From positions 1 to 64,000 of the forward strand of contig JADYYG010000034.1 of assembly GCA_020853755.1 (NCBI GenBank): 64,000 nt of DNA, in the 5' to 3' direction. Positions 1 to 64,000 of this stretch are shown one piece after another (position 1 is the first letter of the stretch; each line of letters begins with the position of its first letter). The DNA is from Dehalococcoidia bacterium. Lineage in GTDB: Bacteria > Chloroflexota > Dehalococcoidia > Tepidiformales > Tepidiformaceae. The notes beneath the pieces were generated by a model. The model saw nothing but the letters and a program-made list of their open reading frames with translations, was not told where the DNA came from and did not search any database. Made by a program: the position numbers and the translations under genes.

Positions 1-1
1 C

Positions 2-127
2 GCTGAACGCAACCGCCAACCTCGACCTTACACCTGGACCGCCACCGTCGAAACCATCCTCACCAAGGTCGGCCGCGCCCAGAGCGCCCTCACCGCCGTC
101 AAAGACTCTTCGGTTCCACTACACTAG
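2..127 (+). pseudogene. IS630-family transposase, C-terminal end (5' part outside window)
   Basis: Frame 2 is open from the window edge to a TAG at 125-127 and gives about 41 residues. The peptide contains RNRQPRPYTWTATVETIL, which resembles the conserved C-terminal tail of IS630/Tc1-mariner transposases (N-x-x-P-x-P-Y/F-x-W-T-x-T followed by a short helix). Only the tail is visible, so it cannot be said whether the element is intact upstream. It marks the start of an accessory region. The 137 bases after it hold no gene and no recognised terminal repeat. Confidence 0.6.
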
Positions 128-264
128 GATGGCCGAAGGCTGTCTAGTCGACTGGCCCCCGGAACCGCCGGCAAACCTCGAGCATCGGGAGAGCCGTGAA
201 ACCTTTTCACCGATCCCAAGTCTCGCGGGGTGGCGGTTCTGTGATCCCGCATGATCTCCGCCCT

Positions 265-609
265 TCAAAGCTCGGCGGAACTCACCCGCCCATTCCTGTC
301 ATCCCTGACGACGGAATATGGCACAGCGAGTAGAAGGAGCGGCCACACTACAAAGCTGAAGCTAATGAGGGCAACCGAGCCGGCTAGCATTGCCAGCCAG
401 CCAATTGCCCGAACAATGCGGCCGCGGTTGCCCTGGGATTTGGAGATGCCCAGGTAGTACAGGCCGCCCGCTCCAAGGGGCGCGGCCACCACCGCCATGG
501 TGGACAAGAAGTCCCCGTTGCCTTCGCCCCACGCCAACCCTAGCACTGCCGTCGCTAGAGCGAGGTAGAGAAAGCAGACCACTCTTGCAAGCCAACGAAG
601 ATAGATCAT
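265..609 (-). CDS. Small membrane protein, unknown function
   Basis: 114 residues, largely hydrophobic. It has an N-terminal segment (about residues 5-27), a glycine/alanine-rich middle segment (about 36-55) and two close C-terminal segments (about 67-100), so three or four membrane spans are expected. No recognised family motif. The ATG at 607-609 is preceded by TAGTAT (complement of 616-621) with only 6 bases between, and there is no Shine-Dalgarno sequence, suggesting a leaderless mRNA. It stands alone between a transposase remnant and other unknown genes. Confidence 0.5.
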   Translation of the reverse strand: MIYLRWLARVVCFLYLALATAVLGLAWGEGNGDFLSTMAVVAAPLGAGGLYYLGISKSQGNRGRIVRAIGWLAMLAGSVALISFSFVVWPLLLLAVPYSVVRDDRNGRVSSAEL

Positions 610-615
610 CAGCCC

Positions 616-621
616 ATACTA
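616..621 (-). promoter_or_regulatory. -10 element (TAGTAT) set for leaderless start
   Basis: On the minus strand TAGTAT lies 6 bases before the ATG of the membrane protein at 265-609. A transcript beginning 6-7 bases after a -10 box would start at the initiation codon. No convincing -35 hexamer is seen. Confidence 0.35.
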
Positions 622-892
622 GCGTTATGCATGGCACACCTGGGAGCCAACTTCCAACCTGTGGGAAACCGGCCGAAGCTCCGACCCATCCCGGAGCCGC
701 ACAACCGAGCCAATGGGGATGCAAGAGGTGTTCGTCGTCCGGGAACCCTCCAGCATCGACCACAACCTCCGTCGCACGATTTAGGTTGGCGGGAGCTCTA
801 TTTCCAGCCTGGCGATGGCGCCAGCGTAGATGCGAAGCCCTTCAATTGCCTTAGGATTGTGAGTCTCGCCGCTTGCTGTCACGCCACTGAGG
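622..892. other. Intergenic stretch with no supported gene
   Basis: About 270 bases between two minus-strand unknown genes. Open frames here overlap on both strands without ribosome sites or recognisable peptides. Nothing functional is supported. Confidence 0.5.
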
Positions 893-1663
893 TTAAGCGG
901 CACACTCAGCGTCAACGAGCGACCGGTTGGTGCGGAGAACGTAAGCTCGAATGACGCCCGACCCGGCCCGAACCCACTCCGACCACCGCGGAAGGAAAGC
1001 TCCGAATCCCCGTCTTTCAGGGAAACTGGCGCCAGGACGATGTCTGGAATCTGATTCTTCGGAGAAACCAGAAATCTCCCCCAAGATCCTCACTTGCTGC
1101 TCTGAACGCGAGACCTCCGTTATTCGAATGCTACCCGGGCCAAAGCTCGTCTCAAGAGCCACAGGTGAAGTCTTGACGGAAGGGTTTGGTTCCAGCCGTA
1201 CCGAAATCGACCAGTCGCCGCTTGCCGTGCGCACCGTAGCGCCCTCTCCGCGTCTCATCGCTTCGAATTCAGATTGAGTCTGGAAAGACAAATCGCCCAC
1301 CGTGAAGACCACGTCACGAGGAGACTCCACGGACATCGGGAACTCAGCGTGAAGCAGGCGCGAATCGTCGGCATCTGTCCAACTCTTGCGAGCCCAGACA
1401 TCAAGGCCGGCAGCGTCGCTGAGCCGCGGGCGGCTGTATCGGGCAAGAATCTCTCCCTGCTCTAGTCCGCCCGCCACCCGCGCGGACACAGTCACACTGC
1501 CGGCATCGACCTCCACACCTGCCGGGAGAAGCGTGATGTTTTCGGACCGCACCGCCACCGAGTTGCCAACGGTCGCACCGCGCCACGCCACGACGCCGAT
1601 GGCAATGAGCAGGCTCGTTACCAGGAGCCCTATCACGCGTCCTCGAATCGAACGGAATAACAT
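893..1663 (-). CDS. Membrane-anchored protein of unknown function
   Basis: 256 residues. A basic N-terminus is followed by one hydrophobic segment (about residues 9-28), which fits a signal anchor with the rest outside the membrane. The remainder is beta-rich, without cysteine clusters or catalytic motifs I recognise; there is a short basic stretch near residue 205-215. The ATG at 1661-1663 has AAAGGG six bases upstream on the minus strand. It follows the mini-LuxR gene at 1715-1915 by about 50 bases in the same direction, so the two could be co-transcribed. No functional assignment is made. Confidence 0.5.
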   Translation of the reverse strand: MLFRSIRGRVIGLLVTSLLIAIGVVAWRGATVGNSVAVRSENITLLPAGVEVDAGSVTVSARVAGGLEQGEILARYSRPRLSDAAGLDVWARKSWTDADDSRLLHAEFPMSVESPRDVVFTVGDLSFQTQSEFEAMRRGEGATVRTASGDWSISVRLEPNPSVKTSPVALETSFGPGSIRITEVSRSEQQVRILGEISGFSEESDSRHRPGASFPERRGFGAFLPRWSEWVRAGSGVIRAYVLRTNRSLVDAECAA

Positions 1664-1714
1664 GAATCCCTTTCAACTGTACCCCGTTGGGCGCTTTGCA
1701 CGAGTCCGTACAAA

Positions 1715-1915
1715 CTACCGATCTTCGCACCGCTTCCTCAGTTCGTCTCGGCTGTGGACGTCCAACTTGGCCATGAGATGCGCCACGTGCGCCTCCACCG
1801 TCCGCACGCTGATGACCAGGTGGTCGGCAATCTCCTTGTCGTGCCAGCGCGCCAGCACCAGCTCCAGCACCTCGCGTTCGCGCGGCGTCAACTCGTCTTT
1901 GCCTGCCATCGCCAT
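1715..1915 (-). CDS. Mini LuxR-type regulator (HTH domain only), intact copy
   Basis: 66 residues that consist almost entirely of a LuxR/GerE helix-turn-helix: ELTPREREVLELV, KEIADHLVISVRTVEAHV and a final helix with LMAKLDVHSRDELRKRC. There is no receiver or autoinducer domain, so it would bind DNA without an obvious sensor. The ATG at 1913-1915 is preceded by GAGGAGGAGAAC, a strong ribosome site. A TTAAAG-N18-TATAGT promoter lies upstream. A diverged second copy at 4240-4434 lacks the correct C-terminal helix. It may act in a complex with another protein or on a nearby promoter; the target is unknown. Confidence 0.75.
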   Translation of the reverse strand: MAMAGKDELTPREREVLELVLARWHDKEIADHLVISVRTVEAHVAHLMAKLDVHSRDELRKRCEDR

Positions 1916-2170
1916 GTTCTCCTCCTCGCCTCCCCGCTCATGGGGGGCCGCTGCAAGTCATCGGGCGCTGTTGGCACTATACGCCTTTGGGATTAAGCGC
2001 TTTAACCGTGAGAAAAGTTCCCCAAGATGCCGGTGGTCGAGGGCGCTTAGCCCGCGCCCAGCGCCCCCAGCACGTCCTGCTTCGTCGTCCCCAGGGCCAT
2101 GAAGAACATCGGGCCGAGTTCGCCTGACTGGATGATGCCGTAGCCGAGAGTCCGCGGGTCGATTTCGCCG
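1780..2170. repeat. Direct repeat, copy 1 (about 391 bp)
   Basis: This block matches 4299-4691 in the same orientation with scattered substitutions and about two net indels. Homology begins at GCGCCACGTGCG (1780/4299) and ends at CGATTTCGCC (2169-2170/4690-4691). It covers most of the mini-LuxR gene, its promoter, and the last ~41 codons of a ClpN-domain gene. Outside these limits the two copies are unrelated. Confidence 0.85.
1974..2003 (-). promoter_or_regulatory. Promoter of the mini-LuxR gene, copy 1
   Basis: Minus strand reads TTAAAG (1998-2003), 18 bases, then TATAGT (1974-1979). The copy at 4496-4525 keeps both hexamers in altered form (TTGAAG, TATGGT) with the same spacing, which supports the assignment. 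Confidence 0.5.
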
Positions 2171-2172
2171 GC
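2047..2172 (-). pseudogene. ClpN-domain gene, C-terminal fragment
   Basis: About 41 codons ending at a TAA (2047-2049) encode GEIDPRTLGYGIIQSGELGP and on to TKQDVLGALGAG, nearly the same as the C-terminus of the intact gene at 4568-4981. Upstream of about 2172 the similarity stops and the frame runs into unrelated sequence with no ribosome site. This is a truncated copy left by the event that created the flanking direct repeats. Confidence 0.7.
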
Positions 2173-2394
2173 GCGCGTGGCGGCCGGGAACGCCGTCCTG
2201 TGGGACGAACGCTCTCGCAAAATCACATTCACCTTTCCACCGCGTGCCACCGCGTTCTGACCGCGTTCCACGCTAGATTCGGAGCGGTGTATTACGTGCC
2301 GCGAGTGCTGGACATTCAGGGAGTTTCGCTGAGGTCGGGGGAAATGGTGTCGCATGCAGGGAGCCTGCCAGAGGGCCATGTCCTGGGCGAGGAG
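2173..2394. other. Gene-free stretch inside the inserted segment
   Basis: About 220 bases between the truncated ClpN fragment and the downstream end of the secreted-protein gene at 2395. No supported gene, RNA or clear repeat is seen here. Confidence 0.4.
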
Positions 2395-3381
2395 TCAGTT
2401 GGCACCGCCGGCCGAGCCTCCACCGCGACGGCGAGGCTCGCTGGGCCCATCCGAGTTCGGAATCGCTAGCCTGAGCCTACTTGCTCGCCGAAACCGGTTC
2501 CCAGCCACCTTGACGATCGGAACGGCAAGAGCGATGAGGACGCAAGCAACCGCGATCCAGGGCATGGTGCTTTCGAATGCTCGGACTGCCGGACTATCCC
2601 CCGCAGCAGGGGCCTCCGGCACTCCAGTCGAGGGGCCTGCCTCTGGGGCGAGATTGGCAAACGGCTGCAGCACTCCCAGCGCGACCTCTCTGGTTTCAAA
2701 GAGTGCTTGGCCGTTCGGGTAGAAAATCCGGAGTACACCGCCCTCCCGCGAACAGGCAGCAGGCTCGCCGCGTCCGCCGATTGCGAATAGGAGGTTGCCC
2801 AGAGGGTCTTTAGCCTTTGAGTCGTCCAGGTCCACGGCGCCGCATTTTGTCCCGTCGACGGTCAAAGTCAGCGTCGCGTGGACTACTTGTTCATCGCGGC
2901 CCATGGTCAGCGATGAACGAGGAATAAAGAAACTTGATCTGTCCGGCGTCTGCGACCGAAGGCCAATCAACAGGCTGGCTCCCGAGTAGACCACTGGTGA
3001 ACTGAGGCAGTTGCCTGAGACGCCGGGCCACACCGAGTCTGGCGATTCGAATACCTTTGGATCGAGCGCAAGGGCGGTATCGACCATCAAACCCGTAGCC
3101 GAGACGCGTCGGCTGACAGATGGATACACTACGGAATTTTGTTTCGCTGCCCCTCCGCTAGCGTAGAGCGAGAACGTCAGCTCCGATGCTGTACACTCCG
3201 CTGGCACGGAAGCGCGGATGGGAACCTCAGCATCTCGCCCGACTACGTACAGTCGCTTCTCCGGGTCTGAGATCCGCGCGTTCAGACCTTGCGAGGATGC
3301 AGGTACAGCACCTAAACAGGAGGTCAAGCAGACTAAGCCAACAACAATCAGTGCTCTTCCGTTACGCACCCCAACCAGCAT
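2395..3381 (-). CDS. Secreted or lipid-anchored protein with C-terminal membrane anchor, unknown function
   Basis: 328 residues. The start is the ATG at 3379-3381 because AAAGGAGG sits 8 bases upstream; an in-frame ATG 27 bases earlier overlaps the ribosome site. The N-terminus is a signal peptide ending in a lipobox-like LTSC, so a lipoprotein is possible. The middle is a beta-rich domain with several single cysteines. A hydrophobic segment near the end (about residues 276-298), followed by arginines, looks like a second anchor. It lies between two direct repeats in DNA less GC-rich than the rest of the window, suggesting acquisition. No family recognised. Confidence 0.6.
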   Translation of the reverse strand: MLVGVRNGRALIVVGLVCLTSCLGAVPASSQGLNARISDPEKRLYVVGRDAEVPIRASVPAECTASELTFSLYASGGAAKQNSVVYPSVSRRVSATGLMVDTALALDPKVFESPDSVWPGVSGNCLSSPVVYSGASLLIGLRSQTPDRSSFFIPRSSLTMGRDEQVVHATLTLTVDGTKCGAVDLDDSKAKDPLGNLLFAIGGRGEPAACSREGGVLRIFYPNGQALFETREVALGVLQPFANLAPEAGPSTGVPEAPAAGDSPAVRAFESTMPWIAVACVLIALAVPIVKVAGNRFRRASRLRLAIPNSDGPSEPRRRGGGSAGGAN

Positions 3382-3411
3382 CCTAAATCCCTCCTTTTGC
3401 AGATTCATGCT

Positions 3412-3606
3412 TCACCATCCATTCCGCGAAATAATGGCGGAGACCTCGTTGTTAGCAAGCCACGTGTTGTAAGAGGGTGAACTGCACGGGTCATTATTCA
3501 TCAAGGGTACATACGTTCCCAACGATCCGTCCCATTCGCAACTCTTCGGCGCTTCGTCCAAAGCAAGAGTATGCCCCAGCCGATGCCCGATCAAGGTGGC
3601 GGCACT
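3412..3606 (-). pseudogene. Remnant of a matrixin-like zinc metallopeptidase
   Basis: The open frame bounded by a TGA (3607-3609) and a stop at 3412-3414 reads ATLIGHRLGHTLALDEAP, then YVPLMNNDPC and a C-terminal NEVSAIISRNGW. This matches the end of metzincins (LIGHELGHTLGLDH, then a loop with LMN and a final helix), but the catalytic glutamate of HExxH is arginine. There is no ribosome site or proper start, and the N-terminal part is missing. It is read as a decayed fragment downstream of the 4-Cys gene; a frameshifted extension of that gene is an alternative. Confidence 0.4.
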
Positions 3607-4145
3607 TCACTCAGGCATTCGAAGTATGCGTCACGGTCGCGCTCGCTGGCCCAGAGCTCGCTCAGCGGCATAGAGCGGACCCCTTTCGATGTCAGGCACG
3701 AATCGATCGCTGTCTCCCTCTGCGCGAGTGCATCGGCTGTGGGCCTGTTCTGCTCTGCCCAGATCAGACCCAGTTTGCCCTGGTATCGTGCATAACAATT
3801 GAGGAACACGTTTCCCAAATCGCCCGCCGATGGCCCGGACTCGGCCCAGAGTTCATCGACTCCACCCGGCCCTCGTCCGGGTTCTCGATGAACCTCGAGC
3901 CCATTAGCTTCGAGGCAACTGGCAACTCGCTGGCGGGCGGAGTCGTATTCCGCGCGTGTTAGTATGCCGTCCGCGAGAGCTGCAGCCTGATCGTCATTAA
4001 AGTCCTTCTCCAGTGCGGTGATAAGCTGCTGAGCTGTTGGGTGCAGTTGTTCGCCCGATGACCTTCCCGTCCAAATTAAGGCACTTGTAGCGAATGACCC
4101 ACCAAGGATAGCAAGCGCGAATCTCAAGAAAATGGTGCTGTTCAT
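3591..4145 (-). CDS. Secreted four-cysteine protein with two internal repeats, unknown function
   Basis: 184 residues. The ATG at 4143-4145 is chosen because AGGAGG lies 7 bases upstream. Residues 1-28 form a signal peptide or anchor. After a low-complexity linker two units repeat: SCLEANG...FLNCYARY and SCLTSKG...YFECLSEV, each with a cysteine pair, so two disulfide-linked helical units are likely. It ends in PPP. It lies between the two direct repeats near the larger secreted protein. No function is assigned. Confidence 0.6.
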   Translation of the reverse strand: MNSTIFLRFALAILGGSFATSALIWTGRSSGEQLHPTAQQLITALEKDFNDDQAAALADGILTRAEYDSARQRVASCLEANGLEVHREPGRGPGGVDELWAESGPSAGDLGNVFLNCYARYQGKLGLIWAEQNRPTADALAQRETAIDSCLTSKGVRSMPLSELWASERDRDAYFECLSEVPPP

Positions 4146-4239
4146 CGGGACGCCTCCTATGCTGGCCAATGCCCGGCAACAAATGTGTACAGATAAGGAC
4201 TCGAATCAATCCCGCTTTTGCTCATTCTGTGACTCGCGC

Positions 4240-4434
4240 TTAATTGACACAGATCGGATCGGTTGTAGAACGTCCAAACGTGGTTGTAGAGAACAGGCGC
4301 GCCACGTGCGTCTCCACCGTCCGCACGCTGATGACCAGGTGGTCGGCAATCTCCTTGTCGTGCCAGCGCGCAAGCACCAGCTCCAGCACCTCGCGTTCGC
4401 GCGGCGTCAACTCGTCTTTGCCTGACATCGCCAT
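4240..4434 (-). pseudogene. Mini LuxR-type regulator, truncated second copy
   Basis: The first ~47 residues repeat the intact protein at 1715-1915 (MAMSGKDELTPREREVLELV onward, through SVRTVETHVARL), with the same strong ribosome site before the ATG at 4432-4434. After ARL the frame departs into unrelated sequence (FSTTTFGRSTTDPICVN), exactly where the direct repeat ends at 4299. The last helix of the LuxR fold is lost, so DNA binding is doubtful. It could still be expressed because its promoter is kept. Confidence 0.6.
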
Positions 4435-4691
4435 GTTCTCCTCCTCGCCTCCCCGCTCATGGGGGGACCGCTGCAAGTCATCGGGCGCTGTTGGCACCAT
4501 ACTCCTTTGAGAATAAACGCTTCAACCGTGAGAAAAGTTCCCCAAGATGCCGGGTGGATGAGGACGCTTAACCTGCGCCCAGCGCCGCCAGCACGTCCTG
4601 TTTGGTTGTCCCCAGTGCGTTGAAGAACATCGGCCCCGGTTCGCCCGACTGGATGATGCCGTAGGCGAGAGTCCGCGGGTCGATTTCGCCG
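4299..4691. repeat. Direct repeat, copy 2 (about 393 bp)
   Basis: Partner of 1780-2170, same orientation, offset 2519 at the left end and 2521 at the right end. It carries a truncated mini-LuxR gene and the C-terminal third of an intact ClpN-domain gene. Substitutions between copies show that the duplication is not recent. Confidence 0.85.
4496..4525 (-). promoter_or_regulatory. Promoter of mini-LuxR copy 2
   Basis: Minus strand reads TTGAAG (4520-4525), an 18-base spacer and TATGGT (4496-4501), the counterpart of the promoter at 1974-2003. Confidence 0.45.
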
Positions 4692-4981
4692 CCGCCCGCT
4701 TCGCGCACCAGGTGCGCCGTGAAGGTGATGGCGTCCCGCGCCGCCGAGCCGAACATGACGTTCTGGGTGAGTGCTTCATCGCTCATGCCCTGCGCCATGA
4801 GGAGGGCTGATTCGACCGCTTCGGGCGATGGCAGCCCTTCGGCCCCGGCCGTCGCGAGCACCGCCAGGCAGCCTGCCAGCAGGTGTTCCGGAGTGACGAT
4901 GGCCACGTTCGTGCGCCAGCAGTAGTTCTCGGCCTCGCGAAGAGCCCGCGCGCCTGATTCAGAGAGCGAAACGTCAGCCAT
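4568..4981 (-). CDS. Stand-alone Clp N-domain protein
   Basis: 137 residues from the ATG at 4979-4981. The sequence shows two Clp N-terminal repeat units: LSESGARALREAENYCWRTN with TPEHLLAGCL, and later LAYGIIQSGEPGPMFFNALG with KQDVLAALG. Such domains in ClpA/ClpC bind substrates or adaptors. There is no AAA+ domain, so it may act as an adaptor or as a small regulator of a Clp ATPase elsewhere. It begins 44 bases after the end of recJ and precedes a mini-LuxR gene, giving the order recJ-clpN-luxR. A truncated copy is at 2047-2172. Confidence 0.65.
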   Translation of the reverse strand: MADVSLSESGARALREAENYCWRTNVAIVTPEHLLAGCLAVLATAGAEGLPSPEAVESALLMAQGMSDEALTQNVMFGSAARDAITFTAHLVREAGGGEIDPRTLAYGIIQSGEPGPMFFNALGTTKQDVLAALGAG

Positions 4982-5025
4982 GGAGACCGAAAGGCTACCG
5001 GCTGTCCCGGGAACTGGGAAGCAGC

Positions 5026-6735
5026 TCAGCGCGGCTGCTGTTCGAGCGGCCGTCCTTCGAACGAAGGCGCGATATCCAGGATCTCCAGTTCGACGCCGTC
5101 GCCGCGCCAGTCCCGCTGCAGCGAGAAGACGATGTCGACCTGCCCGTCGAGTTCGGCCTCGGCCTGGCGGAAGGCGATCCCCCGCCACGTGATGGGACCA
5201 TCTTTGACCACCACCTTGAGGTGGTCCTGCCCGGCGCCGACGGTCTTCGCGTCCTTCAACTGGACGCCGCGGGTGAGGAGCACGGGCTTCCGGTTGCCCT
5301 GCCCGCACGGTTCGAAGCGCATGAGCCCCTTGATTTCGAGTCCGGTCAGGTCACCGAGGCGGGCTTCCGCATCGACCTCGATGAGGCGGCGCGGCGGCTC
5401 CCACCCGAGTTGCTCGGCGGCTGTGTTGATGAGCCGGTCGCGCAGTTCGTCGAGGTGCTCGTTCCGGACTGTGAAGCCCGCGGCGGCGCGGTGTCCGCCG
5501 TGGCGCACGAGGAGGTCCTTCTCCTTGCGGATGGCGGAGACGATGTCAAAGCCGGGGACACTGCGGGCGCTGGCGCGGCTCTCTTCGCTGCCCTTCGAAA
5601 GCACAATGGCTGGCCGGTTGCGGCGGTCCGCGAGGCGTGAAGCGACGAGGCCGACGATGCCGGGGCTGATGCCCTCGGCGGCGACCATGATGAGCGGGTC
5701 ATCGCTCGCTCCGAGCATCTCCTCGGCGATGTTCATCGCTTCTTCGGTCTGAGCCTGGCGCTGGCGGTTCAGGTGGTCGAGCTGTTCGGCCAGGTTGCGG
5801 GCAGTCAGCGGGTCGCGGGCGAGCATGAGGTCGAGCGCGATGTTCGCGTGGGCGAGGCGGCCGGCCGCGTTCATGCGCGGGCCGATGGCGAACCCCAGGG
5901 TCTCGGCGTTGAATCGCTCCGCGGCCGTGCCCGAGACCCGCGCGAGCGCTTCGAGGCCTGGCCGCAGTCCACGCTGCATCTGGGCGAGGCCGTCGGTCAC
6001 GATGCGCCGGTTCTCGTCGAACAGGGGTGCGACATCGACGACCGTGCCGAGGGCCGCCAGGTCGATGAACGCGCTTGTATCGAGCGCCCGTCCGCAGGCT
6101 TCGTAAAGGACGTCGAGGAAGCGGTAGGTCACGCCCACGGCCGCCAGTTCATCGAACGGATACGGCGAGTCCAGGCGCTTCGGGTTCACGGCGGCCACTG
6201 CCGGCGGCAGGACGTCGGGCACGGTGTGGTGGTCGAGGATGATGACATCGAGGCCGAGTTCGTTGGCATAGGCGACCTCGGCGACGGAGCTGATGCCACA
6301 GTCGGCGCTGATAAGGAGGGAAGCGCCGTCGTCGCGGAGCTTCTTCATCGCTCCGAAGTTGAGCCCGTAGCCCTCGCTGAACCGGTCGGGGATGTAGGTA
6401 ATAAGGGAAGCGCCGAGCGGCTTCATTCCCTCGTGCAGGACGGCCACCGAAGTCACGCCGTCAACGTCGAAGTCGCCGTAGAGGGCGATGGTTTCGTGTG
6501 CGGCGATTGCGGCGCGGACGCGCGCGATGGCCTCGGGCATGCCGGGCAGTTCGAGCGGGTCGTAGTCGGCGGCGAGGTGCGGTTTGTAAAAGAGATCGGC
6601 CTGGGGCCGCGTGGTGATGCCCCGGGCAGCGAGCACGGTCGCCACGACCGGCGGGAAGTTGGCGATGCCGTTCTGATGCGCGAAGGGGTCTCGAAGGCGC
6701 CAGCGAGGTTTTGGCAGGCCAACGAGTTGGGTCAT
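5026..6735 (-). CDS. recJ: Single-stranded-DNA-specific exonuclease RecJ
   Basis: 569 residues. RecJ degrades single-stranded DNA 5' to 3' in recombination and mismatch repair. The DHH phosphoesterase motifs are present: GDFDVDG (87-93), SADCGIS (143-149), LDHH (167-170) and NPKR; the DHHA1 domain follows with GHRAAAGF. The length is typical. The ATG at 6733-6735 overlaps the fabF stop (ATGA), implying translational coupling, so the longer in-frame extension to 6858 is rejected. The C-terminal oligonucleotide-binding part reads through to the end. Confidence 0.95.
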   Translation of the reverse strand: MTQLVGLPKPRWRLRDPFAHQNGIANFPPVVATVLAARGITTRPQADLFYKPHLAADYDPLELPGMPEAIARVRAAIAAHETIALYGDFDVDGVTSVAVLHEGMKPLGASLITYIPDRFSEGYGLNFGAMKKLRDDGASLLISADCGISSVAEVAYANELGLDVIILDHHTVPDVLPPAVAAVNPKRLDSPYPFDELAAVGVTYRFLDVLYEACGRALDTSAFIDLAALGTVVDVAPLFDENRRIVTDGLAQMQRGLRPGLEALARVSGTAAERFNAETLGFAIGPRMNAAGRLAHANIALDLMLARDPLTARNLAEQLDHLNRQRQAQTEEAMNIAEEMLGASDDPLIMVAAEGISPGIVGLVASRLADRRNRPAIVLSKGSEESRASARSVPGFDIVSAIRKEKDLLVRHGGHRAAAGFTVRNEHLDELRDRLINTAAEQLGWEPPRRLIEVDAEARLGDLTGLEIKGLMRFEPCGQGNRKPVLLTRGVQLKDAKTVGAGQDHLKVVVKDGPITWRGIAFRQAEAELDGQVDIVFSLQRDWRGDGVELEILDIAPSFEGRPLEQQPR

Positions 6736-8000
6736 GGCGCGGGCCGGTACTTGCGGAAGATGAGGCTGGCGTTGTGCCCGCCGAATCCGAGGGAGTTCGT
6801 CATCACCGCTTCGAGGGCCGCGGAACGGGCAGCGTTCGGGACATAATCGAGGTCGCACTCGGGGTCGGCGGTTTCGAAGTTGGCCGTCGGGGGAATGATC
6901 CCGTTCTGGAGGGCCATCACGGAGATTGCGGCCTCAACCGAGCCAGCCGCGCCGAGGAGGTGCCCGGTCATCGACTTGGTCGAGCTGATCGGCAGTTCGT
7001 AGGCGTACTCGCCAAAAACCTTCTTCAGGGCGACGGTCTCGAGCTTGTCATTCATCGGCGTCGACGTGCCGTGGGCATTCACATAATGGATATCGTCTGA
7101 ATCCAGGCCCGCCATGGCGAGGGCCTTGCGCATGGCCCGCGCGGCGCCTTCGCCGTTCTCGTCCGGCTGCGTGATATGGAAGGCGTCGCTGGTGGCGCCG
7201 TACCCGGCGAGTTCGGCCAGGATGGTCGCGCCACGGGCCAGCGCGTGCTCTTCGGACTCGATGACGATGAGGCCCGCGCCTTCGCCCATAACGAAGCCGT
7301 CGCGGGTGAGGTCGAACGGCCGCGAAGCGCGCTCGGGGTCATCGTTGCGCGAGGTGAGGGCGCGGGCAGCTGCGAATCCGGCCATGCTGATGGGCGTGAT
7401 GGCAGCTTCTGTCCCTCCGGCCAGGGCGATCTCGGCGTCGCCACGGCGGATGATGTTCGCTGCTTCGCCGATGCTGTCGGCGCCGCTGGCGCAGGCACTG
7501 ACGAGCGCGTAGTTCGCCGCCTTCGCGCCGAGCCGGATGCTGAGTTGGCCGCTGGTCATGTCGGAAAGCATCATCGGCATGAGGAACGGGCTAACCCGGG
7601 CCGGGCCCTTCGCGAGGAGCGTGTCGTATTCGGCCATCAGCGTCGTGATGCCGCCGATAGCGGTACCGACGATGACCGCCATGTCGGCGCCGTTGGACGG
7701 ATCCACGGTGTAATCCGCCTGCTTCATGGCCTCATCGGCAGCGACAAAGGCGAACTGCGTCAGGCGGTCGGCGCGGCGGGCTTCCTTGCGGTCCATGTAG
7801 GCCGATGGGTCGAAATCGGGCACCTCGCCGGCCACCTGGGAGTCATATCCCGTGGGGTCGAACAGCGAGATGCGGCGCACGCCGGAGCGCCCCGCGATGA
7901 GGGCGGACCAGTTGTCCTGGGCGTTATGTCCGAGGGCGGTGATCAGGCCGAGGCCGGTGACGACAACACGGCGGCCTGCAGGTGAAGCGGAACTGCTCAC
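6732..8000 (-). CDS. fabF: Beta-ketoacyl-ACP synthase II (KAS II)
   Basis: 422 residues. Condenses malonyl-ACP with acyl-ACP in fatty acid elongation. The catalytic triad is visible: Cys170 in SACASG, His310 in NAHGTSTP and His347 in TGHLLGAAG; the C-terminus has the usual NSLGFGGHN. It starts with GTG at 7998-8000; a TACACT element lies 11 bases upstream and no ribosome site is seen. It overlaps recJ by four bases. Two further KAS II genes occur at 55513-58006, so this copy is unlinked from the main fatty-acid cluster and may have a special chain-length role. Confidence 0.93.
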   Translation of the reverse strand: MSSSASPAGRRVVVTGLGLITALGHNAQDNWSALIAGRSGVRRISLFDPTGYDSQVAGEVPDFDPSAYMDRKEARRADRLTQFAFVAADEAMKQADYTVDPSNGADMAVIVGTAIGGITTLMAEYDTLLAKGPARVSPFLMPMMLSDMTSGQLSIRLGAKAANYALVSACASGADSIGEAANIIRRGDAEIALAGGTEAAITPISMAGFAAARALTSRNDDPERASRPFDLTRDGFVMGEGAGLIVIESEEHALARGATILAELAGYGATSDAFHITQPDENGEGAARAMRKALAMAGLDSDDIHYVNAHGTSTPMNDKLETVALKKVFGEYAYELPISSTKSMTGHLLGAAGSVEAAISVMALQNGIIPPTANFETADPECDLDYVPNAARSAALEAVMTNSLGFGGHNASLIFRKYRPAP

Positions 8001-8019
8001 AATACCCAGCGAGTGTACA

Positions 8020-9579
8020 TCAGGGCGCTGCTATGTCCTTGACCGCCTTTGGGAGCGCGCGGGCGATCTCGCTGGCGAGCAGGCCGGCACTGCCCAGTTC
8101 CTCACGCAGCGCCTCGCCGGTCGCCCCGTGCAAGTACACCCCGAGGCAGGCGGCGGTAAACGGGTCAGCCCCCTGCGCCAGGTAGCCGCCGACGATGCCT
8201 GCAAGGACGTCGCCGCTGCCAGCAGTGGCGAGGAGCGGGTTCGCGAATGGGCTCAGGCTCACGCGCCCGTCCGCTGATGCAATGACACTGTGGGCACCCT
8301 TGAGGATGACGGTGCAGCCATACTTCGCTGCTGCTTCTCCCGCGACCTCCAGCCTGCGTGACTGGACATCGGCGACGGTCGTTCCCATGAGCCGGGCGAG
8401 TTCTCCCGGGTGCGGTGTCAGCACCGCGTTTGCCGGGGTGCGTTCCGGCCCGTCCGGCATCGAAGCCAGCGCGTTGAGCGCGTCAGCGTCGATGACTGCG
8501 CCGCTTTCGACGTCGCCAAGGTCCGGCAGGGCAGCCCAGGTGAAGGCGCGGGTTTCCGTTGAGTCGCCCAGTCCCGGGCCAACGACGGCTGCACGGAAGT
8601 GGGGCCACTCATTGCGAAGGGTCTTCGCGGTTTCACCCGGGAGGCGGCCGTCCGCCGAAGCGGGTTGCGGCAGCCAGGTGGCTTCCGGCAGCGAGCCGGC
8701 AATGCGGTCGACAACCGCATCCGGCGTCGCCACCGTCACCAGTCCCGCGCCTGCCCGGTAAGCGGCCACGGCGGCGAGTTGGACCGCACCCGTGTACATC
8801 CGGCTGCCGCCAACGACGAGCACCTTGCCGAAGGTGCCCTTATTCGCGTCCTCCGGCCGGCCGGGCAGGTTCGCACGCACCCAGCGAGTCGTCAGGAGTT
8901 CGAGTTTGACAGCTTCCTGCGCGGCCTTCGGGATACCGATATCGATGACCTGGACTTTGCCGAGGAGGCCGCTCGCTGGAGCCTGGTACATCCCGACCTT
9001 GGGCAGCCCGAAGGTGACCGTCATGTCTGGTGCGACGACCAGCGCGTCTGCGGCGCCGCTGTCGGCGTTGACGCCTGTCGGGAGGTCAACAGCCACCAGC
9101 TTCGGCGGCTGGTAGCTGTTGCGGGCCTGCGCCAGCCGGGTGAGTGCCTCGCCGACCGGCTCGGCCGGGTCGATTGGGCGCTGCTGGCCGATGCCGAGGA
9201 GCGCATCGATGACGAGGTCTGCGGCGCCCAGGAGCCCGTCGAGGGCCTGATGCTCAGGGTCGTCTCTGCCGTCGATGAGGGGAACCTGGCGGTCGTTGAG
9301 TTCGCCGAAGCGCTCTTCGTGATGGTGGCCCTTCGGCAGGTACACCGCGAGTTCGGCGCCCCAGTCTGCAAGGTGGCGGGCTGCGACGAGACCGTCGCCA
9401 CCGTTGTTTCCCGGCCCGGCGAGGACGACGATCCGGCGGCCTTCGAGCGTGCCGAGCAGCATCCATGCTTCCTGCGCGACGGCGAGGCCGGCTTCTTCCA
9501 TCAACTGCGGTTCCGAACTCCCGGCAGCGATCGCGGCCTGTTCGAGTTCGCGCATTTGCGCGGCGGTGACGAGCTTCAT
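8020..9579 (-). CDS. nnr: Bifunctional NAD(P)H-hydrate epimerase / ADP-dependent NAD(P)H-hydrate dehydratase
   Basis: 519 residues, the usual size of the fused enzyme that repairs hydrated NADH and NADPH. The N-terminal YjeF_N epimerase shows GPGNNGGDG (55-63). The C-terminal ribokinase-like dehydratase shows LTPHPGELARLMG, ILKGAHSVI and ATAGSGDVLAG with the ADP-binding GSGD. The ATG at 9577-9579 overlaps the acpS stop in an ATGA arrangement, so the two are coupled. The pairing of acpS with nnr is common in bacteria. Confidence 0.94.
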   Translation of the reverse strand: MKLVTAAQMRELEQAAIAAGSSEPQLMEEAGLAVAQEAWMLLGTLEGRRIVVLAGPGNNGGDGLVAARHLADWGAELAVYLPKGHHHEERFGELNDRQVPLIDGRDDPEHQALDGLLGAADLVIDALLGIGQQRPIDPAEPVGEALTRLAQARNSYQPPKLVAVDLPTGVNADSGAADALVVAPDMTVTFGLPKVGMYQAPASGLLGKVQVIDIGIPKAAQEAVKLELLTTRWVRANLPGRPEDANKGTFGKVLVVGGSRMYTGAVQLAAVAAYRAGAGLVTVATPDAVVDRIAGSLPEATWLPQPASADGRLPGETAKTLRNEWPHFRAAVVGPGLGDSTETRAFTWAALPDLGDVESGAVIDADALNALASMPDGPERTPANAVLTPHPGELARLMGTTVADVQSRRLEVAGEAAAKYGCTVILKGAHSVIASADGRVSLSPFANPLLATAGSGDVLAGIVGGYLAQGADPFTAACLGVYLHGATGEALREELGSAGLLASEIARALPKAVKDIAAP

Positions 9580-10022
9580 CGCAGACCCTTTTCGCGGATG
9601 AGGCGGAGGGCGTTTTCGCCGCGCCGGGGCGTGTCTTCGAGTTCGGTCATCGCCCGTTCGCCGACCACCGAGGCCATCGCCAGTTCGTTCGAGTGCGTGA
9701 GCGAGATCTCGAGGCCCCGTAGTTCGATCTCTTCGGCGCGTTTCGCCCCACGGCCGTAGAGGAAGACGAGGGGCTTTCCGCGGCGGTTCGGGAGGACCTC
9801 GATGTCGCGCCAGCCAACACCGCGGACGCCGGTGCCGAGGGCCTTCATCACCGCCTCCTTCGCAGCGAAGCGCGCCGCCAGCTCTGGAATCCGACCTCGG
9901 CAGTGGGCTATCTCATCCGGTGTGTAGACGCGGTTCAAGAAGCGGTCGCCGTGACGCGAAATCACGTCGGCCACGCGGTCGATTTCGATGATGTCGATGC
10001 CGTGGGCAAACTTGGTCGCCAT
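9576..10022 (-). CDS. acpS: Holo-[acyl-carrier-protein] synthase
   Basis: 148 residues. AcpS transfers 4'-phosphopantetheine from CoA to the serine of ACP. It has the N-terminal magnesium motif GIDIIEIDRV and the second motif RFAAKEAVMKALGTG, followed by GKPLVFLYG and SLTHSNELAMASV. The ATG at 10020-10022 is chosen because the family starts just before GIDI; upstream codons lack conservation. It is the first gene of the acpS-nnr pair. The C-terminal ~25 residues extend beyond the usual end. Its likely substrate ACP is encoded at 55178. Confidence 0.9.
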   Translation of the reverse strand: MATKFAHGIDIIEIDRVADVISRHGDRFLNRVYTPDEIAHCRGRIPELAARFAAKEAVMKALGTGVRGVGWRDIEVLPNRRGKPLVFLYGRGAKRAEEIELRGLEISLTHSNELAMASVVGERAMTELEDTPRRGENALRLIREKGLR

Positions 10023-10141
10023 GTGAGCATCGATCCTAGCCGAGCGGCGGGTGAGGCGCGCGGGGTTCAGGGATGGGCACGCGTTTCGATAATCATGCTG
10101 AAAGCGGAAGCGCATCGCCTCCGTGCCAGGATAGCCGACGC

Positions 10142-10567
10142 ATGATTGTCCCTGACCGCCGTGCCCACCCACGCTACCCGGCCTGGTTCCCGGTGAATGT
10201 CCGCATCGACGGCGAGCCGGTGCCGCGGGCCGGCATGCTCTGTGACGTTTCCCTGGGCGGCGCGCTGGTCTGGGGCTTTTGGTCCGATACGAAGGCCGGG
10301 CACGCGGTCCTCGATGTCAGCTTCCGGTCTGAGCGGTTCGAACTGCCGGCGGCCGTTGTCTCCGTGGAGAGACAGTGGGACACGGTGGTCCTCCATCTCC
10401 AGTTCGACCCGGAGACGGCGGAGGATGCGCCCCGGTTGCTGGACCTGATCCACGAGCTGAAGACGCACTTCGAGGCCTACCAGGTGTACCTTGCCCACCG
10501 CGCCGACGATGACCCTGCGCTGGGCAGGACGGCCACCCAGTACCCGAACGACCGCGCAAGCGCATAG
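10142..10567 (+). CDS. PilZ-domain protein (probable cyclic-di-GMP receptor)
   Basis: 141 residues. It opens with the PilZ signature: DRRAHPRYP (RxxxR) near residues 5-13 and DVSLGGALV (D/NxSxxG) about 26 residues later, which together bind cyclic-di-GMP. The domain covers most of the protein, and a short helical tail follows. The start at 10142 places the RxxxR motif at the N-terminus as in single-domain PilZ proteins. It stands alone, divergent from acpS; the effector partner is not evident. A degenerate GGDEF protein occurs at 23257. Confidence 0.8.
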   Translation: MIVPDRRAHPRYPAWFPVNVRIDGEPVPRAGMLCDVSLGGALVWGFWSDTKAGHAVLDVSFRSERFELPAAVVSVERQWDTVVLHLQFDPETAEDAPRLLDLIHELKTHFEAYQVYLAHRADDDPALGRTATQYPNDRASA

Positions 10568-10602
10568 CCTGTCGGGGCCCCCGCCCTTACTCTCTGAGCC
10601 AG

Positions 10603-11490
10603 ATGACTGCTCAGTTAATTGATGGCAACGCAATTGCCGCCCAGATCAAGGCCGACGTGGCATCCCGGGTTGTCGCGCTGAAGGCGAAGGGCACCGCGCC
10701 CGGGCTTGCGGCCATCATCGTCGGTGACAACGCCGCGTCGATTAGCTATGTCTCAGGCAAGGCGGCCGACTGCGCGGAAGTGGGAATCTTCTCTGAGACG
10801 TTCCGGCTCCCGGAGACGGCCACGCACGAGGATGTTGTCCGGTTGATCGAGCGCCTCAATGCGGACGACCGCTTCCACGCCATCCTCCCCCAGTTGCCGA
10901 TGCCCCGGCAGGTTCGGGAGCAGGAGGTCATCGATGCGATGCTCGCCCGCAAGGACGCTGATGGTCTGCATCCGGTGAACCTCGGGCGGCTGCTCCGCGG
11001 TGAACTCGACGGCGCCATCCCCTGCACGCCCCACGGCGTGATGGAGCTTCTGCGCGCCACCGGTATCGACCCGGCTGGTAAGCACGTCGTCGTGGTTGGA
11101 CGTTCGACGCTCGTCGGGCGGCCGCTGGCCGTGCTGCTCAGCAACAAGGCGGCCGGCGCCAACGCGACGGTCACTATTTGCCACACCGGTACCAAGGACC
11201 TCGGGCAGTTCACGCGCGAGGCCGACATCGTGGTGCTCGCGGCCGGTCACGTGAACACGCTGACCGCGGCGATGTGCCGGCCGGGCGTCGTCGTCATCGA
11301 TGTCGGCGTGAACCGGGTGGACGCGCCGACGCGACCGAGCGGCTACCGCCTCGTGGGCGATGCCGCGATGGACGTTCGCGAAGTGGCTTCGTACGTCACG
11401 CCGTACACCGGGGGCGTTGGCCCGATGACGCGGGCGATGTTGCTCGTGAACACGGTTCGCGCCGCGGAGAAGCTCGCCCGCGGAGAGTAG
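10603..11490 (+). CDS. folD: Bifunctional methylenetetrahydrofolate dehydrogenase / methenyltetrahydrofolate cyclohydrolase
   Basis: 295 residues, typical length. FolD interconverts 5,10-methylene-, methenyl- and 10-formyl-tetrahydrofolate with NADP. Catalytic Tyr49 and Lys53 (SYVSGK), PQLPMP, DGLHPVNLG, PCTPHGV, the Rossmann motif VVGRSTLVGRPLAVLL and the C-terminal GGVGPMTRAMLL are present. A TACTCT element lies 9 bases before the ATG and there is no Shine-Dalgarno, so a near-leaderless mRNA is possible. prfB follows after 54 bases on the same strand. Confidence 0.95.
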   Translation: MTAQLIDGNAIAAQIKADVASRVVALKAKGTAPGLAAIIVGDNAASISYVSGKAADCAEVGIFSETFRLPETATHEDVVRLIERLNADDRFHAILPQLPMPRQVREQEVIDAMLARKDADGLHPVNLGRLLRGELDGAIPCTPHGVMELLRATGIDPAGKHVVVVGRSTLVGRPLAVLLSNKAAGANATVTICHTGTKDLGQFTREADIVVLAAGHVNTLTAAMCRPGVVVIDVGVNRVDAPTRPSGYRLVGDAAMDVREVASYVTPYTGGVGPMTRAMLLVNTVRAAEKLARGE

Positions 11491-11544
11491 CTGGCCCGAC
11501 CTGCCCAAATGCGCCTTTCCGGATGCCGTGCGACTATCTGGCGC

Positions 11545-12649
11545 ATGAGTGAACTGCTTTCCCGGGCGAATGACCTTGCCCAGCGCATCTCCAGCACCAT
11601 GGTGCGACTTTGACCTCGCCAACGATGAAGCTCGCGTAGAAGAACTCGAAGCGCAGTCCGCCGCGGCTGGCTTCTGGGATGACCCCGATAGCGCCCGCGA
11701 CCTGATGCAGGAACTTGCAGCGGCGCGTGACCGTGTCGAAACGTGGGGCGGGTTGCACCGCCGCGCCTCCGACGCAGCAGAACTGATCGAACTCGCCGAG
11801 GCGGAAGGCGACAGCGACGTGCTCGCTTCGGCGGGCGCCGACCTCGACGCCATCGAGAAGGAGTTCGAGGCGCTCGAGTTCCAGTTGCAACTTTCGGGCC
11901 AGTACGACTCGCGGAACGCCATCCTCGCCGTGCATGCCGGCGCCGGCGGGACTGATTCGCAGGACTGGGCAGAAATGCTCCTCCGCATGTATCTCCGCTG
12001 GGCCGAACGGAAGGGGTACTCGACCGACATCCTCGACCTGACCGAGGGCGAAGAAGCCGGGATCAAGAGCACGACCGTCGAGATCAAGGGGAAATACGCG
12101 TTCGGCTACCTGCAGAGCGAGCGCGGCGTCCATCGGCTGGTTCGGCTCTCGCCGTTCAATTCGGCCAGCGCCCGCCAGACCAGCTTCGCGAAAGTCGAAG
12201 TGATGCCGGAAGTCGAGCAGGTCGGCGAAATCCAGGTCCCGGACGACGATATCCGCGTCGACGTCTACCGGTCGAGCGGCGCGGGCGGCCAGAACGTCCA
12301 GAAGAACTCGACGGCAGTGCGCATCACGCACATCCCCACCGGGATCGTCGTGACCTGCCAGAACGAACGCTCGCAGGGACGCAACCGCGAAAGCGCGATG
12401 AAGGTGCTCGAAGCACGGCTCCTCGAAATCGAACTGAACCGGCAAGAAGAGGAAAAGGCGCGCCTCAAGGGTCAGCACATGGACGTGAGTTTTGGCTCGC
12501 AGATCCGGAACTACGTGCTGCACCCCTATAAAATGGTCAAAGACGTGCGCACCGACTTCGAAACCAGTGACACCACCGCCGTGCTCGATGGCGAAATCGA
12601 CGGGTTCATCGAGGCCTACCTGAAGTCGCGCGTGGGCGAGGAGGCATGA
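11545..12649 (+). CDS. prfB: Peptide chain release factor 2 with programmed +1 frameshift
   Basis: RF2 reads UGA and UAA stops. The first 22 codons run from ATG at 11545 to an in-frame TGA at 11611-11613 within CTT-TGA-C; a +1 slip at CTT continues as Asp-Leu-Ala in the frame ending at 12649. The joined product is about 367 residues, matching the family. The second frame has SPFNSASARQTSF (RF2 stop-codon region) and GAGGQNVQK (the GGQ that triggers hydrolysis). The frameshift is the classical RF2 autoregulation. The stop overlaps the next gene's ATG. Confidence 0.95.
11608..11614 (+). promoter_or_regulatory. prfB programmed frameshift site CTTTGAC
   Basis: CTT at 11608-11610 followed by TGA C is the conserved RF2 slip site: low RF2 slows termination and lets the CTT-decoding tRNA shift +1. 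The upstream bases (ATGGTGCGA) contain only a weak Shine-Dalgarno-like GGTG, in contrast with the AGGGGG of Escherichia coli. Confidence 0.9.
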
Positions 12650-14025
12650 GCCGGATTGCGCTCCTGCTCGTTGCCCTGATGGCAGTGGGGCTACTGGTGG
12701 GTACGCCTGGGACGGCGGCCGCAGCCACGGTCGTCGAATCATCCACGGTCGTGAACGGATACCCGAAGGCGTTGACCTTCAAGCTCACGGCCCGAGCTGA
12801 TAGCGACATAACCGACGTCACGCTTGCTTACTCGATCAAAGGCCGGGGCACCAACGCGCTCGACAAGCCGAAGGATCTGATCCCTGCGAAGAACCTGAGC
12901 ACCGAAGTGGTCCTCCAGGTGAACTCGGCAGGCAACTACATCCCGGTCGGGTCGGACTTCGTCTACCACTGGGAGATCACGACAGCGGACGGGCAGGTGA
13001 CCAGGAGCGATGAGCAGACGTTCTTCTACCTGCCGCCGAACCAGGACTGGCAGAAGGTCTCGAACGACTTCATGACCGTCTACTACCACGGCGACCGCAC
13101 TTCGATTGCGAACGCCTACCTGAAGGCCGGCGCCGAGACCTACGACCGCATCGGGAAGCAACTGTACGGCATCACCCTCAAGCAGATCCCTGTGAAAGTG
13201 ATCATGTTCGCCGACGAGAAGGAGAGCAACGATGCCCGCCCCGGTAGCGGGGCCACATTTGACTCCGCGGTCACCACCTGCGGGACGAAGGTGACCGACG
13301 ACATCATCCTGCTCATCCCGGTTGCCTGCGGTTCGCCGGATCGGACGGACACACTGCGGCACGAGTTCGGCCATATCCTGAATGAGACGGCGGGCGAGGG
13401 AGCGCTGGGCAAGCTCCCGGCCTGGCTCGATGAAGGCGCCGCCGTCTACGCACAGTCCAGCCCGGGCGGGTACGAATCTGCGCTCAACTCGGCAGTCCGG
13501 GCCAACCGGCTCATCCCGTTCTCGCAGATGGGCATCCCCGCCAGCGATGCCCGCCAGGTCGACGTCTTCTATGGCGAATCGTGGGCGATGGTGGACTTCC
13601 TCATCAAGAAGGGCGGCGCGGAGAGCTTCGCCAAATACATGGCCACCATCAAAGGCGGCAAGCGGTTCGACCAGGCGCTGACCGACGTCTACGGCTACAA
13701 GGACCTGGCCGCGTTCGAAAGCGACTTCCGCAGTTCGCTGAACCTGCCTGGCCAGTCGCAGGCCACCCCGCGGCCAACGACCGGATCGACGCGGACGGCG
13801 ACCGCTCCGACACGGACGCCGACGCGCGCGGCCGCTATCAGTTCGTCAAACGATGACGGCGGCGGCATCGGCAGGGGGAGCATCGTCATTGCCGGCGTCG
13901 CGCTGCTATTTGTCCTGGCCGCCATCTTTGCGGCGCTGTTCGCGCTGATGATGGGGAACAACCGGCGCCAGTCAGTCCCCGCGAAGCCGCGGGACACCGG
14001 CCCGCCGGCTCCTCCCAGCGCCTAA
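12646..14025 (+). CDS. Secreted, membrane-anchored zinc metallopeptidase (peptidase MA-like)
   Basis: 459 residues. Residues 1-27 are a signal peptide (ending TAAAA). A beta-rich domain covers about 28-130. The catalytic part carries HEFGH (239-243), then WLDEGAAVY (260-268), the gluzincin pattern in which the glutamate of WLDEG is the third zinc ligand. A Thr/Pro/Arg-rich linker (about 375-400) leads to a C-terminal membrane helix (about 412-435) and a short cytoplasmic tail. It would act on the outer face of the membrane. Translation is coupled to prfB by ATGA overlap; substrate unknown. Confidence 0.75.
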   Translation: MSRIALLLVALMAVGLLVGTPGTAAAATVVESSTVVNGYPKALTFKLTARADSDITDVTLAYSIKGRGTNALDKPKDLIPAKNLSTEVVLQVNSAGNYIPVGSDFVYHWEITTADGQVTRSDEQTFFYLPPNQDWQKVSNDFMTVYYHGDRTSIANAYLKAGAETYDRIGKQLYGITLKQIPVKVIMFADEKESNDARPGSGATFDSAVTTCGTKVTDDIILLIPVACGSPDRTDTLRHEFGHILNETAGEGALGKLPAWLDEGAAVYAQSSPGGYESALNSAVRANRLIPFSQMGIPASDARQVDVFYGESWAMVDFLIKKGGAESFAKYMATIKGGKRFDQALTDVYGYKDLAAFESDFRSSLNLPGQSQATPRPTTGSTRTATAPTRTPTRAAAISSSNDDGGGIGRGSIVIAGVALLFVLAAIFAALFALMMGNNRRQSVPAKPRDTGPPAPPSA

Positions 14026-14040
14026 CGCAAAGAGCCGGGT

Positions 14041-14628
14041 TCAGGCTTCCTCGCGAAGACCGCCGCGCAGCATCCAGAACCGCTGGAGCGCCGTGAAGTT
14101 CGCCAACAGCGCGAGGACGGCCACGACCACGGTGAGGGCGTTGAAGAGCAGCCCGATGGTGAGCAAAGCCACGCGCTCCTGTCGCCGGAAGAGGCCGTCG
14201 CGCATCGAGAGGCCCATCACTTCCGCACGCGCCCGCATGTAACTGACGGCGATGCTCCCGAAGATAGCCGCGTAGGCTGCTGCAGCCTGGATTTGCTCGC
14301 CGCGCTCGCTGAAGTACCAGCCACAGGCGGCGAGCACAATTGCCTCGCTCGCCCGGTCGAGCACTGCATCGAAGACCGCGCCGAAGGGACTGGCTGACCC
14401 GGTTGCCCGCGCCACCGCGCCGTCCACGAGGTCGAGCGCGGAGAACACGACATAAACGATTCCGGCTGCGAGGAGGTTCTCGCGCGTAATCAACCAGGCG
14501 GCCGCGAGGTTCCCGAAGAAGCCGAACAGCGAGATCATGTTCGGCGTGATACCGAGCCCGCCGACGGTCCGGCCGATGCCGTCCTGGATGCCCCGGGGTA
14601 GGCGGGTCGGAAGAAGCGTTACCGGCAC
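14041..14628 (-). CDS. CDP-alcohol phosphatidyltransferase (phosphatidylinositol-phosphate synthase-like)
   Basis: About 195 residues with five or six membrane helices. It has the full family motif D-x2-D-G-x2-A-R-x8-G-x3-D-x3-D (D66, D69, D87, D91), which binds CDP-diacylglycerol and metal and joins it to an alcohol phosphate. The GTG start at 14626-14628 lies one base after the stop of the upstream glycosyltransferase; a longer form from 14682 would overlap that gene by about 50 bases. As last gene of the operon with a PimA-like transferase and two acyltransferases, it is best read as making the phosphoinositide acceptor; a phosphatidylglycerophosphate synthase is the alternative. Confidence 0.75.
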   Translation of the reverse strand: MPVTLLPTRLPRGIQDGIGRTVGGLGITPNMISLFGFFGNLAAAWLITRENLLAAGIVYVVFSALDLVDGAVARATGSASPFGAVFDAVLDRASEAIVLAACGWYFSERGEQIQAAAAYAAIFGSIAVSYMRARAEVMGLSMRDGLFRRQERVALLTIGLLFNALTVVVAVLALLANFTALQRFWMLRGGLREEA

Positions 14629-14629
14629 G

Positions 14630-15787
14630 TCAGGCTTCCCGCGAGGCGGCGGCCAGCGTCTTCCGCGAGCGTGACGCGGCAACCTGCTGGTGTTCGTAGA
14701 GGATCCGCTCGTAGTACGAGAGCACGCGATGGGCGACGTGGTCCCAGCTGTAGTGCTGGGCGAGCGCCTGGCCGCGCCGCCCGAATTCAGCCCGCAGCTT
14801 CGGGTCCCGCAGCAACGTGGTGATGGCGGCGGCCAGTTCGGCAGGGTCCTTCGGCTTCACCAGCAGGCCCTCTTCCTCGTGCGTCATCACGCCTGCGAAG
14901 CCCTCGATGTTGCTGGCGACGACAGCCCGCCCGGCGGCGAGCGCTTCGAGCAGCACATAGCCCTGGCTTTCGTTGCCGGTGTTCGGGCAGGAGAAGACCG
15001 TCGCAGAGCGGTAGTAGCGCGGGAGGTCGGCGTAGGGCACGTTCGGCCGGAAGACCACGTCTTCGAACGCGGCCATCAACCGCTGGTAGCGGGTGAAATC
15101 GCCGGCGCCGACCACGATGAGGCGCGTGTTCGGCACCTGTTCACGGACGCGCAGGTAGGCCCGGAGCAGGTACTTGAGGCCCTTTCGTTTCTCCGGACGA
15201 CCGACGAAGAGGACGTTCTGCCTGCCGTCGTTGAACTCCGGCATCGGCTCCGCGGGAGCGGAGAAGTGGGCGTAGTCGATCCCGTTCGGGATGATGTTGA
15301 AGTATCCAGCGAAGTACCGGCTGACCAGCGACGCGGCCGCCGGGGAGACGGCGATCTTTCCCTCGAGCTTGCGAAACCAGCGCCGGGTCAGCGGCGTGGT
15401 GTAGCCGTAGAAGCGGTTGCCGCCCTCCTTCGCAGCGTGGAAGGTACCCACCGTTGCGGACGTGGAGTAGCGAAGGAAGTGGTACGGAAGGAGCGGCATT
15501 AGCGGTTCGTGGAGGTGTACGACGTCGAACTTCCCTTCGCGGAGGACAGCCTTCACTTCGGGGGACTTCCACGCGAAGGTGATGCGTGCGACCGAGCCAC
15601 TAACGCGCATGGGCCACGGCTTCCCCATGACCGTCACCTCGTCGCGCGCCAGGGCCGGCTCTGAAGCGGGTGCGAAGATGGTCACCTCGTGGCCCCAGTC
15701 GCGGAAATACGCGGCGAGGTGCTTGATGTGCGATTTCACGCCGCCCTCAACGCACCAGTCGTAGGGCGACACAATGGCAATCTTCAT
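14630..15787 (-). CDS. GT4 glycosyltransferase, PimA-like
   Basis: 385 residues. The N-terminus MKIAIVSPYDWCVEGGVKSH followed by a GHEVTIFAPAS strand resembles phosphatidylinositol alpha-mannosyltransferase PimA. The GT-B C-terminal domain has GRPEKRKGLKYL and the donor-binding EX7E of ESQGYVLLE, then AGRAVVAS. The enzyme would transfer a sugar from a nucleotide donor to a lipid on the inner membrane face. The ATG at 15785-15787 overlaps the PHP gene stop (ATGA). The sugar donor cannot be read from sequence alone. Confidence 0.85.
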   Translation of the reverse strand: MKIAIVSPYDWCVEGGVKSHIKHLAAYFRDWGHEVTIFAPASEPALARDEVTVMGKPWPMRVSGSVARITFAWKSPEVKAVLREGKFDVVHLHEPLMPLLPYHFLRYSTSATVGTFHAAKEGGNRFYGYTTPLTRRWFRKLEGKIAVSPAAASLVSRYFAGYFNIIPNGIDYAHFSAPAEPMPEFNDGRQNVLFVGRPEKRKGLKYLLRAYLRVREQVPNTRLIVVGAGDFTRYQRLMAAFEDVVFRPNVPYADLPRYYRSATVFSCPNTGNESQGYVLLEALAAGRAVVASNIEGFAGVMTHEEEGLLVKPKDPAELAAAITTLLRDPKLRAEFGRRGQALAQHYSWDHVAHRVLSYYERILYEHQQVAASRSRKTLAAASREA

Positions 15788-16503
15788 CGGCGTCTCACCC
15801 GGAGCATCTTCCGAGGCGTCGCACTGTACCCCCATGCCAGCCCGGCCACCACGCGTGAAATGCCCACGTCACGAAGCGAAGGGTACGGCCGCATGTGGGC
15901 TTGCGTCGTCCCCGAATGGATGGCTTCGCGTAAATGTTCGGCAGTTGAGCCTGCGAACAGTGTCCAGCCCGTCCCAACGTGCGGCAGGTGGTGGGCGTCC
16001 GACCCGCCGGTGACGGGCAACTTCCAGTGCGCTTCATTCCGGCTGGCGGCCCGCGCTCGGGTCCTCAAGGCGGCCGGGCTCGGGTTGGCCAATTCGATAG
16101 CGTCGAGGCGCTGTCCGTCTGATTCGGCCAGCCGGTCGAGCGTGCGCGCGCTAATCGAGCGTGTCAGCCAGCTCATCGGATGGGGAGCGATGGCAAGTCC
16201 CCCCTGGGCGTGGATCGCTTCGAGCGTGGCTTCGATGCCGCGAAAACTCGGCGGCGTGCGTTCGATGTACAGGGCGAGGAGGTGCCCCTGCATGGTCGTT
16301 ATCTCCGCGCCGGGCACGACTTCGAACCGGTAGCCGCGCTGGGCGGCAAGCTCCCGCGCTTCGAGGCCGCCACGCACATCCTCGTGGTCGGTGATGGCGA
16401 CAAGGTCGAGGTCAGTGCGATGCTCGATGTAATCGAGTACCTGGCTGACCGAAGCCATCCCGTCGGAAACGCGGGTATGGATGTGGAGGTCTGCCTTACC
16501 CAC
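15784..16503 (-). CDS. PHP-domain phosphoesterase
   Basis: 239 residues. It has the PHP metal motifs in order: HIH with DLHIHTRVSDG near the N-terminus, ITDHED, an HP motif (IAPHPMSW) and GGSDAHH near the C-terminus. Such proteins hydrolyse phosphoesters. The GTG at 16501-16503 is chosen because DLHIH must be N-terminal; it overlaps the end of the upstream acyltransferase by 8 bases. Its place inside the lipid operon suggests action on a lipid head-group phosphate or an intermediate, but this is inference. Confidence 0.8.
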   Translation of the reverse strand: MGKADLHIHTRVSDGMASVSQVLDYIEHRTDLDLVAITDHEDVRGGLEARELAAQRGYRFEVVPGAEITTMQGHLLALYIERTPPSFRGIEATLEAIHAQGGLAIAPHPMSWLTRSISARTLDRLAESDGQRLDAIELANPSPAALRTRARAASRNEAHWKLPVTGGSDAHHLPHVGTGWTLFAGSTAEHLREAIHSGTTQAHMRPYPSLRDVGISRVVAGLAWGYSATPRKMLRVRRR

Positions 16504-17365
16504 AGGCGTGCACCCGCCAGAAGTCCTCGGTGAACGCCCACTGGCCGGGGTCTCGCCGGAGGTGCGTTTCGAGCAGGCCGGCGAACCGTTCGACGGCGGC
16601 GAGGATGTCAGCTTCCTCGTCGTCCGTTTGGTCGACGCGGAAGGGCTCTTCGACGAAGAGGCGGAAGCGGTCATCTTCGATGCGTGCGGTGAAGACCGGG
16701 AGCACGAGCGCCCGAGACCTGCGGGCAATCTCCCACGGCCCGCGGGGCAGCCGGACCATTCGCCCGCAGAGGTCGACGCAGAGGCCGTTGCCCTGGATGT
16801 CGCGGTCGCCCATGAAACCGACGAGGCCGCCCTCCTGGAGCGTTGCCAGGCAGGCGCGGATGCCCTGGAAGCTCGTCTCGTAGAACCGTCCGCCGGCAGA
16901 CGATCGAAGCCGGATGAGGTAGCGCGACCACGCCCGCGGCCGCTGTGCTTCGACGAGAGCCACGAAAGGGCGGCCACGGAAGGTGAGCGCCTGGATGGCC
17001 AGTTCTGCGTTGCCGCTGTGCGCGCTCATCGCGATGACGGGGCCCGGCTCCTTCAGCACGGCCAGCCGGTCGCCATTTACCAGTTCCAGGTGGTCTGCTT
17101 CGAACCGCTCCATCAGCCGTTCGGGGATGGTGCAGAGGTCGACGAAATAGCGTGCGATGTTCTGGCTGACGGCGAGTGCGGCGGCTTCGGCGGCCTTCCG
17201 GTCGCCGCCGGTCAACGGCAGCATGTTGCGAACCAGTCGGCGGGCCATCCCACGGTGGAGCGTGAACGCGAGCCAGCCAGCCCACGGGGCAATCCGGTAG
17301 AACGGCCCCGGGAACCTCCCGGCGAAGGGCTGAATGAGCCGTACGAACCAGAGCCGGACGCTCAT
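16496..17365 (-). CDS. Lysophospholipid-type acyltransferase (LpxL/PatA family), second copy
   Basis: 289 residues. The family motif HxxxxE is present as HSGNAE, followed by GDRDIQGNG and LPRGPWEIARRS, as in LpxL/HtrB and the mycobacterial PIM acyltransferase PatA. These enzymes acylate sugar hydroxyls of membrane glycolipids on the inner face. The ATG at 17363-17365 overlaps the stop of the upstream acyltransferase (ATGA). Identity with the neighbour is low, so the pair is an old duplication or two separate recruits with different acceptor positions. Confidence 0.8.
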   Translation of the reverse strand: MSVRLWFVRLIQPFAGRFPGPFYRIAPWAGWLAFTLHRGMARRLVRNMLPLTGGDRKAAEAAALAVSQNIARYFVDLCTIPERLMERFEADHLELVNGDRLAVLKEPGPVIAMSAHSGNAELAIQALTFRGRPFVALVEAQRPRAWSRYLIRLRSSAGGRFYETSFQGIRACLATLQEGGLVGFMGDRDIQGNGLCVDLCGRMVRLPRGPWEIARRSRALVLPVFTARIEDDRFRLFVEEPFRVDQTDDEEADILAAVERFAGLLETHLRRDPGQWAFTEDFWRVHACG

Positions 17366-18261
17366 GGCGCGACCCCCGCGGACCACATTGGCCGGAACAT
17401 GTACCACTGGTCCGGGTACTGCCGAATGAACCGCTCGTGGGCGTGCATGATGGCCTGGGTGAGGTTGCGGATGTCCGCCTCGGCGTCGCCGGTTGCGGCG
17501 GTTTCGATGCCGAAGTCACAGAGCGTCGTAACAGCCGGGCGATGGGGATCGATGCGTGCGAACGCCGTGGGTATCACCTTCGCACCCGTTCGCAGAGCGA
17601 GGCGTGCGGGTCCAGCCGGCACGTCGACCTGCTCCCCGAAGAAGGAGACCCGGACACCGTCACCGGGGGTTGACCGATCGATCAGCAGAGCGAGCAGGCC
17701 GTTCTGCTTAAGCGCGCGGATGAGGGACGGTCCGGCCTTCTCCATCTTCACGATCGTCATCCCGAGGCGAGTCCTCGCGCCCATCACCATTGCGTCGAGC
17801 CGCGGGTCGGCGAATGTCTCAGCGACGACGGTCAGGGGGTAGCCGTGAGCGGCTGCAGCGCCCGCGCCGAGGTCCCAGTTTCCGAAGTGCATGCAGACAA
17901 TGACCGCGCCCTTGCCGCACTCGAGGCTCTGCGAAAGCGCTTCGAACTGGGCTTCGCCCTCCACTTCCGCGATCAGTTCTCCGGGCGGGATAGACGGGAA
18001 GCGGATGAAGTCCGCGAGGTACTTGCAGTAGTTCACGAGGGAGCGCCTCGCGACCCGGTCGCGCTCTTTGCGCGAGACGCCGGGGAGCGCGCGCCAGTAG
18101 TTGGCCCGCATGGCCCTGCGCGCCCGGGGCCAGCAATAGTACGCGCCACTGCCGAGCGCCCAGGCAACGGCATAACTCACGCGCAACGGCAGCCGCCGGA
18201 TGACCGCCGAGGCGACCCTCCACGCAAAGTACTGGACGCTGCTGCCGAGGTTCCGCACCAC
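17362..18261 (-). CDS. Lysophospholipid-type acyltransferase (LpxL/PatA family), first copy
   Basis: 299 residues. An N-terminal hydrophobic region (about 10-45) is followed by the HxxxxD motif in MHFGNWDLG, then IDRSTPGDGV and VPAGPARLALRTGAKV, all standard for LpxL-type acyltransferases. It is the first gene of the operon that ends with the CDP-alcohol phosphatidyltransferase. It starts with GTG at 18259-18261; TAAGAT lies 6 bases upstream on the minus strand and no ribosome site is visible, so the operon mRNA may be leaderless. Confidence 0.82.
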   Translation of the reverse strand: MVRNLGSSVQYFAWRVASAVIRRLPLRVSYAVAWALGSGAYYCWPRARRAMRANYWRALPGVSRKERDRVARRSLVNYCKYLADFIRFPSIPPGELIAEVEGEAQFEALSQSLECGKGAVIVCMHFGNWDLGAGAAAAHGYPLTVVAETFADPRLDAMVMGARTRLGMTIVKMEKAGPSLIRALKQNGLLALLIDRSTPGDGVRVSFFGEQVDVPAGPARLALRTGAKVIPTAFARIDPHRPAVTTLCDFGIETAATGDAEADIRNLTQAIMHAHERFIRQYPDQWYMFRPMWSAGVAP

Positions 18262-18267
18262 GTGCCC

Positions 18268-18273
18268 ATCTTA
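18268..18273 (-). promoter_or_regulatory. -10 element (TAAGAT) of the lipid operon
   Basis: TAAGAT on the minus strand lies 6 bases before the GTG start of the first acyltransferase, matching the leaderless arrangement seen at several other genes of the window. Confidence 0.4.
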
Positions 18274-18321
18274 TCGGCGGGCGCAGTTGTGGGATGGGGC
18301 AGGCGCTTGCCGGCCGTCCCG

Positions 18322-18327
18322 TACAAT
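18322..18327 (+). promoter_or_regulatory. -10 element (TACAAT) of the crotonase gene, leaderless type
   Basis: TACAAT is followed by 7 bases and the ATG at 18335. No Shine-Dalgarno sequence lies between, so transcription should start at or beside the initiation codon. Confidence 0.45.
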
Positions 18328-18334
18328 CGCCGGC

Positions 18335-19150
18335 ATGGAATTGAAAGCCACGGCCTACGCCGTCGAAAACAGGGTCGCCACGATCACCCTTAACCGGCCC
18401 CACCGGCTGAACGCATGGACCGGCCGGATGCACACCGAGTACCGCTGGTGCCTGGAGCAGGCTGAGGCGAACAGCGAGGTGCGCTGCATCGTCGTGACCG
18501 GGGCTGGCCGTGGCTTCTGCGCCGGCGCCGACTCGCAAGCGCTCGATGGCCACCTGGAGAAGGGCGGGTACGACTCCGGCACGCGCGCGGATGAACTGGC
18601 GACGCCGGGGTATGGCGTGCGGCCTGAGTTCGACACCGACTTCGCCTATCACTTCGGTCTTTCGAAGCCGGTCATCGCCGCCGTCAACGGACCGGCCGCG
18701 GGTGTTGGTCTCGTGCTGGCCTGCTACGCCGACATCCGGTTCGCCGTTCCCGGGGCGAAGTTCACGACCGCGCACGGACGGCTTGGCCTCCCGGCTGAGT
18801 TTGGCCTGTCGTGGCTGCTGCCGCGGCTTATCGGCCTCTCTCGCGCGCAGGAACTGCTCCTCTCGAGCCGGGTGTTCCTCTCGGATGAGGCGGCTGAGAT
18901 GGGCCTCGTGCACCGCCTCGTCGAGCCCGAGCGTCTGCTCCCCGAGGTGTACGCGTACGCCCGGGCGTTCACGCACACGCTCGCGCCGTCCTCGCTGCGC
19001 GTCACGCGCCAGCAGGTCTATACGGACCTCCATCGCGACGTCGGTTCAGCAGTGGCGGAAAGCCAGACCCTGCTGAACCGGATGACCACGTCCCAGGACT
19101 ACCGCGAAGGTGTCCGGGCGCTCATCGAAAAGCGCGAGCCGAACTTCTGA
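18335..19150 (+). CDS. Enoyl-CoA hydratase/isomerase (crotonase) family protein
   Basis: 271 residues. Crotonase fold motifs are clear: ITLNRPHRLNAW, the oxyanion-hole segment GRGFCAGAD and the second one AAVNGPAAGVGLVLACY. Where hydratases carry PE followed by GxxPGAGG, this protein reads HGRLGLPAEFGLSWLLPRL, so the catalytic glutamates of true hydratases are not clearly kept and another crotonase reaction is possible. The ATG at 18335 is favoured over upstream in-frame starts because the -10 box lies at 18322. Stand-alone gene. Confidence 0.82.
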   Translation: MELKATAYAVENRVATITLNRPHRLNAWTGRMHTEYRWCLEQAEANSEVRCIVVTGAGRGFCAGADSQALDGHLEKGGYDSGTRADELATPGYGVRPEFDTDFAYHFGLSKPVIAAVNGPAAGVGLVLACYADIRFAVPGAKFTTAHGRLGLPAEFGLSWLLPRLIGLSRAQELLLSSRVFLSDEAAEMGLVHRLVEPERLLPEVYAYARAFTHTLAPSSLRVTRQQVYTDLHRDVGSAVAESQTLLNRMTTSQDYREGVRALIEKREPNF

Positions 19151-19165
19151 CAGCCCGGAAGTACC

Positions 19166-20338
19166 CTATGCCAGGACCTGCGCAGCGAGGCTGCTGATTG
19201 CGACCCCGCGGCGGCCCTGCGTGAGGTCGTCGACGAATCCGTCGGTCGTGTACCCCACGGAGATGCCGGTCTCGGGGTCGCCCCAGCCAATCTGGCCGCC
19301 GGCGCCGCCGTGCCCGAACGCCCGCGGTGACGCTGAACGCCCGAACCCGCGCTGGAACCCAAGCCCGTCATCACCGGCCACCACAACCGTGAGGGCGCGG
19401 TTCACGGGCTGGTTGAAGATGAGGTCACGGTGGATGTCCGTGGTGCGAACCCTCGTCGCCCACTCGATCGTCTCGGCCTTCATGATGCGTGTGCCGTTCG
19501 CAGTCACGCCGCCGTTGACGAGCGGCTGATAGAACATCGCGAGTTGCGCGGCGCCAGCGATGCCGCCGCCGCCTGGCACCCCGACCGCCCGGATTTCGGG
19601 ACGATTGAACGACGTAATGGCGTCCGGCGTGACTTCGCCCCAGCCGCCGGGCGGCGGGGTTGGCGGGACGAGGTAGCGGACATCGGCGACCTGGCCGTTC
19701 TTGTCCGCCGGGAGGCCCAGGTGGAAGTCGCTCAGGCCCATTGGCCCGAGGATCCGGTCGCGCACGTACTGTCGGAAGTCCCGGCCGGTGCGCCGTTCGA
19801 TGAGTTCGGCAATGACCCAGTGCGCGCTGGTAGCGTGGTATTCGAACTTCGTCCCGGGCTCCCAGTTAAGCCGCCACCCGGCGAACCGTGCGAGCCGCTT
19901 CTCGCGGTCATCCCAGTCCAGCGGGTTGAACGGCGCCAGGGGGAAACCGCCGATGTGGAGCATCACCTGTTCGACCGTGATCTGGTCTTTCCCGTTCGCG
20001 CCGAACTCGGGGATGATGTCCGCTACCCGCTCCTCGATCTTGAGGAGGCCGTCTTCGCAGACGGTCCAGGCCGCGGCGCCCACGACTGCCTTGGTGGAAC
20101 TGAAGATGGCGTAGAGGGTGCTGTTCGTCGCCGGGACCTCGGCTTCGGCGCCATTGTGCCGAACCGTGCCGAAGGTTCGAACGCCGGCCAGTTGGCCGTG
20201 GCGCGCCACCGCAACCTGTGCGCTCTTCAGCGTTCCATCGTCGACGTCGCGTTTGGCGCGGGCATAGAGCGCCTCCAGCTTTTCGGAGTCGATGCCGAGG
20301 TCTTCCGGTTTGGCCGCCACCATCTCAGCTGTGGGCAT
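19166..20338 (-). CDS. Serine hydrolase, beta-lactamase class C / esterase family
   Basis: 390 residues. The nucleophile motif SxxK is SSTK (in YAIFSSTKAV), the tyrosine motif is YHA (EYHATSAHW) and the third motif is HGG near the C-terminus (GHGGAGGQIGW). These proteins include esterases, peptidases and beta-lactamases. No signal peptide, so it is probably a cytoplasmic esterase rather than a secreted beta-lactamase. The ATG at 20336-20338 is chosen because GGAGG lies 8 bases upstream; longer in-frame readings run through the tRNA gene. Confidence 0.85.
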   Translation of the reverse strand: MPTAEMVAAKPEDLGIDSEKLEALYARAKRDVDDGTLKSAQVAVARHGQLAGVRTFGTVRHNGAEAEVPATNSTLYAIFSSTKAVVGAAAWTVCEDGLLKIEERVADIIPEFGANGKDQITVEQVMLHIGGFPLAPFNPLDWDDREKRLARFAGWRLNWEPGTKFEYHATSAHWVIAELIERRTGRDFRQYVRDRILGPMGLSDFHLGLPADKNGQVADVRYLVPPTPPPGGWGEVTPDAITSFNRPEIRAVGVPGGGGIAGAAQLAMFYQPLVNGGVTANGTRIMKAETIEWATRVRTTDIHRDLIFNQPVNRALTVVVAGDDGLGFQRGFGRSASPRAFGHGGAGGQIGWGDPETGISVGYTTDGFVDDLTQGRRGVAISSLAAQVLA

Positions 20339-20432
20339 GAACAGTTCCTCCGGGGTTGTCTTCGGGCGAAACATACGCGGCTCTCGCCTGCGGCGAAAAC
20401 CGGTGCGTCCCGGCCGCTGCCGGCAGGGCGGG

Positions 20433-20438
20433 TACAAT
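20433..20438 (+). promoter_or_regulatory. -10 element (TACAAT) of the tRNA-Arg gene
   Basis: TACAAT lies 8 bases before the first base of the tRNA. No good -35 hexamer is seen in the GC-rich sequence upstream. Confidence 0.35.
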
Positions 20439-20446
20439 GGGGCCAC

Positions 20447-20522
20447 GCCTCCGTAGCTCAGGGGATAGAGCAGCCGCCTTCTAACCGGCTGGTCGAAGGT
20501 TCGAGTCCTTCCGGGGGCGCCA
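20447..20522 (+). tRNA. tRNA-Arg (anticodon TCT)
   Basis: 76 bases including an encoded CCA. The acceptor stem is GCCTCCG with CGGGGGC (one T-G pair), the D-arm GCTC/GAGC, the anticodon loop CTTCTAA and the T-arm GAAGG-TTCGAGT-CCTTC. The anticodon stem is GCCGC/CCGGC, which leaves a C31-C39 mismatch next to the loop. This unusual pair may be real or a sequencing error. Confidence 0.9.
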
Positions 20523-20590
20523 ATCGAAGAGCATTCGGCGCGGGCTGGCGTGCACCTCGCCGAGCCGGAACCTTTACACTCCACCCCACA

Positions 20591-21571
20591 ATGAAGATCT
20601 CCGAGTCTGTCCGCGCCGTCCTCGTCGCCGATGAAAATCCGATGCACCCGGATTTCACCGGCATCTACCTCGTCGGCAAGAAGGGGCGCCAGTCCCTCAC
20701 CATCGATTCCGGCGAAGCGCTCGACCGCTATCAGTGGTTCCTCCGCGGCTACCTTGCAGCCGTCGAGCAGGAAGAAATCGCAATCGCCACCATCACCCAT
20801 CACCACTCGGACCACTCGGGCAACCTGAAGTGGGCGAAAGAGTTCCTCAAGGCCGACATCACGATCCCGGCAAACGGCCGCTCGCTGCTGAAGGGCCGCA
20901 TTCCCACGAAGGTGGACACCCTGAAGGACGGGGACGTCATCGACCTCGACGGGGGCGTCCGCGTCCAGGTCCTCGCCACCCCGGGCCATAGTGTCGATTC
21001 GCTCTGCTTTTACATCGAGGAGGAGGGCGTCCTCTTTTCGGGCGATACGCTCCTTGGCAGTTCGACCACCACCGTGAGCGACCTCGCCGCGTACCGGAGG
21101 TCGCTCAAGCGCCTGCTGGAGCTCCCGAACCTGAAGGTGATGTGTCCCGGCCACGGCAAGATCATCAATGACCCGCGCGAGCGCCTGCAGATGTACATCA
21201 AGCACCGCGACATGCGCGAACAGCAGATCCTCAAGGCGCTCGAAGGCGGGGGAGCGATCAGCAGCTGGGACATCATGCTCCAGCTCTACCCCGACATCGA
21301 TAAGCGGTTGCGGCGAGCAGCCGACAGCAATGTCCGCTCTCACCTGAAGCAGCTCGCCGATGAGGGCCGGGTGAAGTTGTACGAGGGGAAGCCGCGACGG
21401 CCGAAATCAGCGGCCCGGGTGCAGCAGGACGTTGAACACGTCCGGCAGCGGGACCTGGCCATCAAGCATGGCCGCAAGCTCGAAGCCGAGCGCAGCCGGG
21501 CCGAAGTCCGTGCCCAGGAGAACCCGCCGACGGGCGAGTGGAAAGAGCCGCCACGGTTCGAACTGCTCTGA
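20591..21571 (+). CDS. Metallo-beta-lactamase-fold hydrolase (LACTB2-like)
   Basis: 326 residues. The zinc motif HxHxDH appears as THHHSDHSG; VLATPGHSVDSLCFY, LFSGDTLLGSS and CPGHGKII supply the later metal ligands. The C-terminal third is a winged-helix-like region (IKHRDMREQQILKAL and later SHLKQLADEGRV), as in LACTB2-type nucleases and related hydrolases, ending in a basic tail. The start at 20591 follows a TACACT box by 10 bases. It begins about 70 bases after tRNA-Arg and could be expressed separately. Confidence 0.8.
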   Translation: MKISESVRAVLVADENPMHPDFTGIYLVGKKGRQSLTIDSGEALDRYQWFLRGYLAAVEQEEIAIATITHHHSDHSGNLKWAKEFLKADITIPANGRSLLKGRIPTKVDTLKDGDVIDLDGGVRVQVLATPGHSVDSLCFYIEEEGVLFSGDTLLGSSTTTVSDLAAYRRSLKRLLELPNLKVMCPGHGKIINDPRERLQMYIKHRDMREQQILKALEGGGAISSWDIMLQLYPDIDKRLRRAADSNVRSHLKQLADEGRVKLYEGKPRRPKSAARVQQDVEHVRQRDLAIKHGRKLEAERSRAEVRAQENPPTGEWKEPPRFELL

Positions 21572-21580
21572 CGACGCAGG

Positions 21581-22021
21581 TCAGGTCTGCTGGCCGGTGA
21601 TGTACTCGGTCATGTGCCGGATCTGGTCTTCCTGGTGGAGCGTGATCCAGCGCATGAGGTCGCCGATCGAGATCATGCCGATGAGCTGGCCGCCTTCGAC
21701 GACCGGCAGGTGGCGCATCCGGCGCTCGGTCATCAGCGCCATGACTTCCTCCACCCGGTCGGTTGGCGCAATTGCGACGATATTCCGGGTCATCACACTG
21801 CTCACGCGGGTCATCGCCGGGTCTTTGTCTGCATCGACTACCCGGCGAAGGACGTCACGCTCGGTGAACATGCCGATCGGGTGGCCGGACTCAGTCACAA
21901 CGAGCGCTCCGATGCCCTTCTCGTTCATCTCCCGGACCGCCTGGGAGACGGTGACTCCCTTGCCGATTGTGTAGACCTGGCGCCCCTTTTCGGCGAGGAC
22001 GCTGCTGACGAAGCCAAACAC
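21581..22021 (-). CDS. Protein with paired CBS domains
   Basis: 146 residues made of two CBS units: VYTIGKGVTVSQAVREMNEK with GIGALVVTESGHPIGMFTERD, and IVAIAPTDRVEEVMALMTER with MRHLPVVEGGQLIGMISIGD. Paired CBS modules bind adenosyl ligands (AMP, ATP, SAM) and regulate partners; here there is no attached enzyme. The GTG at 22019-22021 is chosen because GGAGG lies 6 bases upstream; an ATG 24 bases earlier has no ribosome site. Partner unknown. Confidence 0.85.
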   Translation of the reverse strand: MFGFVSSVLAEKGRQVYTIGKGVTVSQAVREMNEKGIGALVVTESGHPIGMFTERDVLRRVVDADKDPAMTRVSSVMTRNIVAIAPTDRVEEVMALMTERRMRHLPVVEGGQLIGMISIGDLMRWITLHQEDQIRHMTEYITGQQT

Positions 22022-22113
22022 GCAACACCTCCGAATGCTGGTCATCCCAAGTATAGAGAGGTGTCAAGAGGGTCATCTGTGGTTCGGTGGAGGAAGCCGC
22101 GGGTGCTGGCGAA

Positions 22114-22593
22114 CTACGGCCGGCGCTGGATCTTTTTGTTGTCCCAGGTGACCGTGCGTGATGGCTCGAAGACCACCCAGCGCCAATGCCGGCCGCGTGC
22201 AGTTGATTCGTTCCTGCGCGGCTCGGCCGGTTCGCCGTGGCCGCCGGCGTACTTTCGGCCCATCTGCAGGCGGACCTTCTCGAGGTCCGGGTCGGCCGCC
22301 TCGGCCGCGGCGTCTTCGAGGACGGTTGCCCGGCCCTGGAACATCGCGCCCTGCAGTTCGGGGAACTGTTCGTTCCGGTCGACGAGCACGGTGCAGGCCT
22401 GGTTGCGCCGCAGGTTCACCACCTTCTGCCCGCGGCAATAGAAGTAGACCTTGCCTCCGGCCCAGCCGAACCAGAGCGGGGTCAGGTTGATGCGCGTTCC
22501 CGGACCGATGCTGGCCACGCGCATGTTCCAACTGGAGAGCATCAGTTCATCGAGTTGTTCGGGGGTGAGTGCCAGTTCGGCTGGGATGGGCAT
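22114..22593 (-). CDS. Pyridoxamine-5'-phosphate-oxidase-fold (PPOX) flavin/F420 protein
   Basis: 159 residues with the split-barrel PPOX pattern: MRVASIGPGTRINLTPLWF, VYFYCRGQKVVNLRRNQ, ACTVLVDRN and a terminal WRWVVFEPSRTVTW. This family binds FMN or coenzyme F420 and reduces small substrates. The length and the missing C-terminal PNPOx dimerisation motif argue against true PdxH. The ATG is at 22591-22593. Substrate and cofactor cannot be decided from sequence. Confidence 0.75.
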   Translation of the reverse strand: MPIPAELALTPEQLDELMLSSWNMRVASIGPGTRINLTPLWFGWAGGKVYFYCRGQKVVNLRRNQACTVLVDRNEQFPELQGAMFQGRATVLEDAAAEAADPDLEKVRLQMGRKYAGGHGEPAEPRRNESTARGRHWRWVVFEPSRTVTWDNKKIQRRP

Positions 22594-22649
22594 AGGAGAC
22601 GCCTCGAACGGTAGCTGTGGGGATGATACGATAGCCGCCTTGCACCCGG

Positions 22650-22723
22650 GCGGGTGTGGTTCAATGGCAGAATGCGACCTTCCCAAGGTTGAGACGAGGG
22701 TTCGATTCCCTTCGCCCGCTCCA
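22650..22723 (+). tRNA. tRNA-Gly (anticodon CCC)
   Basis: 74 bases including CCA. The acceptor stem is GCGGGTG with CGCCCGC, the D-arm contains GTTCAATGGCAGAAT, the anticodon loop is TTCCCAA and the T-arm is GAGGG-TTCGATT-CCCTT. All arms pair as expected for a bacterial glycine tRNA reading GGG. Confidence 0.92.
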
Positions 22724-22740
22724 ACGCTCCCGGCCTCCGT

Positions 22741-23112
22741 CTACGCCATCGCGCGTGTGTACGTCGCCAGGTCGAAGTAGTCCCGCCAGGTCCGGATTTT
22801 CCCGTTCTCCATCTCGAACACGCCGACGCATGGCAGGTCAACGTGCTTGCCGTTCGAGTCGGTGCGGTCCAGGCGCTCTGCGAACACGACATCGCCGTTC
22901 CCGGCGATATTGAGCAGGTCCCAATCGGTCTTCTGCCAGCTGCTGAGGAAGCGCTGGATGGTGGCGCGCACAGCTTCCGTCCCAACGGCCGGCGGGCCGG
23001 GCATGTTGTGGTACGTCGGAGAGCCGGTGAAGTACGCCATCATGCGATCTGTATCGAGATGCGAGAAGTCGGCGCAGAACGCGCGAATGACGGCGATATT
23101 GTCGGTACTCAC
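22741..23112 (-). CDS. Limonene-1,2-epoxide-hydrolase-like / NTF2-fold protein
   Basis: 123 residues of the cystatin-like NTF2 fold. The epoxide-hydrolase residues appear in order: TYHNM (Tyr and Asn), AERLD (Arg-x-Asp) and TWRDYFD (second Asp), matching the Asp-Arg-Asp triad of limonene epoxide hydrolase. It would therefore hydrate an epoxide, but the natural substrate is unknown. The GTG at 23110-23112 has GGAGG upstream. SnoaL-like proteins without activity are the alternative. Confidence 0.7.
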   Translation of the reverse strand: MSTDNIAVIRAFCADFSHLDTDRMMAYFTGSPTYHNMPGPPAVGTEAVRATIQRFLSSWQKTDWDLLNIAGNGDVVFAERLDRTDSNGKHVDLPCVGVFEMENGKIRTWRDYFDLATYTRAMA

Positions 23113-23190
23113 TGGCGGCCTCCGAGGTTGGGGCCGCGATTCTAGCACGCGGTGATGCGGCGGTGACGATGGCCGCCAAGGGGACGCAGA

Positions 23191-23220
23191 AAGCCCGCTG
23201 ATGGCCAGATCAGCGGGCTT
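23191..23220 (-). terminator. Rho-independent terminator
   Basis: A perfect 11-bp inverted repeat (AAGCCCGCTGA / TCAGCGGGCTT) with an 8-base loop; the minus strand continues TTTCTG. It lies just after the GGDEF-like gene at 23257-24057. Confidence 0.75.
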
Positions 23221-23256
23221 CGATTCCTACCAGGATGTGGTGGGAAGTGAGTGAGT

Positions 23257-24057
23257 TCAGGCGACGGCGGGCTCGCCGCGCTGCGGGCGCATCCCGCGGA
23301 CCATGGCCGGCGTCACGACCGGGCCATTGGCACGGGCCCCGGCGAGGTCCCGCTGGGCCCGGCGCAGGAAGTCGCGAACCTCGAGTTCGCCTTCGTAGCC
23401 GGAGAGGGAGACCACCGGGAAGAGCTGGTGGGCGTACTCCTGGGGGATGGCTGAGCCGAGGGCCGGGAGCATGTTGTCCGCCTTCTCCGCGGCCGTCTGG
23501 TCGGCATCGTCAGAGATGATGGCGGCGAAGATCGGCCCCTGCAGGTGGGCGACGAAGTCGCCTTCGCCGACTGCGTGGCGCATCGCCCGGGAAATCGACG
23601 GCAGGAAGCGCTCTTCGTTCGGCTTCACCCGATCAAACTCGCCGAAGTCGGTGAGGACGAGCGAAAAGCCGCGCCCGTTGCGGACCGAGCGCATCATCTG
23701 GCGGCGCAGTTCGAAGACGAAGTGGCGGCTGTTGGGCAGGCCCGTGCTTTCGTCTTCGTAGATGCGGCCCCGCATGCGGTCGAGGGCGCGATGGAAACGG
23801 CGGCCCTGCTCCGACTGCTCATACCAGAACTGTGCGTGGATCCCGGCGAACAGCACCGTCGACAGGAGGATGATCAGGACGTTGGCGTGGCCGCCGTTCG
23901 AGATCACGGTCTGCAGTTCGACGCAGAAGATGATGAGCCAGAGCGCGAACGTCATCGGCCTCAGGAGCCGCAACAGGAGCGGCGACTCAACCGACCCAAG
24001 TTCTCCCTGGTCGGTCGATGGGAACAGGAATGCGTTCAGCATTGGCGGCTTGTTCAC
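23257..24057 (-). CDS. Membrane protein with a degenerate GGDEF domain
   Basis: 266 residues. Two membrane helices (about 33-52 and 57-76) precede a GGDEF-fold domain that starts with the typical DESTGLPN (102-109) and LTDFGEFDRVK. At the active site, where YGGDEF is expected, the sequence reads HLQGPIFAA (171-179), so cyclic-di-GMP synthesis is not expected. It may be a structural or nucleotide-binding relic. It starts with GTG at 24055-24057; an ATG 15 bases further in is possible. A terminator follows. It may relate functionally to the PilZ protein at 10142. Confidence 0.7.
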   Translation of the reverse strand: MNKPPMLNAFLFPSTDQGELGSVESPLLLRLLRPMTFALWLIIFCVELQTVISNGGHANVLIILLSTVLFAGIHAQFWYEQSEQGRRFHRALDRMRGRIYEDESTGLPNSRHFVFELRRQMMRSVRNGRGFSLVLTDFGEFDRVKPNEERFLPSISRAMRHAVGEGDFVAHLQGPIFAAIISDDADQTAAEKADNMLPALGSAIPQEYAHQLFPVVSLSGYEGELEVRDFLRRAQRDLAGARANGPVVTPAMVRGMRPQRGEPAVA

Positions 24058-24180
24058 GGGTGCGCGTCCTCTCGCGTTCTACATAGAAGGTCGAACGTTT
24101 TGGGACGCGCGGACAGTCTTTGTTTGTAAACCGTGCGTAATCTCTGCCGCCGGGCAGCGGAGAAACGGGGTAAGCCGTTT

Positions 24181-25629
24181 CTAGCCGCGCTTCGGGGAAA
24201 GTTTCCGCAGGTACTCCGAGATTGCCTCGGCAGCGCGGCGGCCGTCCGCGAGGGCGGTTACCACGAGGTCCGCGCCGTTGACATTGTCGCCGCCGGCGAA
24301 GACGCCCGGGCGGCTCGTGCGGCCGCTGTCATCGGTCTGGATGAGCGCCTTGCGGTCAGAACGAAGGCCGGAGGTCGTCTGTGGGAGCAGCGGGTCGGCG
24401 CCGTAGCCGATGGCGATGGCGACGGTGTCTGCCTTGATCATGAACTCGCTGCCCTTGACGGGGATCGGCCTGCGGCGGCCGGAGTCGTCGGGTTCGCCCA
24501 GTTCCCTGCGCTGGCATTCGACGGCGACAACCTTGCCCGATTCGTCCCCGATGATGCGCGTCGGAAGCGTGAGCATCTCGAACCGCACACCTTCCTCGCG
24601 GGCGTTCTTGCGCTCTTCGCCGCGGCCCAGCATCTCCGCCTCGGTGCGGCGGTAGACGCAGCTCACGTTCTCGGCGCCGAGGCGGATGGCCGTGCGGACA
24701 CAGTCCATCGATGTATCGCCGCCGCCGATGACCACGACGTCGTTGACGCTGGGGACCGGCTCGCGGTAGTTCTGCGGGAGTTGCTCGGGGGCGAGGTTCC
24801 CGCGGACGAGGAAGTCGGTCGCCGTGTAGACGCCCTTGAGGCTCTCGCCATCGATCTCCATCTGGTTGCCGACACCCGCACCAGTGCCCACGAAGACCGC
24901 TTCGAACTTGCCGGCGAGCATGTCATCGATGGTCACATCGCGGCCGACGTAGGTGTTGCAGACGAACGTCACGCCGAGGGCTTCGAGGTGAGCGATGTAT
25001 TCATCGACGATGCTCTTGCGCATCTTGAAGTTCGGGATGCCGTAGACGAGCACTCCGCCTGGTTCGGGCCAGAATTCGTAGACCGTGACGGAATGGCCTT
25101 CGAGCGCGAGTTGCTCAGCCACTGCGAGGCCGGCCGGACCGGAGCCAACGACGGCGACGTTCCGGCCGGTCTTCTCGGGCAGGTAGCGCGGCATCGGGTA
25201 GCCGGAGAGCTCCTGGCGCTGGGAGTCGGTGCAGAAGGCCTCGAGTTTGCCGATGGTTACCGGCGGTTCCTTCTGGCCATTCGGGCGAATGGCGAAGCCG
25301 ACGACGCAAGCGCCCTCGCAGAGCTTCTCCTGCGGGCAGAGGCGTCCGCACATCTCGGGCAGGTTGCTTGTTTCGCGGAACTTGTCGGCCGCGCCGAGGA
25401 TGTCGCCGACTTCGAGCAGGGCGAATGCCCCGGGAATGTCGTTCGAGACGGGGCAGGCTTCCTGGCAGGGCGCCGAGGGGCACTGCAGGCAACGCGACGC
25501 CTCAACTTTGGCGGCGTTCAGGTCGAACCCGATGTAGGTCTCGTCGAAGTTCCGCTTTCGCGCTTCGGCGTCCTGTTTCGGGACGGGCTGGACACTGATG
25601 GAGAGACGGCGAGCTACTTCATGCGTCAT
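24181..25629 (-). CDS. gltD: NAD(P)-dependent glutamate synthase beta-subunit-like oxidoreductase
   Basis: 482 residues. The N-terminal iron-sulfur part has CLQCPSAPCQEACPV and CGRLCPQEKLCEGACV, ligands for two 4Fe-4S clusters. The FAD site is VVGSGPAGLA with an EFWPEPGGVLVYG segment, and the NADPH site is VIGGGDTSMDC; FAGGDNVNGADLVV closes the FAD domain. It moves electrons between NADPH and a partner such as GltB, or acts like NfnB/GltA. No alpha subunit is in the window. A TTGACA-N16-TAGGAT promoter lies upstream at 25698-25725. A small hairpin at 24161-24182 covers the stop. Confidence 0.88.
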   Translation of the reverse strand: MTHEVARRLSISVQPVPKQDAEARKRNFDETYIGFDLNAAKVEASRCLQCPSAPCQEACPVSNDIPGAFALLEVGDILGAADKFRETSNLPEMCGRLCPQEKLCEGACVVGFAIRPNGQKEPPVTIGKLEAFCTDSQRQELSGYPMPRYLPEKTGRNVAVVGSGPAGLAVAEQLALEGHSVTVYEFWPEPGGVLVYGIPNFKMRKSIVDEYIAHLEALGVTFVCNTYVGRDVTIDDMLAGKFEAVFVGTGAGVGNQMEIDGESLKGVYTATDFLVRGNLAPEQLPQNYREPVPSVNDVVVIGGGDTSMDCVRTAIRLGAENVSCVYRRTEAEMLGRGEERKNAREEGVRFEMLTLPTRIIGDESGKVVAVECQRRELGEPDDSGRRRPIPVKGSEFMIKADTVAIAIGYGADPLLPQTTSGLRSDRKALIQTDDSGRTSRPGVFAGGDNVNGADLVVTALADGRRAAEAISEYLRKLSPKRG

Positions 25630-25697
25630 AAAGCAAAAGCGTGAACGGCCGGCGCGAACGCCACCGATCGTTTCATCCTTGTTGGAGGGTCCACTCG

Positions 25698-25725
25698 ATC
25701 CTACCGGAGGGAAAGGGGATGTCAA
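25698..25725 (-). promoter_or_regulatory. Sigma-70-type promoter of gltD
   Basis: Minus strand TTGACA (25720-25725), 16-base spacer, TAGGAT (25698-25703). The start codon of gltD is about 68 bases downstream. Confidence 0.6.
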
Positions 25726-25774
25726 CGAACACGAAGGACGCCAGAATGGACGGCATTCCCCGGAGGACTTGCCC

Positions 25775-26320
25775 ATGACCAGACTCGCACCCCTGAACCT
25801 TGAGGCGCTCACGCCCGAACAACGAGAAGTTGCCGACGCAATCCGCAATGGACCTCGCGGCGGATTGCGCGGCCCATTCGAAGCATGGTTGCGTGCGCCC
25901 GGCCTGGCTGACCCTGCGCAGCGGGTCGGCGCGTACTGCCGATTCGGGAGCAGCCTCCCCGCCGACATCAATGAACTGGCCATCCTCCTCACCGGGAAGC
26001 ACTGGAAGGCGCAGTTCGAGTTCTGGGCGCACGCACGGCTGGCGCTCCAGGCGGGGCTCGACCCGGCCATCATCGAAGCGGTCCGGACCGGCGCTGAGCC
26101 ACCGTTCACGCGCGACCTCGAGCGCGTGGTCTACTCCTTCGTGACCGAATACCTCACGACCAATCGCGTTTCGGACGTGACCTATCGGCGGGCGGTCGAG
26201 ACGTTTGGCGAACGCGGCGTGGTCGACCTCGTGGGGGTGGTGGGCTACTACGGGCTGGTTTCGATGACCCTGAACGTGTTCGAAGTCGAGGTCCCGGAGG
26301 GCCACGAGAACCCGCTCTGA
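25775..26320 (+). CDS. Carboxymuconolactone decarboxylase family protein
   Basis: 181 residues. The core is ELAILLTGKHWKAQFEFWAHARLALQAGLDPAIIEAVRTG, cited here by its segments ELAILL, EFWAHARLA and AGLDP, typical of the gamma-carboxymuconolactone decarboxylase/AhpD fold. The AhpD CxxC pair is absent, so peroxiredoxin-type reduction is not expected; a decarboxylase-like or unknown function is more likely. The ATG at 25775 has GGAGG 8 bases upstream. It is divergent from gltD. Confidence 0.75.
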   Translation: MTRLAPLNLEALTPEQREVADAIRNGPRGGLRGPFEAWLRAPGLADPAQRVGAYCRFGSSLPADINELAILLTGKHWKAQFEFWAHARLALQAGLDPAIIEAVRTGAEPPFTRDLERVVYSFVTEYLTTNRVSDVTYRRAVETFGERGVVDLVGVVGYYGLVSMTLNVFEVEVPEGHENPL

Positions 26321-26388
26321 ACGGCATTCGGGAAGAGCGGCGCCCGTGTACACTCGCGGCACACATTCTCTTTCGTCCGGAGTAACTC

Positions 26389-27249
26389 GTGGCCACCTTC
26401 GAAGAAGTGCGGCAATCGCTGGACTTGCCGCTCATCTGCGCACCGATGACCGGGGTGTCCGGTCCAGAACTCGTGACTGCAGCCTGCCTCGCTGGCATCG
26501 CCGGATCGTTCCCGACCCGAAACTGTGAGACGCCGGAGCAACTCGAGGACTGGCTGACGCGCATCCAGGCCGCCCGTGCGAAGGCCCGTGACGCCGGGGC
26601 GCATGTTGGACCGCTGGCAGCGAACATCATCATTCGCGGCAACCGGCGCATTGCCGAGGACATCGCCACTGTCATCAGCCACGGCGTGGATTTCGTCATC
26701 ACAAGTGTCGGATCACCGAAGGATGTCTGTGGGCCGTTGAACGACGCCGGAATCTGCGTCCTGGCGGATGTTGCCTCGATGCGGCACGCCGAGCTTGCCC
26801 TCGAAGCTGGCGCCAGCGGGCTTGTGCTGCTGAGCGCCGGCGCCGGCGGGCACACCGGCTGGGCGAACGGGTTCGCCTTCGCGCGGGCCGTGCGCCGCAC
26901 GTTCGACGGCCCGCTCGTGCTCGCAGGCGGCGTCAGCGACGGGGTCGCGCTCTGGGCCGCCGAGGTGCTCGGCTATGACCTTGCCTACATGGGCACCCGG
27001 TTCATCGCCACCAACGAGAGCGTGGCTTCGCCGGAGTGGAAGCAGACGCTGGTCGACGTCGAGTTCGACGAAATCGAGGTCGCGATGGCCCCGAACGGCG
27101 TCGCTGCGAGCATGATCAAGGGCGGCCGCGGCAGCGCAGGCCACTCGGTCTCCGGTGTGCGGAGAGTGGCAAGTGTCGCGGACGTCGTCGCGGAGACTGC
27201 CTCCGAATACGCCGCTGCCCGCAATGCGACGCGCGTCCGCCTGGGGTAG
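26389..27249 (+). CDS. Nitronate monooxygenase-like FMN enzyme
   Basis: 286 residues with a TIM-barrel pattern: LICAPMTGVSGPELVTAA at the start, DFVITSVG, LADVASMRHAELALEAGASGL, the FMN-phosphate loop GAGGHTG, and LAGGVSDGVAL. This matches 2-nitropropane dioxygenase/nitronate monooxygenases, which oxidise nitronates with FMN and oxygen. The N-terminal Met-Gly barrel strand is slightly divergent. It starts with GTG at 26389 after CCGGAGT; a TACACT box lies about 30 bases further up. Other FMN-dependent barrel enzymes are possible. Confidence 0.78.
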   Translation: MATFEEVRQSLDLPLICAPMTGVSGPELVTAACLAGIAGSFPTRNCETPEQLEDWLTRIQAARAKARDAGAHVGPLAANIIIRGNRRIAEDIATVISHGVDFVITSVGSPKDVCGPLNDAGICVLADVASMRHAELALEAGASGLVLLSAGAGGHTGWANGFAFARAVRRTFDGPLVLAGGVSDGVALWAAEVLGYDLAYMGTRFIATNESVASPEWKQTLVDVEFDEIEVAMAPNGVAASMIKGGRGSAGHSVSGVRRVASVADVVAETASEYAAARNATRVRLG

Positions 27250-27257
27250 GCAGCGGT

Positions 27258-27866
27258 TCAGGCCGCAGGATCGCCGGCAGCGCCTTCTTCGGTTTCGGGC
27301 GGGTCCTCACCGGGGTCTCCGGTTTCTGGTTCCAGCGGGCGGGCGTCCTCGCGGAAGGCGCTCATGTAGACGAGGTCGTCGTAGGCCCCATCGAGCCAGA
27401 TGTGGCGCTTCAGCCGTCCCTCTTCTTCGAAACCGGCGTGGCGGAAGGCGCTCTGAGCACGCAGGTTTGTGCCATTCACCGTCAGCCAGACTTTCTGCAG
27501 GTTCAGCAAGCGGAAGGCGTAGCGGGTGAGTAGCGCTACGGCGTCACGGCCGTACTTCCGGTTGCGGTAGTCGGCGTCGCCGATGGTGATGCCGAGTTCG
27601 CAGCTGCGCGCCGCGTGGTCGAAGTGGTGCAGGATGCTCTGGCCGATGAACTTGCCGCCCTGGACTTCCATGCCGAACCAGATGAGGTCGCGGCGCGGCC
27701 TCGCGAGGTGCTGCTCGAACTCGGCGACCACCCGCTCGTACTCCATCGGCATCGGAGGACCGTCGCTGGCAAGCAGCAGCAGTTCCACGTCGTTGAGGAA
27801 CTCGGTGTATTTCTCCAGGTAGTCGCGGCGCATCGGCCGCAGGATGATCTTTTCGCCCTTGAGCAT
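27258..27866 (-). CDS. GNAT acetyltransferase, RimJ/RimL type
   Basis: 202 residues. It begins LKGEKIILRPMRRDYLEKY, as in RimJ/RimL-like enzymes, with the acetyl-CoA-binding segment NRKYGRDAVALLTRYAF and then LTVNGTNLRAQSAFRHAGFEEEGRLK near the end of the domain. Such enzymes acetylate amino groups of proteins or small molecules. The last ~30 residues form an acidic, proline-rich tail not present in the family core. Convergent with the nitronate monooxygenase gene. Acceptor unknown. Confidence 0.82.
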   Translation of the reverse strand: MLKGEKIILRPMRRDYLEKYTEFLNDVELLLLASDGPPMPMEYERVVAEFEQHLARPRRDLIWFGMEVQGGKFIGQSILHHFDHAARSCELGITIGDADYRNRKYGRDAVALLTRYAFRLLNLQKVWLTVNGTNLRAQSAFRHAGFEEEGRLKRHIWLDGAYDDLVYMSAFREDARPLEPETGDPGEDPPETEEGAAGDPAA

Positions 27867-28071
27867 GGGGTCCCCCTCATCGCGGGGCAGCGTGAGCTAC
27901 CCGCCCCACCCTACAAGAGTCGAACGGACGGGGTCCGATCCACAGTGCCCAGACGGCCGCTGGCGGAAATGCTAGGGGGTGTAGACAATAGTCATAACGC
28001 GGTGCTACCGTTCCATCTGCCTAAGCAATTGAGCGATTTGGCCACCTTTACCCCGAGGTCCACGCCCACCC

Positions 28072-28290
28072 ATGGCCATCATCACGCCGTTCGACAACTA
28101 CCTTGACCTCGTCGAGGCTGCTCGCGAACTCGCCATCCACCCGCAGAGCCTGCGCCGCCTGATCAAGCAGCGGAAGGTGCCCGCCACCCTCTTCGCGGGC
28201 AAGTACCTGATCGAGCGGGACAAGCTGGAGATGTTCAAGAGCAACTATGACCCGCGGCCTGGCCGGAAGCCGATTCGCCGCCTGTTGTAG
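28072..28290 (+). CDS. Small helix-turn-helix (excisionase/MerR-type) DNA-binding protein
   Basis: 72 residues. The central part, LVEAARELAIHPQSLRRLIK followed by RKVPATLFAGKYLIERDKL, is the winged HTH_17 fold used by excisionases and small regulators: the helix reads a DNA site and the wing carries the aromatic and lysine. There is no integrase or attachment site nearby, so a prophage origin is not supported. It may be a stand-alone transcription factor. Confidence 0.75.
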   Translation: MAIITPFDNYLDLVEAARELAIHPQSLRRLIKQRKVPATLFAGKYLIERDKLEMFKSNYDPRPGRKPIRRLL

Positions 28291-28315
28291 TTCGCGCGGT
28301 CCTTCGGACACGGAA

Positions 28316-28340
28316 AACGGCGGCCAATGCGGCCGCCGTT
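28316..28340 (-). terminator. Terminator hairpin
   Basis: AACGGCGGCC-AATGC-GGCCGCCGTT, a perfect 10-bp stem; the minus strand continues TTTTCC. It lies between two converging genes (HTH protein and small membrane protein) and can serve the latter. Confidence 0.7.
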
Positions 28341-28365
28341 CAGTCGTTGCGAACCGTCGCCCGGG

Positions 28366-28587
28366 CTACTGGAAGATGTCGCCCTTACTGGTGAGCACGA
28401 CCAACAGGATCATTACAACGATTTCGACGGTGAGGGCGAATCCGATGACGCCCGTCCACACGACCTGTGCCGCGCCGCGCGTTGCGAAGACCGGGATGGT
28501 CAGGATGATGCTGCTGCCGAGGAAGATGATCAGGCAGATGACACCGAGGCTGTTCGCGCTCACGAGGAAAGGCAGATAGGCCAGCAT
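28366..28587 (-). CDS. Small two-helix membrane protein, unknown
   Basis: 73 residues. Two hydrophobic helices (about 4-29 and 41-66) are joined by a short loop with a single arginine; the C-terminus is SKGDIFQ. The ATG at 28585-28587 has GGAG 7-8 bases upstream and is preferred to an in-frame ATG further up. No family recognised. A terminator hairpin follows at 28316-28340. Confidence 0.55.
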   Translation of the reverse strand: MLAYLPFLVSANSLGVICLIIFLGSSIILTIPVFATRGAAQVVWTGVIGFALTVEIVVMILLVVLTSKGDIFQ

Positions 28588-28713
28588 TCCAGCTCCACGA
28601 GTCACGGGCGGTCGCCCGCGGTTGTTTCGACTCCGAATCATAGCGAAGGTTCGGAAACAGGAAACCTTTACGAGCGGCCACGGGCGGCGAAGCGGGTAGC
28701 GCATTGCCCGCAA

Positions 28714-29199
28714 ATGTCCCAGACTCCCGCCGCGAATCTCACTTGGGAGTGCTCTCAATTGCCCACCGCCGCTGAATCTCGTGCAGCCATCGCTGCCGCC
28801 TTCGACACCTATAGCGCAGAACTCGCCCAGGCCGGCGCCGTTTGGGAGCAGAAGCCAGAAGGCTCCGCCGACGGCGAAGCCGCGTGGTGCGCCCGCCAGG
28901 TCGCCGAACACATCGCCAGTGCCGGCATCTTCTTTGGCGCTGGCATTGCCACTGCCTGTGGGCTCGAAGCGCCGGAGCTGGAGCGAATCTCGCTTCCCGA
29001 TGCCAGCGCCGCCAGCGGCGAGACCCGGCGCACCCACGGTCTCCTTATGGATGTCGTGAACAAGGTCAGCGACGAACACCTGGGGATCGAGTTCGAGACG
29101 CCACAGCTCGGCAAGCAGACGGTCGCGTCGATGCTCGGAGTGGTGAGCTACCACCTGAACGACCACGCGAACCAGTTGAAGACCCTGCGCGGCGGCTAA
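28714..29199 (+). CDS. DinB-like four-helix protein
   Basis: 161 residues. The pattern fits the DinB/YfiT metal-dependent fold: a first helix with ESRAAIAAAFDTYSAEL, a histidine in VAEHIASAGIF, and a late YHLNDHANQLKTL that supplies the HxxxH ligand pair. Such proteins are often thiol-dependent transferases or hydrolases of unknown substrate. It has no clear ribosome site before the ATG at 28714. A strong bidirectional hairpin follows at 29227-29257. Confidence 0.72.
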   Translation: MSQTPAANLTWECSQLPTAAESRAAIAAAFDTYSAELAQAGAVWEQKPEGSADGEAAWCARQVAEHIASAGIFFGAGIATACGLEAPELERISLPDASAASGETRRTHGLLMDVVNKVSDEHLGIEFETPQLGKQTVASMLGVVSYHLNDHANQLKTLRGG

Positions 29200-29226
29200 C
29201 CACCTCCGCATCCGACGCCGAACGAA

Positions 29227-29257
29227 AGAGGGGGCAGCTAACGTGGCTGTCCCCTCT
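29227..29257. terminator. Bidirectional terminator between converging genes
   Basis: AGAGGGGGCAGC / GCTGTCCCCTCT, a 12-bp stem with one G-T pair and a 7-base loop, lies 27 bases after the DinB-like gene and 26 bases before the end of the biotin carrier gene. Confidence 0.65.
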
Positions 29258-29283
29258 GTGCTGTGTGGGCGATTGGCGGCTTC

Positions 29284-29811
29284 TTAGTCCGGTTCGATGA
29301 CCGCGAGCACCTGGCCTTCGGTCACCCGGGCGCCCTCTGCGACCGGGATGTCCTTCACGATGCCGCTGCCCGGCGCCTTGATCTCGTTCTCCATCTTCAT
29401 CGCTTCGAGGAGGAGCAGGACATCGCCCTTGGCGACGGTGTCGCCTGTCTTGACCTTGATGGCGAGGACGCGCCCGGCGATCTGGGCTGTGACGCCGCCC
29501 TTGACCGCGGCTGCCGTGGCGCCGCCGCCAGCGGGTCCGGAGGCCTTGCGCTCGCGGGGTGCAGGGCCTGTGCTGAGCCGGCCGTCGATTTCGACGGCGA
29601 AGGGCCGGTAGTCCACCTGGACCGCGAGCGACGAAGTCTCCCGTTCGCCAGCCGGGGGAAGCTGGACGCGGTACTGCACCCCTCCTGCGGTGACCGAGCT
29701 GAGGCCCGCTTCCTCGCGGACCTTGATGTCGTATTCGTGCCCGTCGACGACCACCTTGTCGCCGCGGACTTCGACGTTGTATTCCCTGCCGCCAACCTTC
29801 ACTGTCGCCAT
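29284..29811 (-). CDS. Biotin carboxyl carrier protein (biotinyl domain)
   Basis: 175 residues. The C-terminal ~75 residues form a biotinyl domain with the lysine in LEAMKMENEI; the N-terminal part is a beta-rich adaptor domain (VKVGGREYNVEVRGDKVVV) seen in carriers of carboxyltransferase complexes; an Ala/Gly/Pro linker joins them. It follows the carboxyltransferase gene at 29822 after 10 bases, so the two form one enzyme. No biotin carboxylase subunit is in the window, so it must come from elsewhere or the enzyme is a decarboxylase or transcarboxylase. Confidence 0.88.
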   Translation of the reverse strand: MATVKVGGREYNVEVRGDKVVVDGHEYDIKVREEAGLSSVTAGGVQYRVQLPPAGERETSSLAVQVDYRPFAVEIDGRLSTGPAPRERKASGPAGGGATAAAVKGGVTAQIAGRVLAIKVKTGDTVAKGDVLLLLEAMKMENEIKAPGSGIVKDIPVAEGARVTEGQVLAVIEPD

Positions 29812-29821
29812 TTCGGATCTC

Positions 29822-31312
29822 CTATCGCATCTGCCGCATGCGGCCGAAGTTGCGCCAGGCGGCGGGTTCGCTGCCGTTCGACGCGATGTGCTGCACGGGC
29901 GCAGGGGCCTGCGCCTTCTTTTCGCCGATGGCGAGCGCGCCGACGAGGGCGGCGACCAGTTCGCGTTCGGGCCCGCCGCCCGAGTTGCGCCACTCGAGGA
30001 ATTCGCGTGCGGGCTGAGGGAACATGAGGTAGCTCAGGACGTCATCGATGTCCCGGGCCGTGTCGCCGATCTCTGCCTTCGCCGCTTCGATTTCGGGAGC
30101 GAGGTCGTCAGCGGGACGGTGGGTAATCGGCTGCTCGTCTCCGAGGAGTTCCTTCAGGACGTCCGGCGCGATGGGGGTCGGCGTCGCGCCGTACATACCC
30201 TTCGCGAGATTGCGGGTCTCTTTCGTAACCGTGCCGTAGCGCTTGCCGGTGAGCACGTTGAGCACCGCCTGGGTGCCGACAATCTGTGAGCTGGGCGTGA
30301 CCAGCGGCGGGAAGCCCAGGTCCTCACGGACGCGGGCGTTCTCGGCCAGCACTTCGGGCAGGCGGGCTTCGGCGCCCTGCTCGCGGAGTTGGCCCACGAG
30401 GTTCGAAATCATGCCGCCGGGCACCTGGTGCGAAAGCACGCCGGCGTCGATGCCGAGAAGGCCGCTTTCGAACTTCCAGTACTTGCGGCGCACGCCCTTG
30501 AAGTAGGTCGCGAGTTCCTCGAGCGTTGGGATCTGGAGGCCGGTCGCAAGGTCCGGGTCCTCGGCGAGGGCGGCGACGAGTGTTTCAGTCGCTGGCTGGC
30601 TGGTGCCGCCGGCAAGCGCGCTGATCGCGCAGTCGATGACGTCGGCGCCGGCCTGGACGCCCATCAGGTAGGCCATCTCGCTGTAGCCGGAGGTGTCGTG
30701 GCAGTGCATCTGGAGCAGCATGTCCGGGTGGTCGGCCTTCAGCCGGCTGACCAGTGCTTTCGCCATCATCGGGCTGAGCAGGCCGGCCATATCCTTGACG
30801 CAGAGCGAATCGGCGCCCATCTCGACCATCGTCGTCGCCATTTCGGCAAACGCATCGACGGTATGAACCGGGCTGATGGTGTAGCAGATGGTGCCCTGGA
30901 CGTGTCCCCCGGCGCGCTTTACGGCACGGAAGGCGGTCTCGAGGTTCCGGACGTCGTTGAGCGCATCGAAGATGCGGAAGATGTCCATGCCGTTCGCCAC
31001 AGCGCGGTCGCAGAACTCGTTGATCACATCATCGGCGTAGTGCCGGTAACCGACGGCGTTCTGTCCCCGGAGGAGCATCTGGGTGGGGGTGTTCTTGAGC
31101 CGCTTCTTCACTTCGCGGAGGCGCTCCCAGGGGTCTTCCTTGAGGAAGCGCATGCAGGAGTCGAAGGTGGCGCCGCCCCAGCATTCGATGCTGTGGTAGC
31201 CGACAGAGTCCATGAGTTCGAGGACGGGAATCATGTCCTCGGTGCGCATTCGCGTCGCGAGGAGCGACTGGTGGCCATCGCGAATGGCCGTTTCCATGAT
31301 GCCGACGGTCAT
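29822..31312 (-). CDS. Carboxyltransferase subunit of a biotin-dependent pyruvate carboxylase / oxaloacetate decarboxylase
   Basis: 496 residues. The start ETAIRDGHQSLLATRMRTED is the HMGL-like TIM-barrel signature of pyruvate carboxylase subunit B and oxaloacetate decarboxylase alpha; the metal ligands appear in LQMHCHDTSG, with a carbamylated lysine expected in SLCVKDMAG. The C-terminal conserved domain has SNLVGQLREQG and YGATPTPIAPDV. The attached biotinyl domain of the larger homologues is instead the separate gene just downstream. The ATG at 31310-31312 puts the signature at residue 6. Direction (carboxylation or decarboxylation) is not decidable. Confidence 0.87.
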   Translation of the reverse strand: MTVGIMETAIRDGHQSLLATRMRTEDMIPVLELMDSVGYHSIECWGGATFDSCMRFLKEDPWERLREVKKRLKNTPTQMLLRGQNAVGYRHYADDVINEFCDRAVANGMDIFRIFDALNDVRNLETAFRAVKRAGGHVQGTICYTISPVHTVDAFAEMATTMVEMGADSLCVKDMAGLLSPMMAKALVSRLKADHPDMLLQMHCHDTSGYSEMAYLMGVQAGADVIDCAISALAGGTSQPATETLVAALAEDPDLATGLQIPTLEELATYFKGVRRKYWKFESGLLGIDAGVLSHQVPGGMISNLVGQLREQGAEARLPEVLAENARVREDLGFPPLVTPSSQIVGTQAVLNVLTGKRYGTVTKETRNLAKGMYGATPTPIAPDVLKELLGDEQPITHRPADDLAPEIEAAKAEIGDTARDIDDVLSYLMFPQPAREFLEWRNSGGGPERELVAALVGALAIGEKKAQAPAPVQHIASNGSEPAAWRNFGRMRQMR

Positions 31313-31505
31313 GGGGCAAAGTCCGTTTGGGAAGTGTAGGGGGCCGGAGAGGCCGCGGAGGTTCCACCGTACCACCGGCGGCGGTTAGGAGTTAGGGCTG
31401 ATGCCGGGTTGGCGTGGGTGTGTGCGCCGTCAACGTTTGTTTCGCGCTTAAGGACGGACTCCGCGAAACTGACTGTCCCAACATAACCTTTCGAGCATCG
31501 CCAAC

Positions 31506-32591
31506 ATGATCATTCGTATGTCCCCCGGGGCTTCCATCGAACAACTGGAGCGGGTTATCAACCGCATCACGCAGGACTACGGCCTGCGCTGCGAGACCAT
31601 CGTCTCGGACACCACCGTTATCGGTGTGAAAGGCATCGCATCGGTCGTCGATGAGGGCCGCATCCTCGAGCTGCCCGGCGTAGACCGCGTCATCCGCATC
31701 ACGGAGAAGTACAAGGACGCGAGCCGGAGCTTCCACCGGGACGATTCGGTTATCGACATCGCCCCGGGGGTGCGCGCTGGAGGGCCGCACCTCACGTTCT
31801 TCGGCGGGCCCTGCGCCATCGAATCCGAGAAGCAGGCCATTGAATCGGCCATGATGGCGAAAGACGCAGGCGTCGATGTCCTGCGCGCGTTCGTCGATAA
31901 GTCGCGCACAAGCCCGTACGACTACCGTGGGCTCGAACTACAGAAGGGCCTCGAAATCGCCGCCGCGATGAAGGAGGCTACCGGCCTCCCGACAGTGTCC
32001 GAACTGATCGACCTTCGCCACCTCGATGCCTTCCTCAAGGCAGGGATCGACGTCATCCAGGTCGGCGCGCGCAGCGCCCAGTACTCGCCGCTACTCGAAG
32101 AACTCTCGCGGATTGAGAACCCGGTGGTGCTGAAGCACGGCTTCGGCAACGACCTCAACGAGTGGCTGTGCGCGGCCGCCTACATCATGTCCGGCATGGA
32201 CCGCGAGGGCCGGGTCGCAGGCTCGGGGAACCGCAACGTCATCCTCTGCTACCGCGGCATCAAGAGCTTCGAAAGCGAGACCCGCTTCGGCGCGGACACA
32301 GGCATGATCCCACTGGTGCGGATGCGCTCCCACCTCCCGCTCATCGCCGACCCCAGCCACAGCGGCGGCGACCGCCGGCTCGTCGAGCGGATGACGTACG
32401 CCTTCGTCGCTGCGGGCGCGCAGGGCATTGAGTTCGACATCCACAACAACCCCGCCGAGGCGCTCTGCGACGGCAAGCAGGCCGTCCAGGAAGACGCCGG
32501 GCGGATCATCGCGACTGCCCGCCGGATCCATGCCATGCTCGACGGCATCGGTATCGAGACGGGCTCCAGCGTGCCAGTAGCGGCGGTCTAA
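31506..32591 (+). CDS. aroF: 3-deoxy-7-phosphoheptulonate (DAHP) synthase, type I-beta, divergent
   Basis: 361 residues. An N-terminal ferredoxin-like regulatory domain (about 1-70, MIIRMSPGASIEQLERVINR) precedes the KDPG-type barrel. GGPCAIES gives metal ligand Cys103; the substrate segment is DKSRTSPY with Lys132; VILCYRGIKSFE and DPSHSGGDRR (His285) follow. The glutamate ligand is Asp311 (EFDIHNNP) where the family has Glu, and the RGGAFKPRTSP loop reads RAFVDKSRTSP. It should catalyse the first shikimate-pathway step, but the divergence leaves room for a related aldolase. Confidence 0.8.
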   Translation: MIIRMSPGASIEQLERVINRITQDYGLRCETIVSDTTVIGVKGIASVVDEGRILELPGVDRVIRITEKYKDASRSFHRDDSVIDIAPGVRAGGPHLTFFGGPCAIESEKQAIESAMMAKDAGVDVLRAFVDKSRTSPYDYRGLELQKGLEIAAAMKEATGLPTVSELIDLRHLDAFLKAGIDVIQVGARSAQYSPLLEELSRIENPVVLKHGFGNDLNEWLCAAAYIMSGMDREGRVAGSGNRNVILCYRGIKSFESETRFGADTGMIPLVRMRSHLPLIADPSHSGGDRRLVERMTYAFVAAGAQGIEFDIHNNPAEALCDGKQAVQEDAGRIIATARRIHAMLDGIGIETGSSVPVAAV

Positions 32592-32636
32592 AACGCCGCG
32601 CGAACAAAAGTCACATCGAAATCCGGGGCTCGCGAG

Positions 32637-32642
32637 TACACT
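32637..32642 (+). promoter_or_regulatory. -10 element (TACACT), leaderless type
   Basis: TACACT then 6 bases then the ATG of the membrane protein at 32649. No ribosome site in between. Confidence 0.45.
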
Positions 32643-32648
32643 CGATCC

Positions 32649-33965
32649 ATGCGACCGGGCTCCCGTGATATTCCACTGCCGTTCACGGCGGCGCGCCGAG
32701 TGCGCCCGCCTCAGCTCCCATGGCTCTTCGCCGTCTGGATGGCCGCCTCCGCGCTAACCGCGGTCTCGGCCGGACTCGTGCTGGGCATCCTCGCCGCCAC
32801 CCAGGACGGCTTCGGCGCCAGCCACTGGACCGAAGCCGTGCAGGCGCACGGGCGCCTCCAGCTCTGGGCGTTCGCAGGCGTGTTCATCGTCACGCTCTCG
32901 TTCGAGTTCCTCGTCCGCATGAACGGCCGGCCGTTGTTCCCCGTGCCGGTGCGTGCTGGCGTCCCCGGGGGGCTGCTGCTTGGCGCGCTGCTGATGGCTG
33001 CCGCCCAGGTCTGGAACGGGCCGCTCGGTTTCCTGGGCCCTATGGGTGGAGCTGTCCTGCTGGCGGCGGCCGGTCTGTTCGCCTGGGAAGTCTGCCACGT
33101 CCGTCCCCCGCACAGCCTCAAGCTTGACCCGCAGCCCTGGTTCTTCTGGCTGGGGTCGGTCTGGCTCTTCATTGCCGCAGCGGCGACGTTCGCGCTCTCC
33201 CTGCGCTGGGACGGCGGCGTCTCGCTGCCAGTCGAATCCCATGCGGTCGCCGAGATCTTCATTCGCGGCTTCATCATCCAGGTCATCCTGGCGGTTGCCC
33301 CGCGGGCGATGGTGGGCCACCTGGGCCTGCGCCGCATCGATGCCCGGCAGCAGATCATCCTGCTCGCGCTCGTGAACGGCGGCCTCATCACCTGGCTGGC
33401 TGGCCAGGATGCAGGAGTCCTGCCCGGCGTTTCCGCCCTGGTTCGACTGGGGAATATTGCTCTCGGTGGCGCGCTGCTTGCTCTCACGTGGTGGCTTGGC
33501 GTGCTGGATGCCCGCCGGCCACGCCGCGAACGGTACGACTGGCTCCTCCCGATCGCCTGGATCGCCGTTGCCGTCTACGGCATCGCGCTCATCGCTATCA
33601 GTGTCACCCCGTCGCTGGACCTGAACCTGTACCAGGAAGGCGCCATCCGCCACCTGTTCCTGTTGGGCTTCATGGTCCCGCTCATGATCGGGATGGCTCA
33701 CATCGTCCTCGAACGCTTCGGCATCGGCCGGATCCCGAACGTAAACGCGCTGACCGGCGCGTTCATCGTGGCGATCGTCGCGTGGCCGCTGCGCATCCTG
33801 CCCGCGCTGACGGACTCGGCGCCGGGTTCGGTTGGCCAGGGCCTGATGGGTCTCTCCGGTGTGTTGATGATGGTCAGCCTGGCGCTCACCGCGTTTGTTT
33901 GCGCCCGGGTTGCTTACCTTGCCAGCCGGCCGCGGACGATGACGGTGGTTGGCCTACCCGCCTGA
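32649..33965 (+). CDS. Polytopic membrane protein, NnrS-like
   Basis: 438 residues with about twelve membrane helices. Histidines lie in or beside helices (QAHGRLQLWAFAGVF, ESHAVAEIFIRGF, MVGHLGL, AIRHLFLLGF and GMAHIVLERFG), resembling NnrS haem-copper membrane proteins linked to nitric-oxide/nitrosative stress and to haem-copper oxidase-like folds. The family call rests on this pattern only. A haem or copper role is likely from the histidines but is inference. It starts with a leaderless-type promoter. No nitrogen-oxide genes are adjacent. Confidence 0.55.
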   Translation: MRPGSRDIPLPFTAARRVRPPQLPWLFAVWMAASALTAVSAGLVLGILAATQDGFGASHWTEAVQAHGRLQLWAFAGVFIVTLSFEFLVRMNGRPLFPVPVRAGVPGGLLLGALLMAAAQVWNGPLGFLGPMGGAVLLAAAGLFAWEVCHVRPPHSLKLDPQPWFFWLGSVWLFIAAAATFALSLRWDGGVSLPVESHAVAEIFIRGFIIQVILAVAPRAMVGHLGLRRIDARQQIILLALVNGGLITWLAGQDAGVLPGVSALVRLGNIALGGALLALTWWLGVLDARRPRRERYDWLLPIAWIAVAVYGIALIAISVTPSLDLNLYQEGAIRHLFLLGFMVPLMIGMAHIVLERFGIGRIPNVNALTGAFIVAIVAWPLRILPALTDSAPGSVGQGLMGLSGVLMMVSLALTAFVCARVAYLASRPRTMTVVGLPA

Positions 33966-33966
33966 T

Positions 33967-34707
33967 TCAGGCGAGGATGCGCGCCTTCGCGGCCGACATC
34001 GCCGTGGTGCTCAGCCCGATGCTTTCGAGGTAGCCGGCGGGTCCGCCGTAGGTCGTCGCGATGTGCCGCAGGGTCGCCTGCATCACGTCCGGTGGCGATG
34101 CCATCAGTTCCTGCGCGCGCTCTTCGGTGATGCCGCGCTCGGCCATCTTCGGGCGCCATTCGGGGAACAGCGGCGCCAGCAGGGAAGCAGACACGGCATA
34201 GTCCTCTACGATGTCCGTCTCCTCGATGCCTGCGAGGCCGAGAATGAGGGCGGCGGCAACGCCTGTCCGGTCCTTGCCGGCGGCGCAGTGGAAGAGCACG
34301 CCGCCATTCGTGCCGGCGAGCACTTCGAAGAGCGTGCGGTAGGCGTCCCGGCCGGTCTCGAGCATGCGTTCGTAGACCACTGCGTAGCCGGGGAACGGTT
34401 CGTTTGCCTGGCCCGTCGGGGATTGGTCCTGTTCGAAGACGGGAGCGAAGACGTGCTGGATGCCGAACGGAACCGGATCCGGCGTCGCTTCTCGCTCCCG
34501 CTCGGCCGTGGAGCGGAGGTCGATGATGGTGGCGACACCGGCGTCGCGAAGGGCGCCGAGCCCGTTGGCGGTCAGCCGGTGCAGGCCCGCCGAGCGGACG
34601 ATGGTGCTGGAGGTGGTACGGCCATCGAGCGACCGGTAGCCGCCGATGTGGCGCACGTTGTGTGCGATTTCGAGCCTCAGCTCGCGGTTGGTGATCGTTA
34701 GCGTCAT
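33967..34707 (-). CDS. Tyrosine/dual-specificity protein phosphatase
   Basis: 246 residues. The CX5R active site is HCAAGKDRTG, followed by a helix AAALILGLAG; the N-terminal NVRHIGGYRSLDGR and the general-acid region FGIQHVFAP fit the Y_phosphatase3 family, which includes lipid and protein tyrosine phosphatases. The ATG at 34705-34707 puts the conserved RHIGGYR at residue 19. It is convergent with the NnrS-like gene. Substrate unknown. Confidence 0.85.
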   Translation of the reverse strand: MTLTITNRELRLEIAHNVRHIGGYRSLDGRTTSSTIVRSAGLHRLTANGLGALRDAGVATIIDLRSTAEREREATPDPVPFGIQHVFAPVFEQDQSPTGQANEPFPGYAVVYERMLETGRDAYRTLFEVLAGTNGGVLFHCAAGKDRTGVAAALILGLAGIEETDIVEDYAVSASLLAPLFPEWRPKMAERGITEERAQELMASPPDVMQATLRHIATTYGGPAGYLESIGLSTTAMSAAKARILA

Positions 34708-34793
34708 ACAAACAGCTTCGCAGGCGTCCGTGAACCACGCATTAACGGCCAACTGCGCTTGTCTCTTCGGCGCGTTCTGGCAACGATCGCGGC

Positions 34794-35876
34794 GTGATTA
34801 ACCGCGACCGGATCGTCCAGACCTTCCTCGAACTCGTTGCCATCGATTCGCCGTCCGGCGAAGAAGATGCCATCGCTGCCGAACTCGAACGGCGGCTGCA
34901 GGCGCTCGGACTCGAAGCCAGCCAGGACGCCGCCGGGAATGTCCTTGCTCGGCGAGACGGCACAGGCGATGCCATCCTTCTCTCCGCGCACATGGACACG
35001 GTGGAGCCCGGCCGTGGCATCAAGCCTGTCTGGGACGGTGCGGACATCATTCGCAGCGACGGGACGACCATCCTCGGTGCCGACAACAAGGCCGGGTGTG
35101 CGGTCATCCTCGAGGTCATCCAGTCGGCCATCGAGGACGGGGCGGAAACGCGCGCCATCGAGGTTGCCATCAGCCGAGGCGAAGAGGTTGGCCTGACCGG
35201 CGCGGCGAACATGGACTACAGCCGCATCTCCGCGAAGGTCGCCATCGTTATCGATAGCGGCGGGCCGCCTTCGAGTATCCAGGGGCAGGCGCCGTACCAC
35301 AGCGTGTACGACATCGCGGTCCACGGGCGCTCGGCGCATGCCGGCCTCGAACCGGAGAAGGGCGTGCCAGCCATCTCTATCGCCGCCGAGATCATTGTTG
35401 GGCTGCCGCAGGGGCGCTTCGACAGCGAAACGACCGGGAACGTGGGCAAGGTCCAGGGCGGCCTCGTGCGCAATGCCGTGCCTGACTACACGCTCATCCA
35501 GGGCGAGATGCGCAGCATGGTGGAAGAAAAGCTCGAGACGCTCATTTCGGGCGCACGGAAGCACGTGGACGAGGTCCGCGACGCGCACCCGGACGCGACC
35601 ATCGATGCCAGCTTCAGCCAGGCCTACCCGGGATACACGCTCACGCCCGAAGACCCCGCGGTGAAACTGCTGTTCCCGGTACTCGAACGGCTGGGCTACA
35701 AACCGAACCCGCACCCTGTCGGCGGCGGCACCGACGGCAACGTGTTCCGCGGCCAGGGCATTGCGAGCGTGGTCATCGGCCGCGGTGGCTACAACCAGCA
35801 CACGAAGGACGAGTACCTCGTGATCCCGGAGATGCTGCAGTGCGCCGCCGTCGTGGAGGGCTGCGTTCGCCTTTAG
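34794..35876 (+). CDS. M20-family metallopeptidase, PepT/tripeptidase-like
   Basis: 360 residues. The di-zinc motifs are LSAHMDTVEPG (His, Asp), LGADNKAGCAVILE (Asp), SRGEEVGLTGA (catalytic Glu) and the dimerisation domain with HGRSAHAGLEPEKGVPA; a terminal QHTKDEYL supplies the last ligand. The GADNKAG and EVGLTGA segments resemble peptidase T and related aminotripeptidases. Cytoplasmic, no signal peptide. It starts with GTG at 34794. It is divergent from the phosphatase gene. Confidence 0.88.
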   Translation: MINRDRIVQTFLELVAIDSPSGEEDAIAAELERRLQALGLEASQDAAGNVLARRDGTGDAILLSAHMDTVEPGRGIKPVWDGADIIRSDGTTILGADNKAGCAVILEVIQSAIEDGAETRAIEVAISRGEEVGLTGAANMDYSRISAKVAIVIDSGGPPSSIQGQAPYHSVYDIAVHGRSAHAGLEPEKGVPAISIAAEIIVGLPQGRFDSETTGNVGKVQGGLVRNAVPDYTLIQGEMRSMVEEKLETLISGARKHVDEVRDAHPDATIDASFSQAYPGYTLTPEDPAVKLLFPVLERLGYKPNPHPVGGGTDGNVFRGQGIASVVIGRGGYNQHTKDEYLVIPEMLQCAAVVEGCVRL

Positions 35877-36847
35877 TGGCCGGACTTCGCGCCGCCGGCT
35901 GCTGTTGGAGCGGCTTCGCCGGACTCCCCGCTGTTCGCGTGCCCGTAGGCTTCCGAGAACGCTTCGTTCACGTGCAGTACGCCGTCGTTGAGCGTAGCGA
36001 AGGCGTAGTCGGGCGTGATTTCGGGGAGGGCGTCCGCTTGCGCCTGCGTGACGATGGTGGCGCCCGCGGGAACGTAACGCTTCTCGGCGATGGTGACGCC
36101 GATCACCTTCGCGCCCGGCTCGATGACCACGTTCTTCCCGATGGTCGATTTGAAGACAAGGGCCTGCATGCCAACGAAGGTGTGGTCGCCGACGGCTGCC
36201 GGGCCATGCACCTGCGACTGGTGGGCGAGCGAGACGCCTTTGCCGACGTACACGGCGTACTTCTTTCCGCCCACCGTCACGAGGTTCTGGTCGACCACCT
36301 TCCCGCCGTTCATGGTTTCCAGCGCGTGGATGACCACGCCATCCTGCACGTTCGAACCGTCCCCGATCATGATCGGCTGGCCTTCGTCGCCGCGGATGCT
36401 GGCGAACGGCGCCACGAACACATCCTTGCCGAGGATCACATCACCGATGACCGAGGCGAGCCTGTCGACGTAACTTCCGGTCCCGACGACAGGATTGTTG
36501 ATGTCCGGGTTGAAGCTGGTCACCACGTTCGGACGAAGGTTCGCGGGCGCTTCGACGGCGGTCTCGGAAGGTTGGGCTTTCGGAGCGGCGAACTTCGCCT
36601 GGTAGATGGTCCACCCAGCCAGCAACGCGACAACGGCGATAAGCGCCCCGTTGATGAGTTGCTGGTGTGACCAGTCGGCGACGCGGTTCAGGCTGGGCAG
36701 CTTCGGGAGGTCGAACGTGAAGTGCAGCGAGAGGCCGCCTTCGGCCTTGCGGGTGAGGCCGATGGGTGTTTCGGCGCCGGGAAGCGCCACGATGTTCCCC
36801 GGGGTCTCCTCGGAATCAGGCACGGGCTGTTCGGCTGCTTCGGCCAT
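35873..36847 (-). CDS. Membrane-anchored Cam-type gamma carbonic anhydrase
   Basis: 324 residues. After a ~60-residue cytoplasmic stretch comes one membrane helix (about 64-83) and then the left-handed beta-helix of gamma carbonic anhydrases. Zinc ligands His174 (VVIHAL), His209 and His214 (LAHQSQVHG) are present, as are Glu155 in GDEGQP and Glu177 in HALET, which in Methanosarcina Cam help proton transfer. So it is a true Cam rather than a CamH. It would hydrate CO2 on the outer membrane face. The ATG at 36845-36847 is the probable start; the upstream frame overlaps another gene. Confidence 0.88.
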   Translation of the reverse strand: MAEAAEQPVPDSEETPGNIVALPGAETPIGLTRKAEGGLSLHFTFDLPKLPSLNRVADWSHQQLINGALIAVVALLAGWTIYQAKFAAPKAQPSETAVEAPANLRPNVVTSFNPDINNPVVGTGSYVDRLASVIGDVILGKDVFVAPFASIRGDEGQPIMIGDGSNVQDGVVIHALETMNGGKVVDQNLVTVGGKKYAVYVGKGVSLAHQSQVHGPAAVGDHTFVGMQALVFKSTIGKNVVIEPGAKVIGVTIAEKRYVPAGATIVTQAQADALPEITPDYAFATLNDGVLHVNEAFSEAYGHANSGESGEAAPTAAGGAKSGH

Positions 36848-36954
36848 GATGGCGTCATCCTCGCGTGGCGTTCCTTCTTGGTATCGAAGGATGGTGCGGC
36901 GGCGCGCAGTAGGCAGAACCCGTAAGGGCGCCCTTGACCCGGAAGAACGGTTGG

Positions 36955-36982
36955 TTGACACCCTTTCCGGCTCACCTATGAT
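36955..36982 (+). promoter_or_regulatory. Strong sigma-70-type promoter of the AAA+ gene
   Basis: TTGACA (36955-36960), 16-base spacer, TATGAT (36977-36982), the best match to consensus in the window. A leader of about 130 bases follows before the start at 37124. Confidence 0.7.
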
Positions 36983-36988
36983 CCGAAT

Positions 36989-37123
36989 CAGAGAGGCCCT
37001 TCTCCCTCGGGAGGGCGCACCGCCCCGTGGCGGTGTCCGGGATCCGGGTTCCCGTGCTGCCGCGCGCTTGCCCCTCCCTCGGCTCTCCGGCATTCGTGCC
37101 GGAAAACTTGAGGAGTGGCTTCT
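36989..37123 (+). other. Structured 5' leader of the AAA+ gene
   Basis: About 135 bases with several small inverted repeats: CTCCC/GGGAG near 37003-37014, ACCGCC/GGCGGT near 37019-37034, and CCGGCA-TTCG-TGCCGG at 37087-37102. The last is a UUCG-capped hairpin just before the AGGAG ribosome site at 37111-37115. No known riboswitch class is recognised. Confidence 0.4.
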
Positions 37124-38524
37124 GTGTCGACACTTGAAAGGCCAAGGACTGTTGGCGAACTGAAAGCGGCTGGCTACAAGGTGCTGCCAGTGCGCGAAGA
37201 AATGCGCAAGAACCTGATCGCCAAGATCCGCAGCGGGGAGGATATCTTCCCCGGCATCTTCGGCTACGAAGAGACGGTTATCCCGCACATCGTGAACGCG
37301 ATCCTCGCGGGCCAGGACATCATTTTCCTCGGCGAACGCGGCCAGGCGAAGTCCCGCATCATCCGATCGCTCATCTCGCTGCTGGACGAAGATATCCCGT
37401 CGCTCGCAGGCACGGAAATCCTCGAAGACCCGTATGACCCAATTACCCGGGCCGGGCGGGACATCATCGAAGCGAAGGGCGACGACGCGGAACTGGTCTG
37501 GGTGCCGCGCGAGAACCGCTACGGCGAAAAGCTCGCGACCCCGGATATCACCATCGCCGACCTTATCGGCGAGGTGGACCCGATCAAGGTCGCTGAGGGG
37601 CGCTACCTCGGCGACGAACTGACCATCCACTACGGCCTCATCCCGCGGACAAACCGCGGCATCTTCTGCCTGAACGAACTGCCGGACCTTGCCGAGCGCA
37701 TCCAGGTGGGCCTCCTCAACATCATGGAAGAGCGCGACGTCCAGATTCGCGGCTACCGGATCCGCCTGCCGCTCGACGTTTTCGTCGTCGCCAGCGCGAA
37801 CCCCGAGGACTACACGAACCGCGGCCGCATCATCACCCCGCTCAAGGACCGCTACGGCGCCCAGATCCGGACGCACTACCCGACCCGGATCGAGCACGAG
37901 ATCGGCATCATGGAGGCGGAGCACCACCCGATCCCGGGCGACTTCAAGGTCACCGTCCCGGCCTACATGAAGGAGATCATCGCGGAGATCAGCCGGCTCG
38001 CGCGGCGCAGCCCCGATGTAAACCAGCGGTCCGGCGTCAGCGTCCGCGCCAGCATCGCGAACTACGAATCGATGCTTGCGAACGCCCTTCGCCGCGCCGT
38101 TATCACGGGCGAGGAGGAGGTTGTCCCGCGAATCAGTGACCTCCCGTACGTTGTCCCCGCCCTCACCGGCAAGGTCGAGTTCGAAACCGTAGAGGAAGGC
38201 CGCGAGGACCAGATCATCGAGAAGCTCATTCAGGGTGCAGTGGTCGCCGTGTTCAACCGCTACTACAACCTCGGCGAGCTCGAACTGGTGGTGAACAAGT
38301 TCAAGTCGGGCGCTGCCGTCGAAGTGGGGGACATGAGCCCGAGCGCCGATTACGCCCGGCTGGTGGCCAGCGTGGATGGCTTGCGCGAGGCGGTCGACAA
38401 AGCTGGCGCTGGCCGTTCGCCGGCAGAGATCGCGGCGGCGGCCGAGTTCCTGCTCGAAGGCCTCCACCTGAACAAGCGCCTCAACAAGGACAAGGTCGGC
38501 GGTAAAGTCCAATACCGCGGCTGA
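37124..38524 (+). CDS. AAA+ ATPase related to magnesium chelatase subunit I / MoxR
   Basis: 466 residues. The P-loop reads GERGQAKSR (70-78) and the Walker B FCLNE (181-185), followed by VQVGLLNIMEERDVQIRG and VVASANPEDYTNRGRII, with sensor residues as in BchI/MoxR proteins. Such ATPases remodel or load metal on partners, usually with a von Willebrand factor A protein. No such partner is adjacent; a GNAT gene follows. The start is GTG at 37124, 8 bases after AGGAG; GTG at 37115 overlaps the ribosome site. A strong promoter and a structured leader precede it. Confidence 0.8.
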   Translation: MSTLERPRTVGELKAAGYKVLPVREEMRKNLIAKIRSGEDIFPGIFGYEETVIPHIVNAILAGQDIIFLGERGQAKSRIIRSLISLLDEDIPSLAGTEILEDPYDPITRAGRDIIEAKGDDAELVWVPRENRYGEKLATPDITIADLIGEVDPIKVAEGRYLGDELTIHYGLIPRTNRGIFCLNELPDLAERIQVGLLNIMEERDVQIRGYRIRLPLDVFVVASANPEDYTNRGRIITPLKDRYGAQIRTHYPTRIEHEIGIMEAEHHPIPGDFKVTVPAYMKEIIAEISRLARRSPDVNQRSGVSVRASIANYESMLANALRRAVITGEEEVVPRISDLPYVVPALTGKVEFETVEEGREDQIIEKLIQGAVVAVFNRYYNLGELELVVNKFKSGAAVEVGDMSPSADYARLVASVDGLREAVDKAGAGRSPAEIAAAAEFLLEGLHLNKRLNKDKVGGKVQYRG

Positions 38525-38533
38525 CCTGAACGA

Positions 38534-39067
38534 ATGGACTGGACCATCACCAGCATCGGCGCGAGTGGCCCCCTCTTCGAGGGGGCCATCGCCGTGTATG
38601 GCGAGGCATTCAGCCGCCCGCCCTACAGCGACCCTGACCGCGGGGCCGAGATCCGCCAGCGGATTCGCGATACCCACGTCTTCCGATCCGGCTTCAGCTT
38701 CCTTGTGGCCTGCTCTGGGCCCGAACGCGTGGTCGGCATGGCCTACGGGTACCACGGCTCTGATGGGCAATGGTGGCACGACACCGTCCGCCGGGCGCTC
38801 GAACCGCGGCTTGCCGAGCAGTGGCTCGGCAACTCGTACGAACTGGTCGAAATCGCCGTCCACCCCGTCGCGCAAAGCCATGGGATCGGCGCGGAACTTA
38901 TCGAGAACCTGCTCGATGGGCGCCACGAGGCCACGTGCGTCCTCAGCACACGTACTGACAGCGACGCCCACCGGCTCTACCGCCGCCTCGGGTTCGAAGA
39001 GATTACCGAGATGGCGTTCACGGCCGGTGGCTACCCGTTTTACGTGATGGGCAAGAAACTGCGGTGA
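38534..39067 (+). CDS. GNAT-family N-acetyltransferase
   Basis: 177 residues. The acetyl-CoA pyrophosphate-binding region is QSHGIGAELIENLLDG (Q/RxxGxG/A), preceded by LVEIAVHPVA and followed by STRTDSDAHRLYRRLGFEE, all GNAT hallmarks. It begins 9 bases after the AAA+ gene and is probably co-transcribed. Acceptor unknown; a protein lysine or amino sugar is possible. Confidence 0.82.
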   Translation: MDWTITSIGASGPLFEGAIAVYGEAFSRPPYSDPDRGAEIRQRIRDTHVFRSGFSFLVACSGPERVVGMAYGYHGSDGQWWHDTVRRALEPRLAEQWLGNSYELVEIAVHPVAQSHGIGAELIENLLDGRHEATCVLSTRTDSDAHRLYRRLGFEEITEMAFTAGGYPFYVMGKKLR

Positions 39068-39085
39068 GCACGAAGGAGCCGCCCG

Positions 39086-39415
39086 TTGGCTGAGGACTCA
39101 TTCCGGTGTGTGCACTGCAAACAGCAGGTGGATTCGCTGTCGTTCGGCACGACTCAGCGGAACCACTGCCCGCAGTGCCTCTGGAGCCGTCACGTCGATA
39201 ACTTCCCCGGCGACCGGAAGTCCGACTGCGGCGGGCCGATGGAGCCACTCGCGGTGTTCGTAGCGCAGGGCGGCGAGTGGATGCTCATCCATCGCTGCAA
39301 GACCTGCCGGCACCTGCACGAAAACCGCATCGCCGGGGACGACAGCATCATGCTTCTGCTGGCTATCGCCGCGAAACCGCTGGCGAACCCGCCGGTCCCG
39401 CTGGAGTTTCGGTAG
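39086..39415 (+). CDS. RNHCP-domain zinc protein
   Basis: 109 residues. FRCVHCKQQV and RNHCPQCLWSRHVD give the RNHCP signature with two CxxC pairs; a third pair is RCKTCRHLHENRIAGDD. Proteins of this family are small probable zinc-ribbon proteins of unknown function. The start is TTG at 39086 with AAGGAG about 10 bases upstream. It is likely the third gene of the AAA+-GNAT transcript. Convergent with the E2 gene. Confidence 0.85.
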   Translation: MAEDSFRCVHCKQQVDSLSFGTTQRNHCPQCLWSRHVDNFPGDRKSDCGGPMEPLAVFVAQGGEWMLIHRCKTCRHLHENRIAGDDSIMLLLAIAAKPLANPPVPLEFR

Positions 39416-39422
39416 CTGAGAG

Positions 39423-40691
39423 CTACAGCGCCAGCGCGGCCGGGGCTTCGAGGAGGTTCTGGATCTCCTTGATGAAACCCGCGCCTTCCGCGCCGTCGGT
39501 GACGCGGTGGTCGGCGCTCAGGGCGACTTTCATCACCTGGCGGATAACCACGGCGTTGTCCTTGACGATGGGCTTGGGCATGACGGAGCCGACGCCGAGG
39601 ATGGCTGCCTGGGGCGGGTTAATGATGCCGATGAGTGTCTCGACGCCGTAGGCCCCAAGGTTCGTGATGGTGAACGTCCCGTCGCTGTACTCATCGGCGC
39701 GCAGGCGGCCAGCCTTCGCGCGGTTCACCAGGTCTTTGGTCTCGATGGCGATGCGGCCGAGCGACTTCGCCTGGCAGTCCATGACGGCGGGCGCGATGAG
39801 GCCGTCGTCCAGCGCGATGCCAATGCAGACGTTGACGCGGTCGTGCATCTGGAGGCCGCTCTCGGCGAACTCGGCGTTGAACTTCGGCCGGCGCTCCAGT
39901 GCAATCGCGCAGGCTTTGACGATGAGGTCGTTGATGCTGACCCGCTGCTCATCGGTCGCGTTCGCATTGATCTGCGCGCGGAACTCGAGGGCTGCGGTCA
40001 TGTCGATATCGAGCGTGAGGTAGTAGTGCGGCGCGCTGGCCTTGGACTGGGCCATCCGCCGGGCGATGGCCTGGCGCATCTTGCTGAGCCCGGCCGGGGC
40101 CGATGCTGTTGCCGTCGCCGGCCGTGGCGCCGCCGTTGCCGGCGAACTCGCTGGAGCCTTCGCGATAGCGGCCTCCACGTCGCGGCGGAGGATACGGCCG
40201 TCGGGGCCGGTACCTTGCAGGTTGCTGTAGTCGAAGCCAGCGTCGCCTGCGATTTTTCGGGCGACCGGTGAGATGCGGATGCGGCCGTCCTCCGGGGCAC
40301 CCCCGGCGTGCGGCTGCTCTGCGACCGCGGAGACCGTGGTCTCGGCCGGCGCTGCTGCGGGTGCGTGGCTGGCCGCCTTCACTTCCGGTTCGATCTCGCG
40401 CCGGGCAGGTGTTACGGCTGGCGGTTTGCGGTCGATCTCCGGCGTGGCTTCGTTCGCCGCGCCGAGGACGGCGATGACTTCGCCGACGGGCACCACTTCG
40501 CCTTCCTCCGCGATGACCTTGAGGAGCGTTCCCGATTCGAACGCTTCGAGTTCGACGTTCGCCTTGTCGGTTTCGATCTCGGCGATCATTTCACCCCGGT
40601 TCACGTTGTCGCCGACGCTCTTGAGCCACTTCACGATGGTGCCTTCGGTCATATCGGCGCCCATCTGCGGCATGGTCACTTCGAAAGACAC
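39423..40691 (-). CDS. pdhC: Dihydrolipoamide acyltransferase (E2) of 2-oxoacid dehydrogenase complex
   Basis: 422 residues. One N-terminal lipoyl domain (lysine in EIETDKANVE), an alanine/proline linker, a peripheral-subunit-binding domain (RISPVARKIAGDAGFDYSNL) and a catalytic domain with SDNP-like FNAEF and the active-site ADHRVTDGAEG near the C-terminus. It transfers the acyl group to CoA. The start is GTG at 40689-40691 with AAGGAG upstream; 3 bases separate it from the E1-beta stop. Fourth gene of the E3-E1alpha-E1beta-E2 operon. Confidence 0.93.
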   Translation of the reverse strand: MSFEVTMPQMGADMTEGTIVKWLKSVGDNVNRGEMIAEIETDKANVELEAFESGTLLKVIAEEGEVVPVGEVIAVLGAANEATPEIDRKPPAVTPARREIEPEVKAASHAPAAAPAETTVSAVAEQPHAGGAPEDGRIRISPVARKIAGDAGFDYSNLQGTGPDGRILRRDVEAAIAKAPASSPATAAPRPATATASAPAGLSKMRQAIARRMAQSKASAPHYYLTLDIDMTAALEFRAQINANATDEQRVSINDLIVKACAIALERRPKFNAEFAESGLQMHDRVNVCIGIALDDGLIAPAVMDCQAKSLGRIAIETKDLVNRAKAGRLRADEYSDGTFTITNLGAYGVETLIGIINPPQAAILGVGSVMPKPIVKDNAVVIRQVMKVALSADHRVTDGAEGAGFIKEIQNLLEAPAALAL

Positions 40692-40694
40692 GGG

Positions 40695-41678
40695 CTACTC
40701 CTTGAACATGCGGAGGACGGCTTCGACCACATCTTCTTCCGAAGGCAGCGCGGCGAACTCCAGGTTGCGATTGTAAGGAAGTGGGACATCTTTGCAGCTG
40801 ACGCGCGCCACCGGGGCGTCCAGCCAGTCGAACGCGCGCTCCATGATCTGGGCGCTCAGTTCGCCGCCGAAGCCCCCGAAGAGCCAGTCGTCTTCAACGA
40901 TAACCGCCCGGTTCGTCTTCTTCACGGAGGCGATGACTGTGTCCATGTCGAGTGGCCGGAGGGTGCGCAGATCGATGACCTCGGCGCTGATCTCTTCCTG
41001 GGTTTCGAGCATCTCGGCTGCGCGCATCGCCTGGTGGACGCTGCCGCTGTAGCCGACGATGGTGACGTCGCTGCCTTCGCGGAGGACATTCGCCACGCCG
41101 AATTCGACCAGGTAGTCCGGGTCGTCCGGCACTTCGCCTTTGAGGGTGTAGTTGGCCGTGTGCTCGATGAAGATGACGGTGTTCTGGTCCCGGAAGGCGC
41201 GCTTGAGGAGGCCCTTCGCGTCGGCTGAACTCGACGGGCAGACCACCTTCAAACCCGGGAAGTGGGCATAAAGCCCTTCGAGCGAATGGCTGTGCGTGGC
41301 CCCTAGCTGCGACCCGCCGCCGCTCGCCATGCGGATGACCAGCGGTACGTGAATCTGGCCGTTCGACATGTGGTGCAGCTTGGCCGCGCTGTTCACAATC
41401 TGGTCGAGTGCGAGGAAGCTGAAGTTGATGGTCATCAACTCGACCATGGGGTGGAGTCCGCCCATCGCCGCGCCAATGCCAACGCCGACGATGCCGGACT
41501 CGGCGATCGGCGTGTCGATGACGCGTTCTTCGCCGAACTCTTCGAGCAGACCCTTGGTGACTGCGTAGGAGCCGCCGTAGGCGCCGATGTCTTCGCCCAT
41601 CAGGAAGATGGTTTCGTCGCGGATCATCTCCTCCCGGAGGGCTTCGCGGAGGGCGTCGCGCATGCGCATCTCAACCAT
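40695..41678 (-). CDS. pdhB: 2-oxoacid dehydrogenase E1 component, beta subunit
   Basis: 327 residues. It has MRMRDALREALREEM, FLMGEDIGAYGGSYAVTKGL, the inter-subunit segment DTPIAESGIVGVGIGAA and VIDLRTLRPLDMDTV near the C-terminal domain. With the alpha subunit it decarboxylates a 2-oxoacid using thiamine diphosphate. The ATG at 41676-41678 overlaps the alpha stop by 8 bases and has AAGGAG 8 bases upstream. The substrate (pyruvate, branched-chain acids or acetoin) is not fixed by sequence. Confidence 0.92.
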   Translation of the reverse strand: MVEMRMRDALREALREEMIRDETIFLMGEDIGAYGGSYAVTKGLLEEFGEERVIDTPIAESGIVGVGIGAAMGGLHPMVELMTINFSFLALDQIVNSAAKLHHMSNGQIHVPLVIRMASGGGSQLGATHSHSLEGLYAHFPGLKVVCPSSSADAKGLLKRAFRDQNTVIFIEHTANYTLKGEVPDDPDYLVEFGVANVLREGSDVTIVGYSGSVHQAMRAAEMLETQEEISAEVIDLRTLRPLDMDTVIASVKKTNRAVIVEDDWLFGGFGGELSAQIMERAFDWLDAPVARVSCKDVPLPYNRNLEFAALPSEEDVVEAVLRMFKE

Positions 41679-42666
41679 GGGCGGGCTCCTTCGTGAGGTG
41701 ATCGAACAGCGTATCGAGACCCGGCTGGGGGCTGTTCTCTGCGAACTCGGCCGCGTCGTGGACCACCTGTTCGACGCGTTCCGTGAGTTCATGGAACTGT
41801 GCCTCGGAGAGGTAGCCGGCCGTCTGCATGGTCGCCTTCAGCCGGTCGATGCAGTCCTGCTTACGGTACTGGTCGACCTCGTCCTTCAGGCGGTAGAGCT
41901 CGGGGTCGGACATCGAGTGCCCTCGGTAGCGGTACGTCATCGCCTCAATAAAGTACGGGCCGTTCCCGGCGCGGCAGTGGGCGACGGCCTTCTGCATCGC
42001 CTCGTAGACCGCGAGGACGTCCATCCCATCGACCGACACGGCCGGCATGTTGTAGGCGGCCGCGAGCTTCGGGATCTCGGTGGAGAGGGACTCCTTGAAT
42101 GGCACGCCCATGCCGTACAGGTTGTTCTCGCAGAAGAAGATAGTCGGTGTCTTCCAGAGGACCGACATATTGAGCGACTCGTGGAACTCGCCCTCGCCGA
42201 CCGACCCGTCGCCGAAGACGCACAGCGCCAGCGAGTCTTCTTTTTTCATCCGTGCGGCCATCCCAAGGCCGACGGCCAGCGGGAGATGCGCCGCAACGAT
42301 GGCATAGCCACCAAGGAAGCCCTTGCTCACGTCGTAAAGGTGCATCGAGCCGCCGCGCCCTCCGCTTACGCCGGTGGCCTTGCCGCAGAGTTCGGCCATC
42401 ACCCGGTTCGGGTCCAGGCCGCGGGCGAGGGCATGGCCGTGGTCACGGTAGTGCGTCACGATCTTGTCGTGTTCGTCGAGGGTCGCCATCATCCCGACAG
42501 CGCAGGCTTCCTGGCCGGTATAGAGGTGAAGGAACCCGCGGACCTTGCCTTTCGTGTAGAGCTCGCCGCACTTCTCTTCGAACCGCCTGATGAGCATCAT
42601 CTGGTAGAGGAACATGCCGAGCCGCTCTGCGCCGAGCGTCTCGCGGGCGGTGGTTTCAGTGGTCAC
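41671..42666 (-). CDS. pdhA: 2-oxoacid dehydrogenase E1 component, alpha subunit
   Basis: 331 residues. The thiamine-diphosphate motif is FGDGSVGEGEFHESLN with ENNLYGMGV, and the phosphorylation-loop region is YRYRGHSMSDPELYR. HLYTGQEACAVG and YRDHGHALARG are also typical. The segment YTGQEA and ATGVSGGRGGSMH resemble pyruvate and acetoin dehydrogenases. GTG at 42664-42666 overlaps the lpdA stop (GTGA). With E1-beta it forms the alpha2beta2 enzyme. Confidence 0.93.
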   Translation of the reverse strand: MTTETTARETLGAERLGMFLYQMMLIRRFEEKCGELYTKGKVRGFLHLYTGQEACAVGMMATLDEHDKIVTHYRDHGHALARGLDPNRVMAELCGKATGVSGGRGGSMHLYDVSKGFLGGYAIVAAHLPLAVGLGMAARMKKEDSLALCVFGDGSVGEGEFHESLNMSVLWKTPTIFFCENNLYGMGVPFKESLSTEIPKLAAAYNMPAVSVDGMDVLAVYEAMQKAVAHCRAGNGPYFIEAMTYRYRGHSMSDPELYRLKDEVDQYRKQDCIDRLKATMQTAGYLSEAQFHELTERVEQVVHDAAEFAENSPQPGLDTLFDHLTKEPAHG

Positions 42667-44090
42667 CGGGTCGCAACTCCTTGGGTGGATGCCGCTCCAG
42701 CCCGCCGGCGAGCGATGTGGATCGCTTCACCGTCGACGGCGAGGGCGGCCTCCTTGATAGCTTCCGCAAGCGTGGGGTGGGTGTGGACGGCGAAGCCCAC
42801 CTCGATGGTGGTCGCTTCCAGGAGCGCCACCATCGTTGCTTCGCCGAGCAGGTCATTGATGTCGTGGCCAACCATGTGGATGCCGAGCACCTGGCCGGTC
42901 GGCTCATCGGCGACGACCTTCACGAAGCCTTCGGTGTGGCCGATGGCGACTGACTTGCCGAGCGCGGTGAGCGGGAACCGGCCGGTCTTCACGCTGAAGC
43001 CCGCGTCTTTCGCTCCCTGTTCGGTGTAGCCGATGGAACCGACGTTGGGCTGGCAGAACGTAGCCCGTGGCATCTGGGTGTAATCCAGCGTCGTCGTCGC
43101 CTGGCCAGCGATGTGTTCGGCGGCGATAATGCCCTGTTGCATGGCCACGTGGGCGAGCATCAGCTTCCCGGTGACATCGCCGATGGCGTAGACGCCGGGA
43201 AGGTTGGTCTGCATCGTCTCATCGATAGTGATGAAGCCGCGCTGGGTGGCGACGCCGGCGCCTTCGAGGTTGAGCCCTTCGGTATGGGGCACGAAGCCGA
43301 CCGCGACGAGCACCACGTCGGCCTCCAGCGTCTGCTGGCCTGCTTCGCTGCTGACGTGGACAACGGCGCCGTTCGCGGTCGTGTCGAGGCCTTCGAACCG
43401 GGTCTTCACCAGGCAGGTGATGCCCCGCTGTTCGAAGGAGCGCTTGAGAGCGCGGCCGGAGTCAGGGTCTTCGAGCGGGACCAGCGTGTCGAGCAATTCG
43501 ACCAGCGTGACCTCTGAGCCGTAGCTCCGCCAGAGGTGAGCGAACTCGACACCGATTGGCCCGGCGCCGATGATGACCGCCTTCGCCGGGATGTCGCGCC
43601 GTTCGAGGGCCTCGCGGCTGGTGAGAACCACCTTGCCGTCTGCCTTCAGGCCGGGCAGCATCCGCGTCGAGGCCCCCGAGGCGATGATGATCGCTTTCGC
43701 GCGGTATTCCTCGCCGTTGCAGCGAACCGTCCGCGTGTCCTTAAGCGAGGCAACGCCCGTCACGCTCGTAATGCCATTGTCGCGCAAGAGTCCTTCAACG
43801 CCGCCCACAACCTTGTCGACGACGCCCCGGGAGCGGTCGATGGCGGCGCCAAGGTCGAACTTCGTCGACTCCGCTCCGCTGATGCCCCAGGTAGCGGCGT
43901 CGCGCACGAGGTTGACGACATCGGCGTTCTTTAGGAGCGCTTTACTTGGGATGCAGCCCCAGTTCAGGCAGAGGCCGCCGACGCGGTCTTTTTCGAAGAG
44001 GACGACGGACTTCCCGAGTTGGGCGGCGCGAATGGCTGCAACATAGCCGCCGGGGCCGCCTCCGATAACCGCAACGTCGTACTCAGCCAT
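42663..44090 (-). CDS. lpdA: Dihydrolipoamide dehydrogenase (E3)
   Basis: 475 residues. The FAD site is VIGGGPGGYVAAIRAAQLG, the redox disulfide is LCLNWGCIPSK (CxxxxC), the NAD site is VIIGAGPIGVEFAHLW, and the C-terminal dimer interface has the active-site histidine in VHTHPTLAEA. It reoxidises the lipoyl groups of E2 with NAD. It is the first gene of the operon; the ATG at 44088-44090 has AGAGGT upstream, with TATGGT/TAGTCT -10 candidates just before. The last ~15 residues are a short Ala-rich extension. Confidence 0.95.
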   Translation of the reverse strand: MAEYDVAVIGGGPGGYVAAIRAAQLGKSVVLFEKDRVGGLCLNWGCIPSKALLKNADVVNLVRDAATWGISGAESTKFDLGAAIDRSRGVVDKVVGGVEGLLRDNGITSVTGVASLKDTRTVRCNGEEYRAKAIIIASGASTRMLPGLKADGKVVLTSREALERRDIPAKAVIIGAGPIGVEFAHLWRSYGSEVTLVELLDTLVPLEDPDSGRALKRSFEQRGITCLVKTRFEGLDTTANGAVVHVSSEAGQQTLEADVVLVAVGFVPHTEGLNLEGAGVATQRGFITIDETMQTNLPGVYAIGDVTGKLMLAHVAMQQGIIAAEHIAGQATTTLDYTQMPRATFCQPNVGSIGYTEQGAKDAGFSVKTGRFPLTALGKSVAIGHTEGFVKVVADEPTGQVLGIHMVGHDINDLLGEATMVALLEATTIEVGFAVHTHPTLAEAIKEAALAVDGEAIHIARRRAGAASTQGVATR

Positions 44091-44231
44091 AGCCTACCTC
44101 TAGACTACCATAGATTTCCTTGAGGACACGGCAGAATCACTCGTGTTCCAACCGCCCCTTCCACTCTCGCCCAATCATTGCCCCGTGTCCATCAGTTAGA
44201 CCCCGAGTCCGTATACCCGGCACCGCGGTGG

Positions 44232-44903
44232 TCAGGCTTCTACGGGCGCGGCAGATTCGCCTGCGGGGAGCGTCCCCGGCCGCCGAAGGACGTACATCGC
44301 ATGTGTCCGTAACAGCGGAATGCGGGAAAGCGGCCCGTACAGCCAGGGGGTGCGCCCGAGCCGGCGAGCGATGGGCGGCGCGAGCGTGATCGTGGTCATG
44401 CGCATCGGTGCACGCGGGAACCAGCGGCGGATGTCCTCGGCCGAGACGGGGTGCACGTTCGGGTTGCCCGGGCTTCGGCGGCGCATGTCGTAGACGATGA
44501 TGAAGCCACCCGGCCGCACGATGCGTTCCAGTTCGTGTGCGATGGCCGCGCTGACTTCCTCATCGGGCACGGAGCTGAACAGTGTGAAGGCCAACGCTAC
44601 ATCGAAGGAAGCGTTGCTTTCCGGGATCGCGGCGGCGCTGCCCGCATGGACTCGAATCTCAGGGGCGTGCGCGCTGCAGTAGGCCGCGGCTTCGGGGTCG
44701 AGGTCGATGCCGGCCATCTCTTCGGGATTGCCGCCCCACTGCACCATGAGGCGGAGGTTGTAGCCGGTTGAGCAGCCTGCTTCGAAGACGCGTGTGCCGG
44801 CGAGGGTGCTTCGTCCGAGCCTGCGGAAGAAGCGGGCGAGGAACCGCTCGCGCTCCTGCACCATGAGCAGGTTGCCGGGGTGAAGGATCGATTGGTCGGC
44901 CAC
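44232..44903 (-). CDS. SAM-dependent methyltransferase, class I
   Basis: 223 residues. Motif I is VFEAGCSTGYNL, motif II MAGIDLDPEA, motif III FDVALAFTLFSSV, and LERIVRPGGFIIVYD is the post-motif strand; the Rossmann methyltransferase fold is clear. The C-terminal part has proline/arginine-rich stretches and no membrane helix. The start is GTG at 44901-44903; TATGGT lies 9 bases upstream. It is divergent from the aminotransferase at 44982. Acceptor unknown. Confidence 0.8.
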   Translation of the reverse strand: MADQSILHPGNLLMVQERERFLARFFRRLGRSTLAGTRVFEAGCSTGYNLRLMVQWGGNPEEMAGIDLDPEAAAYCSAHAPEIRVHAGSAAAIPESNASFDVALAFTLFSSVPDEEVSAAIAHELERIVRPGGFIIVYDMRRRSPGNPNVHPVSAEDIRRWFPRAPMRMTTITLAPPIARRLGRTPWLYGPLSRIPLLRTHAMYVLRRPGTLPAGESAAPVEA

Positions 44904-44981
44904 GCAGGAGGCACCATAGCAAACCTGCCGGTGCGAAAAAGCTGACTGCCCCTTGGGCTATGATCGGGGCCGGAGGCGCCC

Positions 44982-46322
44982 GTGACCATCGAATCCACCT
45001 ACGTCGAACGCAACCCCGAATCGGCCCGGTTGTATGCCCGGGCTTCGAATGTGCTGCCCAGCGGCGTCACGCACGACAGCCGCTTCATGCGCCCCTTCCC
45101 GCTCTACGCCAGCCACGCGGCAGGCGCCCACAAGTGGGACGTCGATGGGCACGAACTAGTCGACTACGTGATGGGGCACGGCGCCCTGCTGCTTGGGCAC
45201 AACTACCCGAGCGTGACCGAAGCCGCCCAGGCGCAGCTCGTGAAGGGAACGCATTACGGGGCGAGCCAGGAGAAGGAGATCGAGTGGGCCGAAGCGGTGG
45301 TTCGCATCGTGCCCTCCGCCGAAGTTGTCCGTTTCACCAGCTCCGGCACCGAGGCCACGCTGATGGCCCTCCGCCTGGCCCGCACGTATACCGGCAAGCC
45401 CGGCGTCATCAAGTTCGACCGTCACTTCCACGGCTGGCACGACTACGTGGTTGCCAACTCGAAGTACTCGGCCGGCGCGCCAGCAGGTGTCCCCCAGGCA
45501 ACGCTCGATTCGGTCTCCGTGCTTGACCTGGACATGGACCAGGTTCGCCAGGCGGTGGCCACGCGCGGTGACATCGGCGCCATCATCATCGAGTCCGCGG
45601 GGGCTTCCAGCGCGCTCCTTCCCGTGCCGCGGGGCTTCCTCCAGGCGCTTTCAGCGTTCTGCCGGAGCGAGGGCATTGTCTTCATCATGGATGAAGTGGT
45701 GACCGGCTTCCGTTGGGCCCCGGGCGGCGTCCAGGAAATCGAAGGTGTCACACCCGACCTGACAACGCTGGCGAAGATCCTTGCGGGCGGGTTCCCCGGT
45801 GGCGCGGTGGCGGGCCGGCGCGAAGTGATGGAGCACCTGCGCTTCCCCGAGCCCGGCGTGAAGGCGGCCAAGGTTGGCCACCCCGGCACCTTCAACGCAA
45901 ACCCGCTTTCGGCGGCGGCGGGCACGGTCTGCCTGAACGAAATCGCGGACGGCACGCACCAGCGCCGGGCAACGGAACTCGCCGCGCAAATGCGCGCCGG
46001 CATGAACGGCGTGCTCTGCGAACTCGGCATCCCCGGGTTCATCTACGGCGAGGCGAGCGAGTTCAAGGTGCTCGTAGCGGGTACCCAGGTGCCCGAAGCC
46101 CAGGACTACGATCCGCGGGACCTGCCATGGAAGCTGCTCGCCGACGGCATGCCCGGCGAGCGCTCGCGCCTGCTCCAGCTGGCGATGGCAAACCACGGTT
46201 CACACCTCTTCGGAGCTGCCGGGATGACGAGTTCGGTGCACACCGAAGCTGACATCGCCCGCACTGTCGAGGGCTGGCGCAGTTCGCTCCAGGACCTGCG
46301 TGCCGAAGGCCAGCTCGACTGA
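44982..46322 (+). CDS. Class III aminotransferase, glutamate-1-semialdehyde-aminomutase-like
   Basis: 446 residues. ARASNVLPSGVTHDSR, WDVDGHELVDYVMGHGALLLGH and FTSSGTEATLMALRLAR are typical of the GSAM group; the PLP lysine is in TLAKILAGGFPGGAVAG and the Asp in IMDEVVTGFR. It could be HemL, but the residues around the lysine (GSAM: LGKIIGGGLPVGA) differ, so another aminomutase or aminotransferase is equally possible. It starts with GTG at 44982 after CGGAGG; a TATGAT box lies 15 bases upstream. Confidence 0.82.
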   Translation: MTIESTYVERNPESARLYARASNVLPSGVTHDSRFMRPFPLYASHAAGAHKWDVDGHELVDYVMGHGALLLGHNYPSVTEAAQAQLVKGTHYGASQEKEIEWAEAVVRIVPSAEVVRFTSSGTEATLMALRLARTYTGKPGVIKFDRHFHGWHDYVVANSKYSAGAPAGVPQATLDSVSVLDLDMDQVRQAVATRGDIGAIIIESAGASSALLPVPRGFLQALSAFCRSEGIVFIMDEVVTGFRWAPGGVQEIEGVTPDLTTLAKILAGGFPGGAVAGRREVMEHLRFPEPGVKAAKVGHPGTFNANPLSAAAGTVCLNEIADGTHQRRATELAAQMRAGMNGVLCELGIPGFIYGEASEFKVLVAGTQVPEAQDYDPRDLPWKLLADGMPGERSRLLQLAMANHGSHLFGAAGMTSSVHTEADIARTVEGWRSSLQDLRAEGQLD

Positions 46323-46362
46323 GCTGTAGGATGAGGCTGTCCCGGGAGGTTTCGCTCGAAAG

Positions 46363-46716
46363 ATGGTCTCTGCGCTCACCTTCCTCGTCGTGTTCCTGGT
46401 CCCGCTGCTGCTCTTCTTCCTGAACTCGGGGATGGTGGCGAAGGAGCGGCGTGGCATTGCTGCGGGCATTCCGAAGCCGAAGACTGCGAAACCCCCCAGG
46501 AAGCCGCGCCCGGCGCGCGTCCGGCAGTACCGGGTGGATGACTGCGGGCGCGGATTCACCCATCTCGCGTTATCGCTCGTCGGATCACGGGAATCGTGCC
46601 GTTACTGCCACTTCGAGCAGCCCACTCTGACCGTCGTTCCCGAACCGCCTGCGGATGCTGAGGAGATGGGCAACAGCGGTAGCCCCGCGCCGACAGAGGA
46701 ACCGCCGCAAACCTGA
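46363..46716 (+). CDS. Small membrane-anchored protein with two cysteine motifs, unknown
   Basis: 117 residues. One N-terminal membrane helix (about 5-24), a proline/lysine-rich linker (about 36-52), then VDDCGRGFTHLALSL and RESCRYCHFEQPT, in which CxxC and a preceding Cys/His could hold zinc, and an acidic proline-rich tail. The ATG at 46363 has GGGAGG about 14 bases upstream. It sits between the aminotransferase and an aldo/keto reductase gene. No family recognised. Confidence 0.5.
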   Translation: MVSALTFLVVFLVPLLLFFLNSGMVAKERRGIAAGIPKPKTAKPPRKPRPARVRQYRVDDCGRGFTHLALSLVGSRESCRYCHFEQPTLTVVPEPPADAEEMGNSGSPAPTEEPPQT

Positions 46717-46770
46717 CGGGCATGCCCGGACGGGCGCTATACTCGTTCGACACTCTCCCGGAGCACCTCT

Positions 46771-47763
46771 TTGCAATACACCCGGCTGGGCCGCACCGGC
46801 CTCCAGGTCTCCCGCCTGTGCCTCGGCACGATGACCTTCGGCTTTCAGTGCGACGAGAAAACCTCCATCGCCATCATGGACAAGGCGTTCGATGGCGGCG
46901 TCACGTTCTGGGACACTGCGGATGTCTACCCGCTCGGTGCGCCGGCCGGCTACCAGGGCCGCACCGAGGAAGTGGTTGGCCGCTGGCTGCAGGGCCGCCG
47001 CGACCGCATCATCCTTGCGACGAAGTGCTGGGGGCGCACCGGCCCGAGCCGCTGGGACCAGGGCAACTCGCGCAAGCACATCCTCGATGCGGTCGATGCA
47101 TCGCTGCGCCGCCTGAACACCGACTACATCGACCTCTACCAGTTGCACGGCCCCGATGCGGAGACGCCTATCGACGAGACGCTGCGCGCCCTCGAGGACA
47201 TTGTCCGTGCCGGGAAGGTGCGCTACGTGGGTTGTTCGAACTTCCTGGCCTACCAGCTGGCCCGGGCGATCGGCCGCAGCGAGGCGCTGAACCTTGTCCG
47301 GTTTGACTGTGTGCAGCCTCGCTACAACCTGCTCTTCCGGGAGTTCGAACGTGAACTCTTCCCGCTCTGCCGTGACGAGGGCATTGGCGTCATCCCCTAC
47401 AACCCGATCGCCGGCGGCCTGTTGAGCGGGAAGCACAACCGTGATGCTGGCCCGGAAGAGGGTTCACGTTTCACCCTCGGCTCTGCGGCCGACCGGTACC
47501 AGGACCGCTACTGGCACGAAGGGATGTTCGACACGGTGGAACAGCTGCGGCCCATCGCCCAGGAGGCAGGGATGAGCCTGCCCCAGATGGCCGTCGCGTG
47601 GGTGATGGCGAACCCTGCCGTCACGGCGCCGATCATCGGCGCCAGTCGCCCGGAGCAGCTCGATGACACGCTGAAGGCTGCCCTCACCGAGATGCCGGCC
47701 GAACTGAAGCGCCGCCTCGATGACCTGACCGCTGACTACCGGAAAGGCGACGCGTTCCGCTGA
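46771..47763 (+). CDS. Aldo/keto reductase
   Basis: 330 residues. It starts MQYTRLGRTGLQVSRLCLGT; the catalytic Asp-Tyr-Lys-His set is visible in FWDTADVYPLG (Asp, Tyr), LATKCW (Lys) and LYQLHGPD (His). The NADP-binding C-terminal end has IIGASRPEQLDDTL. Typical of AKR families 11-13, which reduce aldehydes with NADPH. The start is TTG at 46771 with GGAG upstream, and a TATACT box lies near 46738-46743. It overlaps the next gene by one base. Confidence 0.9.
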   Translation: MQYTRLGRTGLQVSRLCLGTMTFGFQCDEKTSIAIMDKAFDGGVTFWDTADVYPLGAPAGYQGRTEEVVGRWLQGRRDRIILATKCWGRTGPSRWDQGNSRKHILDAVDASLRRLNTDYIDLYQLHGPDAETPIDETLRALEDIVRAGKVRYVGCSNFLAYQLARAIGRSEALNLVRFDCVQPRYNLLFREFERELFPLCRDEGIGVIPYNPIAGGLLSGKHNRDAGPEEGSRFTLGSAADRYQDRYWHEGMFDTVEQLRPIAQEAGMSLPQMAVAWVMANPAVTAPIIGASRPEQLDDTLKAALTEMPAELKRRLDDLTADYRKGDAFR

Positions 47764-48524
47764 TGAGTGAGCTGACAGACTTGCTCGACATTGCACGCCG
47801 CGCGGCTGTCGTCGCGGGCGATGTCATCATGCCGCTCTACAACGCCGGCACGAGCGTGGAATTGAAGGCCGACAAGACGCCGGTGACGATCGCGGACAAG
47901 AACGCTGAGCTGGCGATGCGAGAATTCCTGAGCCGCGAATGCCCGTCGCACGGCATCCTCGGCGAGGAGTTCCCTGAGACGCCCGGCGACGGCCGCCACC
48001 GCTGGATCCTCGACCCAATCGACGGCACCAAGTCGTTCATCCACCACGTGCCGCTCTTTGGGACACTCGTCGCGTTGGAGCGTGACGGTGTGCCGGTGGT
48101 GGGGGTTATCGCCTGCCATGCCGTGGGCGAAACCGCCTCGGCGGCATCCGGCGTGGGCGCCTACCTGAACGGCGAACTGACCCGGGTCTCGCAGGTCGAT
48201 GACCTTGCCCAGGCGACTATCTCAATGACGAGCGTGACGCGGATGCTCCAGGGCCGGGCGGAGGGTCTCGCGCGGCTCGCTTCGCGTTGCGGATTGGCGC
48301 GCGCCTGGGGCGATTGCTATGGCTACCTGATGGTGGCCACTGGCCGCGCCGACATCATGCTGGACCCGATCATGAGCCTCTGGGACGCGGCTGCGCTGTA
48401 CCCGATCATCACCGAGGCCGGGGGCGGCTTCTCCACGTGGGACGGGCATGCGGGCGTCGGCGATTCGGTGGTTGCTACCAATGGTCTCTTGCACAGCGAA
48501 GTGCTTGCGGCGCTGAACGGATAA
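47763..48524 (+). CDS. Inositol monophosphatase family protein (histidinol-phosphatase-like)
   Basis: 253 residues. The lithium-sensitive phosphatase motifs are GILGEEF (metal-binding Glu), ILDPIDGTKSF (DPxDxT) and SLWDAAALYPIITEAGG. The sequence is closer to the HisN-type histidinol-phosphatase group than to classical SuhB (GTKSFIHHVPLFGTL and RAWGDCYGYL), so histidine synthesis is a plausible role. The start shares a base with the stop of the aldo/keto reductase (TGATG), so translation is coupled. A strong terminator follows. Confidence 0.85.
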   Translation: MSELTDLLDIARRAAVVAGDVIMPLYNAGTSVELKADKTPVTIADKNAELAMREFLSRECPSHGILGEEFPETPGDGRHRWILDPIDGTKSFIHHVPLFGTLVALERDGVPVVGVIACHAVGETASAASGVGAYLNGELTRVSQVDDLAQATISMTSVTRMLQGRAEGLARLASRCGLARAWGDCYGYLMVATGRADIMLDPIMSLWDAAALYPIITEAGGGFSTWDGHAGVGDSVVATNGLLHSEVLAALNG

Positions 48525-48539
48525 ACCTTCGCGGAAATG

Positions 48540-48572
48540 AAGAAGGGTCCCCGCTGTGGGACCCTTCTTTCG
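48540..48572 (+). terminator. Rho-independent terminator
   Basis: AAGAAGGGTCCC-CGCTGT-GGGACCCTTCTT, a perfect 12-bp stem with a short T run after it, 15 bases downstream of the phosphatase stop. Confidence 0.8.
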
Positions 48573-48599
48573 TTGTGCTCGGTTAGCAGCGCAGGACGA

Positions 48600-48740
48600 T
48601 CAAGCTTTCCCGATCTTGAACATCCTCGTGCTGCAGACAGGGCAGGCCCCCTCGGTTGCCGGTTTGCCGTTCTTCATCGTGATGGCCTTCGGGTCTTTCA
48701 TCTCCCGCTTGACCCTGCACTTGAGGCAGTAGGCTTCCAT
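48600..48740 (-). CDS. Small zinc-ribbon protein, DUF5679 type
   Basis: 46 residues, found by reading the minus strand. It has two CxxC knuckles: YCLKCRVKREM and ACPVCSTRMFKIGKA, with a MKNGKPATEGA segment between them, as in the DUF5679 family. The ATG at 48738-48740 is preceded by AAGGAGG with good spacing, and a promoter lies at 48831-48859. Such tiny zinc proteins are widespread and of unknown role. It is downstream of truB but has its own promoter. Confidence 0.8.
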   Translation of the reverse strand: MEAYCLKCRVKREMKDPKAITMKNGKPATEGACPVCSTRMFKIGKA

Positions 48741-48830
48741 GAATCCTCCTTCGTTGTGCCCGCGGCCGGGCGAACGCGGCTAATTGTTAGAGTGTCTACG
48801 CAGTTGCGCAGGTTCGCCGCGTCCTCAGGC

Positions 48831-48859
48831 ATGATCGGAGTCTGTCTCCAAGGTGTCAA
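48831..48859 (-). promoter_or_regulatory. Promoter of the DUF5679 zinc-ribbon gene
   Basis: Minus strand TTGACA (48854-48859), 17-base spacer, GATCAT (48831-48836). The start codon is about 90 bases further on, leaving an untranslated leader of about 80 bases. Confidence 0.5.
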
Positions 48860-48898
48860 TACTTTTTCTGAGTCTGAATCGAACATAACTATCGAGTT

Positions 48899-49819
48899 TC
48901 ACGATTTTTCACGCGGGAAGACCTTCCGGGGGCGTATTTCGCCCAAACTCGACACAGACGCGACACCCAGGAAGCCTCCTGCGGCATCGTAGATTCGCGT
49001 GACCTCTGAGGACCTTGTCGCACCGCCGCGGGCCGTCCGCACGCCGCCGTTTGCCAGCACTCCTGCGCTATCCTCAACGAGGATGGCCGCGTCCAGTGCC
49101 GAGATGCCTTCGTCGACGGGGAGGAGGACCGGTTCGAGGTCACCGGCGGCTACCGCTGCATGGAGACCGTCCAGGGTGACTGCCTCGGAGACCGAAAAGG
49201 CGCCCGCCCGGACACGGCGCAAGGCGGACAGGTGCGCGCCGCAACCGAGCGCCTGCCCGAGGTCCCGGGCGAGGCTCCTGATGTACGTCCCGGCGGAGCA
49301 GGCCACGTCGATTTCAAGGGTTTCAGGCCCGGCCAGAGCGGCCGAGAACTGGGACACCGTGACCGTGCGGGCGTGGAGTTCGGGTTGTTCGCCGCGGCGG
49401 GCGAGGTCATAGGCCCGCTGGCCGCCGACCTTCAGGGCGCTGAAGGCTGGCGGCAACTGGCTGATCGAGCCGCGAAACGGAGCGACGGCAGCTTCCAGTG
49501 CAGCGGGCGTGAGGGCCGGTACGGGCCGGTCTTCGATGGTCTCGCCGTCGGCATCGTCGGTTGTCGTGGTTCGCCCGAGGCGGATCTGGCCGGTGTACCG
49601 CTTGTCGTGGGCGGTCATGTACTCGACGAGCCGGGCCGCCTTCCCGAGGCAGAGGACGAGCAGGCCGGTCGCCATCGGGTCGAGGGTGCCGGTGTGGCCA
49701 ATGCGGCGCTGGCCGAGGATGCCGCGCGCTTTCGCCACGACGTCGTGGCTCGTCCAGCCGGCTGGCTTGTCGATCAGGACGATACCGTCGAGGCCGCTGT
49801 CAGTCCGCCTGGCGCTCAC
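48899..49819 (-). CDS. truB: tRNA pseudouridine(55) synthase
   Basis: 306 residues. It has the TruB opening DKPAGWTSHDVVAKARGILG, the catalytic Asp in HTGTLDPMATGLL, then GRTTTTDDADGE and YIRSLARDLGQALG. The C-terminal PUA-like region is present. It makes the universal pseudouridine of the T-loop. The start at 49819 (GTG) overlaps the rbfA stop by about 20 bases, and the gene is the last of the nusA-truB operon. Confidence 0.93.
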   Translation of the reverse strand: MSARRTDSGLDGIVLIDKPAGWTSHDVVAKARGILGQRRIGHTGTLDPMATGLLVLCLGKAARLVEYMTAHDKRYTGQIRLGRTTTTDDADGETIEDRPVPALTPAALEAAVAPFRGSISQLPPAFSALKVGGQRAYDLARRGEQPELHARTVTVSQFSAALAGPETLEIDVACSAGTYIRSLARDLGQALGCGAHLSALRRVRAGAFSVSEAVTLDGLHAAVAAGDLEPVLLPVDEGISALDAAILVEDSAGVLANGGVRTARGGATRSSEVTRIYDAAGGFLGVASVSSLGEIRPRKVFPREKS

Positions 49820-50168
49820 GGTGTTCCGCGCTCACTTTGCGGATAAGGTCAGAGAGGCGCGCACCCCGCTCGATCGAAGGATCGAAGCGGAAGACCAGTT
49901 CGGGGACGGCGCGCATCTTCAGCCGGTGCACGAGCGCCCGGTGCATAAACGGGGCCGCCCGCTGAAGCCCGTCGAGTGCGTGCTGCCGCTCCTCATCGCT
50001 TCCGAGGTGCGAGACAAACACCGTGGCGTGGCGAAGGTCCGGCGAGACGCGCACTTCCGTCACCGTCACCATTCCTTCGGCGACGCGCGGGTCTTTCACT
50101 TCGCGCAGGATCAGATCGCTGATCTCGGCGCGCAGCAACTCATTGACGCGAGTGGTGCGGAGCGACAT
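49800..50168 (-). CDS. rbfA: 30S ribosome-binding factor A
   Basis: 122 residues, usual size. The KH-like fold reads TTRVNELLRAEISDLILREVKDP, VTVTEVRVSPDLRHATVFVS and LVHRLKMRAVPELVFRFDPS. RbfA matures the 16S rRNA end of the small subunit. It follows infB in the operon, as in most bacteria, with truB after it. The ATG is at 50166-50168. Confidence 0.93.
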   Translation of the reverse strand: MSLRTTRVNELLRAEISDLILREVKDPRVAEGMVTVTEVRVSPDLRHATVFVSHLGSDEERQHALDGLQRAAPFMHRALVHRLKMRAVPELVFRFDPSIERGARLSDLIRKVSAEHRERQAD

Positions 50169-50207
50169 GGGGCCCTCCGGGCCGGTGCGCGGCGTTCTTG
50201 CCCGAGG

Positions 50208-51983
50208 CTAGCGGACGCGTTCTTCGTGGAAGAACTCGATGACGTCGCCTTCCTGGAACTTGTCGAAGTTCGAAAGCACAACGCCGCATTCGTAGCCCGT
50301 CTGGACCTCGCGAACGTCATCCTGGAAGCGCTTGAGGCCCTCGCAGCGGGTCCGCGCGAGTTCTTCCTTCCCGCGGAGGACACGGACGTTCGAACCGCGA
50401 TGGAGCGTGCCGTCGGTGACGAAGCAGCCGGCAATCCCGCCGAGGCGGCTCGACTTGAAGACGTGGCGCACTTCCGCGTGGCCGTCCACGACGCTCGTGT
50501 AGATGGGTTCGAGCATGCCCTGGAGGGCCTTATCGATGTCCTCCAACACCTGGTAGATGATGTTGTAGGAACGGATGTCGATACCCGACACTTCGGCACG
50601 CTTCTTCGCGGACGGGTCGACCTTGGTGTTGAAGGCGATGACGACGCCGTTCGAGGCCTCAGCGAGCATCACGTCGGAATCGCTCACCGGGCCGGTGGCC
50701 GAGTGGATGATCTTGATCTTCACCTCGTCGTTGCTGAGGCGTTCGAGCGATGCCTTGAGCGCCTCAGCGCTGCCGCGGACGTCAGCCTTGAGGATGATGA
50801 TGAGCTCCTTGAGCTTGCCCGCGCTGATCTCGTTGAACAGCGTGTCGAGGTTGACGCGGGCGTGGTCGGTCTGTTCCGCAGCCTCACGTTCGCGGCGGCG
50901 CGCTTCGACGATCTGGCGGGCAAGGCGCTCATCGGCAACGGCGCGGATGCGCTCGCCTGCCTCGGGGACGGTTTCGAGGCCCATGATGATGACTGGCGTC
51001 GAAGGGCCCGCTGCCTTCACCCGGCCGCCCTTGTCGTCGAACATCGCCTTGATCTTGCCGCTCGTTTCGCCGACCACCACAGCATCGGACTGATGCAGAG
51101 TTCCCGCCTGGACGAGGATGGTCGCGATCGGCCCCCGGCTGGAGTCGAGTTCGGCTTCGATGACGACGGCCGACGCGGCCCGGTCCGGGTTGGCTTTCAG
51201 TTCGGCCACTTCGGCAACGAGGTTGATGGACTCGAGCAGGTCATCGATGCCGTCGCCGCGAGCAGCGGAGACCGGGACGGCAATGACGTCGCCGCCGTAC
51301 TCCTCGACCACGAGGCCGTGCTCGGTCAACTGCTGTTTGACACGGTCAGGGTTCGCAGCGGGGACGTCGATCTTGTTAATGGCCACGATGATTGGAACAC
51401 CGGCCGCGAGTGCGTGGTTGATGGCCTCGATGGTCTGGGGCATCACGCCGTCGTCAGCTGCGACGACGAGGATCGCGATATCGGTGACCTGGGCGCCGCG
51501 CGCGCGCATGGCAGTGAACGCCGCGTGGCCGGGCGTGTCGATGAACGTGATCCGCTTGCCGTCCATCACCACCTGGTAGGCGCCGATGTGCTGGGTGATG
51601 CCGCCGGCCTCGCCCGCCGCGACCTTCGTCTTGCGAATACGGTCGAGGAGGCTCGTCTTGCCGTGGTCGACATGCCCGAGGATGGTGACCACCGGCGGCC
51701 GCGGCTTTAGCGACGCTGGGTCATCGACGACGTCTTCTTCTTCGACTGCTGCCGGAGCGACCGCAGCCACGGGCGCGGCCATCTCTTCGGGGTCGAAGCC
51801 GAGTTCGAGGGCCACGATCGCCGCCGTGTTGTAATCGATGGTCTGGTTCTGGCTGGCCATGACGCCATTGGTCATCAGGCGCTTGATGACTTCGATGGCA
51901 GAGATGCCGAGCATGTCGGCCAACTCTTTCACGGTGAGTGCCCGGGGGATGGCCACAGCCTGGGAGGTTGATTTTGCCGTCAT
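50208..51983 (-). CDS. infB: Translation initiation factor IF-2
   Basis: 591 residues, the short form: an N-terminal [21 protein letters not shown] domain directly before the G domain, without a long linker. G motifs are [23 protein letters not shown] and NKID; domains II and IV with [16 protein letters not shown] and [14 protein letters not shown] follow. It places fMet-tRNA on the ribosome. The ATG at 51981-51983 overlaps the rnpM stop (ATGA). Confidence 0.95.
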
Positions 51984-52285
51984 ACGCTTTCGCTTTCTTC
52001 GACCGGCAACGTCATCCCGAAGGCGCGCAACGCCTCCATGTCCTCGAGAGCCGGGGAAACTTTAAGTGCGTTCTTTATGGTAGCGCCTTTCAGCGCTTTT
52101 ACCCAACATGCGCGGAGCGGATGGAGGTAAGCGCCCCGCCCATTCGCCTTCCCGGACGGATCGACGATGACCCGGCCTTCTGGTGTCCGGACGATGCGCA
52201 CGAAGGTGCGCTTGCCCTGTTCGATGCGGCAACCGATGCAGGTGCGCTGCGGCACGGGTTTCGGGCGCTGGGTCTGCGCACTCAT
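51980..52285 (-). CDS. rnpM: YlxR/RnpM family protein
   Basis: 101 residues. RTCIGCRIEQGKRTFVRIVR and KANGRGAYLHP are the YlxR signature, with CxxC in TCIGC. In Bacillus the homologue binds RNase P and modulates tRNA processing. It lies between nusA and infB, as in most Gram-positive and related genomes, and overlaps infB. Confidence 0.92.
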   Translation of the reverse strand: MSAQTQRPKPVPQRTCIGCRIEQGKRTFVRIVRTPEGRVIVDPSGKANGRGAYLHPLRACWVKALKGATIKNALKVSPALEDMEALRAFGMTLPVEESESV

Positions 52286-52299
52286 CGCGCGGGACTCCG

Positions 52300-53832
52300 T
52301 CAGTGAATGCGCCCTGAGTACTCGATGTCGTCCATGTCGTCCTCTTCTTCTTCGAAGCGCGACGGGCGGCGGTTCTTCTTCGCGGCGGGTTTGGCCTTAG
52401 CCGCTTCCGCCTCCTGGGCTCGCTGATGGGCCAGCAGGTCTTCGCCGAAACGAATGGCCGAGGGGCGCAATTCCGAGACGACCGTCGTCGGGATCTCGTA
52501 CTCCTCGTCCTCGTCTTCGCCGTAGTCCTCGGACTCGCGGTCTTCGCCGCGTGGCACTGCCATCCGGTCAACCACGGAGGCGAAGGAGATCTCCTCTTCC
52601 TCGGGTTCGCCGGTGGCCTGTGCAGGCGCTGCTTCGGCGGTGGCTGGCGCTTCGACCGTGGCCGCCGGGACGGCAGCCTCTTCGGCGGCGGCGGCGACTT
52701 CTTCCGCTTCCTGGATGATGTCGATGTCGGGTTCTTCACCGGGTGCGAAGGGTTCGAAGGCGAGCACCTCAGGCGGCTCACCGGCTTCGGCGCGGTCCTT
52801 CGCGGCCTGGCTCGCGATGTTGATCCGCCAGCCGGTCAGCTTCGCAGCGAGGCGGGCGTTCTGGCCTTCCTTGCCGATAGCGAGGGAGAGCATGCGATCC
52901 GGTACCACGACGGAGGCGAGGTGCTCTTCTTCGTCGATCTCGACTTCGAGGACCTGAGCTGGGCTGAGGGCGTTCGAGACGAAGTTCGCCGCGTCCGGAT
53001 CCCACTTGATGACGTCGATACGCTCGCCGGTTAACTCATTGACGATGTTCTGGATTCGGCTGCCGCGCATGCCAACGCAGGCGCCGATGGGGTCGATGTT
53101 GGAGTTGCGCGCGTGGACGGCGACCTTGCTGCGATGGCCGCCTTCACGGGCGATGCTCTTGATCTCGACGGTGCCGGCCTTGATTTCCGGCACTTCCATT
53201 TCGAAGAGCCGGCGGAGCAGGTTCCGGTGTGCCCGGCTCACCACGATCTGGGGTCCCTTGACCGCCTTCATGACTTCGAGCACCAGCACCTTGACTCGCT
53301 GGCCGGGGCGCAGGTGCTCGTTTCGCACCTGCTCGGTGAACGGCAGCATGGCTTCGGTGCCGCGGCCAAGTTCGATAATCATCTGGCGTGCTTCGACGCG
53401 CTGCACGGTGCCGACGAGGAGTTCCCCCTCCTTGTCGATGTACTCGTCATAAATGGCGTCACGCTCGGCTTCGCGGAGGCGCTGGAGCACCACCTGCTTC
53501 GCGGTCTGGGCGGCAATGCGGCCGGCGTTCGGCGGCAGTTGCTCTTCGAAGTCGAGCACGTCGCCTTCGCGGGCGTCAGGCTTCCACTTCCGCGCTTCGG
53601 CGATGGTCATTTCGACGTTTGGCTCTTCGACGTCTTCGACGACCACCATCTGGCGGTAGGCGCGGATGTCGCCCCCGATCGGGTCAATCTTGACGTTGAT
53701 ATTCGGGGCGTTGTCTCCCTCCCGGCGGAAGGCGGAGGTCAACGCAGCTTCAACGGCCTCGAAGACGACGTCCCGGGGGAGGTTTTTTTCCGCGGCAAGG
53801 GCGCTCAGTGCGAGCAGCAGTTCGTTCTTCAT
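52300..53832 (-). CDS. nusA: Transcription termination/antitermination protein NusA
   Basis: 510 residues. The N-terminal RNA-polymerase domain ends near 130; the S1 domain has [22 protein letters not shown]; the KH domains have [18 protein letters not shown] and [20 protein letters not shown]. The C-terminal ~120 residues are acidic and low-complexity, replacing the acidic repeats of Escherichia coli. It is the first gene of nusA-rnpM-infB-rbfA-truB. There is no rimP upstream. The start ATG at 53830-53832 has GGAG only two bases before it. An attenuator-like hairpin lies immediately upstream. Confidence 0.95.
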
Positions 53833-53841
53833 AGCTCCAAT

Positions 53842-53865
53842 AAAAAAGCGGGCCTCTCAGCCCAC
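53842..53865 (-). terminator. Terminator-like hairpin in the nusA leader
   Basis: Minus strand GTGGGC-TGAGAG-GCCCGC followed by TTTTTT ends 9 bases before the nusA start codon. A -10-like TATACT (complement of 53890-53895) puts transcription about 20 bases upstream of it. This is a plausible attenuator through which NusA limits its own operon. Confidence 0.65.
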
Positions 53866-53889
53866 CTCTCGGAAAGTGTTGCCGGGGGC

Positions 53890-53895
53890 AGTATA
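53890..53895 (-). promoter_or_regulatory. -10 element (TATACT) of the nusA operon
   Basis: Minus-strand TATACT lies about 58 bases before the nusA ATG. No clear -35 hexamer is seen at 17 bases. Confidence 0.45.
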
Positions 53896-53949
53896 ACACC
53901 ACGATGCAACGACGGCGTTAACCCTGTGGCAGGCCTCCCGGGTTCTGGC

Positions 53950-53955
53950 TACGCT
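53950..53955 (+). promoter_or_regulatory. -10 element (TACGCT), leaderless type, cysteine desulfurase
   Basis: TACGCT, 6 bases, then the ATG at 53962, with no ribosome site. Confidence 0.4.
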
Positions 53956-53961
53956 TGTTCC

Positions 53962-55128
53962 ATGCCCCGCATTTACCTTGACCACGCTGCCACCACGCCG
54001 CCCGACCCTCGTGTCATCGAAGCGATGTTGCCGATGTGGACGACCTACTGGGGCAATCCGTCCTCCATCTACCTCGAGGGTCAGGAGGCGCGCCGGGCTA
54101 TTGATTCGGCGCGCAAGCTCTGCGCCGACCTCCTTGGCGTGACTCCGAAAGAGGTCGTTTTCACTGGCGGCGGCACCGAATCGGACAATGCCGCCATCCG
54201 TGGGGCCGCTTTCGCTCAGCGTGACCGTGCCCGCGGCAACCACATCATCACCTCAGCCATCGAGCACCACGCCGTCCTCCACACAGTCGAACAACTCGAA
54301 CGCGAAGGTTTCCGCGCTACTTATCTGCCAGTCGATGCCGCGGGCGTGGTTGACCTGGCGGCCCTGGAAGCGGCTGTCGGCCCGGAGACGACGGTGGTCT
54401 CGGTGATGGCGGCGAACAACGAGGTTGGCACGCTCCAACCCATCGCTGAAATCAGCCGGATTGCGAAGGCGAAGAATCCGAAGGTGGTCGTCCACACCGA
54501 TGCAGTCCAGGCTGCCGGCGCTGTCGATATCCGGCCGGCCACACTGGGGGTCGACCTTCTGAGCGTCGCCGGGCACAAGCTCTACGGCCCGAAGGGTGTC
54601 GGGCTGCTCTATATCAAGAACCGGACGCCGTGGCAGCCGTTGATTCTGGGCGGGTCGCAGGAGAAAGAGCGCCGGGCCGGGACGGAGAATGTTGCCGGGA
54701 TAGTTGGCCTGGCCACCGCGATGAAACTGGCCTGGGACGAATTCGATGCGCGGAATGCCCACTCGCGCGTACTCCGCGACCGTCTCCTATTCGAGTTGCC
54801 GGAACGCATCCCCGACACGGTGATCACCGGTCCGGCTGACCCATCACAGCGGCTTTCGAATAACTTCAGCTGTTGCTTCCGGAACGTGGAGGGCGAAAGC
54901 GTGCTGCTGGCGCTGGACATGGCGGACGTCGCCGCGAGCAGCGGGAGCGCCTGCACGACGGGCGCCCTCGAACCGAGCCACGTCCTCACAGCGATGGGAA
55001 TCGACCCGGACCTGGCGCACGCCTCGCTGCGGCTCACCGTCGGGGCGTCGAACAGCAGCGAAGATATCGACCGCGTGCTGGATGTCCTGCCGGGAATCGT
55101 GAGCCGGCTCCGCTCGCTCGCAGGCTGA
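53962..55128 (+). CDS. iscS: Cysteine desulfurase, IscS/NifS family
   Basis: 388 residues. It opens IYLDHAATTPPDPRV; the PLP lysine is in SVAGHKLYGPKG, the His pair in ITSAIEHHAVLH, and the sulfur-carrying cysteine in SSGSACTTGALEPSHVL. The Arg that binds substrate is in RLTVGASNS. It supplies sulfur for iron-sulfur clusters and tRNA thiolation. It is divergent from nusA; no iscU or mnmA lies next to it. The start at 53962 follows a -10 box directly, so leaderless translation is likely. Confidence 0.92.
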   Translation: MPRIYLDHAATTPPDPRVIEAMLPMWTTYWGNPSSIYLEGQEARRAIDSARKLCADLLGVTPKEVVFTGGGTESDNAAIRGAAFAQRDRARGNHIITSAIEHHAVLHTVEQLEREGFRATYLPVDAAGVVDLAALEAAVGPETTVVSVMAANNEVGTLQPIAEISRIAKAKNPKVVVHTDAVQAAGAVDIRPATLGVDLLSVAGHKLYGPKGVGLLYIKNRTPWQPLILGGSQEKERRAGTENVAGIVGLATAMKLAWDEFDARNAHSRVLRDRLLFELPERIPDTVITGPADPSQRLSNNFSCCFRNVEGESVLLALDMADVAASSGSACTTGALEPSHVLTAMGIDPDLAHASLRLTVGASNSSEDIDRVLDVLPGIVSRLRSLAG

Positions 55129-55177
55129 CGGCCCCGCCCGGGGGTCGCTCGCACAGGCTTGCTAACCGCGGGGTGGG

Positions 55178-55429
55178 CTAGGAGAGGCCCTGCTGCGCGA
55201 GGAAGTCGAGGATGTCCTGGACGGTGCGGATGTTCTCCGCGTCTTCATCCCGGATCTCGAACTCTGCGTCGTCGGCGAACTCTTCTTCAATCGCGATTGT
55301 CAGGTCGACAATGTCGAGAGAATCGGCCCGGAGGTCATCGACGAGGCTGGCTTCCGGCTTTACCTCGGCCGCATCGACCTTCAACTGGCGGACAACAACA
55401 TCGCGGACGCGTTCAAGAACTGTAGCCAA
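55178..55429 (-). CDS. acpP: Acyl carrier protein
   Basis: 83 residues. DDLRADSLDIVDLTIAIEEEF holds the phosphopantetheine serine (DSLD); it is acidic as usual. The TTG at 55427-55429 is the start, with GGAGG nine bases upstream; longer frames have no ribosome site. It is the last gene of the fabD-fabF-fabF-acpP cluster and the substrate of AcpS (9576). Confidence 0.9.
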   Translation of the reverse strand: MATVLERVRDVVVRQLKVDAAEVKPEASLVDDLRADSLDIVDLTIAIEEEFADDAEFEIRDEDAENIRTVQDILDFLAQQGLS

Positions 55430-55512
55430 GGGTAGTTGCCTCCAGCGGCTGGTTTCGGTTGGCTGCGGGAAGTGCGGCTTCCCGCCTCGCCCGGTTGAGG
55501 GCGTAGGGTAGG

Positions 55513-56751
55513 TTACGCGCGGTACTTGCGGAAGATCACGGAGCCGTTCTGCCCGCCGAAACCGAAGCCGTTCGCGGCGGCGGCACGGACTTCGCGGTTG
55601 CGCGCCTTGAGCGGCGTGTAATCGAGGTCGCACTCGGGGTCCGGGTTTTCGAGGTTGATTGTCGGCGGGACGACATCGTGGTGGACGGCGAGCACCGCCG
55701 CGAGCGCACCGACGGCGCCCGCCCCGCCGAGCAGGTGCCCGACCATCGACTTCGGCGAACTGAGCGAGAGCTTATAGGCGTGGTCGCCGAAGGCGGCTTT
55801 CACCGCGCGCGTCTCAGAGACGTCGTTCAGGGGCGTGCCGGTGCCGTGGGCCGCGATGTAGTCCACATCCTCGGGGCGCAGACCGGCATCGCGGAGGCCC
55901 TCCTGCATCGCATCCTGGGCCCCGGAGCCGTCCTCGAGCGGGGCAGTGATGTGGTAGGCGTCGCAACTGAGGCCGCCGCCGGCGAGTTCCGCATAGATGC
56001 GCGCCTTGCGGGCCGTCGCGCGTGCCTCCGATTCGACCACCATGACGACAGCGCCTTCACCGAAGACGAAGCCATCGCGTTCGCGGTCAAACGGGCGGCT
56101 CGCCCGGGTGGGCTCGTCGTTCCTGCGGCTCAGGGCTTTCATATTCGCCAGCGCCGCGATCGGCAGGGGATGGAGCGCCGCCTCGGTGCCCCCGGCGAGG
56201 ACAACGTCGGCCCGGCCCGAAGCGATCAGCTGCTTTGCTTCCATGAACGAGTAGAGGCCGCTCGCGCAGGCGGCGACACTCGCGAGCGCCGGGCCGCGGA
56301 GGCCGAGGTGCATCGAAACCTGGCAGGCGCCCATATTCGGGGCCATGATCGGGATGTAGAACGGGCTCACGCGGGCAGGGCCGCGCTCCTGGAGTACGAC
56401 CTGCTCGTCCATGGTATCGATAGCGCCGCCGGAGCCGGTGGCGATGGCTGAGGCGGCCCGCCTCCGCTCGTCATCGTTCAGCACGAGTTCGGCATCGGCC
56501 GCAGCGAGTTGCGCTGCCGCCACCGCGAACTGCGCGAACCGCGACATTCGCCGCGACCCTTTCGAGTCCATGTAGTTGCCCGGCTCGAAGCCCTTCACCT
56601 CGGTGGCGATGGTTACCGGCATGCCGGTGGTGTCGAAACGGGTGATTTGGCCCGCTCCCGAGACACCATTGACCAGGTTCTGCCAGAAGTCGTGGGCGGT
56701 CAGGCCGATGGGCGTGATCGCCCCCAGCCCGGTCACTACGGCACGGGTCAC
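55513..56751 (-). CDS. fabF: Beta-ketoacyl-ACP synthase II, second copy of the cluster
   Basis: 412 residues. The catalytic triad is complete: Cys162 (VAACASG), His302 (AAHGTGTP) and His339 (VGHLLGGAG), with ANGFGFGGQNGS near the end. It starts with GTG at 56749-56751 and GGAGA upstream. It is 16 bases after the other KAS and clearly different from it. Both keep the cysteine, so it is not a chain-length factor. Role within a two-KAS arrangement unknown. Confidence 0.9.
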   Translation of the reverse strand: MTRAVVTGLGAITPIGLTAHDFWQNLVNGVSGAGQITRFDTTGMPVTIATEVKGFEPGNYMDSKGSRRMSRFAQFAVAAAQLAAADAELVLNDDERRRAASAIATGSGGAIDTMDEQVVLQERGPARVSPFYIPIMAPNMGACQVSMHLGLRGPALASVAACASGLYSFMEAKQLIASGRADVVLAGGTEAALHPLPIAALANMKALSRRNDEPTRASRPFDRERDGFVFGEGAVVMVVESEARATARKARIYAELAGGGLSCDAYHITAPLEDGSGAQDAMQEGLRDAGLRPEDVDYIAAHGTGTPLNDVSETRAVKAAFGDHAYKLSLSSPKSMVGHLLGGAGAVGALAAVLAVHHDVVPPTINLENPDPECDLDYTPLKARNREVRAAAANGFGFGGQNGSVIFRKYRA

Positions 56752-56767
56752 AGGTTTCTCTCCAGGG

Positions 56768-58006
56768 CTAGTTCGCCTTCTTGAAAATGATGGCGGAGTT
56801 GTGCCCGCCAAGGCCAACCGATGTCGACATCGCGTAGTTCACCGGCATTGAGCGGGCAACGTTCGGGACGTAGTCGAGGTCGCATTCGGGATCGGGTGTC
56901 GTGTAGTTGATGGTCGGCGCCACCTTCTGGTCGCGGATGGCCATGACGCAGGCGAGGGCCTCCACCGAGCCGCTCGCGCCCATGCAGTGCCCGGTAATCG
57001 GCTTCACTGACGAGATGGCCGTGCGGTAGGCGGCTTCGCCCATGACTTCCTTGATGACCATCGTCTCGACCTTGTCGTTCGAGGGTGTGGCGCTGCCATG
57101 GGGGTTGATGTAGTTGAGTTCGGACGGGTCGATCCCGGCCTTGCGGATGGCGGCCTTGACGGCTCGCTTGAGGCCGCGCCCCGTTTCGTGCAGCGAAATC
57201 ATGTCGAACGCGTCGTTCGAAGAGCCGTAGCCGACGACTTCGCAGTAGATCTTCGCGCCGCGCGCCTTCGCCTGCTCGTACTCCTCGAGGATCATCGAAC
57301 AGGCGCCTTCGCCGGCGATGAAGCCGTCGCGGTCCAGGTCGAACGGCTTGAGTGCTTTCGTCGGGTTCTCGTTGTCGCCCGCGAGTGCCCGCATGGAGCA
57401 CCAGGTGGCGTGGTAAATCGGGAGAAGGACGGCCTCCGTGCTGCCGGCGATAACGGTGTCCGCATCACCCCGGCGGATATTCTCGAACGCCTCGCCGAGG
57501 GAGGTCGCGCCGGTCGCGCAGGCGCTCACCGGGGCATAGTTTGGCCCTCGCGCGCCGGTGTGGATGGCGATGTGTCCGCTGGCCGCATCGGGGATCAGGT
57601 TGGCGACCAGGAAGGGCGTCACCCGCCGCGGGCCCTTTGTCTCGAGGATGTCCTGGTACTCGAGGAGCATGTCGGTGCCGCCGGCGCCCGAGCCAAAGAT
57701 GACGCCGACCATGTCGGCGTTCTCTTCGGTGATCTCGAATCCGCTGTCGGCCAGGGCGTCGATCGCGGCGCCGACCCCGAAGGTCACGCTGCGGTTCATG
57801 TAGCGCTGCTGCTTCGCATCGACGCGGTCGCCGAGTTCGTAACCTTTGACTTCGGCCTGGATGCGGACCGGGTAGGGCTCGGGGTCGAACAGGCTGATGG
57901 GGCCGATGCCGCTGCGGCCATCGAGCATGGCCTGCCACGTTTCTTCCGCGGTATGGCCGACTGAGGTGACCGCGCCAACACCAGTGACGACGACGCGGCG
58001 GGTCAT
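56768..58006 (-). CDS. fabF: Beta-ketoacyl-ACP synthase II, first copy of the cluster
   Basis: 412 residues. Triad Cys163 (SACATG), His303 (NPHGSATP) and His340 (TGHCMGASGS) is complete; STSVGLGGHN is near the C-terminus. The HGSATP and GHCMG segments differ from the other two KAS proteins of the window, so its substrate range may differ. The ATG at 58004-58006 overlaps the fabD stop (ATGA). Confidence 0.9.
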   Translation of the reverse strand: MTRRVVVTGVGAVTSVGHTAEETWQAMLDGRSGIGPISLFDPEPYPVRIQAEVKGYELGDRVDAKQQRYMNRSVTFGVGAAIDALADSGFEITEENADMVGVIFGSGAGGTDMLLEYQDILETKGPRRVTPFLVANLIPDAASGHIAIHTGARGPNYAPVSACATGATSLGEAFENIRRGDADTVIAGSTEAVLLPIYHATWCSMRALAGDNENPTKALKPFDLDRDGFIAGEGACSMILEEYEQAKARGAKIYCEVVGYGSSNDAFDMISLHETGRGLKRAVKAAIRKAGIDPSELNYINPHGSATPSNDKVETMVIKEVMGEAAYRTAISSVKPITGHCMGASGSVEALACVMAIRDQKVAPTINYTTPDPECDLDYVPNVARSMPVNYAMSTSVGLGGHNSAIIFKKAN

Positions 58007-58992
58007 CGGGCAGCCGCCTCGACGAGGCTCCAGCGGTCGCTCAGCATCCCGTCGTAGTCATCGCTAATGGCGATGCTGTTTACGTCGTAGTCGATCCGCC
58101 GGACGAGCTTGGTGAGCACGTTGCCGGGACCGACTTCGAGGAACATATCGGCGCCGTGGTCGCGCATCCGTTCGATGGTCTTCTGCCAACGCACGCCATG
58201 GGTGAGCTGGTCGCGGAGTTCGCCGAACACCTCGGGGCCAGTAGTTAGCAGGCCGGCATCAACGTTCCCGACGAGCGGCTGGCTCGGGTCCTTGATGTGC
58301 ATCTTGTGGAGGAGGGCGCTCATGCCGTCGCTGGCGCGCGCCATCAGCGGCGAATGGGAACCAATGCTGATTGGCAGCCGGACCACGCGGCGTGCCTTCG
58401 CCTTTTCGGCCAATTCCATCGCGACCTTCAGCGGCTTCAGATAACCGGAGATGACGCTCTGGCCGTCGCAGTTCGCGTTGGCGAGGCCGACGTAACCCTC
58501 GCTCGAAGCCTCAGCACAGATTTCGAGCACCTTCTCTTCGGGAAGTCCGAGAATCGAGGCCATCCCGCCGGGGTTCTCAGTTCCCGCGATGTCCATCAGG
58601 CGGCCTCGTTCGGCCACGAGTTGTAGCCCCTCATCGAACGAAAGGCTGCCGGCGGCGACGGCCGCGGTGAATTCGCCCATTGAGTGGCCTGCGAAGAGGA
58701 ATGGTTCGAGCTTGCGGTCGAGTGCAGCCCAGCGCTCCTTGAACGCCTCGAGCCATGCGGCCGAGGTAACGAAAGACGCTGGTTGCTGGTTCGCGGTCGA
58801 TTCGAGTTCTTCGGCGGGGCCTTCCCAGCAGAGCTTGGAGAGGTTCCGGTCGAGCACCTCATCGGCGCGCTTGAATACGTCTCGGGCGGCCTTCGAGACC
58901 TGCGCAAGCCGGTGTCCCATACCGACGTGCTGCGATCCCTGGCCTGGGAAGATGAGTGCGAGCCGTACCCACGGCTTCACTTCCTGGTCCAT
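58003..58992 (-). CDS. fabD: Malonyl-CoA:ACP transacylase
   Basis: 329 residues. IFPGQGSQHVGMG, the nucleophile serine in FAGHSMGEF, the arginine in AERGRLM and the catalytic histidine in GSHSPLM are present. It loads malonyl groups on ACP. The ATG at 58990-58992 is chosen because IFPGQGSQ begins 14 residues later; a GGAGG lies 14 bases upstream, a long spacing. It is the first gene of the cluster; no fabH, fabG or fabZ is in the window. Confidence 0.93.
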   Translation of the reverse strand: MDQEVKPWVRLALIFPGQGSQHVGMGHRLAQVSKAARDVFKRADEVLDRNLSKLCWEGPAEELESTANQQPASFVTSAAWLEAFKERWAALDRKLEPFLFAGHSMGEFTAAVAAGSLSFDEGLQLVAERGRLMDIAGTENPGGMASILGLPEEKVLEICAEASSEGYVGLANANCDGQSVISGYLKPLKVAMELAEKAKARRVVRLPISIGSHSPLMARASDGMSALLHKMHIKDPSQPLVGNVDAGLLTTGPEVFGELRDQLTHGVRWQKTIERMRDHGADMFLEVGPGNVLTKLVRRIDYDVNSIAISDDYDGMLSDRWSLVEAAAR

Positions 58993-59118
58993 AGCGAACC
59001 GCTGCCTCCAAAGGGCGCATGGGGAGCGCCCGTCTGAGAGCGATGGTACCAGCACCGGAGTCCTCGGGCGAAGGTTCGGCCCAGACGAACAACCCTCGCC
59101 GCACCATGCCGCCCGCGC

Positions 59119-59124
59119 TACGCT
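59119..59124 (+). promoter_or_regulatory. -10 element (TACGCT), leaderless type, tsaD
   Basis: TACGCT, 6 bases, then the GTG at 59131; no ribosome site. The arrangement is the same as before the cysteine desulfurase gene. Confidence 0.4.
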
Positions 59125-59130
59125 GGGTTC

Positions 59131-60117
59131 GTGAAAGTCCTTGCAATCGAGTCCTCCTGCGATGAGACCGCCGCCGCCGTCATCGAGGACGGCCGCACTC
59201 CCCTTTCGTCAGTGGTGGCATCACAGGTTGACCTCCATGCGAAGTACGGCGGCGTGGTCCCCGAAGTGGCCAGCCGACAGCACCTGCGGAACATCGTCCC
59301 CGTCGTCCGCGAGGCGCTCGAGTCCGCCGGCCTGACACTCGATGACGTCGACGCGGTGGCCGGGACCAAAGGCCCGGGGCTCGCGGGTTCGCTGCTGGTT
59401 GGCTACAACGCCGCCAAGGCGATTGCGTTCGGGCGGGAACTGCCGTTCATCGGCATCAACCACCTCGAGGGGCATATCTACGCGAACTGGCTGGTCGAGG
59501 GGCCAGAACCGGAGTTCCCGGCGCTCTGCCTCGTCGTCTCCGGCGGGCATACCGACCTTGTGTTCATGCGCAGCCACGGCCAGTACGAGCGCCTCGGCGG
59601 CACCCGCGACGACGCGGCGGGTGAGGCCTTCGACAAGGTAGGCCGACTGCTTGGCCTGCCGTTCCCGGGCGGACCGCACGTCGCGAAGGCGGCACTCGAA
59701 GGCGGCCCAAGCGATGTTTCTCTCCCGCGCGCCTGGATGCACGGCACCTACGACTTCAGTTTCAGCGGGCTGAAGACGGCGGCCCTGCATGCCGTTCGCG
59801 AAGAGAAGCACACGGTCCCCAACCTTGCCTGGGAGTTCCAGGAGGCGGTTGTCGACGTACTGGCGGGCAAGACTTCGCGGCTGGCGAGGGAACTCGGGGC
59901 GCGCAACGTGCTTGTCGCGGGCGGTGTCGCGGCGAACCAGCGCCTCCGCGAGGAGTTGCACCGCCGTTGCCCGGTGCCCGTGCGCATCCCGCCGCCGAAG
60001 TTCTGCACTGACAACGCGGCGATGATCGGCGCTGTCGCCGGGTTCCGCCTCGACCTCGGGGAGCGCAGCCCGTGGGACCAGGACGTCTTCACTACCAACA
60101 ACTGGGCGCGCGTCTAA
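59131..60117 (+). CDS. tsaD: tRNA N6-adenosine threonylcarbamoyltransferase
   Basis: 328 residues. LAIESSCDETAAAVIEDG opens the ASKHA fold; the iron ligands are in INHLEGHIYANWL (HxxxH), and VVSGGHTDLV, GEAFDKVGRLLGLPFPGGP and LVAGGVAANQRLRE follow. The protein completes t6A37 of tRNA with TsaB/TsaE, which are not in the window. Starts with GTG at 59131, leaderless type. Confidence 0.95.
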   Translation: MKVLAIESSCDETAAAVIEDGRTPLSSVVASQVDLHAKYGGVVPEVASRQHLRNIVPVVREALESAGLTLDDVDAVAGTKGPGLAGSLLVGYNAAKAIAFGRELPFIGINHLEGHIYANWLVEGPEPEFPALCLVVSGGHTDLVFMRSHGQYERLGGTRDDAAGEAFDKVGRLLGLPFPGGPHVAKAALEGGPSDVSLPRAWMHGTYDFSFSGLKTAALHAVREEKHTVPNLAWEFQEAVVDVLAGKTSRLARELGARNVLVAGGVAANQRLREELHRRCPVPVRIPPPKFCTDNAAMIGAVAGFRLDLGERSPWDQDVFTTNNWARV

Positions 60118-60179
60118 GCCGGATCTCGCAGTGCGCGACAGGATGACTCATCCTCCCCGGCGGTGCGAATATCTTGGGC

Positions 60180-60950
60180 GTGCCCCGGCCTCGCCCCAAG
60201 CCCAACGCAACGCCCGACGACCTCGCCTTCGGCATCAACGCCTGCACGATGGCCCTGAAGACCGGCTACGCGAAGTCATTGCTCTACTTCGGCGGCACTC
60301 GCAACGACCGTGTGCTCGAACTCGTACAAGAAGCTGAGGCGGCCGGGGTTCGCACGGAGGAGGTCGAAGGCTTCCGACTTGACCAGTTGACGGGAGAAGG
60401 CGTGCACCAGGGAGTGCTCGTCCGCCTCCGTGCAGTCGAGCCGGTGGACCTGCGCCAGGTTGCCCGGGACTCAGGGAAGGCATCGCTCATCGTCGTCCTC
60501 GACCGGGTGACCGACCCCCAGAACCTGGGTGCTGTCCTGCGAACGTCGGTGGCGGTTGGCGTCGATGCGATTGTATTGCCGCTCCGGCGAGGGGCATTGC
60601 TCACGCCGGGTGTCCACCGGGCGAGCGCCGGGCTCAGCTTCATCGCGCCGGTTGCGGCGCCGCAGAACCTGGCGATGGCGATTCGTACGCTGAAAGAGGC
60701 GAACTACTGGGTGGTTGCCGCTGCAGCAGGGGAAGGCGCCGAGCCCGCGACGTCTTTCGACTGGCCCGCGAAGACCGTGCTCGTGATGGGCAGCGAGGGT
60801 GAGGGCATCAGCCACCTGCTGCTCGAGGTCAGTGACTTTCAGGTGGAGTTGCCGATGGACCAGCGCGTGGAGTCGTTGAATGTCGGCGTGGCGGCAGGTG
60901 TGCTCTCCTACCTCTGGCGGCGGCAGTGGCCGTTTCCGCCGGCCAGCTGA
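60180..60950 (+). CDS. rlmB: 23S rRNA (guanosine-2'-O-)-methyltransferase RlmB-like SpoU protein
   Basis: 256 residues. The N-terminal substrate-binding domain (GINACTMALKTGYAKSLLYF) precedes the SPOUT knot motifs LDRVTDPQNLGAVLRTS, VLVMGSEGEGIS and RVESLNVGVAAGVLSY. It 2'-O-methylates rRNA or tRNA. The GTG at 60180 is used; a TTG at 60174 is the other option, and neither has a ribosome site. Confidence 0.87.
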   Translation: MPRPRPKPNATPDDLAFGINACTMALKTGYAKSLLYFGGTRNDRVLELVQEAEAAGVRTEEVEGFRLDQLTGEGVHQGVLVRLRAVEPVDLRQVARDSGKASLIVVLDRVTDPQNLGAVLRTSVAVGVDAIVLPLRRGALLTPGVHRASAGLSFIAPVAAPQNLAMAIRTLKEANYWVVAAAAGEGAEPATSFDWPAKTVLVMGSEGEGISHLLLEVSDFQVELPMDQRVESLNVGVAAGVLSYLWRRQWPFPPAS

Positions 60951-60957
60951 CCCTCGG

Positions 60958-63432
60958 TCACACCAGGCTCGCCGGGTCGACGTCGATGTGCCAGTTCTCC
61001 CCGAGGCGGATGTTCGCCAGTAGCCGGGACGGCGCCCGCCCGCGCAGCAGCACCTGGTAGCGGTACTCCCCGCGAAAGCGCGGGATGTAGGGCGTTGTTG
61101 GACCGAGGATGTCCGGTTCGGCGCGGCCCGCAGCGTCCCGTGCCAGCCGCAGTTCGCCAGCTACGCGCGACGCCTCTTCGAGGGCGTGCTCCTGGTTTCG
61201 ATGCCGGAAGACGAGCCGCACGAGGCGGTTGAACGGCGGATACCCGGCCCGCCGGCGGTGCGCGATCTCTTCGTCGTAGAAGGTTCGAAAATCGTGCGTT
61301 GCCGCGGCAACAATGGGCGCCGCTTCGGGCTCATACGTCTGGATGAACACCCAGCCCGGTTTCTCGCGGCGGCCCGCGCGGCCGGCCACCTGGGAGAGCA
61401 ACTGGAACGTGCGCTCCTGCGCGTGGTAGTCCGGCAGGCTCAGTCCCACATCGGCATCGACCACGCCGACGACCGTCATCTCCGGCAGGTCCAGCCCCTT
61501 CGCCAGCATCTGCGTGCCCACGAGGATGTCGACGTCCCCGGCTTCTAGCGCGTGGACCATCCGCTCGTGGCTCCCTTTCTGGCGCGAGACATCGCTGTCC
61601 CAGCGGGCTACGCGGGCGTTCGGGAACTGCTTCCGCGCCTCCTGCTCGATACGCTGGGTGCCGACGCCGAAGGGCCGGTAGCGCGCGCCATCGCACTTCG
61701 GGCAGCGGTCTTCGAGCCGCCGTGAACGGCCGCAGTGGTGGCAGATGAGCAGCGTCAGCACCGGGCTCTGGACATCGAGGCTCATCGAGACCGAGCACGA
61801 AGGGCAGACCGGGAGGTAGCCGCAGTCCCGGCAGAGCACGAAGCGGGCCGACCCGCGGCGGTTCACGAAGAGGATCGATTGCTCGCCGGCCCGCAACGCG
61901 GCGTTGACTGCCCGGCGCAAGGAACGGGCGAAGACGCTCCGGTTCCCTTCCTGCAACTCTGCCCGCATGTCCACGATTTCGACCGCTGGCATGCCAGTCT
62001 CCACGGCGCCGCCGTCGCCGGTTGGAGCGAGACGCTGGGTGAGTTCGACGCGCTGGATGGCGCCCACTTCGCTGCGGTGGTAGGTCACAACGTCCGGGGT
62101 GGCGCTGCCCAGCACGAGCCGCGCCCCCGCCAGGGAACAGAGGTGCTCGGCGGCTTCACGGGCGTGGTAGCGCGGTTGTGGGTCGGTCTGCTTGTAGCTC
62201 CACTCGTGCTCTTCGTCCATGACGACGAGCCCAAGGTCCGGGATGGGGGCGAAGAGCGCACTGCGCGAACCAACCACGAGACGGGCATCGCCGCGCTGGA
62301 TGCGAAACCACTGGTCGTACAGTTCTCCCTGCGAGAGTTGGGAGTGGAGCACGGTCAGCGTGCCGCCGAAGCGTTCGCCATAGCGGCGGACGGCCTGCGG
62401 CGTGAGCGCGATTTCGGGGACGAGGACGATAGCGCCCCTGCCTTCGTCGAGCGTCCGGCGGACAAGTTCGAGGTAGACCTCGGTCTTTCCGGAACCGGTC
62501 ACGCCGTGGATGAGCGTGACGCCGGGATTCGCCCAGCACAGGTCGACCGCGCGCTGCTGTTCTTCGCTGAGGAGCGCCGGGGGCTTCTGGGCGAAGCGGA
62601 ACGCGGCGAGCGGGTCCCGTTCGATACGCTGCTCGTACTGGTGGAGCATCCCGGCGGCTTCGAGCCGGGACAGGTGCGACGGGTTCGCGCCGATCTCGCG
62701 CGCTTCGGTCAGCGAGATGTCCGGGTGGACGGCGAGGTGGCCGAGGAGACGCGCTTCGACGGACCGTGCGTTCCGTTCGAGGAGGCCTGCGCGATAAGCC
62801 TCGGCGTCAGCCGGTTCCGCGGCGAGGGCGAGGCGCCGTTCCATCCGCGGTCGAGTGGAAGGCCGCGCGAGGCCCTGTGCGACCGTCAGGTGGCCATCGC
62901 GCTGGAGCCGTTGGAGCAAAGTCAGGCTGACCTGGCCGACGTGCTCGCGCAGTTCATCGAGGGAAACGCGCCCGTTCGCGGCGATGTACTGGAGGATCTT
63001 CTGGTCCTTTGGGTAGACCGGCAGCAGTGGCGGTACATCGACCGGGGAGACCATCGTTACCGGTTTCTGGCCGTAGCCGGCCGGGAGGCAGCAACTCACG
63101 CAGTCCCAGAGCGGCGCCAGGTACTCGCCTGCGAGCCACTGCGCGAGTGCGGCATGGTTGGCGTCGAGCAGGGGGTCAGGGTCGGCGACCGATACGATTG
63201 GGCGCACTGCCTGGAGGGCCGTGGAACTCGTGATGCCCAGCACGATGCCCTGCAGGATGCGCGGCCCGAACGGGACGAAGACGGCCTGGCCAGGCGCGAT
63301 GTCCATGCCGGGAGGGATGCTGTAGGTGAACGGCGTCCGGGCCGGTTGTGCGGCGTTCACGGCGACTTCTGCGAGCAAGGCGCCCGGAAGCGGCGGCTCT
63401 GCCGGGTCATAGGTGGGGAACGGCAGCGTCAC
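60958..63432 (-). CDS. priA: Primosomal protein N' (replication restart helicase PriA)
   Basis: 824 residues. The 3'-DNA-binding domain is N-terminal, then the helicase: IHGVTGSGKTEVYLE (Walker A) and VVMDEEHEWSYKQ (DEEH). Two zinc sites lie in FVLCRDCGYLPVCPSC and CHHCGRSRRLEDRCPKC. TQMLAKGLDLPEM and QVAGRAGRREK are motifs V and VI. It restarts stalled forks. The start is GTG at 63430-63432. It ends convergently with rlmB at 8 bases. Confidence 0.94.
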   Translation of the reverse strand: MTLPFPTYDPAEPPLPGALLAEVAVNAAQPARTPFTYSIPPGMDIAPGQAVFVPFGPRILQGIVLGITSSTALQAVRPIVSVADPDPLLDANHAALAQWLAGEYLAPLWDCVSCCLPAGYGQKPVTMVSPVDVPPLLPVYPKDQKILQYIAANGRVSLDELREHVGQVSLTLLQRLQRDGHLTVAQGLARPSTRPRMERRLALAAEPADAEAYRAGLLERNARSVEARLLGHLAVHPDISLTEAREIGANPSHLSRLEAAGMLHQYEQRIERDPLAAFRFAQKPPALLSEEQQRAVDLCWANPGVTLIHGVTGSGKTEVYLELVRRTLDEGRGAIVLVPEIALTPQAVRRYGERFGGTLTVLHSQLSQGELYDQWFRIQRGDARLVVGSRSALFAPIPDLGLVVMDEEHEWSYKQTDPQPRYHAREAAEHLCSLAGARLVLGSATPDVVTYHRSEVGAIQRVELTQRLAPTGDGGAVETGMPAVEIVDMRAELQEGNRSVFARSLRRAVNAALRAGEQSILFVNRRGSARFVLCRDCGYLPVCPSCSVSMSLDVQSPVLTLLICHHCGRSRRLEDRCPKCDGARYRPFGVGTQRIEQEARKQFPNARVARWDSDVSRQKGSHERMVHALEAGDVDILVGTQMLAKGLDLPEMTVVGVVDADVGLSLPDYHAQERTFQLLSQVAGRAGRREKPGWVFIQTYEPEAAPIVAAATHDFRTFYDEEIAHRRRAGYPPFNRLVRLVFRHRNQEHALEEASRVAGELRLARDAAGRAEPDILGPTTPYIPRFRGEYRYQVLLRGRAPSRLLANIRLGENWHIDVDPASLV

Positions 63433-63479
63433 GGGTGGATCATCGAAGCTGGCGGGGTTGTTTGTCGACGTTCAGATGG

Positions 63480-64000
63480 TTACTGGCCGCCGGCAGCTTC
63501 AGCGAACTCGGCGTGGCCGGTTCGAGCGGGTTCGCGCGTGTGCAGCCCGCGGGTGAGCGTGAGGAACGCCGGTGCGCCCGCGACCATCACGAGGCCCGCG
63601 AAGAAGAACGAATGCGAGAGGCCCCAGATATCGAAGATGAGGCCGCCCACGACCGAACCGATGACAATTCCCGCGCCGTTCGCGGCCGAGTTGATGCCGA
63701 GCACGGTGCCCATGCCGACGCCGCGGCCCGCTACGACCTGGATGGCGGACGCGGATACCTGCGAGATGGCGCCCGTGGCCCCCATGCCCATGAGCACCGC
63801 AACGACCAGCCAGTAATTCGGCAATGCTCCCACGCAGGCGAGCAGCAGGCCGTTTGCGATCAGCCCACCGGCGACGAGGAACGGCCGGTGATAACGATCA
63901 GCGAGGCGCCCGAAGAGCGGTTGGGCGAGGCCTCCGGTCAGGTCCTGGGTGGCGAACGCCAGGCCGATCGCCAGTGGCCTCGCATGCAGGCCGTTCTCCA
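63480..64000 (-). CDS. MFS transporter, C-terminal part (continues beyond the window)
   Basis: The minus-strand frame ending at 63480 runs open to the window edge. It carries the MFS motif FGRLADRYHRP, a helix with GGLIANGLLLA, then SQVSASAIQVVAGRGVGMGTVLGINSAANG and IGSVVGGLIFDIWG. At least four or five helices are visible, so this is roughly the C-terminal half of a transporter of unknown substrate. It is upstream of priA on the same strand. Confidence 0.75.
   Translation of the reverse strand, partial: ENGLHARPLAIGLAFATQDLTGGLAQPLFGRLADRYHRPFLVAGGLIANGLLLACVGALPNYWLVVAVLMGMGATGAISQVSASAIQVVAGRGVGMGTVLGINSAANGAGIVIGSVVGGLIFDIWGLSHSFFFAGLVMVAGAPAFLTLTRGLHTREPARTGHAEFAEAAGGQ

Follow-up and report, generated by a model that had tools for sequence, protein, structure and literature searches.

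The mycobacterial locus for phosphatidylinositol mannosides (PIMs) comprises the genes pgsA1 (Rv2612c), patA (Rv2611c) and pimA (Rv2610c), in this order. Mycobacterial phosphatidylinositol (PI) feeds essential cell-wall lipids, and a bacterial phosphatase converting phosphatidylinositol phosphate (PIP) to PI is known only from Bacteroides. Such a phosphatase is biochemically required, the mycobacterial one being described as unidentified (PMC6506517, PMC9246714), as is the inositol acyltransferase of PIMs (PMC9490103). No report on PIMs of Chloroflexota was found in the open-access literature. The DNA analyzed here, a window of 64,000 nucleotides from a Dehalococcoidia bacterium, carries a minus-strand operon (14041-18261) which, on balance, would make PI through the PIP route known from bacteria before decorating it, with a PHP-family enzyme acting as the PIP phosphatase.

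The ORF check of the window gives five genuine, translationally coupled reading frames in this block, with ATGA-type junctions or overlapping starts. The first two genes, AT1 (17362-18261, minus strand, as are all five) and AT2 (16496-17365), share the ATGA at 17365-17362. The GTG start of the third gene, PHP (15784-16503), falls at 16503 inside the 3' end of AT2, the ATGA at 15787-15784 joins PHP to gene 4, encoding a PimA-like GT4 glycosyltransferase (14630-15787), and the GTG start of gene 5, PIPS (14041-14628), lies at 14628, immediately past the PimA stop. The sequence-only reading had recognized the five minus-strand genes correctly, but took the longest ORFs, so that some of its starts are better placed at 17365 (AT2), 16503 (PHP), 15787 (PimA), and 14628 (PIPS). 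The protein families it named are confirmed by Pfam matches above the cut-offs for all except the PHP model, while none of the five proteins reaches its own NCBIfam equivalog cut-off. The host is of Chloroflexota, as had been supposed, the near loci carrying Dehalococcoidia or Chloroflexi names. The RNA family search of the operon found no RNA families.

The PIPS protein, a CDP-alcohol phosphotransferase, matches CDP-OH_P_transf (Pfam) with 52 bits, above the cut-off, and the CDP-AP signature DxxDGxxARxxxxxxxxGxxxDxxxD, earlier said to be complete, is indeed present in full (DLVDGAVARATGSASPFGAVFDAVLD). Of the NCBIfam models, archaetidylinositol-phosphate synthase (121 bits) and PIPSynth (113 bits) both match below their cut-offs; the equivalog cut-off of the latter (170 bits) is a naming threshold and no biochemical feature. 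In the PDB, the PIPS structure 6h53 is matched with E=5.5e-17, and 5d91 is matched too. In the alignment to both structures, the equivalents of R94, S132, R152, R155, and R195 are R, S, R, R, and R, respectively, and the K135 position is occupied by R (the ino-P pocket residues of PIPS are defined in PMC6506517). As judged by family, structure match, and pocket arginines, gene 5 is a phosphatidylinositol-phosphate synthase, not a PGP synthase of the PgsA type. The earlier proposal would have fallen with an inositol-1-phosphate synthase missing from the genome, or with a phosphatidyltransferase grouping firmly with PgsA and a glycosyltransferase grouping with non-lipid enzymes: this synthase (INO1) is encoded in the same genome, on a different contig, gene 5 is a PIPS, and the glycosyltransferase of gene 4 is closest to PimA.

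Gene 4 contains Glycos_transf_1 (Pfam, 116 bits, above the cut-off), and its closest PDB match is PimA (2gej, E=3.4e-57 across 370 residues). The catalytic and donor residues of GT4 enzymes, G16, H118, R196, K202, and E274, are kept in nearly all of the 103 homologues. The inositol-phosphate pocket of PimA is formed by Y9, R68, N97, T119, and K123; in gene 4, Y9 and R68 are kept, and the other three are replaced by L, A, and G, respectively. Because N97, T119, and K123 are not conserved, the acceptor and the donor of the PimA-like enzyme are uncertain.

The two acyltransferases both match Lip_A_acyltrans above the Pfam cut-off (141 bits for AT1 and 81 bits for AT2). With the NCBIfam model of PIM acyltransferase, PRK07920, AT1 reaches 166 bits, below the cut-off of 209, and AT2 78 bits. 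AT1, an LpxL/PatA-type protein, is nearest to PatA, with E=1.4e-25 for the PDB entry 5f2t, and the more divergent AT2 has PatA as its only PDB match (E about 3e-10). The HxxxxD/E motifs noticed before are found in both proteins (HFGNWD and HSGNAE). In PatA, H126 of the HX4D motif and E200 form a charge relay (PMC4792965); the histidine is invariant and E200 is D in all 148 sampled homologue sequences, and the D131 position carries D in AT1 and E in AT2. The homologues form separate orthologous groups (split 94/86), which, as far as sequences go, are ancient paralogues of separate lineages, and a doubly acylated PI-glycoside is therefore a likely product, AT2 being a candidate for the second acylation, on the inositol or on the sugar. 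A lipid A acyltransferase role was rejected as unlikely, PatA being the best PDB match and outer-membrane genes being missing from Tepidiformales (PMC10284905).

The PHP protein has Pfam matches to PHP models only. PHP_C is above the cut-off (45 bits), and the PHP model reaches 20.9 bits, below its cut-off of 26.4, with all the metal-ligand motifs present; CehA/McbA (NCBIfam) matches with 77 bits, slightly below the cut-off. The AlphaFold2 model (pLDDT 93.7) has a confident PHP fold, for which Foldseek returned TM0559, RNase AM, PsfC, and CV1693, and the nearest solved PHP enzymes act on nucleotides or small phosphates. Across 16 homologues the motifs are conserved apart from occasional H-to-Q and D-to-E replacements, so the phosphoesterase metal site, as seen in these sequences and in the fold model, is complete. 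The protein begins right at the metal motif, leaving no room for a signal peptide, and is therefore probably cytosolic. A membrane-binding amphipathic tail was considered and rejected, the tail being basic with an amphipathicity not above that of shuffled sequences.

The gene set is not confined to this genome: the cluster INO1-AT-AT-PHP-PimA-PIPS recurs, with losses, across the classes of Chloroflexota. PIPS homologues occur in 289 of the 301 sampled genomes of the phylum. Around PIPS (40 loci found from this gene), INO1 adjoins in 20, PimA in 29, two acyltransferases in 12, and PHP in 8. When 80 loci were collected by the PHP profile alone, 73 had a same-strand partner within 6 kb, with PIPS in 57 and INO1 in 46. 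Shorter versions consist of INO1-PHP-PimA-PIPS with no acyltransferases (loci L093, L105, L115, and L120) or AT-AT-PHP-PIPS with PimA absent from the cluster (L210), and in one genome PimA and PIPS share a single open frame (L058). In five Ktedonobacteria genomes PHP is kept upstream of or beside PIPS, where no acyltransferase is matched at 1e-6 and there is no PimA orthologue, any PimA match scoring at most 94 bits, compared with 340 in Thermogemmatispora. The linkage of PHP to PIPS is thus independent of the later pathway genes; since PHP stays when PimA and the acyltransferases are lost, it would be tied to the PIP-to-PI step, and the suggestion that it acts on an inositol-phosphate lipid is probably right. 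A role as deacylase or glycolipid enzyme is less likely, given this persistence. At the same time, a PHP homologue (1e-15) is missing from 61 of the 301 genomes, and in Dehalococcoides-like and many Anaerolineae-type genomes the PIPS genes have no PHP neighbour, so PHP cannot be universal and those PIPS-bearing genomes need another phosphatase. The family of the Bacteroides-type PIP phosphatase, PgpA, is nearly absent from Chloroflexota (3 of 301 genomes), and PgpA (PF04608) was not found in the window's own genome. None of the only three PgpA-positive genomes (G098, G202, and G128) appears in the list of PHP-positive ones. Mutual exclusion of the two families was dropped as evidence, these PgpA genes not lying beside PIPS and one being near a PgsA-like gene.

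In the proposed pathway, PIPS would join CDP-diacylglycerol and inositol-1-phosphate, supplied by INO1 of the genome, into PIP, a step which is well supported and very probable. The PHP metallo-phosphoesterase would then, somewhat more probably than not, remove the inositol phosphate to leave PI, which makes it a good candidate for a PIP phosphatase, corresponding in role but not by homology to Bacteroides BT_1525 and to the mycobacterial enzyme. Gene 4 probably adds a sugar to the inositol of PI, giving glycosyl-PI, and mannose is a fairly likely identity for this sugar. AT1 probably acylates the sugar in the manner of PatA, and AT2 may attach a second acyl chain, its placement on the inositol being tentative. 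The end product would most likely be a PI monomannoside-type lipid, acylated once or twice and residing in a monoderm membrane; the lipid earlier called undescribed may be an ordinary (acyl-)PIM. The Thermomicrobia are reported to have phosphoinositol mannosides whose core is a long-chain diol.

The same PI/PIM pathway would also operate if PHP acted elsewhere, on free or cyclic inositol phosphates or in glycolipid or nucleotide trimming, with an unlinked PIP phosphatase such as PAP2. The diverse substrates of PHP enzymes, three PAP2-type matches elsewhere in the genome (two above the cut-off), and the many PIPS-bearing genomes that miss a clustered PHP all speak for it, but PHP remains with PIPS after the loss of PimA and acyltransferases, an inositol monophosphatase adjoining PIPS would destroy the PIPS substrate, and a cytosolic location is what is needed for PIP made at the cytosolic face. 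We consider this reading unlikely, though deserving of serious weight, and prefer PHP as the PIP phosphatase.

Two further readings concern the lipid itself. That gene 5 is an ordinary PgsA-type PGP synthase, with the other enzymes making an unrelated glycolipid, agrees with the catalytic motif common to all CDP-alcohol phosphotransferases and with the lack of any other detected PgsA-type synthase in the genome. It was rejected as extremely improbable: pgsA (TIGR00560) gives no match at 1e-3 against 113-121 bits for the PIPS/AIPS models, the ino-P pocket is intact, and INO1 adjoins PIPS in half of the PIPS-first loci. The backbone might instead not, or not only, be diacylglycerol: the inositol phospholipids would be built on an ether or a long-chain diol, after the fashion of Thermomicrobium-like bacteria, and could be the principal lipid of the membrane. 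Archaetidylinositol-phosphate synthase is the nearest NCBIfam model of the PIPS protein. Long-chain 1,2-diols form the membranes of Thermomicrobium roseum (PMC2615216). However, PlsY glycerol-3-phosphate acyltransferase is present in 20 of the 21 genomes of the family, the window's own included, so glycerol lipids are expected, and the diol reading is improbable. PI may be the main phospholipid of this family, since no PgsA-type synthase was found in it. In support of the proposed pathway, PI is a major polar lipid in one Ktedonobacterales species (PMC12453558). The most far-reaching combination, in which PHP is a Chloroflexota PIP phosphatase unrelated to the PgpA type, AT2 a second (perhaps inositol) PIM acyltransferase, and inositol lipids the main or only CDP-DAG-derived phospholipids of the PgsA-less, Tepidiforma-like family, is speculative, and we would sooner doubt than expect it as a whole.

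The operon offers a concrete candidate gene for a PIP phosphatase and, more weakly, for the PIM inositol acyltransferase, with Thermogemmatispora and Ktedonobacter among the cultivable relatives. It would also take chemistry of the PIM type beyond Actinobacteria into another monoderm phylum far removed from them, and this has a bearing on how these lipids arose.

In respect to the mycobacterial locus, the PIM-like enzyme set holds as first read: PIPS, a PatA-type acyltransferase, and a PimA-type glycosyltransferase are encoded together, and the pathway would proceed alike, from PIP to PI and on to acyl-PIM. The gene order is not the mycobacterial one but its reverse, with PIPS last, and the Chloroflexota cluster adds a second acyltransferase paralogue, the PHP phosphoesterase, and often INO1. 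Residues of the glycosyltransferase acceptor pocket are altered in comparison with the mycobacterial enzyme, and E200 of PatA is here D. Bacteroides BT_1522-1526 (PMC9246714) similarly clusters INO1/MIPS and PIPS with a phosphatase devoted to PIP, a role for which PHP is here the candidate, but that phosphatase is PgpA-like (BT_1525), and the cluster makes an inositol sphingolipid and is without PimA and PatA. With TM0559 (2anu), RNase AM (7ug9, 9etk), CV1693 (2yb1), and CehA/McbA, the PHP protein shares the fold and the metal motifs HxH, D/H, E, H, and DxH; by sequence alignment it is a compact domain of 239 residues without the ~95-residue insertion of RNase AM, and it differs from all four in its genomic context, which is that of inositol lipid synthesis.

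The five-gene minus-strand cluster proposed by the sequence-only reading at 14041-18261 is confirmed, and its genes are tightly coupled. In transcription order it comprises two LpxL/PatA-type acyltransferases, AT1 (17362-18261) and AT2 (16496-17365), a PHP-family metal-dependent phosphoesterase (PHP, 15784-16503), a PimA-like GT4 glycosyltransferase (GT, 14630-15787), and a CDP-alcohol phosphotransferase (14041-14628). Three junctions have overlapping start and stop codons (ATGA, an internal GTG, and ATGA), and the GTG start of the phosphotransferase lies a few bases after the GT stop. The family of each protein was confirmed by Pfam (for PHP, the PHP_C model is over the cut-off and the PHP model itself just under). 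Two plus-strand tRNA genes, tRNA-Arg(tct) (20447-20522) and tRNA-Gly(ccc) (22650-22723), are located near the operon.

The phosphotransferase matches the NCBIfam models for archaetidylinositol-phosphate synthase (121 bits) and phosphatidylinositol-phosphate synthase (PIPS, 113 bits), both below the equivalog cut-offs, and its best solved-structure matches are bacterial PIPS. In M. tuberculosis PgsA1, inositol phosphate is bound by R94, S132, R152, R155, and R195 (PMC6506517); equivalents of all five are found here. Judged by sequence, the enzyme is a PIPS and not a PGP synthase. Lack of an inositol-1-phosphate synthase (INO1) had been named as the first ground against a PIM-like operon; the window genome contains one, so the proposal withstands it. 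This sole copy (G000:C22:36199-37740 on another contig, C22, read as L178:16199-17740, also L001) has a carph-isopro (HTH-like) domain fused to its N terminus and does not resemble the mycobacterial-type INO1 kept in the cluster by near relatives (L094-L096, L101). The clustered copy seems to have been lost in the window lineage. The single other CDP-alcohol phosphotransferase of the genome, also on C22, carries the ino-P arginine and is overlapped by an inositol-1-phosphate cytidylyltransferase-like nucleotidyltransferase gene (read as L177:8536-9872). The pair, found again in most sampled genomes of the family, suggests a CDP-inositol pathway leading to a di-inositol-phosphate solute or a CDP-inositol-based lipid.

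No PgsA-type synthase exceeded the cut-off in any of 21 genomes of the family, a cut-off so strict that just 6 of 14 control genomes reach it. When classified, the CDP-alcohol phosphotransferases of the family fall mainly into PIPS and the CDP-inositol-associated enzyme, the exceptions being a Pss-like fragment and one unlike copy. PlsY is present. The membrane phospholipids are predicted to be mostly inositol-based. Completeness of the window genome is 92.6%, but relatives at 95-98% agree with this prediction. The lipids of Dictyobacter (class Ktedonobacteria), namely phosphatidylinositol (PI), PG, and DPG, show that PI occurs in Chloroflexota (PMC12453558).

Of the GT and the ACYLTRANSFERASES (AT1 and AT2), the GT matches PimA over its full length (E=3e-57). 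Among 103 homologues, the positions assigned to catalysis and to the donor side in PimA are conserved, and several of those assigned to the inositol side are not. AT1 matches PatA with E=1e-25, AT2 more weakly; in the window and 73 loci with the pair, the catalytic histidine is invariant and PatA E200 is always D. A tree built from 30 pairs and PatA (a long branch, not reliably placed) has one branch that separates first from second acyltransferases (support 94/86), and the split needs one change in 95% of bootstraps, which makes the pair an old duplication. Lipid A is an unlikely substrate of the acyltransferases, because the group is monoderm and devoid of outer-membrane genes (PMC10284905).

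The best reading of the cluster is a PI/acyl-PIM-type operon, which largely upholds the acylated phosphoglycolipid proposed earlier, though its product may be one already described. The pathway itself is known; the novelty lies in the candidate phosphatase and the acyltransferase pair. Phosphoinositol mannosides have reportedly been found in Thermomicrobia.

A PIPS homologue is encoded by 289 of the 301 Chloroflexota genomes searched. At 40 PIPS loci picked across families, the neighbours include INO1 (20), PimA (29), two acyltransferases (12), and PHP (8), and comparison of the PIPS and PHP matches places the two within about 4 kb in about 22 further genomes. At L074 and L075 PIPS is separated, with INO1-AT-AT-PHP-PimA still together. 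In one genome (L058:7626-9566) a single unbroken reading frame holds both the PimA-like GT and PIPS, which looks like a natural fusion.

A search with the PHP profile only, one genome per species, returned 80 loci across several classes; at 73 of them one or more of INO1, PIPS, PimA, and AT lie within 6 kb on the same strand, PIPS being present at 57, proportions that are not unbiased estimates of linkage, as the profile was seeded from clustered members. One homologue, in the actinobacterium Actinoplanes sp. TBRC 11911 (L167, 39% identity), adjoins an AT1-like acyltransferase gene of opposite orientation, with no PIPS within 6 kb, and is possibly a transfer.

For the role of PHP, the loci that have lost other pathway genes are the most informative. 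Some loci read INO1-PHP-PimA-PIPS, without acyltransferases. In Ktedonobacter racemifer, Ktedonosporobacter, Ktedonospora, Thermosporothrix, and strain brp13, PIPS comes after PHP and is its only pathway neighbour within 6 kb, and whole-genome searches found neither a PimA orthologue (at most 94 bits, vs 340 in Thermogemmatispora) nor an acyltransferase. Since PHP-PIPS is kept after the loss of PimA and the acyltransferases, the likeliest place of PHP is the step from phosphatidylinositol-phosphate (PIP) to PI, rather than glycosylation or acylation. A phosphatase is required at this step. Its metal-ligand motifs are conserved, and the confidently predicted structure (pLDDT 93.7) matches PHP phosphoesterases. 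The earlier idea of an enzyme acting on a phosphorylated head-group intermediate is thereby sharpened into a specific one, and we consider it reasonably probable that PHP is a PIP phosphatase. PIPS-bearing lineages without PHP must use another phosphatase. PgpA is absent from the window genome and present in 3 of 301 Chloroflexota genomes. The phosphatase for the PIP-to-PI step, reported as unidentified in mycobacteria (PMC6506517), is a PgpA-like protein in Bacteroides (PMC9246714), whereas the candidate in the window operon is PHP.
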